Below are positions 1-53,242 of a stretch of DNA of 53,242 nucleotides, piece by piece. Positions within the stretch are counted from its first letter, which is position 1. Each line of letters begins with the position of its first letter. Origin of the DNA: Deltaproteobacteria bacterium (GTDB lineage: Bacteria > Desulfobacterota > Syntrophia > Syntrophales > UBA2210); NCBI GenBank assembly GCA_016933215.1, contig JAFGBH010000012.1, forward strand, positions 1-53,242, given 5' to 3'. The notes below the pieces were generated by a model. That model had not been told where the DNA came from. It saw only the letters and a program-made list of their open reading frames with translations, and searched no databases. A program made the translations under genes and the position numbers.

Positions 1-1
1 C

Positions 2-1180
2 AAGAAACACATGCTGGGCTCACTCGAAGCAGGGAAGAAAAGCGAATCTGAATGGCAGGCCCGGTTCAATGAATATGAAACGACCCATCGTGATAGTGCC
101 CTGGAATTTGAGCGAATAATGGAAGGAAGGCTCCCCGATGACTGGGATTCGGAACTTCCCGAGTTTGAGGCGGATGAAAAGGGCGTTTCAACCCGGCAGG
201 CATCGGAGGCGGTTTTACAGGCCCTTGCATTGAAGATTCCTGAGCTTATCGGGGGTACGGCCGACCTGAATCCGTCAACCTTGGCCTGGGTGAAGGGATA
301 TGGCGATTTTCAGTCACCGGCGAACGAAGGCCAGGATCGACAGGGTGCCGTCGGTGATGACTGGAGCTACGCGGGGCGAAATATACATTTTGGCGTGAGA
401 GAGCATGCAATGGGTGCAATCGCAAGCGGGATGGCTCTTCACGGGGGAATTATTCCCTTTACGGGAACCTTCTTCACCTTTTCGGATTATATGCGCCCAT
501 CGATTCGCCTGGCCGCATTGATGGGGCTTCGTGTGGTTTACGTCTTTTCTCACGACAGCATAGGAGTGGGTGAAGACGGTCCAACTCATCAGCCTGTTGA
601 ACATCTGATGAGTCTCCGTACTATTCCCAACCTCACCGTTCTTCGCCCCGGTGATGCGGGAGAAACGGTCGAGGCGTGGCGATGTGCCCTCAAAAACAGC
701 GAGGGCCCCACGGCACTCATATTGACCCGTCAGAATCTGCCGGTATTTGATCGTGGGAGGGTCTCCCCGGCTGAGGGTCTTCGAAGGGGGGGGTATATTC
801 TCTGGGAATCAAAAGGTGGTAATCCCTCGCTGATATTGATAGGGACAGGGTCGGAATTGTCTATTGCCCTTGAGGCTGCCAGGGTATTGGATGACGAAGG
901 CCTGTCGGTCAGGCTTGTATCAATGCCAAGCTGGGAAGTCTTTGATGCGGAATCTGAAGACTATCGAGAAAGCGTACTACCCTCGTCTGTAAAGGCGCGT
1001 GTCGCCGTTGAGGCCGGAATTAAGACAGGCTGGGAGCACTATGTGGGTACTGAGGGTGCTGTGATAGGCATGGACGGTTTTGGAGCCAGTGCGCCGGCCT
1101 CCGTTTTGTTTGAGAAGTTTGGGATAACCTCGGGAAATGTTCTGAGGGTGGCAAGAAGTCTCATTGAAAAAGACAGATGA
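2..1180 (+). CDS. tkt: Transketolase, C-terminal part (5' end outside window)
   Basis: Transketolase moves two-carbon ketol units between sugar phosphates in the non-oxidative pentose phosphate pathway, using thiamine diphosphate. The reading frame is open to the window edge (codons K-K-H precede the first ATG at 11), so this is the last ~390 residues of a protein normally about 660 long; the N-terminal ThDP-pyrophosphate domain is missing. Visible are the pyrimidine-binding domain with VREHAMGAIASGMALHG and the conserved DSIGVGEDGPTHQPVEH segment, then the C-terminal domain (LILIGTGSEL). A phosphoglucose isomerase gene follows after 48 bp, so the two probably form a sugar-phosphate operon. 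Family assignment is firm. Confidence 0.95.
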   Translation, partial: KKHMLGSLEAGKKSESEWQARFNEYETTHRDSALEFERIMEGRLPDDWDSELPEFEADEKGVSTRQASEAVLQALALKIPELIGGTADLNPSTLAWVKGYGDFQSPANEGQDRQGAVGDDWSYAGRNIHFGVREHAMGAIASGMALHGGIIPFTGTFFTFSDYMRPSIRLAALMGLRVVYVFSHDSIGVGEDGPTHQPVEHLMSLRTIPNLTVLRPGDAGETVEAWRCALKNSEGPTALILTRQNLPVFDRGRVSPAEGLRRGGYILWESKGGNPSLILIGTGSELSIALEAARVLDDEGLSVRLVSMPSWEVFDAESEDYRESVLPSSVKARVAVEAGIKTGWEHYVGTEGAVIGMDGFGASAPASVLFEKFGITSGNVLRVARSLIEKDR

Positions 1181-1228
1181 GCCTGATGCGTCAGGCACCT
1201 GCTTTATAAATCATATAAGAGGGTGTGA

Positions 1229-2935
1229 ATGTTACGTGAGGATCTAAGAGTAAGCCTCGGAGTCTATCAGAAGCTGGTGGATGAGGCCCTTTCTGAAATA
1301 AATGATAACAGCATCATTGAACGTATTTACAGTCACGACCACACGGTCTGGAAACCCGAGGCTGAGGGGATCGAAAACAGACTCGGGTGGCTGAAAATTG
1401 CCCGGGTGATGCTGGATCAGGTGAAGGACCTTGAGAGGCTGGCGGAAGATGTGGCAAATGATGGTTATACCCATGCCCTCCTTTTGGGAATGGGTGGTTC
1501 CAGCCTTGCGCCCGAGGTTCTGAGGAAGACCTTCGGTTTTCGAAAGGGCTCGCTCGATCTTGCAGTCCTTGACAGTACTGATCCTGATGCCGTTTTCAAT
1601 CATTCAGAACGACTTGACCCGGCCAGAACCCTTTTTATCGTTTCCACTAAATCGGGGACCACGGTGGAGACACTCTCTTTTTTCAAATACTTTTACAATC
1701 AGGTCTTGGATGCAGTGGGAAAAGACGAGGCCGGAAGGCACTTCATAGCAATCACGGATCCGGGATCGATGCTCGTGGGACTTGCCAATCGTTACTCATT
1801 CCGTGCCACCTATTTAAATGATCCCTCCATAGGGGGACGTTATTCGGCCCTTTCCTATTTCGGTATGGTCCCCGCTGTATTAATCGGAGTAGACCTTCGA
1901 TTTCTGATCAATCGAGCCATCGATACTGCAGAAGGGTGTATGAAAACTGATATTTCACGGGGTGGAAAGGATACCGGCGTCATCCTGGGCGCAATAATGG
2001 GCGCCCTCGCAAAAGAGGGCAGAAATAAATTGACACTTATTGTCTCTCAACAGATAGAGAGTCTCGGGCATTGGGTGGAGCAGCTAATAGCTGAGAGTAC
2101 GGGGAAAGAAGGAAGGGGTATCCTTCCGGTCATTGGAGAACCTCTGGGGGGTCCCGAGAGCTATGGAGCCGATCGCCTTTTTGTCTGTCTCTGTCTGAAA
2201 TGGGACAGGTACTGTGACAACGAAAAGATTAGGCTTCTGGAAAATACCGGTCATCCCGTCGTATATCTCTATATGGAGAATATCTATGATATTGGAGGGC
2301 AGTTCTTTCTCTGGGAGCTTGCCGCTGCCCTTGCCGGTTATTTTTTGAAGATCAATCCCTTTGATCAGCCCGATGTGGAGGCATCGAAGTTAAGCGCAAA
2401 GAGGATGCTCGAGGAGTATAGAAAGAAGGGAAAAATACCCTTCGAGGAGCCCCTCCTTGTCTCTCAGGGGATGAGGATATACGGCACTATCGAAGGGGAA
2501 ACGATAGAAGAGGCCTTTACGGCATTTCTCAATCAGTCGGGTCCCGGGGATTATGTAGCACTGCAGGCCTATGTGGAGCAGAAAAGTGAGATCGATGAGG
2601 CCCTTTCGCGTCTCGGGAAGTCGATTCGTGACAGGTACAGGATTGCGACAACCTTCGGTTACGGTCCGCGCTTTCTTCATTCCACGGGCCAGTTGCACAA
2701 GGGGGATGCGGGAAAGGGACTTTTTGTTCAGCTCACCGCCGAGAATGTGAATGATATTCCGATACCGGACGAGGCAGGATCGGCGACTTCCTCCACCACC
2801 TTTGCCGTTTTGAAAGCGGCTCAGGCAATGGGTGACAGGGAAGCCCTGCTCGGCAAGGGGAGAAGGGTACTTCGCCTCCACTTTGAGGAAGATATCGTAA
2901 AGGGATTAGGGGCTTTATCCGATGCTGTGAGGTAA
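1229..2935 (+). CDS. pgi: Glucose-6-phosphate isomerase of the Tal-Pgi fusion type, standing alone
   Basis: Interconverts glucose-6-phosphate and fructose-6-phosphate in the cytoplasm. The SIS-type sugar-phosphate motifs are present: LLLGMGGSSLAPEV at about residues 85-97 and VSTKSGTTVET near 138-148. The C-terminal part, with GYGPRFLHSTGQLHKGDAGK, resembles the isomerase half of bifunctional transaldolase/glucose-6-phosphate isomerase proteins more than classical Pgi. At 568 residues it has no room for the transaldolase half. The ATG at 1229 is preceded by a weak GAGGG-type ribosome site. It lies 48 bp behind transketolase, which fits a pentose phosphate/glycolysis unit. The isomerase call is strong; the fusion-type subfamily rests on remembered similarity. 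Confidence 0.88.
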   Translation: MLREDLRVSLGVYQKLVDEALSEINDNSIIERIYSHDHTVWKPEAEGIENRLGWLKIARVMLDQVKDLERLAEDVANDGYTHALLLGMGGSSLAPEVLRKTFGFRKGSLDLAVLDSTDPDAVFNHSERLDPARTLFIVSTKSGTTVETLSFFKYFYNQVLDAVGKDEAGRHFIAITDPGSMLVGLANRYSFRATYLNDPSIGGRYSALSYFGMVPAVLIGVDLRFLINRAIDTAEGCMKTDISRGGKDTGVILGAIMGALAKEGRNKLTLIVSQQIESLGHWVEQLIAESTGKEGRGILPVIGEPLGGPESYGADRLFVCLCLKWDRYCDNEKIRLLENTGHPVVYLYMENIYDIGGQFFLWELAAALAGYFLKINPFDQPDVEASKLSAKRMLEEYRKKGKIPFEEPLLVSQGMRIYGTIEGETIEEAFTAFLNQSGPGDYVALQAYVEQKSEIDEALSRLGKSIRDRYRIATTFGYGPRFLHSTGQLHKGDAGKGLFVQLTAENVNDIPIPDEAGSATSSTTFAVLKAAQAMGDREALLGKGRRVLRLHFEEDIVKGLGALSDAVR

Positions 2936-2951
2936 GATATTTTCCCCTTTT

Positions 2952-3593
2952 GTGCGGACTATGATGCCAGTACAGGTTTTTTCTTCGATAACTATTCAAG
3001 TACCGAGAAAGAGTATATTCAAACGTCTCGGTTATCGTAAGGGTGTAACCCAGGTCATTCCGGACGAAATGAGGGAACTTGACGAATCTGTGGAATACGC
3101 GGCGTCTCTTGTCCGTTTGAAGGGCGCGGGTAAACGATTTAACGTCGATATGGAGGGTGTGTCGCGGATCCGACTTGCAACGGGTCCCGTTTTCGAAAGC
3201 AGAGACCTCGCGAAATTCCTGCGTCATTGCGGAGAGATTCTCCTCATAGGGGCAACGGGCGGGAGTGACATAGTAGAGGCGATACATGAGTGTACGGAAA
3301 GTGATAATATGACCCGGAGCGTCGTTCTTGATGCGGTGGCAAGTGAAATGGTTGACGCGTCACTTGACTGGCTCTGCAATTACTTTAATTGCGAGCTCAC
3401 GAGAGAGAATAAACGTCTCAGCAGGCGACGTTTTTCGGCCGGTTACGGCGACTTTTCTTTAGAAGACCAGCATAGTATCTATGATCTTCTGGAGCTGAAG
3501 CGTATCGGCATCGATATTAATGAGAGCGCTATTCTTATCCCCGAAAAATCGGTGACCGCGATAGTAAGGATAGAAGATTTTCAGGAGGAGTAA
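2952..3593 (+). CDS. Stand-alone methionine synthase activation-domain protein
   Basis: Probable partner of the MetH encoded next: the AdoMet-binding reactivation domain made as a separate 213-residue protein. The diagnostic segment is RFSAGYGDFSLEDQ at residues 160-173 followed by RIGIDINESAILIPEKSVTAIV, which matches short MetH activation proteins such as that paired with the truncated MetH of Thermotoga (established knowledge). Its stop codon overlaps the MetH start by one base (TAATG), so translation is probably coupled. The start is uncertain: GTG at 2952 gives the longest protein, and ATG at 2961 or 2964 is possible; none has a good ribosome site. Expected role: reductive methylation of inactive cob(II)alamin. 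Confidence 0.85.
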   Translation: MRTMMPVQVFSSITIQVPRKSIFKRLGYRKGVTQVIPDEMRELDESVEYAASLVRLKGAGKRFNVDMEGVSRIRLATGPVFESRDLAKFLRHCGEILLIGATGGSDIVEAIHECTESDNMTRSVVLDAVASEMVDASLDWLCNYFNCELTRENKRLSRRRFSAGYGDFSLEDQHSIYDLLELKRIGIDINESAILIPEKSVTAIVRIEDFQEE

Positions 3594-5992
3594 TGCGTAA
3601 GGGTAAGTCCCGGATAGAAAGGCTCTTGAGACGGAGAATCGTAGTCCTCGACGGAGCGACGGGAACGGAAGTGCAGAAGCGGGGAATGCCCTCAGGTGTA
3701 TGCCCCGAGCTATGGTGCCTGGATAATATTCAGCTGATTGAGGAGATCCATTCGGACTATCAGAGGGCCGGTGCCGATGTGGTCTATTCGGCAACCTTTG
3801 GCGCAAATCGCATAAAATTAAGCCAATACGGCATTTCCGATGTTAGGGGAACGAACAGGGAACTTGCCCGTGCAGCCAGACGGGCGGTGGGGGAAGGAGG
3901 ACTTGTTGCCGGCGACATGGGGCCGACGGGCCGTTTTGTGGAACCCTTTGGTGACTTGGCCTTTGAAGAAGCTGTTGAAATATTCAGGGAGCAGGCGGAG
4001 GGGCTTGCCGAGGGGGGTGTCGATCTCTTTGTAATAGAAACGATGATGGATATCCAGGAGGCACGTGCGGCACTTATTGCTGTAAAAGAGGTTGCAGACA
4101 TCTTTACCATGGTGACGATGACCTATGAGAACGATGGCCGGACACTGAACGGCACAGACCCGGTGACCGCTCTTATCACGCTCCAGAGCCTGGGGGCAGA
4201 TGCCGTGGGGTGCAACTGCTCCACCGGTCCGGAAGAGATGATTCAACTCATTGAAGCAATGAAACCCTATTCGACGGTCCCTCTGGTGGCGAAACCAAAC
4301 GCCGGTATTCCGGAGCTTGTGGGTAATACGGCGGTTTTTACCATGAAGCCCCTTGAGTTTGCCTTTTTTGGAAGAGAATTCGCGTCGAAGGGTGTCAATA
4401 TGATCGGCGGTTGCTGCGGGACGGCACCGGAGCATATAGAAAAATTGAGAGAGGCGATCGTGAAAGAAACGCCGCGGCCGCCCGAGAGAAGGTCTCTAAG
4501 CGCCGTGAGTTCGGCGAGAACGAATCTCCTCTTTGAAAGAGATAAACCGCTTCTGATTATCGGGGAGAGGATAAATCCCACCGGAAAAAAGGCACTCCAA
4601 GGTGAACTCCGCGAAGGGAAGATGACTCTTGTGAAGGAAATGGCTCATGAACAGGAGAAGAGGGGGGCCGACCTTCTCGATGTGAATGTCGGAGTTCCGG
4701 GGATCGATGAGAAGAAGGTCATGGCTGAGACAATCAGTGCTCTTGCAGAAACGACGAACCTCCCCCTGGTTATTGATTCGGCAAGTGCGGAGACAATGGA
4801 AGAGGCACTTCGCCTCTATCCGGGGAGGGCGCTTCTGAATTCGATCTCCGGTGAGAAAAACAAAATTAATAAGCTGTTACCACTGGCGGCGAAGTATGGC
4901 GCCATGTTCATACTGCTTCCCTTGACCGATCGGGGTGTGCCCGATACTGCGGCGGAACGGGCAGACGTAATACGAGAGGTGTTTGAAGAGGCCCAAAAAA
5001 ACGGTTATACGAAAGACGATTTCATTGCCGACGGTCTTGTCATGACCGTATCTTCAAATCCGGAGGCGCCTCGCGAAACCCTGAAGACAGTTGAATGGTG
5101 TTCGCGACACTTTAAATGCAAAACCGTATTGGGTCTTTCCAACGTTTCTTTCGGAATGCCGGAGAGGAAGTGGTTGAATGCCGCTTTCATCGCCATGGCG
5201 GCGGAGAGGGGCCTGACCGCGGCCATTGCAAATCCCGAAGCGGAAGAGCTGATGAATTTTAAGTATGCAAGTGACGTACTAAACGGAAGGGACAAAGATT
5301 CCGCCTTTTATCTGGGCCGCTTTGCCGCTTCCACGCACAAAGTCAAAAAAAGCGAGGATGAAGCAGTTGACTCTCATGCCGAATTCCTTTTCCGCGCCGT
5401 CCTTGGCGGAAACAGAGAGGGTATAGAACGGATTATCGGGGAGGCATTAAAGTCGGGAGAGTCTGCCTCCATGCTGATCGATGATATTATGATACCCGCC
5501 ATTACCGAGGTGGGCAATCTCTTCGACAGACGGGAGTATTTTCTTCCCCAGCTCATAGCGAGTGCCGAGGCGATGAAAAGGGGTATCGCCTGCCTGAAGC
5601 CTCACCTGAAGGACAAGAAAGAGACCGCAAAGAAGGGACTGGTGCTTATGGCAACGGTAAAAGGAGATATTCATGACATCGGTAAAAACATCGTTTCCCT
5701 CATGCTCTCGAACCAGGGATTCGAGGTGGTTGATCTGGGAAAGGATGTTTCTGCCGAGGTGATTATTGAGGCGGCACGAAGTCTGGGTCCTGATATTATC
5801 GGTCTCTCTGCGCTTATGACGACGACGATGGTAAATATGAAAGAAATAGTCGAAGGCGTGGAGAGAGAAAATCTCCGCTGCAAATTCATGATCGGTGGGG
5901 CCGTTGTTTCTGAGTCTTTCGCCAATTCGATAGGTGCCCATTACGCAAGAGACGGCGTCGATGCCGTCAGGGTAGCGAATAAATTATTGTGA
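3593..5992 (+). CDS. metH: Cobalamin-dependent methionine synthase lacking the activation domain
   Basis: Transfers methyl from methyltetrahydrofolate to homocysteine through cobalamin. Domains in order: homocysteine S-methyltransferase (about 15-290) with zinc ligands in GCNCS (C208) and IGGCCGT (C274, C275); pterin-binding domain (about 318-580) opening with LIIGERINPTGKKA; B12 cap (about 590-680); and B12-binding Rossmann domain with VKGDIHDIGKN, where H694 is the expected cobalt ligand. The protein stops at residue 799, against about 1,200 for full MetH, because the activation domain is supplied by the preceding gene. Start: ATG at 3593 with AGGAGGAG seven bases upstream, overlapping the previous stop. 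A B12-uptake operon with a cobalamin riboswitch lies 12 kb downstream. Confidence 0.95.
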   Translation: MRKGKSRIERLLRRRIVVLDGATGTEVQKRGMPSGVCPELWCLDNIQLIEEIHSDYQRAGADVVYSATFGANRIKLSQYGISDVRGTNRELARAARRAVGEGGLVAGDMGPTGRFVEPFGDLAFEEAVEIFREQAEGLAEGGVDLFVIETMMDIQEARAALIAVKEVADIFTMVTMTYENDGRTLNGTDPVTALITLQSLGADAVGCNCSTGPEEMIQLIEAMKPYSTVPLVAKPNAGIPELVGNTAVFTMKPLEFAFFGREFASKGVNMIGGCCGTAPEHIEKLREAIVKETPRPPERRSLSAVSSARTNLLFERDKPLLIIGERINPTGKKALQGELREGKMTLVKEMAHEQEKRGADLLDVNVGVPGIDEKKVMAETISALAETTNLPLVIDSASAETMEEALRLYPGRALLNSISGEKNKINKLLPLAAKYGAMFILLPLTDRGVPDTAAERADVIREVFEEAQKNGYTKDDFIADGLVMTVSSNPEAPRETLKTVEWCSRHFKCKTVLGLSNVSFGMPERKWLNAAFIAMAAERGLTAAIANPEAEELMNFKYASDVLNGRDKDSAFYLGRFAASTHKVKKSEDEAVDSHAEFLFRAVLGGNREGIERIIGEALKSGESASMLIDDIMIPAITEVGNLFDRREYFLPQLIASAEAMKRGIACLKPHLKDKKETAKKGLVLMATVKGDIHDIGKNIVSLMLSNQGFEVVDLGKDVSAEVIIEAARSLGPDIIGLSALMTTTMVNMKEIVEGVERENLRCKFMIGGAVVSESFANSIGAHYARDGVDAVRVANKLL

Positions 5993-6032
5993 TAGTTTAT
6001 AAAAAAAACATATTAATTCTGAGAGGGTATAA

Positions 6033-7070
6033 ATGGAAAAGACAGAAAGGCGCAAAACAGAGGAGGGTTCGTCAGTGTCCTTCAAAGGACCGGATGAGCT
6101 CTGGAGAAGGTATGCATTTATCGTCAATACCTCCCGTAGCCTGATGACCCTTATCAACAAAGATTATGTCTATGAAGTGGTAAATGATGCCTCCTGCCTG
6201 GCCCATGATATGAAGCGGGAAGATTTAATTAACAAAACCGTTTCCGATGTCTGGGGTGGCGAGGTGTTCGGTGACGTGATCAGGGGATATCTCGACAGGT
6301 GCCTGGCAGGTGAAGAGATAAACTATCAGGCCTGGTTTAAATTCAAAGTCCTGGGATTAAGGTATTTTGACGTTTCCTATCACCCCTATCGAAACTCTTC
6401 CGGTGAAGTGACTCATGCAGTGGTGATTTCTCATGATATAACGGAAATGAAGCTGGCCGATGATCAGATTCAGCAGAGCTTCATGAAACTGCAAAATGCC
6501 ATGGAAAAAACGATAGATTCCCTTGCCTCAACAATTGGAATGAGAGATCCCTATACGGCAAATCACCAGAGACGTGTCACAAAACTTGCCTGTGCGCTTG
6601 CGAGAGAGATGGACCTCTCTGAGGATATGATAGACGGTATCCGTCTGGCCTCGCTGGTACACGATATTGGCAAGATGCATGTTCCTGCCGAGATACTGAG
6701 TAAACCCGGGAAAATATCGGATGTAGAATTTGATATGATTGAAACACACTGCAGGGCTGGATATGATATATTGAAGGAGGTTGAATTCCCCTGGCCCATC
6801 GCCAAAATCGTCCTTCAGCATCATGAGAGACTGGACGGTTCGGGGTATCCTTCCGGTCTCAAGGGCGACAGCATACTTCGTGAGTCCAGAATTATTGCCG
6901 TTGCCGACGTCGTTGAAGCTATGTGCTCTCACCGACCCTACAGGCCAGCCCTCGGCGTAGATGTGGCTCTGGATGAAATAGTAAAGGAACGTGGAACCCT
7001 CTATGATTCCGAAGTGGTCGATGCCTGCGTCAGTCTCTTCGGAGAAAAGGGATTTGCCTTCGAGGAGTAG
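6033..7070 (+). CDS. PAS-HD-GYP cyclic-di-GMP phosphodiesterase
   Basis: Cytoplasmic signalling protein likely to hydrolyse cyclic di-GMP. Residues about 25-140 form a PAS domain ending in the typical HAVVISHDITEMK. A short helical linker follows, then an HD-GYP domain from about 155 to 340 with RDPYTANHQRRV, LVHDIGKMHVP (H210, D211) and HHERLDGSGYPSGLKG (263-278), so the metal-binding and GYP signatures are intact. There is no membrane segment and no receiver domain; the input is presumably a small molecule or redox state sensed by PAS. The ribosome site GAGAGGG precedes ATG 6033. The gene ends 39 bp before a strong terminator, so it is the last gene of its unit. Confidence 0.92.
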   Translation: MEKTERRKTEEGSSVSFKGPDELWRRYAFIVNTSRSLMTLINKDYVYEVVNDASCLAHDMKREDLINKTVSDVWGGEVFGDVIRGYLDRCLAGEEINYQAWFKFKVLGLRYFDVSYHPYRNSSGEVTHAVVISHDITEMKLADDQIQQSFMKLQNAMEKTIDSLASTIGMRDPYTANHQRRVTKLACALAREMDLSEDMIDGIRLASLVHDIGKMHVPAEILSKPGKISDVEFDMIETHCRAGYDILKEVEFPWPIAKIVLQHHERLDGSGYPSGLKGDSILRESRIIAVADVVEAMCSHRPYRPALGVDVALDEIVKERGTLYDSEVVDACVSLFGEKGFAFEE

Positions 7071-7108
7071 TGGAGATTTCGTGAGATTCAGTCCTTTGTA
7101 ATATCTCA

Positions 7109-7141
7109 GGAAATGCAAGATTGATGCTTTCCTTTTTTTTT
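7109..7141 (+). terminator. Rho-independent terminator after the HD-GYP gene
   Basis: GGAAA (7109-7113) pairs with TTTCC (7128-7132); an inner GCA/TGC helix is separated by one bulged T, the loop is AGATTGA, and nine Ts follow directly. This ends the transcript coming from the upstream genes. Confidence 0.75.
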
Positions 7142-7251
7142 CTGATGTGATATGCGGAAGTGTCGCTATGTCTAATTTTTTCTCAGTTCTTAATGTGTCT
7201 TCATACAATTGAAGGTAATAACGGGGGGTACCTTTTGTGGGGGAATAATCG

Positions 7252-7285
7252 GATTAATATCCTATTATAAATAAAAATATTAATC
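7252..7285. promoter_or_regulatory. 9-bp perfect inverted repeat in the fadD leader/promoter
   Basis: GATTAATAT (7252-7260) and ATATTAATC (7277-7285) are exact inverted copies separated by 16 bases, an arrangement typical of a dimeric repressor site. The spacer holds an A/T-rich TATTATAAAT that could be the -10 region of the acyl-CoA synthetase gene starting at 7312. The regulator is unknown, and a weak RNA hairpin is the alternative. Confidence 0.4.
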
Positions 7286-7311
7286 AGCTTTGATTATGAA
7301 AGGAGGGTTTT

Positions 7312-9120
7312 ATGGCAAGCTATGAAGAAACATCAATGGGAGCAATCTTCCAAAACCGCGTAGAAGAGTATGGTGAAAAGGCCCTGGTGGCCTATAAGAA
7401 CAAGGCAGGGGTATACGAGGACATCTCCTGGAACAAGATGAACGAGATGGTGCGCGATGTGGGTCTTTTTCTGATCTCTCGTGGCGTGCAGCCGGGCGAC
7501 AAGATTGCCCTCTTCTCCCCGAACAGATATGAATGGTGGATTGCCGACCTGGCGATACTCTCCATCGGTGCGGTCAATGTCCCCATTTATGCGACCAACT
7601 CGGCGAAAGAATCCGAATATATTATCGATAACTCAGATTCAAAGATGTGTTTCGTGGGTACAAAGGACCACATGGAGAGGATTCTCGAGGTCAAAGGCGG
7701 GCTCCCCAATCTGGGAGAGATCATTATCTTTGACGATCTCGATAGTCCGGTTGAGGGTGTGATCGGACTGAAGACCGCGATGGAAGAGGGAAGGGCTTAC
7801 AAAAACAAGGGTGAATTTGACGAGAGGCTCAAGCCAATAAATATGGATGATGTCGCAACCATTATCTATACGTCGGGCACAACGGGCAATCCCAAGGGGG
7901 TGATGCTCACCCACAAGAATTTTGTCTCAAACGTGACGCAGATCCACAATGTTGCACCCACCTTCTTTGAGGGTGAACAGTTGTTCCTGTCGTTCCTTCC
8001 GCTCTCTCACTCACTTGAACGGACAGTAGGATACTACGCGCCGATCTATCTCGGCAAGAAGGTGGCCTTTGCCGAGGATGTCTCAAAACTGGTTGAAAAT
8101 CTGAAGGAGCTCCGCCCCACCCTTATGGTGAGTGTCCCAAGAATCTACGAAAAGGCACATGCCGGCATCCTCGCAAAGGTTGCGGGAGGGTCGGCGATCA
8201 AACAGGCCCTCTTCGGATGGGCCATGGGACTTGCCAAAAAGAATCTGCCCTATATCTGCAATGATAAACCGCGAACGGGCTGGTTCGGTTTTCAGTACAA
8301 CCTGGCAGACAAGATAATATTCTCGAAGCTGAAAGACGCCCTCGGTATGGACAGGCTGATTGGTGCAGTCTCGGGCGGTGGCCCGCTCTCTGTCTCGGAT
8401 GCGGAATTCTTTCTCGGCATGGGGATCAGGATCCTTGAAGGATTCGGACTCACCGAGACAACCCCGGTAACCAACGCCAACAAACCGAGCCTGATTAAAC
8501 CCGGCAAGGTAGGGGCTCCCGTACAGGATACGGAAGTGAAGATCGGCGAGGGCGGAGAGGTTCTCATCAAGGGCCCGCAGGTCATGAAGGGATACTACAA
8601 GAATGATGCCGCCACCAAGGAGGCCTTCACCGATGACGGTTTCTTCCGGACGGGAGATATCGGGGAGATCGATGAAGACCAGTATCTGAAGATCACGGGC
8701 AGGATCAAAGACCTTATTGTCACCTCGGGTGGTAAGAATATATCACCGTCAAATATCGAGAACAGCCTTCTCGCATCGGGCTTTATCGAGCAGGTTGCCG
8801 TCATAGGGGACAACAGGAAATTCCTCGCCGCACTCATCGTCCCCGCCTTTGAGTCCCTTGAGGCCTGGGCGAAGGAAAAGAACATATCCTTCGGGAGCCG
8901 GAAGGAACTTGCAGCGAACGCGGAGGTCATCAAGCTCTATGAGAAGGAAATCGAGGAAACCATGAAGGACTATGCCCGCGTGGAACAGATACGAAAGTTT
9001 CAACTCATGGAAAAGGAGTGGTCCCAGGATACGGATGAGCTTACACCGACCATGAAGCTGAAACGAATGGTTGTAAACAAGAAGTATGCTGCCGAGATCG
9101 AAGAAATGTACGTTGAATAG
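7312..9120 (+). CDS. fadD: Long-chain acyl-CoA synthetase (AMP-forming)
   Basis: Activates fatty acids to acyl-CoA with ATP by way of an acyl-adenylate. The 602-residue protein carries the adenylate-forming P-loop YTSGTTGNPKG at 186-196, the motif GFGLTETTPV near residue 384, FRTGDIGEIDEDQYLKITGR and the C-terminal lid-domain segment. Length and motifs fit bacterial FACL/FadD15-like enzymes rather than short-chain acetyl-CoA synthetases. AAAGGAGGG lies just upstream of ATG 7312. It is a single-gene unit: a terminator precedes it at 7109 and a bidirectional one follows at 9141. A 9-bp inverted repeat sits in the promoter region. The exact chain-length preference cannot be read from the sequence. 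Confidence 0.92.
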   Translation: MASYEETSMGAIFQNRVEEYGEKALVAYKNKAGVYEDISWNKMNEMVRDVGLFLISRGVQPGDKIALFSPNRYEWWIADLAILSIGAVNVPIYATNSAKESEYIIDNSDSKMCFVGTKDHMERILEVKGGLPNLGEIIIFDDLDSPVEGVIGLKTAMEEGRAYKNKGEFDERLKPINMDDVATIIYTSGTTGNPKGVMLTHKNFVSNVTQIHNVAPTFFEGEQLFLSFLPLSHSLERTVGYYAPIYLGKKVAFAEDVSKLVENLKELRPTLMVSVPRIYEKAHAGILAKVAGGSAIKQALFGWAMGLAKKNLPYICNDKPRTGWFGFQYNLADKIIFSKLKDALGMDRLIGAVSGGGPLSVSDAEFFLGMGIRILEGFGLTETTPVTNANKPSLIKPGKVGAPVQDTEVKIGEGGEVLIKGPQVMKGYYKNDAATKEAFTDDGFFRTGDIGEIDEDQYLKITGRIKDLIVTSGGKNISPSNIENSLLASGFIEQVAVIGDNRKFLAALIVPAFESLEAWAKEKNISFGSRKELAANAEVIKLYEKEIEETMKDYARVEQIRKFQLMEKEWSQDTDELTPTMKLKRMVVNKKYAAEIEEMYVE

Positions 9121-9140
9121 AGGCGAAAACAGAAACAATT

Positions 9141-9176
9141 AAAAAAGAGGCGGCCAAGGCCGCCTCTTTTTTTTTT
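9141..9176. terminator. Bidirectional Rho-independent terminator
   Basis: GAGGCGGCC (9147-9155) and GGCCGCCTC (9158-9166) form a nine-pair GC-rich stem, preceded by six As and followed by ten Ts, so it can work on both strands. It separates the convergent acyl-CoA synthetase and aminotransferase genes; the T-run runs into the stop codon of the latter. Confidence 0.92.
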
Positions 9177-10479
9177 ACTTTGAAGACTCTACGTATTCTA
9201 CAATCTTTCTGGCGATGGTGTTGACCGTTTTTTCGAATTTTGCCTCGTCTTTTTCGAGGAGGGTGAACCTGAATCCGGGAAGGGCCGTGAAGAAGGACGT
9301 CAGGGGCACGACACAGATCCCCGTTGCAGCGAGGAGATAGTAGACAAAGCGCTTATCGTTTTCTATCCTGGCATCCACGATATTTTCCACGTAGTTTCTG
9401 ATGCTCGACTCTTTGATCTTGAGTTTCTGCTTACCATTTAGGACCGCCTCGTTAAATACGATGGTCATGTAGAAAGCACCGTTCGTCCTGTTCACCACGA
9501 TGTAGGGCACATCCTTCAGGATGTTGTAGGCGATGTTCGAGAGTTTTTCGTACTGCCTTATCCTGCTTTCCAGATAACTTTCATATTCGGGGTGCGTCAT
9601 AATTGTGGGTATTGCCATCTGTGGAAATGTGGTGGAACATACCTCCGACATTTTCTGGGTTACGATGGCGTTGATATAGCGACCGAATGTCTCATCTTTA
9701 TCGGCGTTGTAGACCTCGATCCATCCGCATCGGGACCCCGGCCAGGGAAATTCCTTTGATATTCCTTTCATGCATATGGCCGGTACGTCTCCGATAATAT
9801 CTGAGAGGGGAACGGTTCTCTGTCCATTGAATACGATGTTGTGGTATGTCTCGTCAAAAACGAGGAATAAATCGTAGTCTTCCGCAATCCTTACAATATC
9901 TCTCAAAGGTTCTTCAGGATAGACAAAACCCGTGGGGTTGTCCGGGTTGATAACGAGGGCACCCACAATCGTGTTATGACTTTTGACCTTCCGTTCCAAC
10001 TCGGCTATGTCGGGATGCCAGTTGCGGTAAGGGTTCATTCTATATGTATTGGGCGGAAACGATGCATGGTGAATTTCCGCCAGAAGATGGGTGGAATAGG
10101 TAGGTTCCGGCATGATGATACGGGCATCGATTCGAATTGCGCTGTATGCCCGTGCAATGGCATCGCCAAGGCCGTTGAAAAAAACGATATCTTCCTTGTT
10201 TAACTGGTATTTTCCTCGTTTGTTGACCCGCTCGGCGAGAAATTCCCTCGTCTCCTCCATTCCCTTTGTGGGTGAATAGGCGTAGGATATATCCTTGCTT
10301 AAGATCTCCTTCAGGGCCTCCTTCATCCATTCGGGGATTTTCTCTCCCTTTTCAATGGGGTCTCCGATGTTTTCCCATACAACATTGACGCCGTGTTCAA
10401 TGAGTTTATTTGCCACCCCTACTATGTTCCGTATTTCGTAGGCGATCCCGCTTCCACTTTTGGCGATGTCAAATCTCAT
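9175..10479 (-). CDS. PLP-dependent class I/II aminotransferase
   Basis: A fold-type I aminotransferase of unknown amino-acid substrate. Seen are the small-domain substrate region WENIGDP near the N-terminus, the NPDNPTGFVYP motif, the PLP-contacting VFDETYHNIVF and the Schiff-base lysine in KGISKEFPWPGSRCGW. The start chosen is ATG at 10479, which has GGGAGG six bases upstream; a longer TTG start at 10494 would place the ribosome site inside the gene. At 434 residues it is slightly longer than AlaA/AspC-type enzymes. It is divergent from diaminopimelate dehydrogenase, so a role around amino-acid synthesis is possible, but it does not carry the features I would expect of LL-DAP aminotransferase. 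Confidence 0.85.
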   Translation of the reverse strand: MRFDIAKSGSGIAYEIRNIVGVANKLIEHGVNVVWENIGDPIEKGEKIPEWMKEALKEILSKDISYAYSPTKGMEETREFLAERVNKRGKYQLNKEDIVFFNGLGDAIARAYSAIRIDARIIMPEPTYSTHLLAEIHHASFPPNTYRMNPYRNWHPDIAELERKVKSHNTIVGALVINPDNPTGFVYPEEPLRDIVRIAEDYDLFLVFDETYHNIVFNGQRTVPLSDIIGDVPAICMKGISKEFPWPGSRCGWIEVYNADKDETFGRYINAIVTQKMSEVCSTTFPQMAIPTIMTHPEYESYLESRIRQYEKLSNIAYNILKDVPYIVVNRTNGAFYMTIVFNEAVLNGKQKLKIKESSIRNYVENIVDARIENDKRFVYYLLAATGICVVPLTSFFTALPGFRFTLLEKDEAKFEKTVNTIARKIVEYVESSK

Positions 10480-10615
10480 ACCGTTCCCTCCCAAGACTGC
10501 CTGATCTTTTTAAGCTAATAAATCTAATACAGATATAGAAAAAAATCTATCATTAATTATGATTCATATGTTTAGCGGCGACATTATTTGTAGAATCCGA
10601 GGATATTCTTTCTTC

Positions 10616-10643
10616 TTGACACCTTGGTGAAACAACTTATAAA
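10616..10643 (+). promoter_or_regulatory. Sigma-70-type promoter for ddh
   Basis: TTGACA (10616-10621), a 16-base spacer, then TATAAA (10638-10643). Transcription would start near 10650, leaving a leader of about 30 nt before the ddh ATG at 10680. Confidence 0.65.
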
Positions 10644-10679
10644 GTCCCAAGCAGTGTGATTTTTTCAAAGGAGCTGAGT

Positions 10680-11666
10680 ATGAAAGAGCGGATACGAATC
10701 GGAATAGTCGGATACGGAAATATCGGGAGGGCGGTTGAGCGCGCCGTTAAACAGAATCAGGATATGGAACTTACCGGGATCTTTACGAGGAGAAATCCCT
10801 CCGACCTGGTGCAGGAGCTTAATGATTCAAAGGTATTTGCAATAGGCGAAGCAAAGAATTGTACCGATGATATAGACGTTGCCATCCTCTGCGGCGGTTC
10901 GGCGACAGATCTCCCCGAACAGGGGCCGCTCTTTGCCTCCCTTTTCAATACGGTGGACAGTTACGACACCCACGCCCTGATTCCCGAGTACTTTGATGCC
11001 GTTGACAGTGCGGCCAGAGAAGCGGGGAAAACCTCCATCATATCGACCGGGTGGGATCCGGGACTCTTTTCCATGATGCGGGTGATCGAAGAGGCCGTTC
11101 TCCCCGAGGGTGCAAGTTACACCTTCTGGGGACCCGGCGTAAGCCAGGGTCACTCCGACGCAATCAGGCGGATTATCGGTGTCAAAGACGCCCGTCAATA
11201 TACGATTCCGATAGAGAAAGCTATTGAAAAAGTTCGTGCAGGAGAAGCACCGGAGTTTGCAATACGTGAAAAGCATCTCAGGGACTGTTATATCGTCGCC
11301 GAAGAGGGAGCCGATCTCGAAAGGATAGAGAGGGAAATCGTCACGATGCCCCACTATTTTTCGGACTATGATACGACGGTGACCTTTATCCCCGCAGAAG
11401 AGATGAGGGCAAATCATGGGAAAATGCCCCACGGAGGTTTTGTGCTGCGAACGGGAAGAGACGATGAGGGTGATGGTCATGTGGTAGAGTTTTCCCTGAA
11501 GCTGGGGAGCAATCCGGGATTTACGGGGAGTGTCCTTGTGGCCTATGCCAGAGCCGCCTATCGTCTGAATAAAGAAGGGCAAACGGGTGCAAAGACGGTC
11601 TTCGATATCGCACCTTCCTATCTTTCGCTGAAGTCCCCTGAAGAGTTGAGAAAAAACGATTTGTAG
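10680..11666 (+). CDS. ddh: meso-Diaminopimelate D-dehydrogenase
   Basis: NADPH-dependent one-step conversion of tetrahydrodipicolinate and ammonia to meso-diaminopimelate for lysine and peptidoglycan. The 328-residue protein starts with the dinucleotide-binding motif IGIVGYGNIGRAVERAV, then IFTRRNP, DSYDTHALIPEYF, STGWDPGLFSMMRV and the substrate-pocket region FWGPGVSQGHSDAIRRI, all characteristic of this family. ATG 10680 is chosen because AAAGGAG lies at 10667-10673; a GTG at 10656 would put that site inside the gene. It has its own promoter and is followed by 179 bp of non-coding DNA with only weak hairpins. Identification is confident. Confidence 0.93.
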   Translation: MKERIRIGIVGYGNIGRAVERAVKQNQDMELTGIFTRRNPSDLVQELNDSKVFAIGEAKNCTDDIDVAILCGGSATDLPEQGPLFASLFNTVDSYDTHALIPEYFDAVDSAAREAGKTSIISTGWDPGLFSMMRVIEEAVLPEGASYTFWGPGVSQGHSDAIRRIIGVKDARQYTIPIEKAIEKVRAGEAPEFAIREKHLRDCYIVAEEGADLERIEREIVTMPHYFSDYDTTVTFIPAEEMRANHGKMPHGGFVLRTGRDDEGDGHVVEFSLKLGSNPGFTGSVLVAYARAAYRLNKEGQTGAKTVFDIAPSYLSLKSPEELRKNDL

Positions 11667-11845
11667 TTGCCTGATTTATGAGGCATAATTTGTTGATAGA
11701 CCGGCGAGCTACACAATGTCAATGTAGTTGCCTAACTCATCGTTATTATGAGAGGTTGCCACGTCACTCTGTTCCAATGACCAGAATCGAACAGGAATGA
11801 GGGCTGTGCAAAGCTCTCGAAACTATCAATTGTAAGGAGTGGATT

Positions 11846-13798
11846 ATGAGCAGGGGATACATGGGAAAGATCCTGAATATCGACCTCGGAACGGGTGAAA
11901 TATCTGAGGAAGTCATGCCGGATGAGATTTATGAGACCTATCTTTCCGGTATGGGACTGAGTGCCTATCTCCTCAATAAAAGAATACCGGCCGGCGCGGA
12001 TCCCCTTGGTCCTGAGAACGTACTGGGGTTTGTCTCCGGTCTTCTCACGGGAACGGGGAGCTTTTTCACGGGCCGGTGGATGGTGGTGGGAAAATCACCA
12101 ATAACTAGCGGCTGGGGAGATGCTAACTGCGGAGGAAATTTATCGCCCGCCATTAAGCGTTGCGGCTACGACGGCATATTCTTCCGTGGTATCAGTGAAA
12201 AACCGGTCTATCTCTCGATAAAAAATGGAACCGCTGAACTTCGAGATGCCGGGCACCTCTGGGGGAAAGATACCGTGGAAACAGAGGAGATGCTCATAAA
12301 AGAGGCGGGAGGAAATACCAGAGTCGCCTGTATCGGCCCGGCTGGTGAAAATCTCTCGCGGATCTCCGGAGTATCCAACGATAAGGGAAGGCTTGCCGCC
12401 CGTTCGGGCCTCGGTGCCGTTATGGGTTCGAAGAGACTGAAGGCGGTGGTCCTTTCCGGCGCGAAGAGAATCAAGGCGAAAAACCCAGATATCATGAAAA
12501 AACTGAGCAGGGCATGCAATAAATGGGTCCAGTTCCAGCCACCCTTTGTCTCGGGACCGGCCACGGCCAAGGTGGGCGCGCTTCTCCGGATATTGCCGAC
12601 ACAGATGGCCCAGGACGGGATGCTCTTTAAGATCATTCTCAAAAAGTGGGGCACCGCCTGCATGAATCAGATGTCGATCGAGATGGGTGATGCTCCAATC
12701 AAAAACTGGATGGGAAGCAACAAGGATTTCGGGCCGAAGAAATCACTAACTACCAATCCCGATGCCATCATCGAGAGGGAACGTATTAAATACCACTGTT
12801 ATTCCTGTCCCCTGGGATGCGGAGGAATCTGTTCCCTCAACGGGGAATATCCGGAGACTCACAAGCCGGAATATGAAACAGTCCTCGCCCTGGGAGGTCT
12901 CTGCATGAATGAGGATGCAGAAAGCATCTTTGAACTCAACGAGGTATTGAACCGGGCCGGCATGGATAGCATCTCGGCGGGAAGCACCGTGGCCTTTGCC
13001 ATCGAGTGCTTTGAGAGGGGGATACTCACGAAAGAGGATACCGATGGCCTTGAACTCACCTGGGGAAATACGGAGGCCATAAGGGAACTCATACGGAAAA
13101 TGATACAGAGGGAGGGAATAGGCGATCTTCTCGCCGATGGATCGAAGTATGCTGCCGAGCGGATCGGTAACGGTTCGTATGAGTTTGCGATGCATGCGGG
13201 GGGTCAGGACCTCCCGATGCACGACGGACGGAACGACCCCGGTTTCGTCCTCCACTACTCCGTCGAGCCGACGCCGGGACGACATACCATCGGTGCCCAG
13301 CTCTACTACGAAATGTTTCAGCTCTGGAAGACGGTGAAAGGTCTTCCGAAGCCCTCGATTCTCTACCATAAGAACAGGAAATACGAGGCTGATGAAGAAA
13401 AGGCGATATGGGCGGCGGCCTGCAGTAAATATGTGAATGTGATAAACGGTGCGGGACTTTGTCTCTTCGGCGCCTTTCTCGGATCGAAGCGTCTGCCCCT
13501 TTTCGACTGGTTGAATGCGGCCACAGGGTGGGACAAGACTCCCGAGGAGTATATGGAAATAGGTGGCAGAATCCAGACGCTCCGACAGGCCTTCAATATC
13601 AAGCATGGCGTCACACCGAAGAGCTTTGTTGTACCCGACCGGGCTCTTGGAAAGGAGCCCCTCACTGAAGGTGCAAATAAAGGCCGTACCATTGATATCG
13701 AACCGATGATGCGCAACTACTGGCGCCTCTTCGGCTGGGATGAGATCTCGGGAAAACCGATGGAAGAAGACGTTGAACGACTAAAAATCAAGGGGTGA
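11846..13798 (+). CDS. aor: Aldehyde:ferredoxin oxidoreductase (AOR family)
   Basis: Tungsto- or molybdo-pterin enzyme that interconverts aldehydes and carboxylic acids with ferredoxin. The 650-residue protein has the AOR N-terminal domain (GKILNIDLGTGEI, WMVVGKSPITSGWGDANCGG), the pterin-binding CIGPAGENLSRISGV, the [4Fe-4S] motif CYSCPLGC (CX2CX3C, near residue 318) and a later candidate ligand Cys in NGAGLCLFGAF (near 538). HAGGQDLPMHDGRND is the usual active-site region. AAGGAG precedes ATG 11846. A four-cluster ferredoxin follows after 24 bp and is the likely electron partner. The protein is basic and fairly divergent in the middle, so the substrate is open: it may be one of the AOR paralogues acting on aromatic or fatty aldehydes. 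Confidence 0.93.
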   Translation: MSRGYMGKILNIDLGTGEISEEVMPDEIYETYLSGMGLSAYLLNKRIPAGADPLGPENVLGFVSGLLTGTGSFFTGRWMVVGKSPITSGWGDANCGGNLSPAIKRCGYDGIFFRGISEKPVYLSIKNGTAELRDAGHLWGKDTVETEEMLIKEAGGNTRVACIGPAGENLSRISGVSNDKGRLAARSGLGAVMGSKRLKAVVLSGAKRIKAKNPDIMKKLSRACNKWVQFQPPFVSGPATAKVGALLRILPTQMAQDGMLFKIILKKWGTACMNQMSIEMGDAPIKNWMGSNKDFGPKKSLTTNPDAIIERERIKYHCYSCPLGCGGICSLNGEYPETHKPEYETVLALGGLCMNEDAESIFELNEVLNRAGMDSISAGSTVAFAIECFERGILTKEDTDGLELTWGNTEAIRELIRKMIQREGIGDLLADGSKYAAERIGNGSYEFAMHAGGQDLPMHDGRNDPGFVLHYSVEPTPGRHTIGAQLYYEMFQLWKTVKGLPKPSILYHKNRKYEADEEKAIWAAACSKYVNVINGAGLCLFGAFLGSKRLPLFDWLNAATGWDKTPEEYMEIGGRIQTLRQAFNIKHGVTPKSFVVPDRALGKEPLTEGANKGRTIDIEPMMRNYWRLFGWDEISGKPMEEDVERLKIKG

Positions 13799-13822
13799 GG
13801 AAAAGCAAGAGGAGTTGGACCT

Positions 13823-14233
13823 ATGTCATATACGATTACCGATTGTTGTAACGGATGCGGTGCCTGCATGCGACTCTGTCCCGTCGATGCAATTGCCGGA
13901 GAAAAAAAGGAGAAACATCGAATTGTTGAAGAACTCTGTATCGATTGCGGGGCCTGCGGGAGAATCTGCCCGGAAGGAGCTGTTATTGATTCGGATGGGC
14001 AAGTCTGTTCGATGATCAAGCGATCGCAATGGAGTAAACCCCGGTTTGATGAGAAACTCTGTGCCTCATGCAATATCTGCATTGATGCCTGTCCGGTGGG
14101 TTGCATCGGTCTTTCCAAGGCGGCGAGCGAGAAAAACCCTTACGGATACCCTTTTCTCCGGGACGAAAAGGCCTGCATCGGCTGCGGTTTCTGTGCCGAT
14201 GAGTGTCCCGTCGGTGCCGTTGCCATGGCATAG
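13823..14233 (+). CDS. Polyferredoxin with four [4Fe-4S] motifs
   Basis: A 136-residue electron carrier with four CX2CX2CX3CP motifs: CNGCGACMRLCP (from Cys9), CIDCGACGRICP, CASCNICIDACP and CIGCGFCADECP. This is the composition of two fused 2[4Fe-4S] ferredoxins joined by a linker of about 20 residues. GAGGAG lies upstream of ATG 13823 and the gene is 24 bp behind the AOR gene, so it very likely carries electrons to or from that enzyme. A bidirectional terminator ends the unit at 14288. Confidence 0.93.
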   Translation: MSYTITDCCNGCGACMRLCPVDAIAGEKKEKHRIVEELCIDCGACGRICPEGAVIDSDGQVCSMIKRSQWSKPRFDEKLCASCNICIDACPVGCIGLSKAASEKNPYGYPFLRDEKACIGCGFCADECPVGAVAMA

Positions 14234-14287
14234 TGAAATATTGAGCGGCACTGAGCCATGTCATGTTAGAAATAGGGGAATTCAGAA

Positions 14288-14327
14288 AAAAGGCCCGGCT
14301 TTATTTGCAGACCGGGCCTTTTCTTTC
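14288..14327. terminator. Bidirectional terminator between convergent AOR units
   Basis: AAAAGGCCCGG (14288-14298) pairs perfectly with CCGGGCCTTTT (14312-14322) around a 13-nt loop; a T-rich tail follows on the plus strand and an A-run precedes the stem, serving the minus strand. It lies between the ferredoxin gene (+) and the second AOR gene (-). Confidence 0.88.
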
Positions 14328-14346
14328 TGCGATAAAGGTGGTTTTT

Positions 14347-16212
14347 CTACCAGACCACACCCGCTTCATCGCCCATTCCGTATTCTTCGAGCACTTCCTT
14401 GACGGGGATCGCCTTTACGGGGTCCATCTTCGTGAGCTCGTAGAACCTCGCTTTCATTCCCTCGAAATTAATCTCGATTCCTTCAGGTTCACCGTCTCTG
14501 GCCGGCTCCAGCATTCTCTTTGTGAGTGTGTCGTCATCGGCGGTACGCCCGAATCTGAAGTTGATAAGACGCTTCAGGTAGAAAACCCTCCTTCCGGCCC
14601 GGAGCATTTCTTCGGCATCCCACCCGTATCCGGGAACGGTGTTGAAAAGCTCAATCCAGTCGGGGATGGTGACCTCGGCATCGGCAAACTGACAGAAACA
14701 GGAACTGTTTTCGAGTCCGCCGATGGCTATTATAGTAACAGCTGCTTCGGCTTTGTTTTCGTCGGTCATCGGTTCCAGTTCGTATTCGAAACCGATTTCC
14801 GGATAGTACCGTGCTCCCATCTCGGCGAAGAGCATCGGGTCTGCCACATGGCAGGCCCCCCGTGCCCCGACGGCGTAAGTGAGCGCCAATCCATGACCGC
14901 CTCCTCTGGGATCGTGCATGGGGGCCTCGAGGCCCTTTGCGTGAACCGTATAGTCAGCGCCCTTTCCGATTTTTTTGGCTGCTGCCGCGCTTCCCTCGGC
15001 GAGGAGCTCCCCAAGCTTTCCTTCCCGTGCTGCTATCAGGGGGACAACTTTGTTGATTACAGTGTCCATATCGCCCCACTTGAGCTCTATGCCGCCGGTA
15101 TCTTCAAGCGTAAGGTCTCCCTTTTCAAAGGCCTCCATCGCCCAGGCTATCGTGCCGCCTGCCGAAATGGTGTCGATGCCGAGGTTGTTGCAGACCCTCC
15201 CCGCCTTGCAGGTTGCGGCGAGATCGATGGAGCCGATGAGCGTTCCGAAGGAAACGATGGTCTCGTACTCGGGACCGGGACCTTCGGGAACCGCCCAGGG
15301 ACCGTCCTTAACCTCCACGACCCGCTTACAGGCAATACCGCAGAAGGCACAGGAACTCCGTCTCGTCAGGTAGGTTTCCGTGAGGGTACTTCCCGTCAGG
15401 TCTTCCGCCGCCTCTTCCCAGAAATTGGAGGTCCAGTTTCTTATGGGAACATCGCCGGCATACATTCCGCCGATGAGATTAGCTGCCGTACCATTCTCAT
15501 GGAGGACCTCCGATGCCAGTGCTTCTTTGATTCTGGGATTGAGGTCTTTTCGCAGCGCCTCGGCCTTTTCCGGATCGGCGAGGGTCATGGTCTTTTTGCT
15601 TGCCTTTAGCACAATGGCCTTCAGGTTTTTCGAGCCCATGATGGCTCCGAAACCCGCGCGGCCTGTGGCATGATGCCCTTCGTTGAGGATCACGGAGTAC
15701 TTGACCAGATTCTCGCCGGCAGGTCCGATTACAAGGGTGCGGTACGCCTTTCCGAAACGCTCCTTCAGTGCCTCATTAACATCGGTGGCACCCTTTCCCC
15801 AGTATTCGGCGGCATCGAGAATTTTCACCTTATCATCTTCGATAAGGAGGAGCGAGGGTTTCTCCGATTTACCCGTGATCACAAGGCCATCATAGCCTGC
15901 GTATCTGAGCTCGGGTGCAAAATAACCGCCACAGGAGGAGTCACCCCATCCCCCGGTGAGAGGGGAACGACCGGCTGTGCTGTGCCTGCTGACTCCCGAG
16001 AGTTTCAAGCCGGCAAAAGGGCCGTTCATGAAAATAAGCATCGCCTCGGGAGAGAGAGGCTCTGCCTCAAAGTTGCCCCTTTCCCAGAAGATTTTCGCCG
16101 CCAGGCCGCTTCCTCCGATATACTTTGTGTAGTACTCTTCGGGAAGTTCATCAATTGTGATCGCTCCGCGAGAAAGATCAACATCGATTATCTTTCCTGT
16201 ATTGGCTTTCAT
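14347..16212 (-). CDS. Second aldehyde:ferredoxin oxidoreductase family protein
   Basis: A 621-residue AOR-family pterin enzyme, clearly different in sequence from the one at 11846. It has GKIIDVDLSRGAI, RSPLTGGWGDSSCGGYFAPEL, VIGPAGENLVKYSVI, the cluster motif CAFCGIAC (CX2CX3C) and a late Cys in ENSSCFCQF, plus AKGLEAPMHDPRGGG. It is the third gene of an operon with an iron alcohol dehydrogenase and an SCP2-domain protein, suggesting an alcohol-aldehyde-acid series. The start ATG 16212 has a GAGG-type site. No ferredoxin is encoded in this operon; the polyferredoxin on the facing unit may serve both enzymes. Confidence 0.93.
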   Translation of the reverse strand: MKANTGKIIDVDLSRGAITIDELPEEYYTKYIGGSGLAAKIFWERGNFEAEPLSPEAMLIFMNGPFAGLKLSGVSRHSTAGRSPLTGGWGDSSCGGYFAPELRYAGYDGLVITGKSEKPSLLLIEDDKVKILDAAEYWGKGATDVNEALKERFGKAYRTLVIGPAGENLVKYSVILNEGHHATGRAGFGAIMGSKNLKAIVLKASKKTMTLADPEKAEALRKDLNPRIKEALASEVLHENGTAANLIGGMYAGDVPIRNWTSNFWEEAAEDLTGSTLTETYLTRRSSCAFCGIACKRVVEVKDGPWAVPEGPGPEYETIVSFGTLIGSIDLAATCKAGRVCNNLGIDTISAGGTIAWAMEAFEKGDLTLEDTGGIELKWGDMDTVINKVVPLIAAREGKLGELLAEGSAAAAKKIGKGADYTVHAKGLEAPMHDPRGGGHGLALTYAVGARGACHVADPMLFAEMGARYYPEIGFEYELEPMTDENKAEAAVTIIAIGGLENSSCFCQFADAEVTIPDWIELFNTVPGYGWDAEEMLRAGRRVFYLKRLINFRFGRTADDDTLTKRMLEPARDGEPEGIEINFEGMKARFYELTKMDPVKAIPVKEVLEEYGMGDEAGVVW

Positions 16213-16240
16213 AGTCGATACCTCGTGCGCGAGTTAGCAA

Positions 16241-16657
16241 TTATAAAATTATGTCGTCCCTGCCCAGTTCTTTCAGCGTCTCTACATAGAGTACAGCAAC
16301 CTTTTTGAGCTTCGGGGCGAGTTTCAGAAGCCCTGTTGCCGAACCCTTGACCCTGATCTTTTTCCGGGTGATGGCCATAACGGGATTGAGCTTATTCGAC
16401 CAGGACCTGTGCGCGTCATCGGCTGAGAGACTCATCGTCAGGTTAGGTTCATCATCGGGTTTTCCGGGTCCCGTCTTGAGTTCACCTCCACGACAGTCGA
16501 CCCAGAAGGAACAGTCGGGACCGTCCTGCGTATAGTCAAACCATATCAACTGATTCACCTTCTTTAAACCGCCGCTCAGGTCGGGATCCTTAAATCCTTT
16601 TTCAAAGAGTTTTACAAAAGCCTCGATTGGTTCATTTGCATCTTTCCAGTATTCCAT
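16241..16657 (-). CDS. SCP2 sterol-carrier-domain-like protein
   Basis: A 138-residue soluble protein resembling the SCP2 lipid-transfer fold: a helical N-terminus followed by FWVDCRGGELKTGPGK, DEPNLTMSLSADDAHRSW and the typical C-terminal RKKIRVKGSATGLLKLAPKL. Members bind acyl chains or other hydrophobic ligands in a tunnel. It sits between Fe-ADH (18 bp upstream in transcription order) and the AOR (28 bp downstream), with AAGGAGG before its ATG. I infer that it holds or presents a hydrophobic substrate to the neighbouring enzymes; no catalytic residues are evident. Confidence 0.75.
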   Translation of the reverse strand: MEYWKDANEPIEAFVKLFEKGFKDPDLSGGLKKVNQLIWFDYTQDGPDCSFWVDCRGGELKTGPGKPDDEPNLTMSLSADDAHRSWSNKLNPVMAITRKKIRVKGSATGLLKLAPKLKKVAVLYVETLKELGRDDIIL

Positions 16658-16675
16658 GATGTCCTCCTTTTTTTG

Positions 16676-17869
16676 TTAAAATGCTTTCAGGTAAAGGTTT
16701 AAAATATCTTCCTCCTCCAGATAGCGAGGATTATAGCTTATCTGTGAATCTCCCCCCGCAAGTTCAGCCAGGGACTGAAGCGACTCATTATCCTCGGGGA
16801 TATTGAGATCCTTAAGGGTCTCGGTGAGGCCGATGTCCTTTTTCAGGTCTTTCACGGCCTGGACAGCGGCCATACCAGCCTCCACGGGGTCCATGCCGTT
16901 CACATTGATACCCATGGCGTCGGCGATCATGAGGAACCGGAGCGGCACCTCTTCAACGTTGAATTCCATGACAATTGGCAGCATGATGCCGTTGCCGAGA
17001 CCGTGGGGAATCCCGTACCTTCCGCCGAGGGCATGAGCTGTTGCATGAACCGCTCCCGTCATGGTGTTACCGAAGCATAACCCCGCCAGCGAGCTTGCGA
17101 TAAGCATATGACCTCTTGCTTCAATATTGTCGGGCTCTTTTACCGCGATGGGAAGATATTTGAAAATCAATCGTATTGCGTGGAGACCCATTGCATCGGC
17201 AATCGGTTCCGCGCCGGTTGACGTGATACCCTCCACGGCGTGTGTCAGCGCATCCATGCCGGTAAAGGCTGTTATCTTGGGCGGGAGGGCCACCGTCAAC
17301 TCCGGGTCCAGCATGGCGATGTCGGCGTTGTAAGGATGGGTAATGGCGAGCTTTGTTTCGTTTTCCACATCCAGTGCCACGATCGCATTGGTTACTTCGC
17401 TTCCTGTTCCCGCCGTGGTGGGAAAGGCGATATGCGGCGGTAAGGGTTTCGCGCCTTCCCAGAGAGCCGCCTCTTCAGCAAGGGGCTGAAAGTCATCGAC
17501 CTTCCTGCCGATCATGATATTGACGGCCTTTGCCGTATCCATGACACTGCCGCCGCCAACGGCGATCAGGCAATCGGCACCGCAGTCACGATAAAACTTT
17601 GCCCCTTTGTTGATAACCTCAATCCTGGCATCCTGAACGATTTCGTCGAAAATGCCCACCAACTCCAGATCGGAGTCCCTTACCGCTTCTGCAACCATCT
17701 CAGCGACGCCGGCATTGACGAGGCCTTTATCGGTATAAATAACAGCCTTGGTGCCACCCAGCTCACCCAATTCAAAACCGATCTCGGATCTTACTCCCGG
17801 TGCGTACATAATTCGCGGCCTGTTGAACCAGGAAAAGAAAGGATCAAATTCAATATCAGGATATTTCAT
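16676..17869 (-). CDS. Iron-containing alcohol dehydrogenase
   Basis: NAD(P)-dependent group III alcohol dehydrogenase of 397 residues. Motifs: the cofactor site AVGGGSVMDTAKAVN, PTTAGTGSEVTNAIV, MDALTHAVEGITS, and the metal-binding histidines in TGAVHATAHALGGRYGIPHG. ATG 17869 is chosen because the protein begins there in the family and a purine-rich AAGGGGGGGGAAC precedes it; the frame is open for another 127 codons, but that part lies across the divergent riboswitch and is not coding. First gene of the operon with SCP2-like and AOR genes. The substrate is an alcohol of unknown chain length. Confidence 0.92.
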   Translation of the reverse strand: MKYPDIEFDPFFSWFNRPRIMYAPGVRSEIGFELGELGGTKAVIYTDKGLVNAGVAEMVAEAVRDSDLELVGIFDEIVQDARIEVINKGAKFYRDCGADCLIAVGGGSVMDTAKAVNIMIGRKVDDFQPLAEEAALWEGAKPLPPHIAFPTTAGTGSEVTNAIVALDVENETKLAITHPYNADIAMLDPELTVALPPKITAFTGMDALTHAVEGITSTGAEPIADAMGLHAIRLIFKYLPIAVKEPDNIEARGHMLIASSLAGLCFGNTMTGAVHATAHALGGRYGIPHGLGNGIMLPIVMEFNVEEVPLRFLMIADAMGINVNGMDPVEAGMAAVQAVKDLKKDIGLTETLKDLNIPEDNESLQSLAELAGGDSQISYNPRYLEEEDILNLYLKAF

Positions 17870-17905
17870 AGTTCCCCCCCCTTGCATTATGTGGTGTAAA
17901 AACAT

Positions 17906-17923
17906 TTTGACATTCTTGTCAAA
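17906..17923. promoter_or_regulatory. Perfect palindrome in the Fe-ADH promoter region
   Basis: TTTGACA (17906-17912), spacer TTCT, TGTCAAA (17917-17923). Read on the minus strand it contains a TTGACA that could be the -35 box of the Fe-ADH/SCP2/AOR operon, so a protein bound here would block or control that promoter. It is 37 bp upstream of the Fe-ADH start codon. Confidence 0.5.
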
Positions 17924-18037
17924 GATAGCTGAATTTGGATAAAAAGACAAGTATGATTTGTTCCAACCATGAAAAATAAAAGTTCCCCTGGGGAGATGCT
18001 GCCCTACCCGTTTTATTTGAGCCCTTTGCGTTTCATC

Positions 18038-18066
18038 TTGACATCCTGCTTTGTCTTTGATTATAG
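18038..18066 (+). promoter_or_regulatory. Promoter of the riboswitch-controlled cobalamin operon
   Basis: TTGACA (18038-18043), a 17-base spacer, TTATAG (18061-18066). Transcription would begin about 18073, some 35 nt ahead of the riboswitch aptamer, which fits the expected order promoter, aptamer, gene. Confidence 0.65.
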
Positions 18067-18107
18067 TTTTCTTCAATAGTTTCGTTGTACTGAGAAAAGC
18101 CAGAATG

Positions 18108-18253
18108 CGGATGGGCGTGAGGAAGAGGGGTGTAATTCCCCCGCTGCCCCGCAGCCGTGAAGGGAACGAAAGCCAGATAAGCCACTGTTTTGCGTAGGCG
18201 GAATGGGAAGGCTGGTGAGTAGGCTGCCCTGAGCCGGAATACCCGTTCATCCG
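18108..18253 (+). promoter_or_regulatory. Cobalamin riboswitch
   Basis: Adenosylcobalamin-class aptamer. Closing stem P1 can be drawn as CGGATG (18108-18113) with CATCCG (18248-18253). Conserved blocks in order: GGTGTAATTCCC (18129-18140), CCGCTGCCCCGCAG (18141-18154), GCCACTG (18181-18187), GGGAAGGC (18205-18212) and a B12-box-like GAGCCGGAATACC (18231-18243). The leader from 18254 to 18369 is the presumed expression platform; I see no clear U-tailed terminator in it, so translational control is as likely as premature termination. It should switch off the transport genes when cobalamin is plentiful. The 17870-18369 gap is thus filled by the Fe-ADH promoter region, this promoter and the riboswitch. 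Confidence 0.93.
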
Positions 18254-18369
18254 GGAATCCTCGAGGGAGGCGCATCATAGAGGAAATCATTCTTCTTAGA
18301 GCCTTGGTACCAATAGTGTAAGTAGATATTGTCCGCCTGAACGGGGCAAGTTTGTCGGGATTTCGTATA

Positions 18370-19395
18370 ATGAACAGATCTATTGTGACGTTATCGAGGG
18401 TAGTCAGGGTAAGCCTTGTTCTGGCCCTGGTGTTTTTTGTATCGGTGATACTATCGTTGCTCATGGGTGCCGCTGATATTGGAGTGATTCAGGGGTTGAG
18501 GGGACTTTTATGGGGATGGTATGAAGGATCAACCCTTCTTACCGATTCCGAAAAGGCCATTCTCTTTTCGGTCCGCCTGCCGCGTATCCTCTTTGCGGCG
18601 ATTGTAGGGGCATCGCTTTCCTCGGCCGGTGTTGTATTTCAGGGTCTTCTGCGAAACCCCCTGGCGGAACCATTTATTCTCGGGGTTTCGGGGGGTGCCG
18701 CCGTGGGTGCCATAGCGGGCATCCTTTTGGGGATTACGGCTCTACCCTTCGGTCTTCCCTTGCTTGCCTTTTTGGGCTCTGCAGTAACGGTAATCCTTGT
18801 CTTTGTGGTAGGAAAAGGGAAAAGCGGAATAAATTCTCATACACTCCTCCTCGCCGGGGTTATAATAAACGCGTTTTTCTCGGCAATCATCATGTTTCTT
18901 ATCTCCATAAGCAGCAGGGCGGATCTCCACACCATTACCTTCTGGCTGATGGGAGACCTGAGCCTCGCCTGTTCTCTGGAGATAGTGACGGCGGGAGTTT
19001 TTCTCGTGGTGAGTTTTCTGATTATTTATGCCTATGCGAGACCACTCAATCTGATAGTCGGCGGTGAGGAAACGGCGATGCAGCTGGGAGTCAATGTGGA
19101 GCAGGCAAAAATCGTTCTTTTCCTTGCGGGCTCACTCATGACGGCCGTGGCCGTATCGTTCGCGGGAATCATAGGCTTCGTCGGGTTGATCGTGCCGCAC
19201 ATGATGAGGATGCTCCTCGGTCCCGATCACCGACTCCTTATGCCCGCATCATTTCTCTTCGGAGCCACCTTTCTTGTCGTGGCCGATACCATTGCAAGGG
19301 TAATGATTCCTCATGCGGAACTCCCCGTCGGGGTAGTGACGGCGCTCTGCGGAGCCCCCTATTTTATATATCTTTTAAAGACGAGGATGGCCTGA
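18370..19395 (+). CDS. btuC: FecCD/BtuC-type ABC transporter permease
   Basis: Inner-membrane permease of the cobalamin/siderophore family, about 341 residues with eight to ten hydrophobic helices. Family motifs: RLPRILFAAIVGASLSSAGVVFQGLLRNPLAEPFILGVSGGA, shortened here to RLPRILFAAIVGASL and LLRNPLAEPFILGVSGGA, and the C-terminal GFVGLIVPHMMRMLLGPDHR loop that contacts the ATPase. The cobalamin riboswitch directly upstream makes cobalamin (or a precursor) the likely cargo. ATG 18370 is preferred; a TTG at 18352 in the same frame is also possible and neither has a strong ribosome site. The ATPase gene follows after three bases. Confidence 0.88.
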   Translation: MNRSIVTLSRVVRVSLVLALVFFVSVILSLLMGAADIGVIQGLRGLLWGWYEGSTLLTDSEKAILFSVRLPRILFAAIVGASLSSAGVVFQGLLRNPLAEPFILGVSGGAAVGAIAGILLGITALPFGLPLLAFLGSAVTVILVFVVGKGKSGINSHTLLLAGVIINAFFSAIIMFLISISSRADLHTITFWLMGDLSLACSLEIVTAGVFLVVSFLIIYAYARPLNLIVGGEETAMQLGVNVEQAKIVLFLAGSLMTAVAVSFAGIIGFVGLIVPHMMRMLLGPDHRLLMPASFLFGATFLVVADTIARVMIPHAELPVGVVTALCGAPYFIYLLKTRMA

Positions 19396-19398
19396 CAG

Positions 19399-20202
19399 AT
19401 GTCGCATGTAAGCCTGAAAAAAATAGGATTCCGGTATGATGAAACGAGGGTTCTCGGCGATATCTCCTTCGAGGTTCAAAAGGGTGAGTTTTTCGGAATT
19501 ATAGGTCCCAACGGGTCCGGCAAGACCACGCTTCTCAGGATTATCGACAAGATCCTCGTTCCCTGCGAAGGGAGCGTGAAGATCGGCGAAACCGACCTTT
19601 ACAAAATAAAGAGAAATGATCTTGCCAAGATTGTCGGTGTCGTATCCCAGGATTTTCCCCCTCTTTTTCCCTTCACCGCCCATGAGATTGTAATGATGGG
19701 ACGGTCGCCTCACCTGGGGAAATTGAAATTTGAGGGAAAGGGAGACCTGGACATCGTCAAAAGGGCGATGGAGATGACGGATATTTTCCCCCTGGCGGGG
19801 AGGCCTTTCGGCGAGCTTTCCGGGGGCGAAATGCAGCGGGTGCTCATCGCACGGGCTCTTGCCCAGAGGCCTGAGATTATCCTCCTCGATGAGTCAACGG
19901 CCCATCTCGATATCAAACATCAGATTGATTTTCTCAACCTGATGAGGAACCTGAACAGGGAAGAGGGGCTCACCGTCATCGCCGTAACTCACGATATCAA
20001 TCTCTCCTCCCTTTATTGCGACAGGATTCTCCTCTTAAGCCGGGGGACCGTCCACTCCATGGGAACGCCCGGTGAGGTGATTAGGGAGTCGAGTATAGAA
20101 GAGGTGTATGAAACGAAGGTGCTCGTCGATAAGAACCCGAAAAACGGTGTGCCGAGAGTGACCCTCCTGGCATCGGAGAGCCGCGATTACTCAAGATTCT
20201 AA
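19399..20202 (+). CDS. btuD: ABC transporter ATPase, BtuD-like
   Basis: Cytoplasmic ATP-binding subunit that pairs with the preceding permease. Walker A GPNGSGKTT (about 37-45), Q-loop VSQDFPPLF, signature LSGGEMQRVLIARAL, Walker B IILLDESTAHLD and switch His in VTHDINLSS. The residue after the catalytic Glu is Ser where Pro is usual (DEST instead of DEPT), a mild oddity. At 267 residues it has the typical length for FepC/BtuD proteins plus a short C-terminal tail. Its start is three bases behind the permease stop. No substrate-binding protein gene follows, which is unusual for this type of importer. Confidence 0.9.
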   Translation: MSHVSLKKIGFRYDETRVLGDISFEVQKGEFFGIIGPNGSGKTTLLRIIDKILVPCEGSVKIGETDLYKIKRNDLAKIVGVVSQDFPPLFPFTAHEIVMMGRSPHLGKLKFEGKGDLDIVKRAMEMTDIFPLAGRPFGELSGGEMQRVLIARALAQRPEIILLDESTAHLDIKHQIDFLNLMRNLNREEGLTVIAVTHDINLSSLYCDRILLLSRGTVHSMGTPGEVIRESSIEEVYETKVLVDKNPKNGVPRVTLLASESRDYSRF

Positions 20203-20272
20203 AGGATTGTGTATGAAAGCAATATTCACTCGATTTTGGATCAGGAGTTGAAGAAAGGAAGAAAGTAGGACA

Positions 20273-22285
20273 ATGAAAAAGATTTTGTGCCCGATTGTTG
20301 TGATCTTGTTATTTGTTCTGCCGGCCCTACCGGGAGCGGCGGCCGATGAGACGACAATTATGATGGAAGAGATTGTGGTAACAGCAACGAGAGATGCCGA
20401 AGAGATTCAGAGGATTCCCGCCAGCGTGACCGTCATAACGGCCGATGATATAGAGAAATCAGGCGCTGAAAGTGTCGTCGATCTTCTCGAGACTCTCGAA
20501 GGGATTACCTTCAGAAGCATTAGCGGAAACCCCTCGCAGGCATCCATCGATCTCCGCGGTTTCGGGGATTACGGTTTTGCCAGGACCCTGGTAATGCTTG
20601 ATGGCCGAAGATTGAACAGGCCGGATATGATGTCGGTGAACTGGCTCCAGATACCCATAAAAAATGTAGAAAGGATTGAGGTCGTGAGGGGTGCCGGGAG
20701 TGTCCTTTACGGAGATGCTGCGATAGCGGGGCTCATCAATGTCATTACGAAAAGGGGTGAGGGAAAACCGGGAGTGAATACATCGGTAACGGTGGGCAGT
20801 TACGGTCTCCATGATGAGGGATTCGGAATTTCAGGATCGGAGGAAAGATTATCCTACACATTTATCGGCCAGAATCAGGGGATGTCGGGATATCGTGACA
20901 GGTCGGAATTTAGATCGAAAAGTGCTGCCATGAATCTGGATTTCGATGCGAGTGCTTATGTAACTCTCTCGGGGGGTGTCTCCTTTAACAGAACTGACTA
21001 TGAGATGCCGGGGTACCTTTCCAAGGAGGAGATGGAGGCAGACAGGAAACAGGCAGGGAATCCTGACGACGATGCGTCGAATGACTACGTAAATGTCGGT
21101 CTTCAGATAGCGTCCATTCTGGGTGATTGGGGCGAGTTTGATCTCGCCCTTATGTACGGAAAAAAAGAGATCGAAAGCAATTTCACCTCATGGATGACCT
21201 ATGCGAAATGGAATATTGACACCCTCGGGGTTTCACCGAAGTATAAAGTGGAAAAGAAAATTCTGGGACAGGACAATAAACTGCTTGCGGGGATCGATTA
21301 CTATGATGAAGGCCTCGACAGGGACGGATTTGCCGATCGTGAAAAATCTGTAAAAACCATTTCCGCCGAACTTGTGAGACAAAGCATCGGTTTCTATCTG
21401 AGAGATGAATTCAATGTCTTTGAGAATCTGATACTCACCGCCGGATACAGGACCGAACGATCGACGGTGAAGGGGAGGCACACGACGCGTGCCACGATGA
21501 CGGTGGACTTTGATGAGGAAAAACTTCATAAGGGCGAGGCTTATGAGACCGGTCTCACCCTTCTTTTCGGTAAGAAATCGAGGGCCTTTGCAAAATACGC
21601 GAAGGTCTACCGCTACCCTCTCCTCGATGAACAGGCATCATATCAGGGCTGGGGCCCCCTTTTCCTCACCGATCTTGAGGCCGAAGAGGGGAGAAGCTGT
21701 GAAGTTGGTGTCGATATCCGGCCTTTGGAAAACCTGAAGGTCGGAGTAACGTTCTACAGTATAGAAATGGAAGACGAAATTGCCTATAATCCTGCCACTT
21801 ACAGGAATGAAAACCTTGATGATACGAGGCACCGGGGAGTCGAGGTTGCTCTTTCCTATCTTGTAGCGGATTACTTCAAAGTCTATAGTAATGTTACCTG
21901 CCAGGATGCGGAGTTCAGGAAGGGCGAGAACTCCGGAAGCGAAATACCCCTTGTACCTAAAAACATGGCCAGTGGCGGGGTGGAGATCTATCTTCCCCAG
22001 GGATTTCTGGTAAGGCCCGAGGTCCGGTATGTGGGAAGTTCCTATCTTGGTAGTGATTATGACAACAGCTCAGAAAAGCTGGAATCACATACCCTCTGGA
22101 ACCTTTTTCTTCTCTATGGCCACGAGTTTGATTCCTGTGAGTTCAAGGCATTTTTCGGTATCGAAAACATCACCGATGAGAAATATTCAACTCTGGGATA
22201 TGAGGGGATCGCAGGATGGACAACGGACAGCTATTATCCGCAGCCGGGGATCACCGTAAAAGGTGGCGTCGCCTTTAATTTTTAG
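20273..22285 (+). CDS. btuB: TonB-dependent outer-membrane receptor, probably for cobalamin
   Basis: A 670-residue outer-membrane beta-barrel with plug domain. A signal peptide (MKKILCPIVVILLFVLPALPGAAA) is followed by a TonB box EEIVVTATR, a plug domain (about 40-155) with LEGITFRSISGN, DLRGFG, VMLDGRRLN and RIEVVRGAGSVLYGDAAIAG, and a barrel ending in GGVAFNF with the terminal Phe needed for assembly. GFLVRPEVRYVG is the usual TonB-receptor C-terminal region. Its place behind a cobalamin riboswitch and BtuCD-like genes and ahead of exbBD-tonB makes it the B12 receptor of this locus; the ligand is inferred from context, since siderophore receptors look similar. Confidence 0.88.
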   Translation: MKKILCPIVVILLFVLPALPGAAADETTIMMEEIVVTATRDAEEIQRIPASVTVITADDIEKSGAESVVDLLETLEGITFRSISGNPSQASIDLRGFGDYGFARTLVMLDGRRLNRPDMMSVNWLQIPIKNVERIEVVRGAGSVLYGDAAIAGLINVITKRGEGKPGVNTSVTVGSYGLHDEGFGISGSEERLSYTFIGQNQGMSGYRDRSEFRSKSAAMNLDFDASAYVTLSGGVSFNRTDYEMPGYLSKEEMEADRKQAGNPDDDASNDYVNVGLQIASILGDWGEFDLALMYGKKEIESNFTSWMTYAKWNIDTLGVSPKYKVEKKILGQDNKLLAGIDYYDEGLDRDGFADREKSVKTISAELVRQSIGFYLRDEFNVFENLILTAGYRTERSTVKGRHTTRATMTVDFDEEKLHKGEAYETGLTLLFGKKSRAFAKYAKVYRYPLLDEQASYQGWGPLFLTDLEAEEGRSCEVGVDIRPLENLKVGVTFYSIEMEDEIAYNPATYRNENLDDTRHRGVEVALSYLVADYFKVYSNVTCQDAEFRKGENSGSEIPLVPKNMASGGVEIYLPQGFLVRPEVRYVGSSYLGSDYDNSSEKLESHTLWNLFLLYGHEFDSCEFKAFFGIENITDEKYSTLGYEGIAGWTTDSYYPQPGITVKGGVAFNF

Positions 22286-22313
22286 ACCGGGAGCGCACCC
22301 GCAAACCCCGCCT

Positions 22314-22340
22314 TGTGTGTGTGTGTGTGTGGGGGGGGGG
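22314..22340. repeat. (TG)n dinucleotide run followed by a poly-G tract
   Basis: Between the receptor gene and exbB there is a run of TG repeats (22314-22329) passing straight into eleven Gs (22330-22340). The nearest start codon (exbB, 22390) is 50 bp further on. Tracts like this are prone to slippage. Confidence 0.9.
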
Positions 22341-22389
22341 CTTCAATATGATCGGAAAAACGGAAAAATTAAGGAGTGAAAAATAGAGT

Positions 22390-23010
22390 ATGCTTGAATT
22401 TTTTTACCGGGGCGGGCCCGTTATGTATCCTCTCCTTTTCTGTTCACTGCTGTCTCTCACGATCATAATAGAGCGATTTATATTCTGGATGAGGGAGGAA
22501 CGTAACCGGGACAGGAAAGTGTTGACGAGATTCATGGAACTCATAGAGACAAACGACCTCACGGGGGCAAAGGAAATAACGAAGGACACCCGTGATTTCG
22601 TGATCCGTGTTCTCGTCTGCGGCATTGTCCATCGCGAATTTTCCCTCAGGGATGCGCTTCAGATGAGTGCCGATGAAGAGATAGGGAGAATGAGGAAATA
22701 TCTTCCGATACTCGATACGATGATTACCCTTGCACCGCTTCTGGGAATTCTGGGGACCGTTATCGGCATTATACGTTCCTTCAACATGTTGGGCGCCATC
22801 GGTGTGGAAAATCCCGGGATGATTACTGCGGGGATAGGGCAGGCCCTTATTACCACAGCCTTCGGTCTCATTATCGCCATCTTCGCCCTTATTCCGTTCA
22901 ATTACTTCCAGTCCAGGGTTGATAAGGCGGTGAGCGAGATGGAAAAGTTCGGGACCAATCTCGAGATTATTGTTGAAAAGAACAAAAACGGTGCAGACTC
23001 GAAACCATGA
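22390..23010 (+). CDS. exbB: ExbB/TolQ-type proton channel subunit
   Basis: A 206-residue inner-membrane protein of the MotA/TolQ/ExbB family that with ExbD and TonB converts the proton gradient into outer-membrane transport. Three hydrophobic segments (about 11-30, 108-135, 148-172) with a cytoplasmic domain after the first; LAPLLGILGTVIGIIRSF and GIGQALITTAFGLIIAI are the conserved second and third helices. AAGGAG lies upstream, rather far (13 nt) from ATG 22390. Its stop overlaps the exbD start (ATGA). It is dedicated to the receptor just upstream. Confidence 0.92.
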   Translation: MLEFFYRGGPVMYPLLFCSLLSLTIIIERFIFWMREERNRDRKVLTRFMELIETNDLTGAKEITKDTRDFVIRVLVCGIVHREFSLRDALQMSADEEIGRMRKYLPILDTMITLAPLLGILGTVIGIIRSFNMLGAIGVENPGMITAGIGQALITTAFGLIIAIFALIPFNYFQSRVDKAVSEMEKFGTNLEIIVEKNKNGADSKP

Positions 23011-23408
23011 AGATATCGAAACGATATAGGGGGAAGACCAGGATTGAGATGATCCCCCTCATGGATGTGATATTCCTCCTTCTGGTCGCCTTCATATTCT
23101 TTACCATGTCAATGACTGTCCACAGGGGAATCCCGATAGAGTTGCCGTCGTCATCGACGGCAAAAGTCGAGAAGAAAGACTTCGTGGAGATAAGCATCAA
23201 AAAGGATGGCAGTGTGTTTTTCAATAAAAGAGAGGTTGCAATGGAGGAGCTGCTTTTAGAGGTCACATCCCTCTCCCGGGTCTCACCGGACAGGAAGATC
23301 ATCATTTCCGGAGACGGAGGCGCCTCTTATGAGACGATTGTCTCCGTTCTGGACGTTATACGAAAATCGGGAGTGACGAAGGTATCACTTGATACAAAAT
23401 GGAAGTAA
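23007..23408 (+). CDS. exbD: ExbD/TolR-type protein
   Basis: A 133-residue protein with a short cytoplasmic N-terminus, one membrane helix (about 16-37) carrying the proton-relay Asp in MIPLMDVIFLLLVAFIFF, and a periplasmic domain ending in VLDVIRKSGVTKVSLDTK, all standard for ExbD. It overlaps exbB by four bases and tonB by ten, so the three are translated as one unit. Confidence 0.92.
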   Translation: MKISKRYRGKTRIEMIPLMDVIFLLLVAFIFFTMSMTVHRGIPIELPSSSTAKVEKKDFVEISIKKDGSVFFNKREVAMEELLLEVTSLSRVSPDRKIIISGDGGASYETIVSVLDVIRKSGVTKVSLDTKWK

Positions 23409-24082
23409 CGATAGATAGAAATCTTATCATTGCGGCCCTGATTGCCTTTGCCTTTCATGGGCTTCTGGCGTTGACTGACGCTCCGTCGGCGCATTTTTCT
23501 TCTCAGTCCAGAGTCGGAAAAAATAAGGCCATTGAAATATCCATGGTTTCCGCCTATAGAGAGACGGATAAGAAACTACCCGTCGAAGGAGCAGAGAAAC
23601 CTGTCGAGAACGAGAAAGGGGAAGGAAGAGAGAAAAGGGCAGCAATAGAGAAAATATCGGAAGAGCCCGCTATTACAAGAGAGGATAGTGTCAAGGATCG
23701 CGATCGTGACGTTTTTTGCCGAAGTGAAAAGTCAGAGGAAAACATCATCCTACCCTCCTTGGAGGCTGAAACTAAGCCGATTTCCGAAGTAAAAGAGGTG
23801 GTTTCGGCGCTCCCTCGATACAGGGAGCACCCGCAGCCCCGTTATCCTCCCATTGCGAGAAGAAGAGGATATGAGGGAACAACCCTTCTTTCCCTCTGGG
23901 TGCTTGAAGACGGAACCGTGGGTGAGGTGGTCGTTAAAAAAACGTCGGGTCATTCGATACTGGACAGGGCTGCCGTCAGGGCAGCTGAAAAATGGTTATT
24001 TGAACCTGCATCGACGATGGGAAAAGCGATTCCCCTCTGGGTTGATGTCCCGATACGCTTTGTCATCAGGGGGAAAAAATAA
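23399..24082 (+). CDS. tonB: TonB energy-transducing protein
   Basis: A 227-residue periplasm-spanning protein. An N-terminal membrane helix (about 8-25, LIIAALIAFAFHGLLAL, with the conserved His) is followed by a charged, Lys/Glu-rich rather than Pro-rich linker and a C-terminal TonB domain from about 140: PQPRYPPIARRRGYEGTTLL, VLEDGTVGEVVVKKTSGH, ILDRAAVRAAEKWLFEP. The YP motif that contacts TonB boxes is present. The gene overlaps exbD by ten bases and contains an ATG within that overlap. Confidence 0.92.
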   Translation: MEVTIDRNLIIAALIAFAFHGLLALTDAPSAHFSSQSRVGKNKAIEISMVSAYRETDKKLPVEGAEKPVENEKGEGREKRAAIEKISEEPAITREDSVKDRDRDVFCRSEKSEENIILPSLEAETKPISEVKEVVSALPRYREHPQPRYPPIARRRGYEGTTLLSLWVLEDGTVGEVVVKKTSGHSILDRAAVRAAEKWLFEPASTMGKAIPLWVDVPIRFVIRGKK

Positions 24083-24093
24083 GGATATACTAT

Positions 24094-25149
24094 ATGAAGC
24101 AATCAGTGAAAAGGGGAGATGCGTCCACAGGGCTCGCAATGTCATTGCAAAAAGCGCCTTATCGAGACAACCCGCCGCGCTGCTTTGCCTGCCGGAGATG
24201 CAGTTGGGCAAAGCTCTCGAAGATTATCCTTTTAGCGGTGTTTGTTTCGGTCTTTTTTTCGGCCGAGGCCATCTCTGCCACCTCAAAGACCTACTATCTT
24301 CAGGGTAACCAATATCTACTGAAAAAGAAGTATGACCGGGCGATCCAGCAGTACAAAAAGGCCATTTCGATAAACCCGAAAGTGGCAACATATTACTATA
24401 AACTGGCGGAGGCTTATAATTTCAAGGAACTGGACGATGAGGCCCTTTTAAATTATCTGAAGACCCTGGAGATTGACCCCGATTTCTATTCCGCCTATTC
24501 AAGTCTGGGAGGGCTTTTTTTCAGAAGGGGGGACTATGAAAAGGCCGTAGAATACTACGGAATCCTTGTTGATAAGTGCCCGACGGACAGCAGAGTCCAC
24601 TATTCACTGGGTAAGATTTGCGAGATTCGGGCGGATACGGATGGCGCGATTGCGGAATACGAGAAGGCACTGAAGATACGACCCGGCTATTTCGAGGCCC
24701 TTGTCAGTGTCGCAGAAATTTATGCCGGAAAGGGAGATTTTAAAAAGGCTGCATCCTACTACGTGAAGGCACGCAAAATTCGACCCTATGAGGAAGATAT
24801 CGTCGTCGGTCTCGGGATTGCCTATACAAATCTTAAAGACTATGAAAAAGCTCTGGAGATATTCCTCATTGCACTCAAGATAAATCCCTATAACCGTGAT
24901 TTGAGATTTTATCTGGGGAAGACATACTATGGTCGGGGAAATCTTGATCAGGCAATAAAGCAGACAGGCAAGGCACTTGAGATCGATCCCGAAAGCGCCG
25001 ATATACATTTCACATTGGGTTTGTATTATGATAAGAAGGGTTGGTCCGATATGGCCGCTGTCGAGTATAAAGAGGCGTTGCGCCTCGACCCGGATTATCT
25101 TATTAAAAGATTAGAATTGCTTGATAAAAAGAGCGACACTGCTTCGTAA
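24094..25149 (+). CDS. TPR-repeat protein with unusual N-terminus
   Basis: A 351-residue protein with about eight consecutive tetratricopeptide repeats from residue 68 on (for example YYLQGNQYLLKKKYDRAIQQ, YYKLAEAYNFKELDDEALLN, IHFTLGLYYDKKGWSDMAAV), a scaffold for protein contacts. A hydrophobic stretch SKIILLAVFVSVFFSAEAIS at about 42-61 looks like a signal peptide or anchor, but it is preceded by an unusually long, Cys-containing n-region of some 41 residues. That DNA holds a perfect GCAATG-T-CATTGC palindrome (24136-24148), so a small repeat may have been inserted near the start. ATG 24094 has AAGGA upstream. It follows tonB after 11 bp; a role in the receptor complex is only a guess. Confidence 0.85.
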   Translation: MKQSVKRGDASTGLAMSLQKAPYRDNPPRCFACRRCSWAKLSKIILLAVFVSVFFSAEAISATSKTYYLQGNQYLLKKKYDRAIQQYKKAISINPKVATYYYKLAEAYNFKELDDEALLNYLKTLEIDPDFYSAYSSLGGLFFRRGDYEKAVEYYGILVDKCPTDSRVHYSLGKICEIRADTDGAIAEYEKALKIRPGYFEALVSVAEIYAGKGDFKKAASYYVKARKIRPYEEDIVVGLGIAYTNLKDYEKALEIFLIALKINPYNRDLRFYLGKTYYGRGNLDQAIKQTGKALEIDPESADIHFTLGLYYDKKGWSDMAAVEYKEALRLDPDYLIKRLELLDKKSDTAS

Positions 25150-25179
25150 CAGATCTGAGAATAAGGGAGACTATCTGAC

Positions 25180-25752
25180 ATGACGGGAAGTGATATGAAA
25201 GTAAGACTCATGAATATGATCGCCGAGCGATCCTTTCGATACAGGAACAATCCTCCCTTTACGCTTGCCTCGGGGAAAAAGAGCAATTACTACTTTAATT
25301 GCAAAACCACGACGTTGGACCCCGAGGGAATGAATCTGGTAGGGAATGTTATCTTTGATATGATCAGCAATTCCGAGATTACCGCAGCGGGCGGTCTGAC
25401 TCTGGGTGCGGATCCAATGGCGAATTCTGTTGCCATCATATCCTATCAGAGGGGAAGACCGGTAAAATCCTTCATCGTGAGAAAGGATGTCAAGGGTCAC
25501 GGCACCAAAGGGGTTATCGAGGGCAATGTAGAGGAGGGAGAAACGGTCGTCATTCTCGATGATGTCATTACAACGGGGGGATCAACAATAACCGCCATCG
25601 AAAGGGCAAGGGAGGCGGGACTCATTGTGGACAGGGTCATAGCGCTTGTAGACCGTGAAGAGGGGGGAAGGGAAAATATAGAGAACTATGTGAAGAGGGT
25701 TGATTCCGTCTTTACACGGTCGGACATTGTAAATCTCCATAATAATAAATAG
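25180..25752 (+). CDS. pyrE: Orotate phosphoribosyltransferase
   Basis: Makes OMP from orotate and PRPP in pyrimidine synthesis. The 190-residue protein has FTLASGKKSNYYFNCK at the N-terminus, the flexible-loop region RKDVKGHGTKGVIEG and the PRPP-binding motif VVILDDVITTGGST at about 125-138. ATG 25180 has GGGAG at a suitable distance; a second ATG at 25195 is possible. It lies 30 bp behind the TPR gene and may be transcribed with the transport operon, which would place a housekeeping gene downstream of a riboswitch; an internal promoter is likely but I cannot point to one. Confidence 0.93.
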   Translation: MTGSDMKVRLMNMIAERSFRYRNNPPFTLASGKKSNYYFNCKTTTLDPEGMNLVGNVIFDMISNSEITAAGGLTLGADPMANSVAIISYQRGRPVKSFIVRKDVKGHGTKGVIEGNVEEGETVVILDDVITTGGSTITAIERAREAGLIVDRVIALVDREEGGRENIENYVKRVDSVFTRSDIVNLHNNK

Positions 25753-25920
25753 TGTCATTTTATACTATTGTAAGGATAAGGTCGGAAATTAATCATATCT
25801 GTCACGTCGCGTCAGAGCCTGTAAGTAAAAGTACATGGATAAAATATCATCATTGCAATAGCATCTAACATCTCCTGCACATATGCCGGTGTGTCAAAGG
25901 TTGTGGGATAGAGAAAGCGC

Positions 25921-28900
25921 ATGAAAAGGATTTCAAGAAAAATAGCAACAGCCACATTCTTGGCGGTTATTCTTGTCCTTTTCGGAAGCGCTCTTTACAT
26001 GGCCTATCTGTTACTGAACCCCGAGAGCCTCAACAGATCGCTCGAAAGAAAAATCCAGGGATATTTCGGAGGTACCGTATCCATAGGGCATACGTCAGTC
26101 GATGTCTTGAGGGGCCCTCTTTTTGTCCTATCCGATATAAAAATTGAAAACGAAGAAATGGGTTACCTCAGGGCTGGGAGCCTGACGGCAAAAGTCTCAC
26201 CATGGTATCTCCTTATTGGCAGAGTAAAGATGACCCATGTGGGGCTCTTGGAACCCGATGTATCGATAAAAATGGATGCCCTTGAGGGAGTAAGACCGGG
26301 AAAACTCCTTGGAGTGCCTTTTGTTGATGTGATGGATGGCTCCGCCAGGGTTTTGTACCGGGATCTCGATTTTGAATTTAAGGAAGTAAATGGTTTCATC
26401 AACGATGAAGAAATCAGCATAGAGGCGCACGCCCTCGGAGGAACGGCACATATTGGGGCCCGCCATCATCCTCCCGATGGATGGAAGGGAGGCTTAGAAA
26501 TAGAAGGCCTCATGCTTTCGAAGATGAACTCTGAAACGGGAGGGATTGCCCGTATCCTATCTTCCTTCGATCTGGGAGAAGATGCATCCGCCGCATCCGT
26601 GGAAATAGAGGCGAACGACGTCAGTCTGCCATGGACAGAAGAGAACCTTGAAACGATTACTGTCACCGTTAACGCGAAAGGTCGTGAGGATACTCTCACG
26701 CTTCAGGCTATCGAAATAAAAACCCCCCTTCTGGAACTCAGCGGTGAGGGGAGAATATCGGGCCTGGAAGGCATCAAGAATGTAAAAAAGGCGCTCCTCG
26801 AGATTGGGATGGAATCGAAGGAGTTTGATTATGAAAAGGTCGTTCAGATGCTTCCCGTGGAATATTTCCCCGAGTGGCTCTCCCTTTTGCTTACCCGCCA
26901 GATTCGAGGTGAAAGATCGAGGTTTTCGGCAATTCGATATAGAGGCAGCGTCGGTGATATGGCCGATGGCGAGGCATTTGTTCAAAATTTCTATGCCGCC
27001 CTTGATCTTATGGGGCAGAGCTTCGGTGCATGCCATGGCCCTGAGAGGATAGAGGGTGTAACCGGTTGGGTCGTTGCGGAAAAAGGAAACATTATCCTGA
27101 GAGACCTTTCTGGTCGAGCAGGCGGATCGAGACTGGAAGCGGTGAACATCACCTTCAAAGATGTGATCAAACCTGAGGAAAAGGTTCTCGTCGATGTGAA
27201 ACTGGACATGGATGCCCGGGACTTTCTCTATGCCTGGAGGGCCGCCATAGTGCCCGAGAGCGCCCATGGCCTCCTTCTTCCTGTATCGGATATCGAGGAG
27301 GGGAGGATTCGTGGGCAGATCCGGACGTATAGCGATTCCGATTCGGCAGAACCGGTGAGGACCGAGGGGGAGATAGTTTTCGATAACTGTACCTTCAGGT
27401 GGGACGAGGAGTCCTTTCGCCATATGAGCGGTTCTGTGAAAAAGGAGGATTTTGATTCTCCCATGAAACTTGAACTCAGCGGGAAGGTTAATGATCTTTC
27501 ATTTGCGAAACTCGATCTTGAAATGGAAGATCCCTTCGCGAATGTCCCCTATCGCTTTTCGGCATATCTGCGAGATGTATTTGATAACAAAACGTTTTCT
27601 TTCGATGAGGATGCCGATATCGCTGTGAGTGGAACGGGCACGGGATCTCAGATGGAGGGAAAACTGACAATTGCATCGAAGGGGTTCGACATTTTCGGGA
27701 CTCATTACAGGCCCTTCGAGGGAGGAGTCAGGGGTGAGGGAGCAATAGCGGGAAAGGTCTTCTCCGGCAGAAAACTTGACATTACAGGGCTCCGTCTCGA
27801 AATGGAGCCGGGCAGCCTGTTTATGGATTACGGCATGGATGATGATGCTGGCAGCCTTAAAATTAAGGGGGCCTTAGACCTTGACCGTATGGAGGCCGAG
27901 ATCCGCGGAGATTACTGTCTTCTGAGCGGAAAGGTCAGAGGTGATGCCGATATCTCCTGGAGTCAAGGGGCTGTATCATCTCTTTCCGGATTCATGGACT
28001 GTGAAGATGCGAAACTATGCTACAAAGATTCCTTTCTCAATATCAACGGACCCGCGAAACTTGAAAATAGAAGGTTAACAACAGACCGCCTTTCCGTCAG
28101 TTATGGCGATATGCAGATGGATATATCCGGCATACTTTTCATGGACAGGCAGCCTCATTTCACCGGAGCTGTTGTGATCGATGGAGTCAGGATAGATGAA
28201 AAAGAGGGGAGTATTACGAAGGAATTGGAAGGTCTTTCCGCCGATGCAACGCTGAAACTGACGAATATGAAATATCATGGAATACCGGTTGACGATGCGA
28301 GCGCGAAGCTGACCCTGGAAGATGGCAGACTGAACCTGGACAAGATGGTGGTCCACGCGCTCTCTGGTGTCGTCGAGGGAAAGGCGTCAATCGAAGATAA
28401 GGGCGCGACCGATCTCGATGTCAATGTGGTTTTCACCGATACCGATCTTGGAGAATTTCTCGATGCGATCTCGCCGGGAGAGGCAAAGATAAGCGGTACA
28501 ATGAATCTGAAGGGGAGACTCTGGGGGAACGCCGACGCAATCAACGGCGATCTTATCTTCCGTGCCAAGGATGGATCTATCGCAAAGTATTATCTCATAT
28601 CCAAGATGTTTACGGTCCTGAATGTCTACAAGATCGTTAAAAATAAGAAGATCGATCTTTTGAGTGAGGGCTTTTCCTATAACCGGATCAAGTCCTCCTT
28701 TGCGATCAGAGAGGGGGTCATGAAATTCGATGACTTCTATTTTACCAGCGATTCGGTTCAGATGTCGGTGGTGGGAGAATATTCACTTAAGAAAAGAGAG
28801 GTCAATGCGATAGCGGGAGTCCAGCCCCTGGAGACCCTGGGCAGGATTGTGAGTTCCGTGCCGGTTTTGGGCTGGGTGATGACCGGTGAGGATAAAAAAC

Positions 28901-29058
28901 TCCTCGTGGTCATGCTGAAGATTCAAGGAGATATTGAAAACCCCACTGTCGTTCCGCAGACGGTTAATACCCTGTCCAACTCCGTCAAGGGAATCGTTTT
29001 ACGATCACTGCAGCTCCCCTCCGAACTCATCACGAATCCCGAAAATGTCATCAAATAA
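25921..29058 (+). CDS. Large AsmA-like inner-membrane/periplasmic protein
   Basis: A 1,045-residue protein anchored by one N-terminal helix (about 8-31, TATFLAVILVLFGSALYMAYLLL); the rest should lie in the periplasm. The start NPESLNRSLERKIQGYFGG and GHTSVDVLRGPLFVLSDIKI are typical of AsmA/YhdP-type proteins, and the C-terminus (LIFRAKDGSIAKYYLISKMF, VPVLGWVMTGEDKKLL, IQGDIENPTVVPQ) matches the AsmA-like C-terminal region. Such proteins form long beta-rich grooves thought to carry phospholipids between the two membranes. Only a weak ribosome site precedes ATG 25921. It is a single-gene unit that converges on the endonuclease V gene. Confidence 0.85.
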   Translation: MKRISRKIATATFLAVILVLFGSALYMAYLLLNPESLNRSLERKIQGYFGGTVSIGHTSVDVLRGPLFVLSDIKIENEEMGYLRAGSLTAKVSPWYLLIGRVKMTHVGLLEPDVSIKMDALEGVRPGKLLGVPFVDVMDGSARVLYRDLDFEFKEVNGFINDEEISIEAHALGGTAHIGARHHPPDGWKGGLEIEGLMLSKMNSETGGIARILSSFDLGEDASAASVEIEANDVSLPWTEENLETITVTVNAKGREDTLTLQAIEIKTPLLELSGEGRISGLEGIKNVKKALLEIGMESKEFDYEKVVQMLPVEYFPEWLSLLLTRQIRGERSRFSAIRYRGSVGDMADGEAFVQNFYAALDLMGQSFGACHGPERIEGVTGWVVAEKGNIILRDLSGRAGGSRLEAVNITFKDVIKPEEKVLVDVKLDMDARDFLYAWRAAIVPESAHGLLLPVSDIEEGRIRGQIRTYSDSDSAEPVRTEGEIVFDNCTFRWDEESFRHMSGSVKKEDFDSPMKLELSGKVNDLSFAKLDLEMEDPFANVPYRFSAYLRDVFDNKTFSFDEDADIAVSGTGTGSQMEGKLTIASKGFDIFGTHYRPFEGGVRGEGAIAGKVFSGRKLDITGLRLEMEPGSLFMDYGMDDDAGSLKIKGALDLDRMEAEIRGDYCLLSGKVRGDADISWSQGAVSSLSGFMDCEDAKLCYKDSFLNINGPAKLENRRLTTDRLSVSYGDMQMDISGILFMDRQPHFTGAVVIDGVRIDEKEGSITKELEGLSADATLKLTNMKYHGIPVDDASAKLTLEDGRLNLDKMVVHALSGVVEGKASIEDKGATDLDVNVVFTDTDLGEFLDAISPGEAKISGTMNLKGRLWGNADAINGDLIFRAKDGSIAKYYLISKMFTVLNVYKIVKNKKIDLLSEGFSYNRIKSSFAIREGVMKFDDFYFTSDSVQMSVVGEYSLKKREVNAIAGVQPLETLGRIVSSVPVLGWVMTGEDKKLLVVMLKIQGDIENPTVVPQTVNTLSNSVKGIVLRSLQLPSELITNPENVIK

Positions 29059-29105
29059 GTCAGGAGATTGAGGCCTTGCGGCAGTGTTGGGAAGGGTTTG
29101 TATCC

Positions 29106-29792
29106 TTACCCCTCGTATTCCACCCTCAGTTTGTTCACTGTCAGGTGTGCTTTTCTCGTTGGTTCTGGAAGCCTGTAGCCCCTCGAGCTTGCGAGGGTGA
29201 TTCTGATCGCCTGTTCGAGGTCGATTTTGTTTCCCTGGGATACGAAAACGGGCTTGACATTCCTCTTTGTACGAAGGACCGCCCCGATGACGGCTTCTTT
29301 ATAGATGAGAGGCGCATAATTTCCCCGTTCTCTCTCTATATCCGCAGCACTTCCCACCAGTCTCTTTTTTGCACACCCTATGGTGGGTATATCGAGAAAG
29401 AGGCCGATGTGAGATGCCAGGCCGATCCCCCTCGGATGGGCAATCCCCTGTCCGTCAAATATGACCACATCGGGAGTTTTTTCTATTTTTTGAAAAGCCC
29501 TCAGGAGTGCCGGACCTTCTCTGAAGGTCAAAAGGCCCGGTATATAGGGAAATTCTGACTTTTCGACAACGGATGAAACTTCAATGATATCCATGGTGGA
29601 AAACTCGAGAAGGATGACGGCGGCAAAGAAGAGGTTCTCCCTCTTCGAATAGGAGATATCTGCCCCTCCTATGATTCTGATATCTTCCGGAAGTCCGTTG
29701 TTTCGGAGAATGAGCCTTTCCGACAATTCCTCCTGCAACCGTTTGGCTTCTCGATAATCAACGTTCCAGTTGTGGAGGTTCCTGACTTTCAT
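29106..29792 (-). CDS. nfi: Endonuclease V (deoxyinosine 3'-endonuclease)
   Basis: Repair enzyme that cuts one phosphodiester bond 3' of deoxyinosine. The 228-residue protein shows the metal-site Asp in IIGGADISYSK, the wedge region PYIPGLLTFREGPALL and the highly conserved VIFDGQGIAHPRGIGLASHIG, then GCAKKRLVG and PVFVSQGNKIDL. These motifs and the length match the family closely. It starts eight bases after the ribF stop, so the two genes form an operon. Confidence 0.95.
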   Translation of the reverse strand: MKVRNLHNWNVDYREAKRLQEELSERLILRNNGLPEDIRIIGGADISYSKRENLFFAAVILLEFSTMDIIEVSSVVEKSEFPYIPGLLTFREGPALLRAFQKIEKTPDVVIFDGQGIAHPRGIGLASHIGLFLDIPTIGCAKKRLVGSAADIERERGNYAPLIYKEAVIGAVLRTKRNVKPVFVSQGNKIDLEQAIRITLASSRGYRLPEPTRKAHLTVNKLRVEYEG

Positions 29793-29800
29793 TGTTCAGT

Positions 29801-30733
29801 TTAAAGGGCATAAGGGGCGAGAAGCTCTTTGGCTTTATCGATGTCCTTTTTTATCTGGACCACGAGCTTGTCGGGACTGTCGAACTTTATTTCATCCCTC
29901 AGGCGATCAATAAATTGAATGTCGATCGTCTTTTCATAGATATCCCCCTGGAAATCAAGGAGATGGACCTCCATGGAAAGTTCTTCGTTCCCGAAGGTGG
30001 GATTATATCCTATATTGATGACCCCCTGGTATCGGTTTCCCTCCACTTCGGCGATAATGGCATAGACGCCCTCAGCGGGGATCACCTTCTCCGATTCTAT
30101 ATTTGCCGTGGGAAACCCTATCTCGGTGCCCCGACGGAATCCCTTTACCACAGTACCGCTCATATTATAGGGTCTCGCCAGCATCCGTGAAGCCCCTCTT
30201 ACATCGCCTTTGAGGATTGAAAGCCGCACGTTTGTGCTGCTCACTATCGTATCGTCAACCATAACAGCACCGATCTCTTCTACCTGAAACCCGAGTTTTT
30301 CCCCGAAGGTTCGGAGGAATGCGGCGTTTCCCCCCTTGTTTTTGCCGAAGGCGTAATCGTATCCTATGAAGAGCTTATTTAAGTGGAGTTTGTCCCAGAG
30401 GATATTCCTGACGAATTCCTCCGCCGTTGTCCTTGAAAATTCGGTGGTAAAGGAGATGAGGACCACGATATCTATGCTGAAGGATTCAATGAGACGTAAT
30501 TTTTCGTCAAGGGTAGTAAGGAGAAAAAATGGCCTCCTTTCGGGGTGAATGACCTTTTGGGGGTGGGGATCAAAGGTTATGATAATCGATCTTCGGTTTG
30601 CCTCCGTTGATTCCTTGACCGTCCTTTTCAGTATCTCCTGGTGGCCAAGGTGAATGCCGTCAAAGTTGCCGATGGTGACATTGGAATCCCGATATTCCTG
30701 CGTAATATAATCAACGTTCCTGATGATCTTCAT
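29801..30733 (-). CDS. ribF: Bifunctional riboflavin kinase/FAD synthetase
   Basis: Makes FMN and FAD from riboflavin. N-terminal nucleotidyltransferase domain (about 1-170) with VTIGNFDGIHLGHQEIL and ITFDPHPQKV; C-terminal flavokinase domain (about 185-305) with RRGTEIGFPTANI, GVYAIIAEVEG and VINIGYNPTFG. 310 residues is normal for the family. The start ATG 30733 is divergent from the tRNA-Leu gene; nfi follows in the same transcript. FAD made here would serve enzymes such as the flavoprotein at 38271, though this is general supply, not a specific link. Confidence 0.95.
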   Translation of the reverse strand: MKIIRNVDYITQEYRDSNVTIGNFDGIHLGHQEILKRTVKESTEANRRSIIITFDPHPQKVIHPERRPFFLLTTLDEKLRLIESFSIDIVVLISFTTEFSRTTAEEFVRNILWDKLHLNKLFIGYDYAFGKNKGGNAAFLRTFGEKLGFQVEEIGAVMVDDTIVSSTNVRLSILKGDVRGASRMLARPYNMSGTVVKGFRRGTEIGFPTANIESEKVIPAEGVYAIIAEVEGNRYQGVINIGYNPTFGNEELSMEVHLLDFQGDIYEKTIDIQFIDRLRDEIKFDSPDKLVVQIKKDIDKAKELLAPYAL

Positions 30734-30846
30734 AGTTCCCCAATCCGTTTCATGTTTTGTGAAGGGGTATCGATTTTTCCTGTATGAGCAAGCCGATAGC
30801 GTGGAAAAGGTATAGCATTAGAGGAATATTTTCAAGCGTATTTTTC

Positions 30847-30876
30847 TTGACAACAAAGCGGGAGGGGAAGTATAGA
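30847..30876 (+). promoter_or_regulatory. Promoter of tRNA-Leu
   Basis: TTGACA (30847-30852), an 18-base spacer, TATAGA (30871-30876), with a G-rich stretch between. Transcription would start about 30883, just ahead of the tRNA at 30896. Confidence 0.6.
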
Positions 30877-30895
30877 GGGTTGCATTATTGAGCGT

Positions 30896-30982
30896 GCCGA
30901 AGGGGCGGAATTGGTAGACGCGCTAGGTTCAGGGTCTAGTGGGCGTATGCCTGTCCGGGTTCAAATCCCGGCTTCGGCACCA
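30896..30982 (+). tRNA. tRNA-Leu (anticodon CAG)
   Basis: An 87-nt class II tRNA with encoded CCA. The acceptor stem is GCCGAAG with CTTCGGC, discriminator A, then CCA at 30980-30982. Anticodon stem CTAGG/TCTAG encloses loop TTCAGGG, giving anticodon CAG (reads CUG). A long variable arm (GGC..GCC) and T-arm CCGGG-TTCAAAT-CCCGG complete the fold. It is the integration site of the element to its right, and stays intact because the element carries a copy of the 3' end. Confidence 0.97.
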
Positions 30983-32171
30983 TAGCATGTGAATGAGGCG
31001 TAATCTCAGAAGGTTGCGCCTTTTCTGTTTTTTCAGGGTGCGTATAGGGTGCGTCCGGGTGCGCGTCAAGTCGGTTTACGGCGTCCCTATTGGCACTCGG
31101 TATCAAGTGACCGTAAATGTCCACCGTCATTTGAATACTCGTATGTCCAAGCTGTTCCTTGACGTAAACAGGGCTTGCTCCATCGCTTAGCAAGAGGCTT
31201 GCATAGGTGTGTCGAAGATCATGCACCCTCATTTCTCGAAGCCCTGCAGTCTTCAAGACGCGCTTAAAGATGTAACGCACACTGTTCTGTGCGGTTGGAA
31301 TTCCATCGTGGTGAAAAATTGCTTCTTGAATTTTTCCCGTACCTTTCTTTAAAGCTTCCTTGTGGGTTTCGACGTAAAGGCTTCTGAGTGATTCTATGAG
31401 CTGTTCCGACATATCTACCCGCCGTGTTTTGCCTGTTTTGGTGGGCCCCATATTTCCCCGCTTATATGACCGCCGCACTTCAATAAACTTACTGTGCCAG
31501 TCTATATCCCCCCACCTAAGACCGAGAATTTCACCTAATCGCATGCCGGTGCGCAATGCACAGAGAAAAAGAGGGTAATAGTCCTTGTAACTCTGCTTGC
31601 ATGTTTCAAGGAAAAGGTGGACCTCTTCACGGTTCATTGGTTCGATTTCGCGGTTGTCTTTGGTTTTGAGTTGTAACCCTCTTGTCAGGCCGGTAACAGG
31701 ATTTGCCTGTATGATTTCATCGTCAAGCGCGTAGTTCATGGGACCGCTTATTGATGCGTGAACGATGCGAAGGATGCTTTTCGAGTAACCTCTATTGTGA
31801 AGTTTCAGGAGAAGGTTTCGCACTTCCTTGCGCCTAATATCCGTGATTTTCTTTTTGCCAAGGGTAGGGTAGACATACCTTTTTAGGGCGTCACCATATC
31901 GTTCATGGGTGGCGGGCCGCCTTACTGCCTTGATATAATCATTGAGCCATAATTCGGCATATTCCTTGAACGATGGGACATCTTCGGGGCCGCTTTCTTC
32001 CTGTTTTTCAATCTCGAATTCCCCAAGCGTTAACTTGGCTTCTATCTTCCTGGCAACCTCAAGTGCTGTTTTTTCATCACCGACCTTTTTGGATTTGCGC
32101 TTGCCCTTGTGGTTAATGAAAATCCACCATTCGCCGGAACCTTGAATTTTCTCTTTAACCTTTACTGCCAT
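30936..32171 (-). CDS. int: Tyrosine-recombinase integrase of the element
   Basis: Site-specific recombinase, 411 residues. Order: N-terminal AP2-like arm-binding region (VKEKIQGSGEWWIFINHKGK), SAM-like core-binding domain (about 75-165), then the catalytic domain with Arg in ALRTGMRLGEILGLRWGD, HDLRHTYASLL (His-x-x-Arg), LGHTSIQMTVDIYGH with the nucleophilic Tyr. ATG 32171 is chosen for its AGAGG site and because the domain begins there; the frame is open further upstream. The last ~15 residues (VPKPGFEPGQAYAH) are encoded by the antisense strand of tRNA-Leu, so the stop codon lies in host sequence and the natural C-terminus on the excised circle will differ. Confidence 0.93.
   Translation of the reverse strand: MAVKVKEKIQGSGEWWIFINHKGKRKSKKVGDEKTALEVARKIEAKLTLGEFEIEKQEESGPEDVPSFKEYAELWLNDYIKAVRRPATHERYGDALKRYVYPTLGKKKITDIRRKEVRNLLLKLHNRGYSKSILRIVHASISGPMNYALDDEIIQANPVTGLTRGLQLKTKDNREIEPMNREEVHLFLETCKQSYKDYYPLFLCALRTGMRLGEILGLRWGDIDWHSKFIEVRRSYKRGNMGPTKTGKTRRVDMSEQLIESLRSLYVETHKEALKKGTGKIQEAIFHHDGIPTAQNSVRYIFKRVLKTAGLREMRVHDLRHTYASLLLSDGASPVYVKEQLGHTSIQMTVDIYGHLIPSANRDAVNRLDAHPDAPYTHPEKTEKAQPSEITPHSHAMVPKPGFEPGQAYAH
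30966..30985. repeat. attL core (20-nt direct repeat, copy 1)
   Basis: TCCCGGCTTCGGCACCATAG. It covers the 3' T-arm strand, acceptor strand, CCA and three further bases of tRNA-Leu, and is identical to 38190-38209. Bases outside the 20 nt differ at once on both sides, which fixes the core. Confidence 0.93.
30996..31033 (+). terminator. Element-borne terminator just downstream of tRNA-Leu
   Basis: AGGCGTAA (30996-31003) pairs with TTGCGCCT (31014-31021; one G-U) around a 10-nt loop, followed by TTTTCTGTTTTTT. It lies on the element side of attL, within the 3' part of the integrase gene read antisense, and would end tRNA transcripts before they run through the integrase. Confidence 0.75.
31036..31063. 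promoter_or_regulatory. Three GGGTGCG repeats, putative integrase arm sites (left)
   Basis: GGGTGCG occurs at 31036-31042, 31047-31053 and 31057-31063, spaced 11 and 10 bases, about one helical turn. They lie 51 bp inside attL, within the integrase coding region. Related copies lie near the other end (38018-38024; 38097-38114), which fits arm-type binding sites. Confidence 0.45.
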
Positions 32172-32265
32172 TGGACCACCTCTTGAAATGGTTAAGGGGT
32201 CCAACCACTGCAACGAGGGGGAGCAAAGTTTCTTTGGTCCCGCTGCAACGGCGACCCCCTCTGTC

Positions 32266-32616
32266 TTATGCCTGGGCAACCAATGCTTTAATAGCATCGT
32301 AATGCGGCCCGCCTCTTTTTGCAACCTTAATGAAACCGTCAATCAATTCCTTTTCTTCCTCTGTCAACTCATAGGGTGCGCTCCTCTTTCTATCGTGTGC
32401 AGCATCGTCGATTTTCATGAGGTATCGTTCAAGTTCATCTACCTTGTCCCGCAGTTCGTAATAAAACCATGTCGCCCTTTCATCTTCAGGCTCAAGGTCT
32501 TCTTGGATAAAAGTTTCATCGAAAAGTTCCAAGAGCCATTGTATGGGTTTGATTCCCCATATAACGACCTCCTCCGCGCCTTTGCCGCCATTCCAATCAA
32601 TGTCTTTAAGTCTCAT
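32266..32616 (-). CDS. Small acidic protein of unknown function upstream of int
   Basis: A 116-residue acidic protein that I do not recognise. It is mostly helical in appearance (ELRDKVDELERYLMKIDDAA, LTEEEKELIDGFIKVAKRGG) and has no Cys and no membrane segment. A strong ribosome site GGGAGG precedes ATG 32616. It is the first gene behind the structured leader at 32643-32716 and precedes the integrase by 94 bp, so the two are probably one transcript. A directionality or regulatory role is possible but unsupported by any motif. Confidence 0.7.
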   Translation of the reverse strand: MRLKDIDWNGGKGAEEVVIWGIKPIQWLLELFDETFIQEDLEPEDERATWFYYELRDKVDELERYLMKIDDAAHDRKRSAPYELTEEEKELIDGFIKVAKRGGPHYDAIKALVAQA

Positions 32617-32642
32617 CGTTTAACCCTCCCTATCAAAAAGCA

Positions 32643-32716
32643 AAAACCCTTAAAGACTCTCTCGGTCCATAGGAACCGCCCGAAGCGTCACCGTTACGGG
32701 TGTCTTTAAGGGTTTT
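32643..32716 (-). other. Cloverleaf-like structured leader or attenuator of the int operon
   Basis: AAAACCCTTAAAGAC (32643-32657) and GTCTTTAAGGGTTTT (32702-32716) are perfect 15-base inverted copies. Between them lie two further helices: CGGT/ACCG (32662-32665 with 32674-32677, approximate) and CCCG/CGGG near 32679-32700, giving a three-way junction. On the minus strand the long stem is followed by TTTTTGCTTTTT and then the ribosome site of the gene at 32616, as in an intrinsic attenuator. It could equally be a replication origin structure of the element. Confidence 0.6.
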
Positions 32717-32758
32717 ATGTATGGTTCTTGTTTTCATTTTCCTATGGTTTAGAGATTA

Positions 32759-32836
32759 GCGTTATTACGTTATAGGTAGTATGCGTTATTGCGTTTTTTA
32801 AGTCAAGCGTTTTTCCATTGACTAATTAACGTTATT
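32759..32836. promoter_or_regulatory. Direct repeats overlapping divergent promoters
   Basis: GCGTTATTACGTT (32759-32771) and GCGTTATTGCGTT (32783-32795) differ at one base and start 24 bp apart; a partial third copy CGTTATT is at 32830-32836. On the minus strand a promoter TTGACT, 17 bases, CATACT overlaps the second repeat; on the plus strand TTGACT at 32818-32823 stands before the ribbon-helix-helix gene. The arrangement suggests operators of the small DNA-binding protein encoded at 32852. Confidence 0.5.
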
Positions 32837-32851
32837 TGATTATTTTGAATC

Positions 32852-33019
32852 ATGGCAAAAATTACCTACAACACACGTCTTGATGAAGAGCTTATCAAAA
32901 AATTCAAAATTCTTGCCATTGAGCGGGGCAAGCGGCAAAATGTGATCCTCGAAGAAGCTATCAGGGACGTTCTGAAAAAATACAAGAGGGAATTCAAAAA
33001 CCCATCACGAGCTAAGTAA
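32852..33019 (+). CDS. Ribbon-helix-helix (CopG/Arc-like) DNA-binding protein
   Basis: A 55-residue protein beginning MAKITYNTRLDEELIKKFKI, with the beta-strand then two helices (LIKKFKILAIERGK and VILEEAIRDVLKKYK) typical of the dimeric ribbon-helix-helix fold. Such proteins control plasmid copy number, toxin genes or phage promoters. There is no ribosome site before ATG 32852 and the candidate -10 region is only a few bases upstream, so the message may be leaderless. The direct repeats at 32759-32836 lie just upstream and are probable operators for self-regulation and for repression of the divergent int transcript. Confidence 0.72.
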   Translation: MAKITYNTRLDEELIKKFKILAIERGKRQNVILEEAIRDVLKKYKREFKNPSRAK

Positions 33020-33081
33020 TATAATGTAATGCTCCGAATTTCACTTACTGCATAATTTCGATTTCTACAGCATTTTCAGAA

Positions 33082-33828
33082 ATGTTAAAGAGGTGCAGAG
33101 AAGTGGGAAACTTAAAAGATTGGGATTTTGGAAACACCGAACTAAATTCTAAACAACAACTCATCAATAGACAAAAATCGGCGTTAAACGTTTCTGTAGT
33201 TGCATTAGACACGGAAAGTAAAGAGGGGGTGTTTTATGACCCCAAAAATGGAAGCGTGAGAGCAAATCTCAGTGCATGCGAGTGTTACGATTTCAAATAT
33301 GTGGGAAAATCACCCAGAAAAAAATTTACTCCATGTATGCATATTTATCGCTTAGCGATAGAGCTTGGCATGATGAAGGTAAGATATTATGACAAAAAAG
33401 CATTGGAAAGTTTATCCGTACTCCAAGCGTTGCCAAGGGATTTATCTAAGTGGGGTAAATGGAATCAAATCATTCACAAAGCTCGTCTTCAGATAGATAG
33501 ACAATTTAGGGCATACGGTATAGTTGATGATAATCAGATTGTAGATACACGGACTAAATCGGGAATTATTAACGGTTATGAAACAACATTAGATCATTGC
33601 ACTTGTCCAGACTTCGAAGAAAGGAAATTACCTTGCAAGCACATCTATTGTCTTGCTATTTTAACAGGATTATCGCTTGAATTAGATAGGGAGGAATATC
33701 AGAGAAGAAAAGAAGAATATGAGAGAGAATTCACTCCTTTTATTACAGTCAGAGCCAATATAAATAAAAGACAAGTAGTTGCTTCTGCTTTGAGAAAGGG
33801 TCTTGCAAAATTATTTGACAAGAAGTGA
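33082..33828 (+). CDS. Protein with two SWIM-type zinc-finger motifs
   Basis: A 248-residue protein of unknown function with two CxCx(n)CxH motifs: CECYDF..PCMHIYRLAIELG (about residues 68-93) and CTCPDFEERKLPCKHIYCLA (about 173-192). These match the SWIM finger used for DNA or protein contacts. The two halves look like a duplication separated by a helical segment. No ATPase, nuclease or integrase core is visible, unlike most SWIM proteins, which carry a large enzymatic domain. A/T-rich codon use sets it apart from the chromosome. The start is uncertain (ATG 33082 or GTG 33103). It is the only element gene besides the ribbon-helix-helix gene on the plus strand and is a candidate cargo gene. 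Confidence 0.75.
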   Translation: MLKRCREVGNLKDWDFGNTELNSKQQLINRQKSALNVSVVALDTESKEGVFYDPKNGSVRANLSACECYDFKYVGKSPRKKFTPCMHIYRLAIELGMMKVRYYDKKALESLSVLQALPRDLSKWGKWNQIIHKARLQIDRQFRAYGIVDDNQIVDTRTKSGIINGYETTLDHCTCPDFEERKLPCKHIYCLAILTGLSLELDREEYQRRKEEYEREFTPFITVRANINKRQVVASALRKGLAKLFDKK

Positions 33829-33927
33829 TAGAAATCAAGATATCTATGTTAAAAAACAGATCTTAAATTTAGGACAATAGACCAAACCACAACTAAATTG
33901 AGCGCCATTTTTCGGTTAGGCGTCCTA

Positions 33928-33954
33928 CGTGAGTATCTCACGAAACGTTGTTTC
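33928..33954. promoter_or_regulatory. Two adjacent small palindromes between convergent element genes
   Basis: CGTGAG-TAT-CTCACG (33928-33942) abuts GAAAC-GTT-GTTTC (33942-33954). They lie in the 241-bp gap between the SWIM gene and terS. They may be protein-binding sites or the base of a transcript end; there is no T-run. Nothing else stands out in the gap. Confidence 0.35.
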
Positions 33955-34069
33955 ATCATAAGTTTTCTTCCGGTAATTACAACCTGCTTCTGGCCGGTTG
34001 TTATCGCACCATTTGCCCAATTTTCAAAGATCGATTTTCTCAGTTTTAAGAGTATTCTTTACAATGCTA

Positions 34070-34549
34070 TTATACTTTTCCCATCTTCCCCATGGCTTTC
34101 TTCAAAACCCCGCTCGGTCTACTGTAATTCTCCATCAATTGACGTAATCGCTTTTCAACAAACATCCGTTCCTCGCTTCCCGGCTTCATCTGCTTTGGGA
34201 TGTTCAGCAAATCACGCTTCAAAACATGAATCCTTGCCACAAATTCATTCTTCACATCTTCCCGAAACATCAACTCGCCCTGCCTTAAAAGAAGCTCCAA
34301 TTCCTTCAGCTTTCGTTCGGCCATGAGTTTTAAACGTCTTTCTTCTATCAGAGTGGTGTCCATTGTCTTAGATCCAACACGGTTATCTTTGAACCACCTG
34401 ACACTTTCCAGGAGTGGATATTTACCCCTGCCATGCTTCGGGAATCCTTCAGATACCCATTCTGAGAGAGTTGACCGCGAAATATTAAGAAGCTTACAGG
34501 TGTCATTTGTTGACAAAACCACATTTTCAACACTTTTTATGATCTGCAT
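34070..34549 (-). CDS. terS: Terminase small subunit, Nu1-like
   Basis: A 159-residue DNA-packaging recognition protein. An N-terminal winged-helix/HTH (LSTNDTCKLLNISRSTLSEW, WVSEGFPKHGRGKYPLLESV) is followed by a long helical segment (ERRLKLMAERKLKELELLLR, QGELMFREDVKNEFVARIHV, LKRDLLNIPKQM) of the Phage_Nu1 type. ATG 34549 is preferred because AGAGGAG precedes it; the upstream 11 codons are unlikely. It is the last gene of the element's replication operon. No large terminase, portal or capsid gene is in the element, so it would work only with a helper phage's machinery. The family call is from motif memory and should be tested by profile search. Confidence 0.78.
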   Translation of the reverse strand: MQIIKSVENVVLSTNDTCKLLNISRSTLSEWVSEGFPKHGRGKYPLLESVRWFKDNRVGSKTMDTTLIEERRLKLMAERKLKELELLLRQGELMFREDVKNEFVARIHVLKRDLLNIPKQMKPGSEERMFVEKRLRQLMENYSRPSGVLKKAMGKMGKV

Positions 34550-34661
34550 AATAATTCTCCTCTCTTGTTGTTTGTAAGGCAAAATATTTCATCACGAGCG
34601 AGCGAGGGCCGCGCTACGGGAAACTGCAATCTCTTTTCCTCTGGGAAGGACCCATAAACCT

Positions 34662-35462
34662 TTAATCATCCCAGTATCTCCGCTGTGGCCGGTGCTGATT
34701 TGAATCGGGGTCAACATTCCGGTCTGTCGTTTCGAAAAGATAATGCCCCTGCTTCTCAAGCCAAACTTTTTTCTGCAAAACACCCGTTCTTCTGTGCTGA
34801 TTGATCTGCAGGCAGGCCACATTATCCCCGATGTCGGGAAATCTCTTAATCATGAACGCGGCATCGCTTTCCTGTTCAACAAAGCTACTGTCCCTTATCT
34901 CCCCAAAACCGTCATTTCCCTTCTTGGTGTGACACATAAGAAAGATAATCAGGTTTTCCCGGACGGCTAAGAGCTTCAGCTTCCTGATTACCATTCCTAT
35001 CTCGATTGACGGGTTGCGGGTGCGGGCCATGTCAACAATGTAGTGTAGGTGATCTAAGAATATAATCCGGGTCCTGTATTTTTGAAGGCTTTCGATAATC
35101 CTGTTTTCCAACCAGTCAAGGTTAGCTGCCTTTAGTATGCGTGGCATGTATATAAGGGGAAGGTCATCAAAGCATGATAAAAACTGTTGTGGGGGAAGTT
35201 CAAAAGAGAACCAGAGAGAAAAAACCTGCTGATCGTGAAAGTTCCTTGTTAGCGTTTGGGAAAAGAGGCTCTTCCCGTTCTTGGTGAGTCCGCTTACAGC
35301 AATAAGCTCCCCAGGAACAAAACCATCAATCAGCTTATCAAGTGTCGGGATCTTGCTTTTAACTTTAAAAAGATGCTTCTGATTCTTTACGATCTCCTGC
35401 ATCTCAAAGGATGTGATGATTTTATCCTCTCTGTCATATTTACTTAAATCAACTTGGTTCAT
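34662..35462 (-). CDS. DnaB/RepA-like RecA-fold ATPase (replicative helicase type)
   Basis: A 266-residue ATPase of the RecA/DnaB-C family. Walker A is GLTKNGKS (GxxxxGKS), Walker B RIIFLDHLHYI, then CHTKKG as the DnaB-type H motif and a C-terminal segment QINQHRRTG. It lacks the DnaB N-terminal domain and so is a short phage- or plasmid-type helicase. ATG 35462 overlaps the previous stop in ATGA, with GGAG eight bases upstream, which fixes the start. It presumably acts with the initiator-like protein at 35796 to replicate the excised element. Confidence 0.8.
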   Translation of the reverse strand: MNQVDLSKYDREDKIITSFEMQEIVKNQKHLFKVKSKIPTLDKLIDGFVPGELIAVSGLTKNGKSLFSQTLTRNFHDQQVFSLWFSFELPPQQFLSCFDDLPLIYMPRILKAANLDWLENRIIESLQKYRTRIIFLDHLHYIVDMARTRNPSIEIGMVIRKLKLLAVRENLIIFLMCHTKKGNDGFGEIRDSSFVEQESDAAFMIKRFPDIGDNVACLQINQHRRTGVLQKKVWLEKQGHYLFETTDRNVDPDSNQHRPQRRYWDD

Positions 35463-35803
35463 TGCAGCCACTCCGGTAGTTGTTCTTTGTAGAGGTCTTT
35501 CAGTTCCTCCTGTTCAATTCTTATAAAATACTCGCAGTATTGACGGATAAAACCGTCGTCCATCGTTTCCTTCATGTCTACCAGTAAACCAATGTCGCAT
35601 TTCAAAAACTCGATACTGTCTTTGATGTCCTCTCGCCATGCTTCCCGAAGCTCATCAAGGAAAGACCCCTCTCGCTCTTCCCCATATTCACGCACCTGAT
35701 AAATCGCTTCCACAATCCATCTTTGCATAACTGGATTGTCACAGTGTTCATCATACAGCCTTTCAAGCTCATCCTCTTTCAAGGGGAATTGTTTATTATT
35801 CAT
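35459..35803 (-). CDS. Acidic protein of unknown function in the replication operon
   Basis: A 114-residue, strongly acidic, probably helical protein (EDELERLYDEHCDNPVMQRW, REYGEEREGSFLDELREAWR). I recognise no domain. The start (ATG 35803, or GTG 35806) overlaps the end of the initiator-like gene, and its stop overlaps the helicase-like gene, so translation of the three is coupled. Placement between initiator and helicase genes suggests a helicase-loader or accessory role, by analogy with phage replication modules; this is only inference. Confidence 0.7.
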   Translation of the reverse strand: MNNKQFPLKEDELERLYDEHCDNPVMQRWIVEAIYQVREYGEEREGSFLDELREAWREDIKDSIEFLKCDIGLLVDMKETMDDGFIRQYCEYFIRIEQEELKDLYKEQLPEWLQ

Positions 35804-36515
35804 CACCGGGCCTCATCATTTCAGCTTCATCAATATATCTAGCCCAGTGAGCTTTTCTAAAAAGGGTGTCCGGGTGAAAGTATTTTGGATTGTCTATGAA
35901 ATATTTGTCCTGGGATTTAGTAACGATGATTCGGCAACACTCATATACGGAGCCGCCGTCTTTCAATCTAGCAATGATGTTCTTATCGCTTGTAATCGGT
36001 CTTAGCTTTTTACTAACTAACTTTTCTCGCTTTTCATTTAAAAGTTCTAAAACCTCTTTTATTCCATCTTCAAGAAGGACTTTCTCATTACCATGATGGA
36101 GGATATATATACTCTTTTCCTTCTTATACATTCTTGTCTGTGGCACTTTGTTGGCAGGTTGCTGGTCGTTTTGTGGGTCGTCTTCAGATTCACCACCCTG
36201 ATAAGTGCCCCAATTCACTATGGTAATTACCGAAAATCTGTTGGTCGTTTTGATGGTCAATATTTTCCAGTTTTTCAGAATGTCAAGGCCTGTACGGACT
36301 TCCCGCTCACTAAGCCCTGTTTCCCTTGCTGCTACACGTCTTCCGAAGATAAATTGCCCGGGTTCAAGTATGATTTCCTGATTCCCTATAATAGCCTTGC
36401 GTTGCTTGTGTGATGCCTTTAAAAGGCAATATGTAAACAAGACCCAAACATTATGATTTCTTAAGATACCGCTGTCCAAGGATCTGCGATATAGTTTAAT
36501 CCAACCTCTGTTCAT
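35796..36515 (-). CDS. Phage-type replication initiator (O/DnaD-like)
   Basis: A 239-residue protein with an N-terminal winged-helix region (GWIKLYRRSLDSGILRN, FGRRVAARETGLSEREVRTG, LDILKNWKILTIKTTNRFSV) common to phage replication proteins, a low-complexity Gln/Asn/Asp linker (about 110-135), and a C-terminal segment ending NPKYFHPDTLFRKAHWARY that resembles the conserved phage C-terminal/DnaD-like domain. It overlaps the upstream small gene by four bases (ATGA) with GGAG nine bases before ATG 36515. Expected to bind the element's origin and load the helicase-like ATPase. Confidence 0.75.
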   Translation of the reverse strand: MNRGWIKLYRRSLDSGILRNHNVWVLFTYCLLKASHKQRKAIIGNQEIILEPGQFIFGRRVAARETGLSEREVRTGLDILKNWKILTIKTTNRFSVITIVNWGTYQGGESEDDPQNDQQPANKVPQTRMYKKEKSIYILHHGNEKVLLEDGIKEVLELLNEKREKLVSKKLRPITSDKNIIARLKDGGSVYECCRIIVTKSQDKYFIDNPKYFHPDTLFRKAHWARYIDEAEMMRPGDE

Positions 36516-36703
36516 AAAGCGTACTCCGCGGGATCTTCAAAGCGAGCTTCCATCAATTGAGTCAACTCTTCCTCGGTGATTCGGACGCGTCCCCTTTCCC
36601 CTGCAAGCTCCGCTATCAATAAAAAGATATTTGCAGCCATAGGGTTATTTTCAAAAATTCTATCGTATCTTTTCTTAAATCTTCGATTCGGTTTGAAGGT
36701 CAT
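36512..36703 (-). CDS. Small conserved phage-type protein of unknown function
   Basis: A 63-residue protein with a basic start (TFKPNRRFKKRYDRIFENNP) and an acidic end (ITEEELTQLMEARFEDPAEY). I recall similar short proteins in proviral regions of related bacteria, but their function is unknown to me. It overlaps the replication initiator gene by four bases and lies 16 bp behind an HTH gene, so it is a genuine member of the operon. Confidence 0.7.
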   Translation of the reverse strand: MTFKPNRRFKKRYDRIFENNPMAANIFLLIAELAGERGRVRITEEELTQLMEARFEDPAEYAL

Positions 36704-36719
36704 CTTTCACAATCCCGGA

Positions 36720-36941
36720 TTAACTAAGGTCACTGACCACCTCTTCAACGATCTGATCAACACAAGATTCCCCCACCTCGAAGGATTCAAGGAATTTGTC
36801 GATCTCAGAATATTTTACAAGAACTGTTCCACTGGGAAGACGCGAATATCTCAAGCCTTCACGCAACCACTTGCGAAAGGTCCGCTCTTTAACGCCTGCG
36901 TAGGGTGCAGCCTGTTTGACTTTTGCCCAGCCTCCATTCAT
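36720..36941 (-). CDS. Small HTH protein (excisionase/MerR-like)
   Basis: A 73-residue DNA-binding protein. AAPYAGVKERTFRKWLREGL followed by RYSRLPSGTVLVKYSEIDKF is the winged-HTH pattern of excisionase and phage Alp-like regulators. No good ribosome site precedes ATG 36941, but it starts nine bases after the stop of a similar HTH gene and is probably translated by coupling. May control excision or the replication operon. Confidence 0.75.
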   Translation of the reverse strand: MNGGWAKVKQAAPYAGVKERTFRKWLREGLRYSRLPSGTVLVKYSEIDKFLESFEVGESCVDQIVEEVVSDLS

Positions 36942-36950
36942 GTCTGTTTG

Positions 36951-37142
36951 CTAGGTCCTTTTGATTTTATGAGCTTCCATGTAATCGTGAAGGTCGTTAA
37001 CGGCATACCTAACCGATCGCCCCACCTTGGTGTAATTAAATGCTTTTCCTTGACTTCTCCAGTTTCGTAGAGTCTGCACCGACACCCCGGTGATCATCGA
37101 TGCCTCATTTTCGTTTACCCATCGCTTAACTGTATAATTCAT
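36951..37142 (-). CDS. Small HTH protein (AlpA/excisionase-like)
   Basis: A 63-residue protein with the HTH_17-type pattern: VNENEASMITGVSVQTLRNW, then KVGRSVRYAVNDLHDYMEAH. Such proteins act as excisionases or activate integrase genes in P4-like satellites. GGGAG precedes ATG 37142. It is the first gene of the seven-gene replication/packaging operon that runs down to terS, and the 172-bp A/T-rich gap upstream (37143-37314) should hold the promoter. Confidence 0.78.
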   Translation of the reverse strand: MNYTVKRWVNENEASMITGVSVQTLRNWRSQGKAFNYTKVGRSVRYAVNDLHDYMEAHKIKRT

Positions 37143-37314
37143 CTTTTATTCTCCCTTCAAAAAGCGACTTATAAAGGTATTATGTTTGTCTTGTTATTTA
37201 CCCTTAAATGTCTATGTAATCAAGTAGTTAAGTGAAAAATAGATTGACGTGAAAGGCGTTTTTACACAAAGCTGAAAATATTAGGCAAATTAAAGAATGT
37301 TAAGATAAGGAGGG

Positions 37315-37950
37315 CTAACTTTTTCTTAATTGTGATTGTATTTCGTAGAAATTTCTTTCGAGGTATCTGACTTTTCCAATCGAATAAGTTACTTTCGGTT
37401 GGATTTGTGGGTTTGTGATGTTTAATAATTCAGCAATAAGTGAAAATACGTCTTGCTGCGTGAAGCCCATTTCCTTAGCTGGTTTTATGAAAACAGCAAG
37501 AAGTATGTGCACAAGCATTCCTAACTGCTGGTTTGCCGTTTTCAGCCGTGGATTAATGCCCAATGTTTTTAAGACGTTTTCATACAGGGTTTTTTGATCA
37601 TTCATTAGAGAATACCTGTTCTCAAATCTACACAAGACGGATTCTAATACATCTCGCTCATCGTCCCTTATGAGTCTGTCAGCTTTCTTCAAGAAGCCTT
37701 TAAGGAATCTTATACCGTATGAGTAACGATCATTGATCTCTTTTAGCTTTTGCGATAGTTCACCGTAACGGAAGGACTTCGTTTCAGGGCGAAGTGGTCC
37801 CGTCAAATGCATTCTAACTTCTTCTATGGCAATCCCTTTGCTTATAAGCGCATTTAATAAAGCCTTGTTTTTAACTCCGGAAATTGATGAAACAAGATCT
37901 CTGTCACGATCCCACTTACTAAAGTCATATTTTGCTTTCTTTTTTGGCAT
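37315..37950 (-). CDS. Unknown helical protein at the right end of the element
   Basis: A 211-residue basic protein that I do not recognise. It opens MPKKKAKYDFSKWDRDRDLV and is rich in charged helices (DRLIRDDERDVLESVLCRFE); there is no signal peptide or membrane segment. ATG 37950 is preferred (GGTGG upstream) over 37977, which has a C-rich upstream. It is separated from the operon behind it by 172 bp of A/T-rich DNA and is the last gene before attR, the position often used for cargo or a repressor. No defence, toxin or repressor motif is visible. Confidence 0.65.
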   Translation of the reverse strand: MPKKKAKYDFSKWDRDRDLVSSISGVKNKALLNALISKGIAIEEVRMHLTGPLRPETKSFRYGELSQKLKEINDRYSYGIRFLKGFLKKADRLIRDDERDVLESVLCRFENRYSLMNDQKTLYENVLKTLGINPRLKTANQQLGMLVHILLAVFIKPAKEMGFTQQDVFSLIAELLNITNPQIQPKVTYSIGKVRYLERNFYEIQSQLRKS

Positions 37951-38189
37951 ACTATCCACCGCCCGATAGTACCGCATTGTTTAAGGTGGGGGGGAAACCG
38001 TGCGGTCTTCGGCTTTCGGGTGCGCTCCCTATCCCCCCACAACACGAAAGGGATATTACTTATTAGATTCTATCATCTTTGCAGATCCTTGCAAACAGGT
38101 GTGTATAGGGTGCATTTTAAGACAAAATATTAGCACTTTCCAAAATACCAAGCCTAACAATATCAAATAGTTAAGCATTACCGAGTCAT
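37951..38189. other. Non-coding right end of the element with putative arm sites
   Basis: 239 bp without a gene. It contains GGGTGCG (38018-38024) and AGGTGTG-TATA-GGGTGCA (38097-38114), the latter matching the left-end GGGTGCG-TATA-GGGTGCG with 11-base spacing in the same orientation. A poly-G run lies at 37987-37993. Probably the attP right arm where integrase and excisionase bind. Confidence 0.5.
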
Positions 38190-38209
38190 TCCCGGCTTCG
38201 GCACCATAG
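38190..38209. repeat. attR core (20-nt direct repeat, copy 2)
   Basis: TCCCGGCTTCGGCACCATAG, identical to 30966-30985. To the right the host chromosome resumes with a terminator that must once have followed tRNA-Leu directly. Confidence 0.93.
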
Positions 38210-38218
38210 AAAAATTAA

Positions 38219-38250
38219 GGGGTACCTCAATTTGAGGCACCCCTTTTTTT
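38219..38250. terminator. Chromosomal terminator, originally of tRNA-Leu
   Basis: GGGGT (38219-38223) pairs with ACCCC (38239-38243), one A-C mismatch, then CCTC/GAGG around AATTT, followed by seven Ts. It starts 10 bp after attR, so before integration it lay about 12 bp behind the tRNA. It may also end the minus-strand gene at 38271, as the reverse strand has a T-rich tail. Confidence 0.85.
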
Positions 38251-38270
38251 ATGATATTTAAAAGAAGAAA

Positions 38271-39992
38271 TTAGCCCTTTGTAAATCGCTTTTCCGAATC
38301 GGGCAGATCGAGCCCGAGGGTTCCGCCGGGGTTCATGATGTTGTTGGGGTCGAAGTGTCGTTTGAGGGCTGCAAGGATATCGGTCAGGTTTGTGCCGAGC
38401 TGACCTTCGAGCCAGGGGGCGAAAAGTTTTCCTATGCCGTGGTGGTGACTCATGGCCGCTCCCGATTTCTGAATCGCGTCCAATACGCCCCGGTGATATT
38501 CGACAAATTCTTCCTTCCCCATCTTCCCGATAAATATGAAGTAGAGGTTTGTTCCCTGGGGATAGAAATGGGAGCTGTGGGTCATGCATACTGTCCGGGG
38601 CCTGCTTTTGCAGTAGTCTCTGACCGACCTGTGGACATGATGGAGCTGTTCCCAGTTGACGGAGCACTCCAGTGTGTCGACGATAATCCCGAAATCCTGC
38701 AGATCCTCTCGCATGAAGGGATCCCTGTACCGTCCGTGCTCCCAGCTTTTCGTGACAAATCCCGTCGTGTTCATGGCGCCGTATTTTCTGCAGACCTTCT
38801 GAATTTTGCGCTTTACCAGTGACGTGAAATCGGCATCGCCGTCGGTGGTGCCGATAAGGAGACATTTTTCACCGGCCCTGTAGCCCCTCATTGTGAGGAT
38901 TTTGTCGATGATCGTTCCCTCGACGCCGTAGAGCTTCATGGCGATATCGGTCTCTTCCGGATCGGAGAGCCTGAAAACGGAGGGGTAGCCGAATTCTCCC
39001 TGCATGACTTCCCGGACGGCATCGACGGCATCTTTCCAGTTCTTGAAGATGAAACTGAATCTTCGCGTATTTTCAGGCTGATACCGGTGAATTTTCAGGG
39101 TTGCCGATACGAGGACGCCGAAGGTTCCCTCGCTTCCTATCATGATCTGATCGATGGAAGGTCCCGTGGCGGATGCCGGGTATTCATGCGTCTTTACGGT
39201 GCCCGCAGGCGTAATATATTCCTGGGAGATGACCAGATCTTCTATCTTTCCGTAATAGGTGGAGTTCTGGCCCGCACCGCGGGTTACGATCCACCCCCCC
39301 ACCGAGGAATATTCGAAGGATTGGGGGAAATGTCCGAAGGTATAGGCATGGTTCGTCTGAAATAGGTCCGGTGCATTATTGAGGGCCTTTTCAAGGTCGG
39401 GCCCGAAGATGCCTGGCTCCACCGTAACGGTCTGGTTTTTTTCGTTCAGGCTTATTATTCTCTTCATGTGAACGCGCATATCGAGAGAAACTCCTCCTTC
39501 CATGCACTCGACACCCCTGGTAACGGAGGAACCGGCCCCGAAGACGTATACGGCGATCCTCTTGTCATTGCAGTACTCGACTATTTTCCGTATGTCCTCT
39601 TTGTCCCGGGGGCGAAGGACGGCGCCGGGGAGGTTTTCCACGATCTTTTCTCTCAGCCTGAAGGCATCGTACATGGTCTTGCCGTAGGCAACTTCGAGCC
39701 GGGAGAAATCATCCGTTTTTACGTTTTCTTCCCCCACAATGTTTCTGAATGTCTCTATGTTTTCGGGAGAAAGCGTCGAAGGGACATCGAAGGATACCTC
39801 TTCAAGGGCCATATTTTGCGGTTCCCTGAAGTCATCGTCGGTCATGTCAAAGACTTCCTTCATGAGCTGGTAGAGCCTCTTGTTGGGATGTTTGAACTGG
39901 TCCATATCTCCCCATTTAAGTATGGTCCTGTACGATTTTGCTGACGGTATGCCTTCATACCAGTCCGGATAGAACTCGTCCTTCTTTTTCAT
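38271..39992 (-). CDS. FAD-linked oxidase of the alkyl-dihydroxyacetonephosphate synthase family
   Basis: A 573-residue flavoprotein. The PCMH-type FAD domain spans about 110-300: RPRDKEDIRKIVEYCND, VYVFGAGSSVTRGVE, SSVGGWIVTRGAGQNSTYYG, and GPSIDQIMIGSEGTFGVL. The C-terminal half has the family's THSSHFYPQGTNLYFIF and the active-site HHHGIGKLFAPW. Eukaryotic relatives exchange the acyl chain of acyl-DHAP for a fatty alcohol to make ether lipids; bacterial members are less well studied. ATG 39992 overlaps the kinase stop by one base (TGATG), with AAGGAG upstream, so the two are co-translated. Fatty alcohol could come from the ADH/AOR enzymes, but that link is only an idea. Confidence 0.85.
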   Translation of the reverse strand: MKKKDEFYPDWYEGIPSAKSYRTILKWGDMDQFKHPNKRLYQLMKEVFDMTDDDFREPQNMALEEVSFDVPSTLSPENIETFRNIVGEENVKTDDFSRLEVAYGKTMYDAFRLREKIVENLPGAVLRPRDKEDIRKIVEYCNDKRIAVYVFGAGSSVTRGVECMEGGVSLDMRVHMKRIISLNEKNQTVTVEPGIFGPDLEKALNNAPDLFQTNHAYTFGHFPQSFEYSSVGGWIVTRGAGQNSTYYGKIEDLVISQEYITPAGTVKTHEYPASATGPSIDQIMIGSEGTFGVLVSATLKIHRYQPENTRRFSFIFKNWKDAVDAVREVMQGEFGYPSVFRLSDPEETDIAMKLYGVEGTIIDKILTMRGYRAGEKCLLIGTTDGDADFTSLVKRKIQKVCRKYGAMNTTGFVTKSWEHGRYRDPFMREDLQDFGIIVDTLECSVNWEQLHHVHRSVRDYCKSRPRTVCMTHSSHFYPQGTNLYFIFIGKMGKEEFVEYHRGVLDAIQKSGAAMSHHHGIGKLFAPWLEGQLGTNLTDILAALKRHFDPNNIMNPGGTLGLDLPDSEKRFTKG

Positions 39993-41581
39993 CACCGCAC
40001 TCCTTCTCCCCTGTTGAGCCTCCTGTACATGGCCCGGTTGTTCTTATATATGGTAACGAACTCCGCGAAAAGTGCATCGTATATTCTTCTGTTTTCTTTC
40101 CTCGGATGGAAAGTATTTTCATACTCGATGAGATCGGGGATATCGTCAAAGGATATCTCACCAAGTCCCACCGATGCGATGAATGCGGCGCCCCTCGCGT
40201 TTGCCGACATGGGGTCCTTTACCTGACGGATGTCCCTGTCGAGCACATCGGCAAATATCTGGCACCAGAGCTCCGATTTTGCCCCTCCACCCACCATGTT
40301 GAGGGGATTTACCCTTCGTTTTACGAATTTTTCCACGTACTGAAAACTCCAGCGTGTATTGTAGGCGACCCCCTCGAGGACGGACCTCGCTATATCGCCC
40401 TGGGTTGTGGTCTTTGAAATATTATAGAGGCCGGCCCTGAGAGCAATATCGTCAACCGGTGTGCGCTCACCGTTCAGCCAGGGCGTAAAGATCAGCTTGT
40501 TGCTTCCGGGAGGGGCGTCTCGGGCAATTCTGTCTATCTCTCTGTAGGGATTCTCCGGGACATCTTCTGACACGATTCCTCCCTTGAAAAAGAGGACATT
40601 GTCAAGGAGAAAGCCGAGGCATCCGCCGGCGATGTCCTGCTCGTTGACGCTCTGATATTTGCCGGGGATTGCAGTGGGGAATGAGGCGATGGAATGGAGA
40701 ACGTCAGTTTTCTTGAAGGGAACTACACACTGGACCCACGAAGAGGTTCCGATATAGATATGTCCCTCGTAGTCTCGTACGGCGCCCGAACCGATGCAGG
40801 CCGCCTGATGATCAGCGGAACCCATTATGACTTTAACATCTTTGCCTATACCTATCTCTTCCGCCACCTCGGGTCGTATGGTTCCGAGGATGTCTGTCGA
40901 TGCCTTAAGGTGGGGCAGTTTTTCTCTTTCGATATCGAGGTGATCAATCAGGGCGTCATCGTAGCGGATGTTATTGATGTCCCGTATGTTTGTAACCCAG
41001 AAGAGGTGCATGGAGTCGAAGGAGGCGGCACACTCGCCCGTCAGCCTGAGATTTAGATAATCCTTGCTCGGGAGAAATTTGTATGTTTTTTCGTACACAT
41101 CGGGGAATTCATATTTGGTGAGGAGCACGTGGGCGATATCGTCTTTTCCCGAAAGCGTGGGTCCACCCGCCGTTTTCGGTATCCATCGAAGGAGGTTCAG
41201 AAGGCCGTAGCCTTCGATGCTTGGAAATCCTTTCACCATTTTTTTTATATAGGGGGCACCGCGGGAGTCCATCCAGGTGAGGGAATTCATGAGATGACGG
41301 CCTCTGTTGTCTACGGCAACGGTGCTCGAAAAGGTGCTTGAAACGCATAGGGCGGCGATATCATGTGGCGGAACCACGCCTTTTTCGACGATTTTTTTTG
41401 ACGTCGTTACAAGGGCCTGCCACCAGTCCTCAGGGTCCTGTTCGGCGCCCCCTCCCGGCAGGAAATATATGGGGGTTTTCTCAAATTCGAAATCGAGGAC
41501 ATGGCCCTTTGTGTCAACAATGGCTGTTTTGACGCCCGACGTCCCGTGGTCAATGGCGAGGATATATCTGCCGTTTTTCAT
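39992..41581 (-). CDS. FGGY-family carbohydrate kinase
   Basis: A 529-residue sugar/polyol kinase of the glycerol-kinase/xylulokinase family. It has YILAIDHGTSGVKTAIVDTKG at the N-terminus, EQDPEDWWQAL, the family signature region VMGSADHQAACIGSGAV, the second-domain IYIGTSSWVQCVV and NMVGGGAKSELWCQIFADVL. ATG 41581 has AAGGAAGGG upstream; the frame is open further but has no other good start. The substrate is not readable from sequence. Coupling to an alkyl-DHAP-synthase-like gene suggests glycerol, dihydroxyacetone or a related triose/polyol as substrate. Confidence 0.9.
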   Translation of the reverse strand: MKNGRYILAIDHGTSGVKTAIVDTKGHVLDFEFEKTPIYFLPGGGAEQDPEDWWQALVTTSKKIVEKGVVPPHDIAALCVSSTFSSTVAVDNRGRHLMNSLTWMDSRGAPYIKKMVKGFPSIEGYGLLNLLRWIPKTAGGPTLSGKDDIAHVLLTKYEFPDVYEKTYKFLPSKDYLNLRLTGECAASFDSMHLFWVTNIRDINNIRYDDALIDHLDIEREKLPHLKASTDILGTIRPEVAEEIGIGKDVKVIMGSADHQAACIGSGAVRDYEGHIYIGTSSWVQCVVPFKKTDVLHSIASFPTAIPGKYQSVNEQDIAGGCLGFLLDNVLFFKGGIVSEDVPENPYREIDRIARDAPPGSNKLIFTPWLNGERTPVDDIALRAGLYNISKTTTQGDIARSVLEGVAYNTRWSFQYVEKFVKRRVNPLNMVGGGAKSELWCQIFADVLDRDIRQVKDPMSANARGAAFIASVGLGEISFDDIPDLIEYENTFHPRKENRRIYDALFAEFVTIYKNNRAMYRRLNRGEGVR

Positions 41582-41616
41582 GTTCCCTTCCTTTTTCAGG
41601 CAGCCTGCCCCGATCG

Positions 41617-42843
41617 TTATATGTCGAGTGTGGTTACCTTCCCATCGGCATCGACTGACTCCACGATGACGCCGCTGAAGGATTCTTTGTCGCCTTTTTT
41701 CTCGTCCAGTTTCATGACCTTCGTGATGAGTTCGATGAAATCTGCGGGATTCACGCATCCTTCCGGTGGGAGGACTCCCTTTTCCTGTATCTTCCCCTGT
41801 TCCATCAGCATTGCGCCGATTGCAGCCGGTATTCCCGTTCCCTCGCCAAGAGCTTCACTCGCTGAGGCCATATGAAATCGGTACTCCAGGTATTTTCCGT
41901 CCTTCTTTCCTTTCGCCACGACGGAACAGCAGCCCCGCTGGGTACCGAAGTTCGTATCCCGAAGGATCCTCTCTCGCTCTTTCAGTATATAGGCGATTGA
42001 AAAATCGTGGGGGACGACACTGATTCCTTGGACGTTGATGGGCTCCTTGCTCGCGAGACCCATCTCGCAGAGATTTCGTATAAGATCGTAATACTCGTTG
42101 GGAAGGACTGAGCCCTTGTTGGTTACTCTGTTTACCTTCATATATCGGGGGATCGTTACTTGCTCGGGGTGCGGATAGGGATAGAGGGGCACATTTTTCC
42201 CCACAACGGGAAAGTCGAAGGTCTGTCTCAGTGCAATGCCGTCTTTCTCGAAAAACCTGACATATTTCAATTCTCCCTCCAGGAACATGGGGATATCGAT
42301 GGACATGCAGTGAAAGCGGTGTTCGAGAACGCCCGCACCCTCGACCGGTTCTCCGCCGTGGGTGTGAAAGATATCGATGGAATCCGTTTCGTCGAGCAGT
42401 GTGTCGTAGGCGAATCGTGCAAGGACGTTTGTGGCCCCCGGCGAGCTCCCCATTCCGATGAGGCCTGAAATCCCGGCCCTTTTCGCCTCGTCGTCCATAT
42501 CGAGTATTTCCAGTGTCACGTCTACGTCATCGCAGATATCCACATAGTTTTTTCCCGATTCTATGACGGCACGAAGTACGGTTTTAACTGTCTTATAAAA
42601 GGGACCGACGCAGTTGAGGACGAGATCGCATGGCCCTATGGCATCCTTTATGCTCGACGGGTCATTGGCATCCACCCTGACGGCCGATACCTTTTTCGAA
42701 CCGAGATCGGCGACCATTCTGTCGGCTTTTTTGATATTAAAGTCTCCAATGACCACCTGCGAGAAGAGTCCCTGTGATGCCAGCGTCTTCACGGCAACAC
42801 TCCCCACGGCGCCGCAACCCCCGAGCACGATTACCTTTGACAC
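41617..42843 (-). CDS. Saccharopine-dehydrogenase-like NAD(P)-binding protein
   Basis: A 408-residue protein opening with a Rossmann motif VIVLGGCGAVGSVAVKTLAS and continuing DLVLNCVGPFYKTVKTVLRA, NYVDICDDVD and GMGSSPGATNVLARFA, the pattern of the saccharopine dehydrogenase/carboxynorspermidine dehydrogenase superfamily. Reaction unknown. It lies 35 bp upstream (in transcription) of the kinase gene and is likely the first gene of a three-gene operon with it and the FAD enzyme. A purine-rich AAAAAGGAGGGGG precedes ATG 42843. Confidence 0.82.
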   Translation of the reverse strand: MSKVIVLGGCGAVGSVAVKTLASQGLFSQVVIGDFNIKKADRMVADLGSKKVSAVRVDANDPSSIKDAIGPCDLVLNCVGPFYKTVKTVLRAVIESGKNYVDICDDVDVTLEILDMDDEAKRAGISGLIGMGSSPGATNVLARFAYDTLLDETDSIDIFHTHGGEPVEGAGVLEHRFHCMSIDIPMFLEGELKYVRFFEKDGIALRQTFDFPVVGKNVPLYPYPHPEQVTIPRYMKVNRVTNKGSVLPNEYYDLIRNLCEMGLASKEPINVQGISVVPHDFSIAYILKERERILRDTNFGTQRGCCSVVAKGKKDGKYLEYRFHMASASEALGEGTGIPAAIGAMLMEQGKIQEKGVLPPEGCVNPADFIELITKVMKLDEKKGDKESFSGVIVESVDADGKVTTLDI

Positions 42844-43097
42844 GATAGTCCCCCTCCTTTTTGACAGATTCGCTATAAGTGAAATTTCCGGGAATTCGTC
42901 ATTCTCGATCTAATCGGGAATCCACTATTTATGTGCTGTGATATTTCTTATATAACAACCATATATTCAGTATCGCAACCCTGCGGGAAGCTCAATTTTA
43001 ACACTTAGATTTCACAGTTCTTTCATAAAGAAGAATCGTATCCGGTGTCAAGGGTAATGTGTCTAACCCTTCTCTCTGGTGCGTAAATGTAACCATC

Positions 43098-43125
43098 TTG
43101 ACAAATATTAAATCGTTATTATATT
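43098..43125 (+). promoter_or_regulatory. Promoter of the hsp20 operon
   Basis: TTGACA (43098-43103), 16 bases, TATATT (43120-43125). It lies in the 359-bp divergent gap 42844-43202, whose remaining part is A/T-rich and shows no other gene. The box sequences fit the housekeeping sigma factor, not the heat-shock sigma-32 consensus. Confidence 0.7.
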
Positions 43126-43144
43126 ACCGACATGACCAATTATA

Positions 43145-43165
43145 TCAATATTATTAGTATATTGA
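43145..43165. promoter_or_regulatory. Inverted repeat in the hsp20 leader
   Basis: TCAATAT (43145-43151), TATTAGT, ATATTGA (43159-43165); pairing continues outward for three more bases after one mismatch. It sits between the presumed transcription start (about 43132) and the ribosome site AAGGAGGA (43187-43194). A repressor operator or a hairpin; it is not a HrcA CIRCE element. Confidence 0.45.
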
Positions 43166-43202
43166 GATAAAAAGGCTAAAGAAGGAAAGGAGGATAAATG
43201 TT

Positions 43203-43646
43203 ATGTGGTTGTCAGATTTGAGAAGGGAGGGAAGTTTTTTTGATACATGGCGGGACATGGATTACCTGCACCGTGAGATGAACCGACTCTTTTCAGGCGA
43301 GCGTCTTCCTTTTGCACAGGGATACCCTGCGGTAAATGTCTGGGCCGATGAAAATGAAGCGGTAGTCACTTCCGAGATACCGGGAATCGATCCCAAAGAT
43401 ATCGAAATATCCATAGAAGGTGAGATGCTTTTGGTGAGAGGGTCTCGAAAGCTCGATGCACTCAAGGAGGGAGAGAAATATCACCGCCAGGAACGAGATC
43501 ACGGAAACTTCGGCAGAAGGATTCGACTCCCCTTCAGGGTTGATCACAAATCGGTTGAGGCCAGGTATGAAAGGGGTGTTTTGAGTATCACACTCCATCG
43601 CCTGGAGGCGGATAAACCGAAAAAGATTCAGGTAAAAACAGAATAG
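43203..43646 (+). CDS. Small heat-shock protein, Hsp20 family (first of three)
   Basis: ATP-independent holdase chaperone of 147 residues. N-terminal WRDMDYLHREMNRLFSGE, then an alpha-crystallin domain with VNVWADENEAVVTSEIPGID, IEISIEGEMLLVRGSRK, NFGRRIRLPFRVD and the strand ARYERGVLSITLHRLE. The C-terminal IxI-like tail is KKIQVKTE. ATG 43203 is eight bases from AAGGAGGA; an ATG at 43198 is out of frame and too close to the site. First gene of a three-gene hsp20 operon. Confidence 0.93.
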   Translation: MWLSDLRREGSFFDTWRDMDYLHREMNRLFSGERLPFAQGYPAVNVWADENEAVVTSEIPGIDPKDIEISIEGEMLLVRGSRKLDALKEGEKYHRQERDHGNFGRRIRLPFRVDHKSVEARYERGVLSITLHRLEADKPKKIQVKTE

Positions 43647-43659
43647 GGAGGTGAACTCC

Positions 43660-44064
43660 ATGGCAGACACAACGAAAGAATTAAAGAAAAGGGAAGTAGA
43701 GGCTTCCGTTGAAACGGAACAGACGAGAAACAGGAAGGTCTTTGTTCCCAAGGTTGATATCATTGAAACGGAAGGCACCATAGAACTTATTGCCGATATG
43801 CCCGGTGTCGATGAAAAAAATATCGACATTGATCTGGAAAAAGGGGTCCTGACGATCACCGGTGTAATCGAACCTGAACGATATAAAGACCAGCGTGTCA
43901 TATATGCAGAATATGAGATTGGCGATTACCAGCGTTCTTTTTCGATTTCCGACACCATCGATCAGGATAAAATCGAGGCGTCCGTCAAAGACGGTGTATT
44001 GAGTTTGACGCTTCCCAAGGTCGAGCCCGCAAAGGCAAGAAAAATCAAGGTAAATGCCGCATAA
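43660..44064 (+). CDS. Small heat-shock protein, Hsp20 family (second of three)
   Basis: A 134-residue Hsp20 with a charged N-terminus (ADTTKELKKREVEASVETEQ) in place of the usual hydrophobic arm, then the alpha-crystallin domain VPKVDIIETEGTIELIADMP, GVLTITGVIEP, YQRSFSISDTID and KDGVLSLTLPKVEPAKARKI. ATG 43660 is chosen because GGGAGG lies at 43646-43651; the in-frame GTG at 43651 overlaps that site. The hydrophilic N-terminus resembles HSP-partner forms that assemble with other Hsp20s. Confidence 0.93.
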   Translation: MADTTKELKKREVEASVETEQTRNRKVFVPKVDIIETEGTIELIADMPGVDEKNIDIDLEKGVLTITGVIEPERYKDQRVIYAEYEIGDYQRSFSISDTIDQDKIEASVKDGVLSLTLPKVEPAKARKIKVNAA

Positions 44065-44084
44065 TAATAAGAGGAGGGAAAACC

Positions 44085-44591
44085 ATGACTATAAAAGATC
44101 TTGTAACAAGGGGCAGAAGAGGGAGGAATCTTCCTGCAAGGGGAGAGGAGGGATATCCCTTCTTTTCTCTCCAGAGACAGGTAAACGATCTTTTCAACTC
44201 TTTCTTGCGTGGTTCTGAGCTTTCTCCTTTCAGAGAGATGGATGAGTGGTATGCTGAATTTTCACCGAAAATTGACGTTCATGAGGATGACAAGAAGATT
44301 GAAATTGCCGCAGAGCTTCCGGGAATGGACGAAAATGATATAGAAATATCTCTTGCGAGGGATTCGATTACGCTGGTGGGTGAAAAGAAAGAGGAGAAGG
44401 AAGAGAAAGGCAAGGATTGCTGGCATATGGAAAGAAGTTACGGCAGGTTCCGCCGGATAATCCCGCTCCCGGCAGAAATTGACAGTGAAAAGGCGAAGGC
44501 AACCTTTAAAAAGGGTGTGCTTCGTGTCTCACTTCCCAAAACGGTAACTGCCGAGCCAGCCGGCAGAAAGATTCAAATCAAGACCGAATAG
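44085..44591 (+). CDS. Small heat-shock protein, Hsp20 family (third of three)
   Basis: A 168-residue Hsp20. N-terminus with FSLQRQVNDLFNSFLRGSEL, alpha-crystallin domain FSPKIDVHEDDKKIEIAAEL, PGMDENDIEISLARDSITLV, SYGRFRRIIPLPAEIDSEKA and KKGVLRVSLPKT, and a C-terminal IxI-type tail RKIQIKTE. GAGGAGGG precedes ATG 44085. A terminator follows at 44612. Having three distinct paralogues side by side suggests a mixed chaperone complex. Confidence 0.94.
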   Translation: MTIKDLVTRGRRGRNLPARGEEGYPFFSLQRQVNDLFNSFLRGSELSPFREMDEWYAEFSPKIDVHEDDKKIEIAAELPGMDENDIEISLARDSITLVGEKKEEKEEKGKDCWHMERSYGRFRRIIPLPAEIDSEKAKATFKKGVLRVSLPKTVTAEPAGRKIQIKTE

Positions 44592-44611
44592 TGAAAAACG
44601 CTGAGGAACAT

Positions 44612-44659
44612 AAGCCGGTGAGCCCATGAGACACTCTCATGGTAACTCCCGGCTTTTTT
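44612..44659 (+). terminator. Terminator of the hsp20 operon
   Basis: AAGCCGG (44612-44618) pairs with CCGGCTT (44649-44655), and CCATGAGA (44624-44631) with TCTCATGG (44635-44642) around CAC, followed by a T-run. It separates the operon from the convergent gene at 44679. Confidence 0.9.
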
Positions 44660-44678
44660 ATCTCTGATCAAGCATGCC

Positions 44679-46148
44679 TTAAATTGACTCAGCTTCTGAC
44701 GATATTTTTTCGCTTAATTCCTTGTACGTAACAAGTGCCCGCAGGGCCTTTGCCGCCTGTTCGGGACTTGCAAAGACCGGAACGTTCCGCCTGAGGAGTC
44801 CCTTTATGAAGTGGTCACTGAGACTTCGAAAGGTGAACCCTACAAGGGGTTTTCCGTGCGCTTTGAGAAGTCCTGAAACGGATTCGCAAAGTCTCTCTAT
44901 CAGCGCTACGCTCTTTTTTTCGATCCTTTCAGCGGCCACACCCATCTGTTCCAGTGACTGTTGCACCATGGCGGTGGGCATTAGAAAATAGATCATGAGC
45001 GCATCGGCGTTTTTTTCATCAAGAAGTATGTCGGGAATATTTGAAAAGTAATCCATCGGGTTTTTGGCGAAGGTAAGGTCAATCGGGTTTTGTATGCTTC
45101 CCGTGTGAGGGATGAAGGGGGCAAGTTTCTCCTCCGTTTCCGGCGATAAGCTCGGAAGTTCGAGTCCCAGCCGTCCGCAGGAATCTGCGGCACTCGCACC
45201 CGGTCCGCCCGAATGGGTCTGAATAACTACCCGCCGCCCCGCCGGTTTCGGCAGACAGGCAAGGACCTGGCAAAAATCGAAGAGCTCCGCAATTGATTCT
45301 GCCCGTACAATCCCGGATTGACTGAAGACACCGTCGTATAATTTATCCGGACCCGCCATTGCACCCGTGTGTGACAGGCCCGCCTTCTTTCCTTCTTCGG
45401 ACCCTCCCACATAGAAGGCAACAATAGGTTTTTGCTGACTAATCTCTCTCGCCGCTTTTATGAAGGCCCTTCCGTTTCTGATGCCTTCGATATAGAGTGC
45501 GATCACTTTCGTGTGTGGACAGGCGCCGAGATATTTCATGCAGTCCACGATATCCACATTCGCCTCATTTCCCACACTGAAGGCAGTGCTGAAACCGAGG
45601 CCCCGCCGCGCGAGGTAATCAAACATCTGCGTGACGAAACTTCCGCTCTGAGACGCCATGCCGATAAATCCGGCCGGCCCCTCGTATCGCAGAAAGGTCG
45701 TGTTCAGCTTGTGGTGCGAGTTTGTAACTCCGAGGCAGTTGGGTCCTATGAAACGGATCCCGTAAGTATCGGCAATCTCAATGAGCTCTTTTTCCAGGGC
45801 CTTCCCTTTTTTGCCGGCCTCTTTGAATCCTCCCGAGACAACAATGGCATGCTTGATCCCCCTTTTGCCGCAGTCCGAAAGCGTCTGGCTGACAATCCTG
45901 GTGGGAAGGACAAGAATTGCGAGATCCGGTACCTCGGGAAGATCGTAAACGCTTCGGTACGCTCTGAGGCCCTGGACGGTTTCTTCTTTTGGATGGACGG
46001 GATAAATCGCTCCCTCGAAGCCGAGGTCCATGAGTGAATTGAGCTGCGTCGTTCCCATGGCGGAGATATTGTTGGATGCTCCGAAAAAGGCGATGCTTTT
46101 AGGATTGACGATCGGGAAAAGGGGGCTTTCGGTAATGGATTTCAGCAT
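44679..46148 (-). CDS. CoA-binding/succinyl-CoA ligase-like protein (NDP-forming acyl-CoA synthetase alpha type)
   Basis: A 489-residue protein with the domains of ADP-forming acetyl-CoA synthetase alpha subunits: a CoA-binding Rossmann domain (NPKSIAFFGASNN, YPVHPKEETVQGLRAYRSV), then succinyl-CoA-ligase-like domains with RFIGPNCLGVTNS, GMASQSGSFVTQMFDYLARR, the phospho-His region GLSHTGAMAGPDKLYDGVF and VVIQTHSGGPGASAADSCGR. The ATP-grasp (beta) domain is absent and no beta gene is nearby. ATG 46148 is chosen since the protein begins there in the family; only a weak site precedes it, and twelve further codons lie in repeat-like DNA. It may interconvert acyl-CoA and acid with a partner encoded elsewhere. 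Confidence 0.85.
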   Translation of the reverse strand: MLKSITESPLFPIVNPKSIAFFGASNNISAMGTTQLNSLMDLGFEGAIYPVHPKEETVQGLRAYRSVYDLPEVPDLAILVLPTRIVSQTLSDCGKRGIKHAIVVSGGFKEAGKKGKALEKELIEIADTYGIRFIGPNCLGVTNSHHKLNTTFLRYEGPAGFIGMASQSGSFVTQMFDYLARRGLGFSTAFSVGNEANVDIVDCMKYLGACPHTKVIALYIEGIRNGRAFIKAAREISQQKPIVAFYVGGSEEGKKAGLSHTGAMAGPDKLYDGVFSQSGIVRAESIAELFDFCQVLACLPKPAGRRVVIQTHSGGPGASAADSCGRLGLELPSLSPETEEKLAPFIPHTGSIQNPIDLTFAKNPMDYFSNIPDILLDEKNADALMIYFLMPTAMVQQSLEQMGVAAERIEKKSVALIERLCESVSGLLKAHGKPLVGFTFRSLSDHFIKGLLRRNVPVFASPEQAAKALRALVTYKELSEKISSEAESI

Positions 46149-46184
46149 AGTTTGTCTCGTATCATAGCAGCGAGCGAAGCACAA

Positions 46185-46346
46185 AGTGATCTGTGGATAA
46201 CAGATTGTGGTGGGGGATTCAAGGAATAAAAACGGCGAGAGCTGAAATGAAGAGCGAATGGATTCCCCACTGCGTTAAACAGCGTTGACGAGCGTTTTCC
46301 CTCAGCAGTTGGATCTTTATTGCATCTAAGCTTCGGGGATATCCAC
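46185..46346. repeat. Non-coding region with REP-like inverted segments
   Basis: 162 bp between two minus-strand genes. It holds TCTGT-GGATA-ACAGA (near 46190-46206) and a GTGGGGGATTC segment near 46211 facing GGATTCCCCAC near 46260, a loose inverted repeat. The GGATTCCCC/GGGGAATC theme recurs in the palindromes at the right window edge (53112 on). Probably an old interspersed palindromic repeat. Confidence 0.45.
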
Positions 46347-47489
46347 TTAACGCATCGAGAGCCTGATACGTTCCACCGCTTTGCAGATACTCTCGATGGA
46401 TCGGTCTATCTCGTCTTCCGTGGTCATCTTTCCGACGGAAAGGCGAATGGTTCCCATGGCGTATTTCTGGGGCACGCCCATGGCGCCGAGGACGCCTGAT
46501 ATCGCGGTAGACCCGGCATGACAGGCCGAACCGGCAGAAGCGGCAACGTTTGTCATCTCAGAAAGGAGAAATGTTGCGTCAATATTCGGAAATCCCACAC
46601 TCAGCGTATTCGGTATGCATTTTTCGGGATGCCCGTTCAGCCTGATATCACCTAATCTTTCCTGTAATCCCTCAAAGAGACGGTCACGCATCTTTTTCAT
46701 ATGGGAGGTGTTTTTCGTGAGGTCGCGCTTCGCAATTTCACATGCCTTCCCGAGACCCACTATGTAGGGTACGTTTTCCGTTCCCGCCCTCATGTTTCTC
46801 TCGTGGCCGGCGCCGTGCATGAATTTCTCAAGCCCGATTCCCTCGCGGATATAGAGCGCTCCGATTCCCTTGGGAGCATACATCTTATGGCCGGCGATGG
46901 AGAGAAGATCAACGCCGAGCTCTTCCACATCGGTTTTCGTTTTACCCATTGACTGGGCGGCATCGGTATGGACCATTATCCCCTTTTTTCTCGCGAGGGC
47001 GGTAATTTCTCTTATCGGCTCAATTGTTCCCACTTCGTTGTTTGCGTGCATGACGCTGATGAGGACGGTTTCGGGCATGATGGTCTTTTCCAGCGCCGAA
47101 AGGTTGATAATTCCCTTCTCATCGACGGGGATATAGCTCAGGGGAAACCCTCTGGTCTCGAGGTACCGGCATACCTCCGTTACGGCGGCGTGTTCTATGG
47201 ATGAAATGATAAGGTGATTGCCTTTATCGGCATGGGCATAGACGGCACCTTTGATGGCACAATTATTGGATTCGGTGCCGCTCCCGGTAAAGATGATTTC
47301 ACCTGGCCTGCAGTTGAGAAGATTCGCCATCTGGCTTCTGGCCTTTTCTATGGCGTCTTTCGCCTGAGCTCCATACCAGTGTGAACTCGATGGATTGCCG
47401 AAGTGTTTTTCCAGGTAGGGCCTCATTGCCTCAAGGACTTCCGGATCGATCGGAGTTGTGGCGTTGTAGTCAAGGTATACAGGTTTCAT
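46347..47489 (-). CDS. iscS: Cysteine desulfurase (NifS/IscS family)
   Basis: PLP enzyme releasing sulfur from cysteine for Fe-S clusters and thio-cofactors. The 380-residue protein has VYLDYNATTPIDPEVLEAM, FTGSGTESNN, the PLP-contacting HTDAAQSMGKTKTD, the Schiff-base Lys in IAGHKMYAPKGIG, GAGHERNMRAGTENV, and the active Cys in SAGSACHAGS. The short active-site loop and length point to the NifS-like group. It starts five bases behind the isochorismatase-like gene. The many Fe-S proteins of the window (AORs, polyferredoxin) would need such an enzyme, but no scaffold gene (iscU) is adjacent. Confidence 0.93.
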   Translation of the reverse strand: MKPVYLDYNATTPIDPEVLEAMRPYLEKHFGNPSSSHWYGAQAKDAIEKARSQMANLLNCRPGEIIFTGSGTESNNCAIKGAVYAHADKGNHLIISSIEHAAVTEVCRYLETRGFPLSYIPVDEKGIINLSALEKTIMPETVLISVMHANNEVGTIEPIREITALARKKGIMVHTDAAQSMGKTKTDVEELGVDLLSIAGHKMYAPKGIGALYIREGIGLEKFMHGAGHERNMRAGTENVPYIVGLGKACEIAKRDLTKNTSHMKKMRDRLFEGLQERLGDIRLNGHPEKCIPNTLSVGFPNIDATFLLSEMTNVAASAGSACHAGSTAISGVLGAMGVPQKYAMGTIRLSVGKMTTEDEIDRSIESICKAVERIRLSMR

Positions 47490-47494
47490 GGTAC

Positions 47495-48034
47495 TTATTT
47501 TACAATCCTCACTATCTCCCTGAAGTTATCGCCTTCCGCAACTTTCAAAAGTTCGAAGAGGGCCATTTCCGTACTGGTAAGTTTAGCCCCGGCTTCTTTC
47601 ATCCTTTCTATGCCGATCGCTCTGTTCTCGGTAGTTCTCGAGGAGATGCAGTCAGCGATAATATGGACCTCATAGCCCGCCTGTGTCAGATCGACGGCGG
47701 TCTGATAGAGACAGACGTGGGATTCTATTCCCGCTATCAGTATCTGCCTGCGATTCACTGTGCTGATTGCATTCATTATTTTCTCGTCACCGCAACAGCT
47801 GAAACTGCTCTTCGGTATCGGGTTGAAGTTGTCGAAAAGGGAAGAGATTTCCGGTATCGTCGGCCCCAGCTTTTCCGGGATCTGCTCCGTCACTATTATG
47901 GGGATTTCCAGGACCTGAATCCCCCTGATGATTTTCTGAAGGTTTTCATAGAGGGCATCTCTTTCGTACATCCCCCTGGCCAGGTTTCCCTGGATATCGA
48001 TTACGAGAAGGAGCGTGGTTTCGGGAAGAAGCAT
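47495..48034 (-). CDS. Isochorismatase-family cysteine hydrolase
   Basis: A 179-residue hydrolase of the isochorismatase/nicotinamidase superfamily. Catalytic triad candidates: Asp in LLLVIDIQGNLA, Lys in PIPKSSFSCCGDEKIM, Cys in IAGIESHVCLYQTAVDL. ATG 48034 is chosen because AGGGGA stands just before it; the frame reaches 48067 but without a ribosome site. The group acts on amides or isochorismate-like substrates; without pathway neighbours the substrate is unknown. Five bases separate it from the cysteine desulfurase gene, so they are co-transcribed. Confidence 0.88.
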   Translation of the reverse strand: MLLPETTLLLVIDIQGNLARGMYERDALYENLQKIIRGIQVLEIPIIVTEQIPEKLGPTIPEISSLFDNFNPIPKSSFSCCGDEKIMNAISTVNRRQILIAGIESHVCLYQTAVDLTQAGYEVHIIADCISSRTTENRAIGIERMKEAGAKLTSTEMALFELLKVAEGDNFREIVRIVK

Positions 48035-48162
48035 TGCTGTCCCCTGTTGGTTAAGATATTTCTTCATCAATGATAAAAATGTCTAAATCGGTTTTTTCGG
48101 TATTGCAAGGAAATTATTCGTGTCGGATCAGCGGGAATTGATATGGGACGATGTGTTGCTCT

Positions 48163-49002
48163 CTACAGCGCTATCTCCATTTCCTGATCGGCGGCCATGC
48201 ATTTCAGGGAGGAATCCTTTTTATCTATAATTTCTTTACAATCTTTGACAAGATCATCCACCTCCCTGTCGGTTCTCTCCTGATTATGGTGGAAGAGTAC
48301 GAATGTTTTCACCTCTGCATCAAAGGCCAGCCTGAGTGCATCCGTATACACGGTATGCCCCCATTCCTTTTTGCTTTTATAGTCTTCCTCTGTGTATTCG
48401 GCGTCGTGAAACAGAAGGTCGGCATGGGCCGAGAACTTGCAGTAGTCATCGTAATCAAGTCCGCCGGGATGTTTATAGGCCAGTTCGTTGTCCGTGAGAA
48501 AGACGAAAACCTTTCCGTCTTCGATGAATCGGTAGCCGGTCCCGTAATTGGGATGGCTGAGCGGTATCGATTCTACCGTCATGGACCCAATGGTAAACGT
48601 GGCATCGGCGGCACCCTGATAATCGATATCGGCACGGATATCACTATATTTGACCGGGAAATTTGGCGGTCGCATGACACGGGAGATCATTTCTTTGATT
48701 GAAGCCTGGGCAAAGGGGCACCCCGTCATCTTAATGAAGGTCTTCTTTGAATGAAGTGGTTTAAAGAAAGGGAACCCTATCAGGTGATCCCAGTGGGCGT
48801 GGGTGAATATCATGTGGTATTCATGTCGGTTCTCGGCAAGGAGATTGTTTCCCAGCCTGCGAATTCCCGAGCCCGCATCGACGATGACAACCTTGTCGTC
48901 CCTTGTCCGTATTTCAATACAGGTTGTGTCTCCGCCATACCTGAGGTATTCTTTCCCTGAAACGGGGATAGACCCTCGCGCCCCCCAGCATCTGATAATC
49001 AT
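48163..49002 (-). CDS. MBL-fold metallo-hydrolase
   Basis: A 279-residue metallo-beta-lactamase-fold protein. The metal motif is FTHAHWDHLIGFPFF (HxHxDH) near residue 67, with later ligands in VESIPLSHPNYGTGYRF, LTDNELAY and LFHDAEYTEEDY, and a final LFHHNQERTD. This resembles the phosphodiesterase-like/cAMP-PDE or RNase Z-like subgroup in which the N-terminus WGARGSIPVSG is typical. The substrate cannot be stated. A/T-rich DNA with an inverted repeat (49099-49137) lies upstream. Confidence 0.88.
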   Translation of the reverse strand: MIIRCWGARGSIPVSGKEYLRYGGDTTCIEIRTRDDKVVIVDAGSGIRRLGNNLLAENRHEYHMIFTHAHWDHLIGFPFFKPLHSKKTFIKMTGCPFAQASIKEMISRVMRPPNFPVKYSDIRADIDYQGAADATFTIGSMTVESIPLSHPNYGTGYRFIEDGKVFVFLTDNELAYKHPGGLDYDDYCKFSAHADLLFHDAEYTEEDYKSKKEWGHTVYTDALRLAFDAEVKTFVLFHHNQERTDREVDDLVKDCKEIIDKKDSSLKCMAADQEMEIAL

Positions 49003-49098
49003 ATTCCGCTCCCTGCTCCGAAATTACAAGAGACCGCTTAAAACTGGACGGTATAAGAAACCATAATACTTTCACATTTCTATCATAGTACTATCAAA

Positions 49099-49137
49099 TA
49101 TTTCAACTTCATTGTGAGAGTGATTGATGTTGAAATA
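49099..49137. promoter_or_regulatory. 9-bp perfect inverted repeat upstream of the MBL gene
   Basis: TATTTCAAC (49099-49107) and GTTGAAATA (49129-49137) are exact inverted copies 21 bases apart; the palindrome ATAGTACTAT lies next to it (49085-49094). The 240-bp gap 49003-49242 holds no gene. Operator or hairpin; no regulator is known. Confidence 0.35.
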
Positions 49138-49242
49138 AAAGACGGATGAGATGTTAAACGGTATATATGGACCCTGTTTTCAAACGGTACTGTACCCTTG
49201 AATCTGAACTTATGCAGAGGTGTTGTTGTAAAGCGGATATCC

Positions 49243-49950
49243 CTACGTTCCGTGGAGACTCTGAAATCCCTTTATCCACAGTTTTGAATAGTAACTGTGC
49301 GCCGTATAGAGAACTCCGAGAGGATTATGCCCGGTGACCCTGTCCTTTACAGCGAGTACCGTCGTGGGTGCATCCGCATATTTGAAAAAGAGGGCGTCAT
49401 GTCCTACACAGAGTCCCATGGCGATGTTGAAATCGGTTTCCGAGTCGTTCAGGATCTTTGCCTGCAGGATCGGGTTGCACATCGGTTCGTATTCACCGAT
49501 ACAAATCTTTTCATCCTGCCTGATTCCGATTTCTTCCTTCGGTATCGAACCGACCTTGCATACGGCAGAAACGACTTCAAAACCCTGGGCTTTCAATATC
49601 TGGGCAATCAATCTTCCTTCTTTCAGGAGTCCTTCGCAGAAGACGAGACCAAGACGACGGTATCCCATCTTGGAGGCAAACTCGCATATCTCCTGAATTC
49701 TCGGCTTTGTGGGATACAACATGGCGTCTTTCTCGCCTCTCCCCCCGTAGCACTCCGCTTCCTGAATGGATGCCTGTCGAGCAAATTCTGCTACTTCCTC
49801 TTTTTGATATTCTTTTCGCGTCTCTTCTGTCAGAGCCTTTTTTGTCAGGGTTGGACAGGCCTTATGACCCTTTCCGTTTCTGTTGACGCAGATTCTTTCC
49901 ATTGGTGACAGGGGACAGCCGGCACAGTCCGGCAGGACATTTTTCGACAT
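49243..49950 (-). CDS. DUF1847-type cysteine-rich protein
   Basis: A 235-residue protein of the DUF1847 type as I recall it. The N-terminus has clustered Cys (CAGCPLSPMERICVNRNGKG and KACPTL), as in a metal-binding site, and the rest has conserved segments such as FASKMGYRRLGLVFCEGLLK, GEYEPMCNPILQAKILND and GLCVGHDALFFKYADAPTTV. Function unknown; metal or Fe-S binding is plausible from the Cys pattern. ATG 49950 has AAGGAG upstream, which excludes the longer frame. Divergent from the diaminopropionate ammonia-lyase gene. Confidence 0.8.
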   Translation of the reverse strand: MSKNVLPDCAGCPLSPMERICVNRNGKGHKACPTLTKKALTEETRKEYQKEEVAEFARQASIQEAECYGGRGEKDAMLYPTKPRIQEICEFASKMGYRRLGLVFCEGLLKEGRLIAQILKAQGFEVVSAVCKVGSIPKEEIGIRQDEKICIGEYEPMCNPILQAKILNDSETDFNIAMGLCVGHDALFFKYADAPTTVLAVKDRVTGHNPLGVLYTAHSYYSKLWIKGFQSLHGT

Positions 49951-50120
49951 TTCCGTTCTCCTTCCTCGATTCAGGGATGGTATAGCAGAAATCATGGTCA
50001 AAATCGAGTAGGAGAAATCCGAAATCGTTTGACTCTCACAGTTCCCTCTCATATATAGAAGAGAGCGCTTGATTCTTCTATAGTGACGTCAGTTTCCGAA
50101 AATGAGAGAAAAGAGAAGAA

Positions 50121-51263
50121 GTGAAGATACATTCAAACAGTCATCCCTTAAAAGTTGATGTCCCTTCCGTCTCCGAGATAGACGAAATCGCTGCATTTCA
50201 CAGTAAACTGCCCGGCTATGTACCCACACCGCTTGTTTCCATCGATGGGATCGCGAAAGAACTGGGAATTAGAAGGCTTCTCGTCAAAGACGAAGGAAAG
50301 CGTTTCGGTCTGAAGGCGTTCAAGGCGCTCGGTGCCTCCTATGCCGTGTATAAACTTCTTCAGGAACGAGACGCCGGAAAACTCCAGCCCGAGGAATTTC
50401 TCTCAGAAAGGGGAAAGAAACTGGCGGAGGGAATCACCTTTACCTGCGCCACCGATGGAAATCACGGACGTGCGTTGGCGTGGATTGCGAGACTTCTGGG
50501 GAGAAAAGCCGTCATTTTTATGCCCCAAGGATCGGTTCCGTCGCGGATCGATGCAATCAGATCGGAAGGGGCCGACGTTGTTGTGGTCGAGGGTGGCTAC
50601 GATGACGCCGTTAGGCGCGCCTCTGAAGAGGCGGAAAAGAAGGGCTGGGTTGTCATTGCCGATGTGGGATATCCGGGGTACATGGAGATCCCCCGTTATA
50701 TTCAAATGGGCTACATGACGATATTTCGCGAGACAATCAATCAGCTTGTCGAGAGGGGAGAAAAAACACCGGATATTGTTTTCCTGCAGGCGGGTGTGGG
50801 CGCTTTTGCATCGGCGTCAGCGCTGTATTTCAACGATCCTGCCGATGGGATACGTCTCGTATCGGTTGAGCCCGGCGATGCCGATTGTCTTTTCCGGTCC
50901 GCTGAAGCGGGGGACGGTACGGCCCATTCCAGCCCTGCCTTCGGAAATACCATAATGGCGGGACTGAACTGTGAAACCCCGTCGATGGCGGCTTGGCCGA
51001 TCGTTCGCGATCGATTTGATTGCTACATTACAATCGAAGACCATTATGCGGAAGTGGCGATGAGGGTACTGACGGGTGAGGGAATTGTCGCGGGTGAATC
51101 CGGTGCGGCGGGACTGGGGGGACTGATTGCGCTTCTGGAAGAAGACCCCTCCTTTGCGGAAGAAAAATTACAGTTGAGAGATGATGCACATGTGCTTGTC
51201 ATAAATACGGAGGCGGATACCGACCCCGAAGGATACAGAAGGATAGTTGGCACGATTGGATAG
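50121..51263 (+). CDS. dpaL: Diaminopropionate ammonia-lyase
   Basis: PLP enzyme (fold type II) that splits 2,3-diaminopropionate to pyruvate and ammonia. The 380-residue protein shows the Schiff-base Lys in RFGLKAFKALGASYAV, the phosphate-cradle region TFTCATDGNHGRALAWIARL, DVGYPGYMEIPRYIQMGYMT and AGLNCETPSMAAWPI, all characteristic of YgeX/DpaL and distinct from threonine dehydratase. The start at 50121 is GTG with a purine-rich GAGAAGAA upstream. The membrane protein gene follows after 33 bp and may share its transcript. Confidence 0.88.
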   Translation: MKIHSNSHPLKVDVPSVSEIDEIAAFHSKLPGYVPTPLVSIDGIAKELGIRRLLVKDEGKRFGLKAFKALGASYAVYKLLQERDAGKLQPEEFLSERGKKLAEGITFTCATDGNHGRALAWIARLLGRKAVIFMPQGSVPSRIDAIRSEGADVVVVEGGYDDAVRRASEEAEKKGWVVIADVGYPGYMEIPRYIQMGYMTIFRETINQLVERGEKTPDIVFLQAGVGAFASASALYFNDPADGIRLVSVEPGDADCLFRSAEAGDGTAHSSPAFGNTIMAGLNCETPSMAAWPIVRDRFDCYITIEDHYAEVAMRVLTGEGIVAGESGAAGLGGLIALLEEDPSFAEEKLQLRDDAHVLVINTEADTDPEGYRRIVGTIG

Positions 51264-51296
51264 GGAGTGTGAAACAATTCGGAAAGGAGGGGAATT

Positions 51297-51950
51297 ATGG
51301 TCAACAGCATAATTATTATACTTGCGGTAGTCCTTCTTGCGGGGCTGCTCTATTTTGAAAAGACGGGCAACAGGAAAGCTGTTATACCGACAAAAACCAT
51401 CTTGTCACTCTTTTTTGTCATTACCGTCATCGTTCAGTCCCATCCCGTTCCCTTATACTATCATCTTCTCCTGGCAGGGCTGATACTCTGCCTTATAGGA
51501 GACTTCTTTCTCGCCCTGCCGCAGAAGGCGATGTTTCTGGCTGGTTTGATCTCCTTTCTTCTGGGCCATGTCCTCTACGTACTGGCATTTTTCTCCGTGG
51601 CTTCGATGTCAGGACTGATATGGCCTGGAGTTGCGGTGGTTCTTCTCATCAGCGGTTCCGTCTTTTTGTGGCTCCGCCCCCATCTGGGAGGGATGAAGGT
51701 CCCCGTTTTTTTCTATGTGGTAATCATCTCACTCATGGTCATCGGGGCATGGTCTCTCATTATTGACGGCGGTCTTCCTATTGAAAGCCGTATCGTGATT
51801 TTTGCAGGTGCGCTCCTCTTTTACGTTTCCGATATCTTTGTTGCGCGTGACCGCTTCTTGAAGAAGGAGTTCTTGAATAGACTGATCGGCCTTCCGCTCT
51901 ATTATGCGGGGCAGTTTCTTCTCGCCTTTTCAGTGGGGTTGATCGGGTAG
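51297..51950 (+). CDS. YhhN/TMEM86-family membrane protein (lysoplasmalogenase family)
   Basis: A 217-residue polytopic membrane protein with about eight hydrophobic helices. The family pattern is PTKTILSLFFVITVIVQ, the Asp-containing LLLAGLILCLIGDFFLALP, FLLGHVLYVLAFF, GALLFYVSDIFVARDRFL and LPLYYAGQFLLAFSVGL, placing the conserved Asp residues in membrane helices. Relatives cleave the vinyl-ether bond of lysoplasmalogens. AAAGGAGG precedes ATG 51297. The presence of an alkyl-DHAP-synthase-like gene 13 kb away makes ether-lipid turnover a reasonable hypothesis for both. Confidence 0.85.
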   Translation: MVNSIIIILAVVLLAGLLYFEKTGNRKAVIPTKTILSLFFVITVIVQSHPVPLYYHLLLAGLILCLIGDFFLALPQKAMFLAGLISFLLGHVLYVLAFFSVASMSGLIWPGVAVVLLISGSVFLWLRPHLGGMKVPVFFYVVIISLMVIGAWSLIIDGGLPIESRIVIFAGALLFYVSDIFVARDRFLKKEFLNRLIGLPLYYAGQFLLAFSVGLIG

Positions 51951-51954
51951 GGGA

Positions 51955-53111
51955 TCAGACAAATTCTCCCATTTTCGCCTTCCTGTTGAACCCCCTCCAT
52001 GCCGTCCTGTAGAGGAGAGGCGGTTTCCGCTTCGCTTTCACTGCCGAGATTCCCTTGAACCATCGTTTCTCCGCCTTCCCTGCTTCGTTAAAACACCTCT
52101 CGGAGAAAAGGGCTCGTATCTTCGACGATTCTGTCGCGTATTTGAGTCCCCCTCTCACGAATTCCGATTCCAGTTCGTCTCGCTCCGGTTGGTAAGTTTT
52201 CAAAGAGGCGGAGAAATCGCGAAGCACCTTTCGATGCAGTACTTCATGTCTCCAATAAAGCGACGCATCATCGTAGGTTCCCGAAGGTACGGGACCCATG
52301 TCGGGGAGAGTTGCGTCGACCCAGAGCGGCTTGAAAATTCCCGTGCAGGGTGCGGCTGTTCCCGTGAAAAAATGGGTGGGGTAGTCCCGGTGGAGAGATG
52401 AGACCATTGAGCCCGTGGTCTGGCTTCCCCGAATCGGGCCGAAACCGGCATGCATGCAGACGGCTGAGCCGGTAATTCCCTTCTCGGGGGATTGCTCCCC
52501 GTGATCCCTCAAGGTTGCAATAAAATCGTGGACCGTCAGGCCCCCTTTTTTGGCATTGAGCGATTCGATGGTCTTTGAACGGCGTTTCCTGCAATCACTG
52601 AAGGTGGTGAAGAGAAAATCGGAATAGCATCGGGCAAAATGAAAATCCTCGGGATTTTTGCACCACCCCTTTTTTACGGCATTGTTAACGAGATCAGGGG
52701 ATGCCATATCCCAGTCACTTCCTATGGTGATGCCGTTCGATATGGTGTAAACACCGTCTACTTTCTTTGCCGCCCAGTGACGGTCGGACGTTTCAAGTAC
52801 CCAGGCCTCATCCGGGTCTGCCATGAGAAAACTGTTGTGATAAAAAAACTTATGCTGAAAACCGCAGTTCCCTCCCTGTCCGTATTCGGCAAGTAAGCTT
52901 GCAATCACCTCGACAGCCTCCCTGGCATGTGAGGCGCGTTCCAGGCCGAGGCGGAGGAGATCCATACCGGTGAGGGCCTTTCCCTTTTCGTAAGGATCTT
53001 TGGTAAAGACCGCCTCGTTTCCGATAGCGAGGCCTTTCTCGTTGACTCCCATTTCCGCTCCCCAGATCCAGAAGGGTTTGGCGAGGAGAACGGCAAAGGT
53101 ATGTTGAAGCT
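51955..53111 (-). pseudogene. Secernin-like (peptidase family C69) gene without its 5' end
   Basis: A secernin/C69-type N-terminal-nucleophile hydrolase fragment. Homologous sequence begins around 53105 with HTFAVLLAKPFWIWGAEMGV, and the rest (EAWVLETSDRHWAAKKVDGV, SNGITIGSDWD, AVCMHAGFGP, SQTTGSMVSSL, TGTAAPCTGIFKPLWVD) is intact for over 380 codons. The expected N-terminal ~60 residues with the catalytic Cys are missing: upstream is a palindromic repeat, then an in-frame TGA at 53212-53214, with no start codon between. An ATG at 53052 lies inside the conserved region and would give a non-functional product. The missing part may lie beyond the window. Confidence 0.7.
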
Positions 53112-53210
53112 CCCCGCAAGAAGTTGCGGGGAATCTCCGACTGTTAAGGAAAATTTTATTTATTATTCGCTCGCTAACCCCGCTGCAAGCAACGGGGAAT
53201 GCGCTCGCTG
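53112..53210. repeat. REP-like palindromic element at the right edge
   Basis: Two hairpins: CCCCGCAA-GAAG-TTGCGGGG (53112-53131, perfect) and CCCCG..CGGGG (53178-53182 with 53193-53197), the latter flanked by GCTCGCT direct repeats, with an A/T-rich spacer between. It looks like an interspersed palindromic or MITE-like element sitting at the broken end of the secernin gene. Its outer boundary may lie beyond the window. Confidence 0.6.
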
Positions 53211-53242
53211 TTCAGTTCAAAAAGGCAAAGCAAAAACTGACC

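Follow-up and report, generated by a model that had tools for sequence, protein, structure and literature searches.

We found that the 74-base hairpin structure at positions 32643-32716 of the window (the whole 53,242-nt stretch of DNA analysed here) is real and, as judged from comparison of homologous sequences, a member of an undescribed structured-RNA family. This family, which is unregistered, sits at operon starts in phages and phage-like islands of Syntrophales and their relatives. Regulation is the likely role of the leader RNA, and we put at about 50% the chance that it acts as a translation-coupled transcription attenuator of phages and satellites.

A three-way junction on the minus strand

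Folding the minus strand yielded, as minimum free energy (MFE) structure, a three-way junction with two hairpins inside a 15-bp stem whose arms are 100% complementary over 15 nt (Table 1), just as the original prediction, made from the sequence alone, had described it. Its energy of -33.9 kcal/mol compares with -18.8 +/- 2.9 kcal/mol for dinucleotide shuffles of the same strand (n = 200; z -5.2, 0/200 equal), bearing out the claim that the structure is far beyond chance, and the T-rich tail and ribosome site expected behind it are both in place, the latter (GGGAGGG) ahead of the ATG at 32616 of a 116-aa ORF. The proposed extent was too short, as the feature starts at about 32755 (E1) and not at 32716. 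As the plus strand of these 74 nt folds about as well as the minus strand, single-sequence energy leaves the strand open and homologues were needed; these point to the minus strand, where the P2 loop is GNRA in 34/34 aligned members (GUGA 23, GCGA 9, GCAA 2), and covariance-model matches on the opposite strand score far lower. A repeat element or CRISPR-like family was ruled out, the structure being single-copy in its own genome.

Table 1. Features of the leader RNA and its surroundings, in window coordinates.
Feature	Position	Strand	Basis
Candidate sigma-70-type promoter of leader, TTGACT-17-CATACT	32778..32806	-	consensus scan only
E1 (UCUCU), partner of junction J3/1 (AGAGA)	32751..32755	-	permutation test, 34 members
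E2 (CCAUAGGAA), 9-bp complement of P3 loop	32739..32747	-	permutation test, 34 members; later members
Leader ORF, 34 codons, spanning whole structure	32633..32737	-	AUG and open-frame counts
P1 5' arm	32702..32716	-	fold, inverted repeat, covariation
P2 hairpin, GUGA (GNRA) loop 32691-32688	32679..32700	-	GNRA 34/34; covariation
P3 hairpin; UUCCUAUGG (32675-32667) pairs with E2	32663..32678	-	covariation, permutation test
J3/1 (AGAGA), partner of E1	32658..32662	-	permutation test
P1 3' arm	32643..32657	-	fold, inverted repeat, covariation
U-tract, intrinsic-terminator-like end	32635..32646	-	6-8 T per 8-nt window in 47/48 members
First downstream gene, 116-aa protein, family not assigned	32266..32616	-	SD 32630-32624
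Tyrosine integrase	30936..32171	-	Pfam PF00589 E 1.8e-30
Divergent RHH/Arc-like repressor gene	32852..33019	+	phrog_3180 Arc-like repressor E 2.9e-11
Integrated satellite-like element at tRNA-Leu 3' end	30966..38209		20-bp direct repeats 30966-30985, 38190-38209

An RNA family of Syntrophales phages and islands

A search of 155 genomes of the order for the 116-aa ORF gave a single clear homologue, in a genome of the same family and also behind the RNA; no further relatives were found in the phages, plasmids, viral contigs or genome contigs searched. The homologue's leader adopts the same structure with different arms (AAAACCCCTGAAGAT/ATCTTCAGGGGTTTT), CCTATGG...GAGA being common to both, and a pattern scan gave a third copy on an IMG/VR contig, ahead of an unrelated ORF and an integrase. 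A covariance model (R1) built from these three copies matched 28/155 genomes of the order at E<=0.1, plus two other genomes of the phylum, and an improved model (R2) returned 33 loci in 27/155 Syntrophales genomes at E<1e-9, together with some 12 strong loci from 11/147 genomes of another class of the same phylum. Together the covariance models recovered about 45 members beyond the starting copies, with Smithella, Syntrophus, Syntrophaceae and 'Deltaproteobacteria' MAGs as the named hosts among the matches. One contig labelled Lentisphaeria (L048) is very similar to G075:C232, a locus of the order, and may be misbinned. When 71 chosen pattern-match loci, viral ones included, were screened with the model, 16 carried a member; most genome-contig pattern matches in GC-rich genomes look like chance, and the match at L014 was rejected as chance. 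Two short matches (G023, G042) and one with no clear E2 (G153/L039) were left out of the analysis or treated as doubtful. A further locus, L191 (G135:C67), holds two tandem RNA copies about 560 nt apart (16407-16484 and 16966-17044), the second weaker and with no clear E2.

The original prediction knew of no matching family, and this agrees with Rfam 15, which gave no match at the gathering threshold at the site; over the RNA itself, examined in nine members, nothing reached even E<=10. Searching phage records with the leader by blastn likewise gave no match, and a text search outside subscription papers and supplements found no published description of this RNA. The int-alpA RNA (RF02996), also a structured RNA of phages and islands, has a distinct consensus and occurs as a separate feature inside the 3-kb loci of two members (L030, 786-850, minus strand; L022, 2886-2952, plus strand). 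A tie between the RNA and the 116-aa protein was ruled out, as only one clear homologue of that protein turned up in the collections searched and the RNA precedes many different genes.

Covariation supports the fold

A covariance search with homologues, which the original prediction had proposed as a check, revealed two-sided changes in 23/26 pairs across 34 aligned members, with 95.4% of cells paired, in an alignment that was fitted to the model and so favours the structure. Under the same measures 0/500 shuffles reached any of these values, and sliding the partners by 1-3 columns lowered pairing to 41-53%. The three-way junction was also the unaided MFE in 43/47 members, and P2 showed two-sided changes at every counted pair. 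An 8-nt window with 6-8 T forms the U-tract in all members but one of 48, such that a stable stem is followed by a U-tract ahead of the first gene, the arrangement of a transcription attenuator. These comparisons establish the predicted P1-P2-P3 three-way junction ending in a U-tract, and they support the earlier suggestion of a structured RNA in the operon leader that is probably an attenuator.

A long-range helix links the 5' element to the P3 loop

Upstream of P1, starting about 20-36 nt (mostly about 30 nt) away, lies E2, which is complementary to the P3 loop, the best contiguous helix measuring 5-10 bp in every one of the 34 members analysed. Scores for this pairing averaged 17.6 with a member's own partner against 13.4 with permuted partners (sd 0.46, 0/10000), and those for E1, which lies just upstream of E2 and pairs with the GAGA junction, 12.5 against 11.2 (sd 0.33, 0/10000) over the same members. 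Complementarity to the loop was confined to the 60 nt upstream, with none further upstream or downstream, and pairing was kept in essentially every member despite more than 25 different E2/P3-loop sequences. A held-out set of 14 members, found later and mostly from another class, had new sequences in which pairing was seen by inspection in 13, for example UUCACAGUAAAA/UUUUACUGUGAA (L207), CACAAUAA/UUAUUGUG (L209) and CCACAGCAG/CUGCUGUGG (L213) for E2 and the loop and AUACCCAA/UUGGGUAU (L212) for E1 and the junction.

Because the 5' element E (E1 and E2) precedes P1 and pairs with a segment enclosed by P1, the covarying sequences demonstrate a predicted long-range helix, E1-E2 with the P3 loop and J3/1, of H-type pseudoknot topology. 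In the window, the helix between E and D (the P3 loop to the junction) has an energy of -18.2 kcal/mol and P1 a comparable one of -19.7 kcal/mol, and E:D can form while the P1 3' arm has yet to be transcribed. Since E:D crosses P1 as a pseudoknot and leaves both arms unconsumed, it does not look like a classical antiterminator. One genome (G067) carries three loci (L021, L043, L196) with three different E2s (CAUAGGA, CAUGGG, GAUAGG).

A short ORF runs through the structure

An AUG is present in the expected stretch in 41/48 members, in most of them 1-5 nt after E2. The frame that it opens stays open to the end of P1 in 34/41, as against 15/41 and 8/41 for the other two frames (Fisher p 8e-9, treating related members as independent). 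In the window the 34-aa ORF stops 2 nt ahead of the ribosome site of the 116-aa gene, and in some members it runs in frame into the next gene. The AUG is absent in about 7/48 members and several others have early stops, so not every member has an intact leader ORF. Members also differ in the register in which the RNA is read, and no conserved leader peptide or codon run was found across them; we take this to mean that translation, not a peptide, seems to matter. These counts support a putative short ORF running from just after E2 through P1-P2-P3 and ending beside, or in frame with, the first gene of the operon.

The host element and the gene neighborhood

The 7.2-kb element of the window contains the 116-aa ORF and, as judged by profile matches, the tyrosine integrase, the divergent Arc-like RHH gene and a SWIM-domain protein, along with a terminase-small-subunit-like protein, a DnaB-like ATPase, a DnaD-like loader and excisionase-like HTH proteins. 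The element is bounded by 20-bp repeats, of which the first overlaps the 3' end of tRNA-Leu (30896-30982). No capsid or large terminase was found among the element proteins scanned, and for this reason we call the element satellite-like; the tRNA-Leu island is a candidate phage satellite of Syntrophales. The SWIM zinc-finger protein (33082-33828) adjoins the RHH gene. Elsewhere in the window, a Cobalamin riboswitch (RF00174, 69 bits) lies at 18060-18264, upstream of a TonB-dependent-receptor-like gene.

Comparing loci across the family, a divergent small RHH/Arc-like ORF stood at nearly equal distance in about 31/35 (exceptions include contig ends), and representative proteins match Arc-like and other repressor PHROGs. 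The downstream genes vary, with an integrase first or second in about 13/35 loci, a serine resolvase in L024, and small uncharacterised ORFs otherwise. Given variable downstream genes beside a constant Arc-like neighbor, the RNA is not integrase-specific, and the original idea of a switch controlling integrase is too narrow. Two loci have large proteins downstream of the RNA, of 611 aa (L170, 3375-5207) and 633 aa (L048, 329-2227), with similar N-terminal regions; the 611-aa protein has no Pfam match.

A proposed attenuation mechanism and its alternatives

In the mechanism that we propose, a ribosome at the leader AUG would cover E2 and keep E unpaired and, travelling through the structure, would prevent P1 from forming, so that RNA polymerase would pass the U-tract and the operon genes would then be translated by coupling. 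With E paired to the P3 loop and junction, the leader start would instead be blocked, P1 would fold and transcription would end at the U-tract. The terminated RNA would retain its antisense portion (P3 loop and J) against E of new transcripts and could work in trans as well, providing negative feedback or immunity to superinfection like P4 CI and P1/P7 C4. Control of the promoter probably falls to the divergent Arc-like repressor. Against this mechanism count the members that lack the AUG or have early stops, and the fact that E:D leaves the P1 arms free.

A more tentative reading, to which we give perhaps half the weight of attenuation, makes trans-acting antisense immunity the main role: a terminated or processed RNA would bind E on transcripts still being made, whether by its own element or by an incoming one, as P4 CI and P1/P7 C4 do, and shut the operon, the cis pairing being incidental. 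The loop does display the complement of an upstream target adjoining a translation start, the paired sequence changes fast (the more than 25 types above) on a constant scaffold, and the setting is a phage or satellite beside an Arc-like repressor. However, the target is upstream only, with no second one downstream, and a cis helix is always there to compete. Loci with the same E2 and P3 loop also coexist in two genomes (G151, at L027 and L044; G139, at L036 and L090), which argues against strict immunity types, although G151 and G139 may be MAG assemblies. Just as tentative is the idea of a new class of phage/satellite immunity RNA, in which a pseudoknotted leader would end its own transcript and then repress in trans in a sequence-specific way. 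The specificity would come from the fast-changing E2/P3-loop code on a constant scaffold, which occurs in many different elements alongside an Arc-like repressor.

The remaining explanations fare worse than attenuation or trans immunity. A plain intrinsic terminator with decoration, insulating the operon without any regulated switch, would account for the strong stem with its U-tract and leave unexplained the GNRA hairpin, the P3 loop, the long-range covarying helix and the leader ORF, and we consider it improbable. Riboswitches commonly combine an H-type pseudoknot with a terminator-like stem in a 5' leader, and this is the topology observed here; yet a ligand-sensing riboswitch, its pseudoknotted junction binding a metabolite or ion to control termination, seems very unlikely, as the downstream genes have no common metabolic theme, little sequence is invariant enough for a pocket beyond the GNRA loop and the G/A-rich junction, and the paired loop belongs to the parts that vary most.

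A DNA-level element, with E2 and the P3 loop as inverted operator copies or the inverted repeat as a replication or recombination site, is similarly hard to credit: E2 and the loop are inherently inverted repeats, but the GNRA loop on one strand in 34/34 members, the covariation of P1, P2 and P3, the U-tract and the leader ORF all speak against it. The origin structure offered by the original prediction finds no support on similar grounds, as GNRA loops, U-tract, downstream ribosome sites and a translated-looking leader ORF point to an RNA. Comparing G-U with A-C mismatches, which would separate RNA pairing from a DNA inverted repeat, gave too few internal mismatches and is compatible with a DNA element as well, so it is the other features that argue for RNA. 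An identical E2 can be found next to different RHH subfamilies (L036, L090), and one subfamily next to many E2s, a mixture that argues against E2 and the loop as the repressor's operator. A better operator candidate is a separate CGTTATT-type repeat between the divergent promoters (32760-32835), where the repeats CGTTATTACGTTAT (32760-32773), CGTTATTGCGTT (32784-32795) and CGTTAT (32830-32835) resemble an operator to which the RHH repressor would bind.

Comparison with known phage RNAs and significance

By analogy, the leader RNA would work most like the P4 CI and P1/P7 C4 RNAs, with some points shared with IsrK. Rho-dependent termination and RNA processing are characteristic of P4 immunity, whereas the leader RNA ends in its own intrinsic-terminator-like stem and differs in overall structure. 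The leader RNA resembles the P4 CI RNA (seqA/seqB/seqC immunity; discussed in PMC4825925) in its satellite setting, in being a structured operon-leader RNA, in carrying an antisense segment against a seqA-like target further upstream on its own transcript, and in the control proposed for it, an early stop of transcription coupled to translation. Unlike P4 CI, which has seqA upstream and seqC downstream, the leader RNA has an upstream target only; a seqC-like second target downstream was looked for and not found.

The C4 RNA of P1/P7 is a small phage RNA whose loops are complementary to ribosome-binding-site sequences in the same operon (PMC12197685), and this C4 antisense RNA (RF01695, with c4-a1b1) is also listed in PMC2864571. 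Here the P3 loop similarly pairs with E2, which ends 1-5 nt short of the leader AUG in the same operon, but cmscan gave no RF01695 match up to E 10, the target is upstream only and a U-tract is built in. IsrK of Gifsy-1 (PMC4825925) is a leader sRNA with a terminator, a readthrough mRNA isoform, an upstream ORF and translational coupling. The leader RNA has a terminator-like end and an upstream ORF as well, with readthrough and translational coupling proposed; unlike IsrK, whose short form activates translation, it has a different structure, different hosts and no Rfam match.

What emerges is a well-supported structured RNA family that has no Rfam entry, tied to an apparent decision region of phages and satellites in bacteria with little-studied phage biology. 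Its covarying code between loop and 5' element makes regulation, and perhaps specificity, directly testable.
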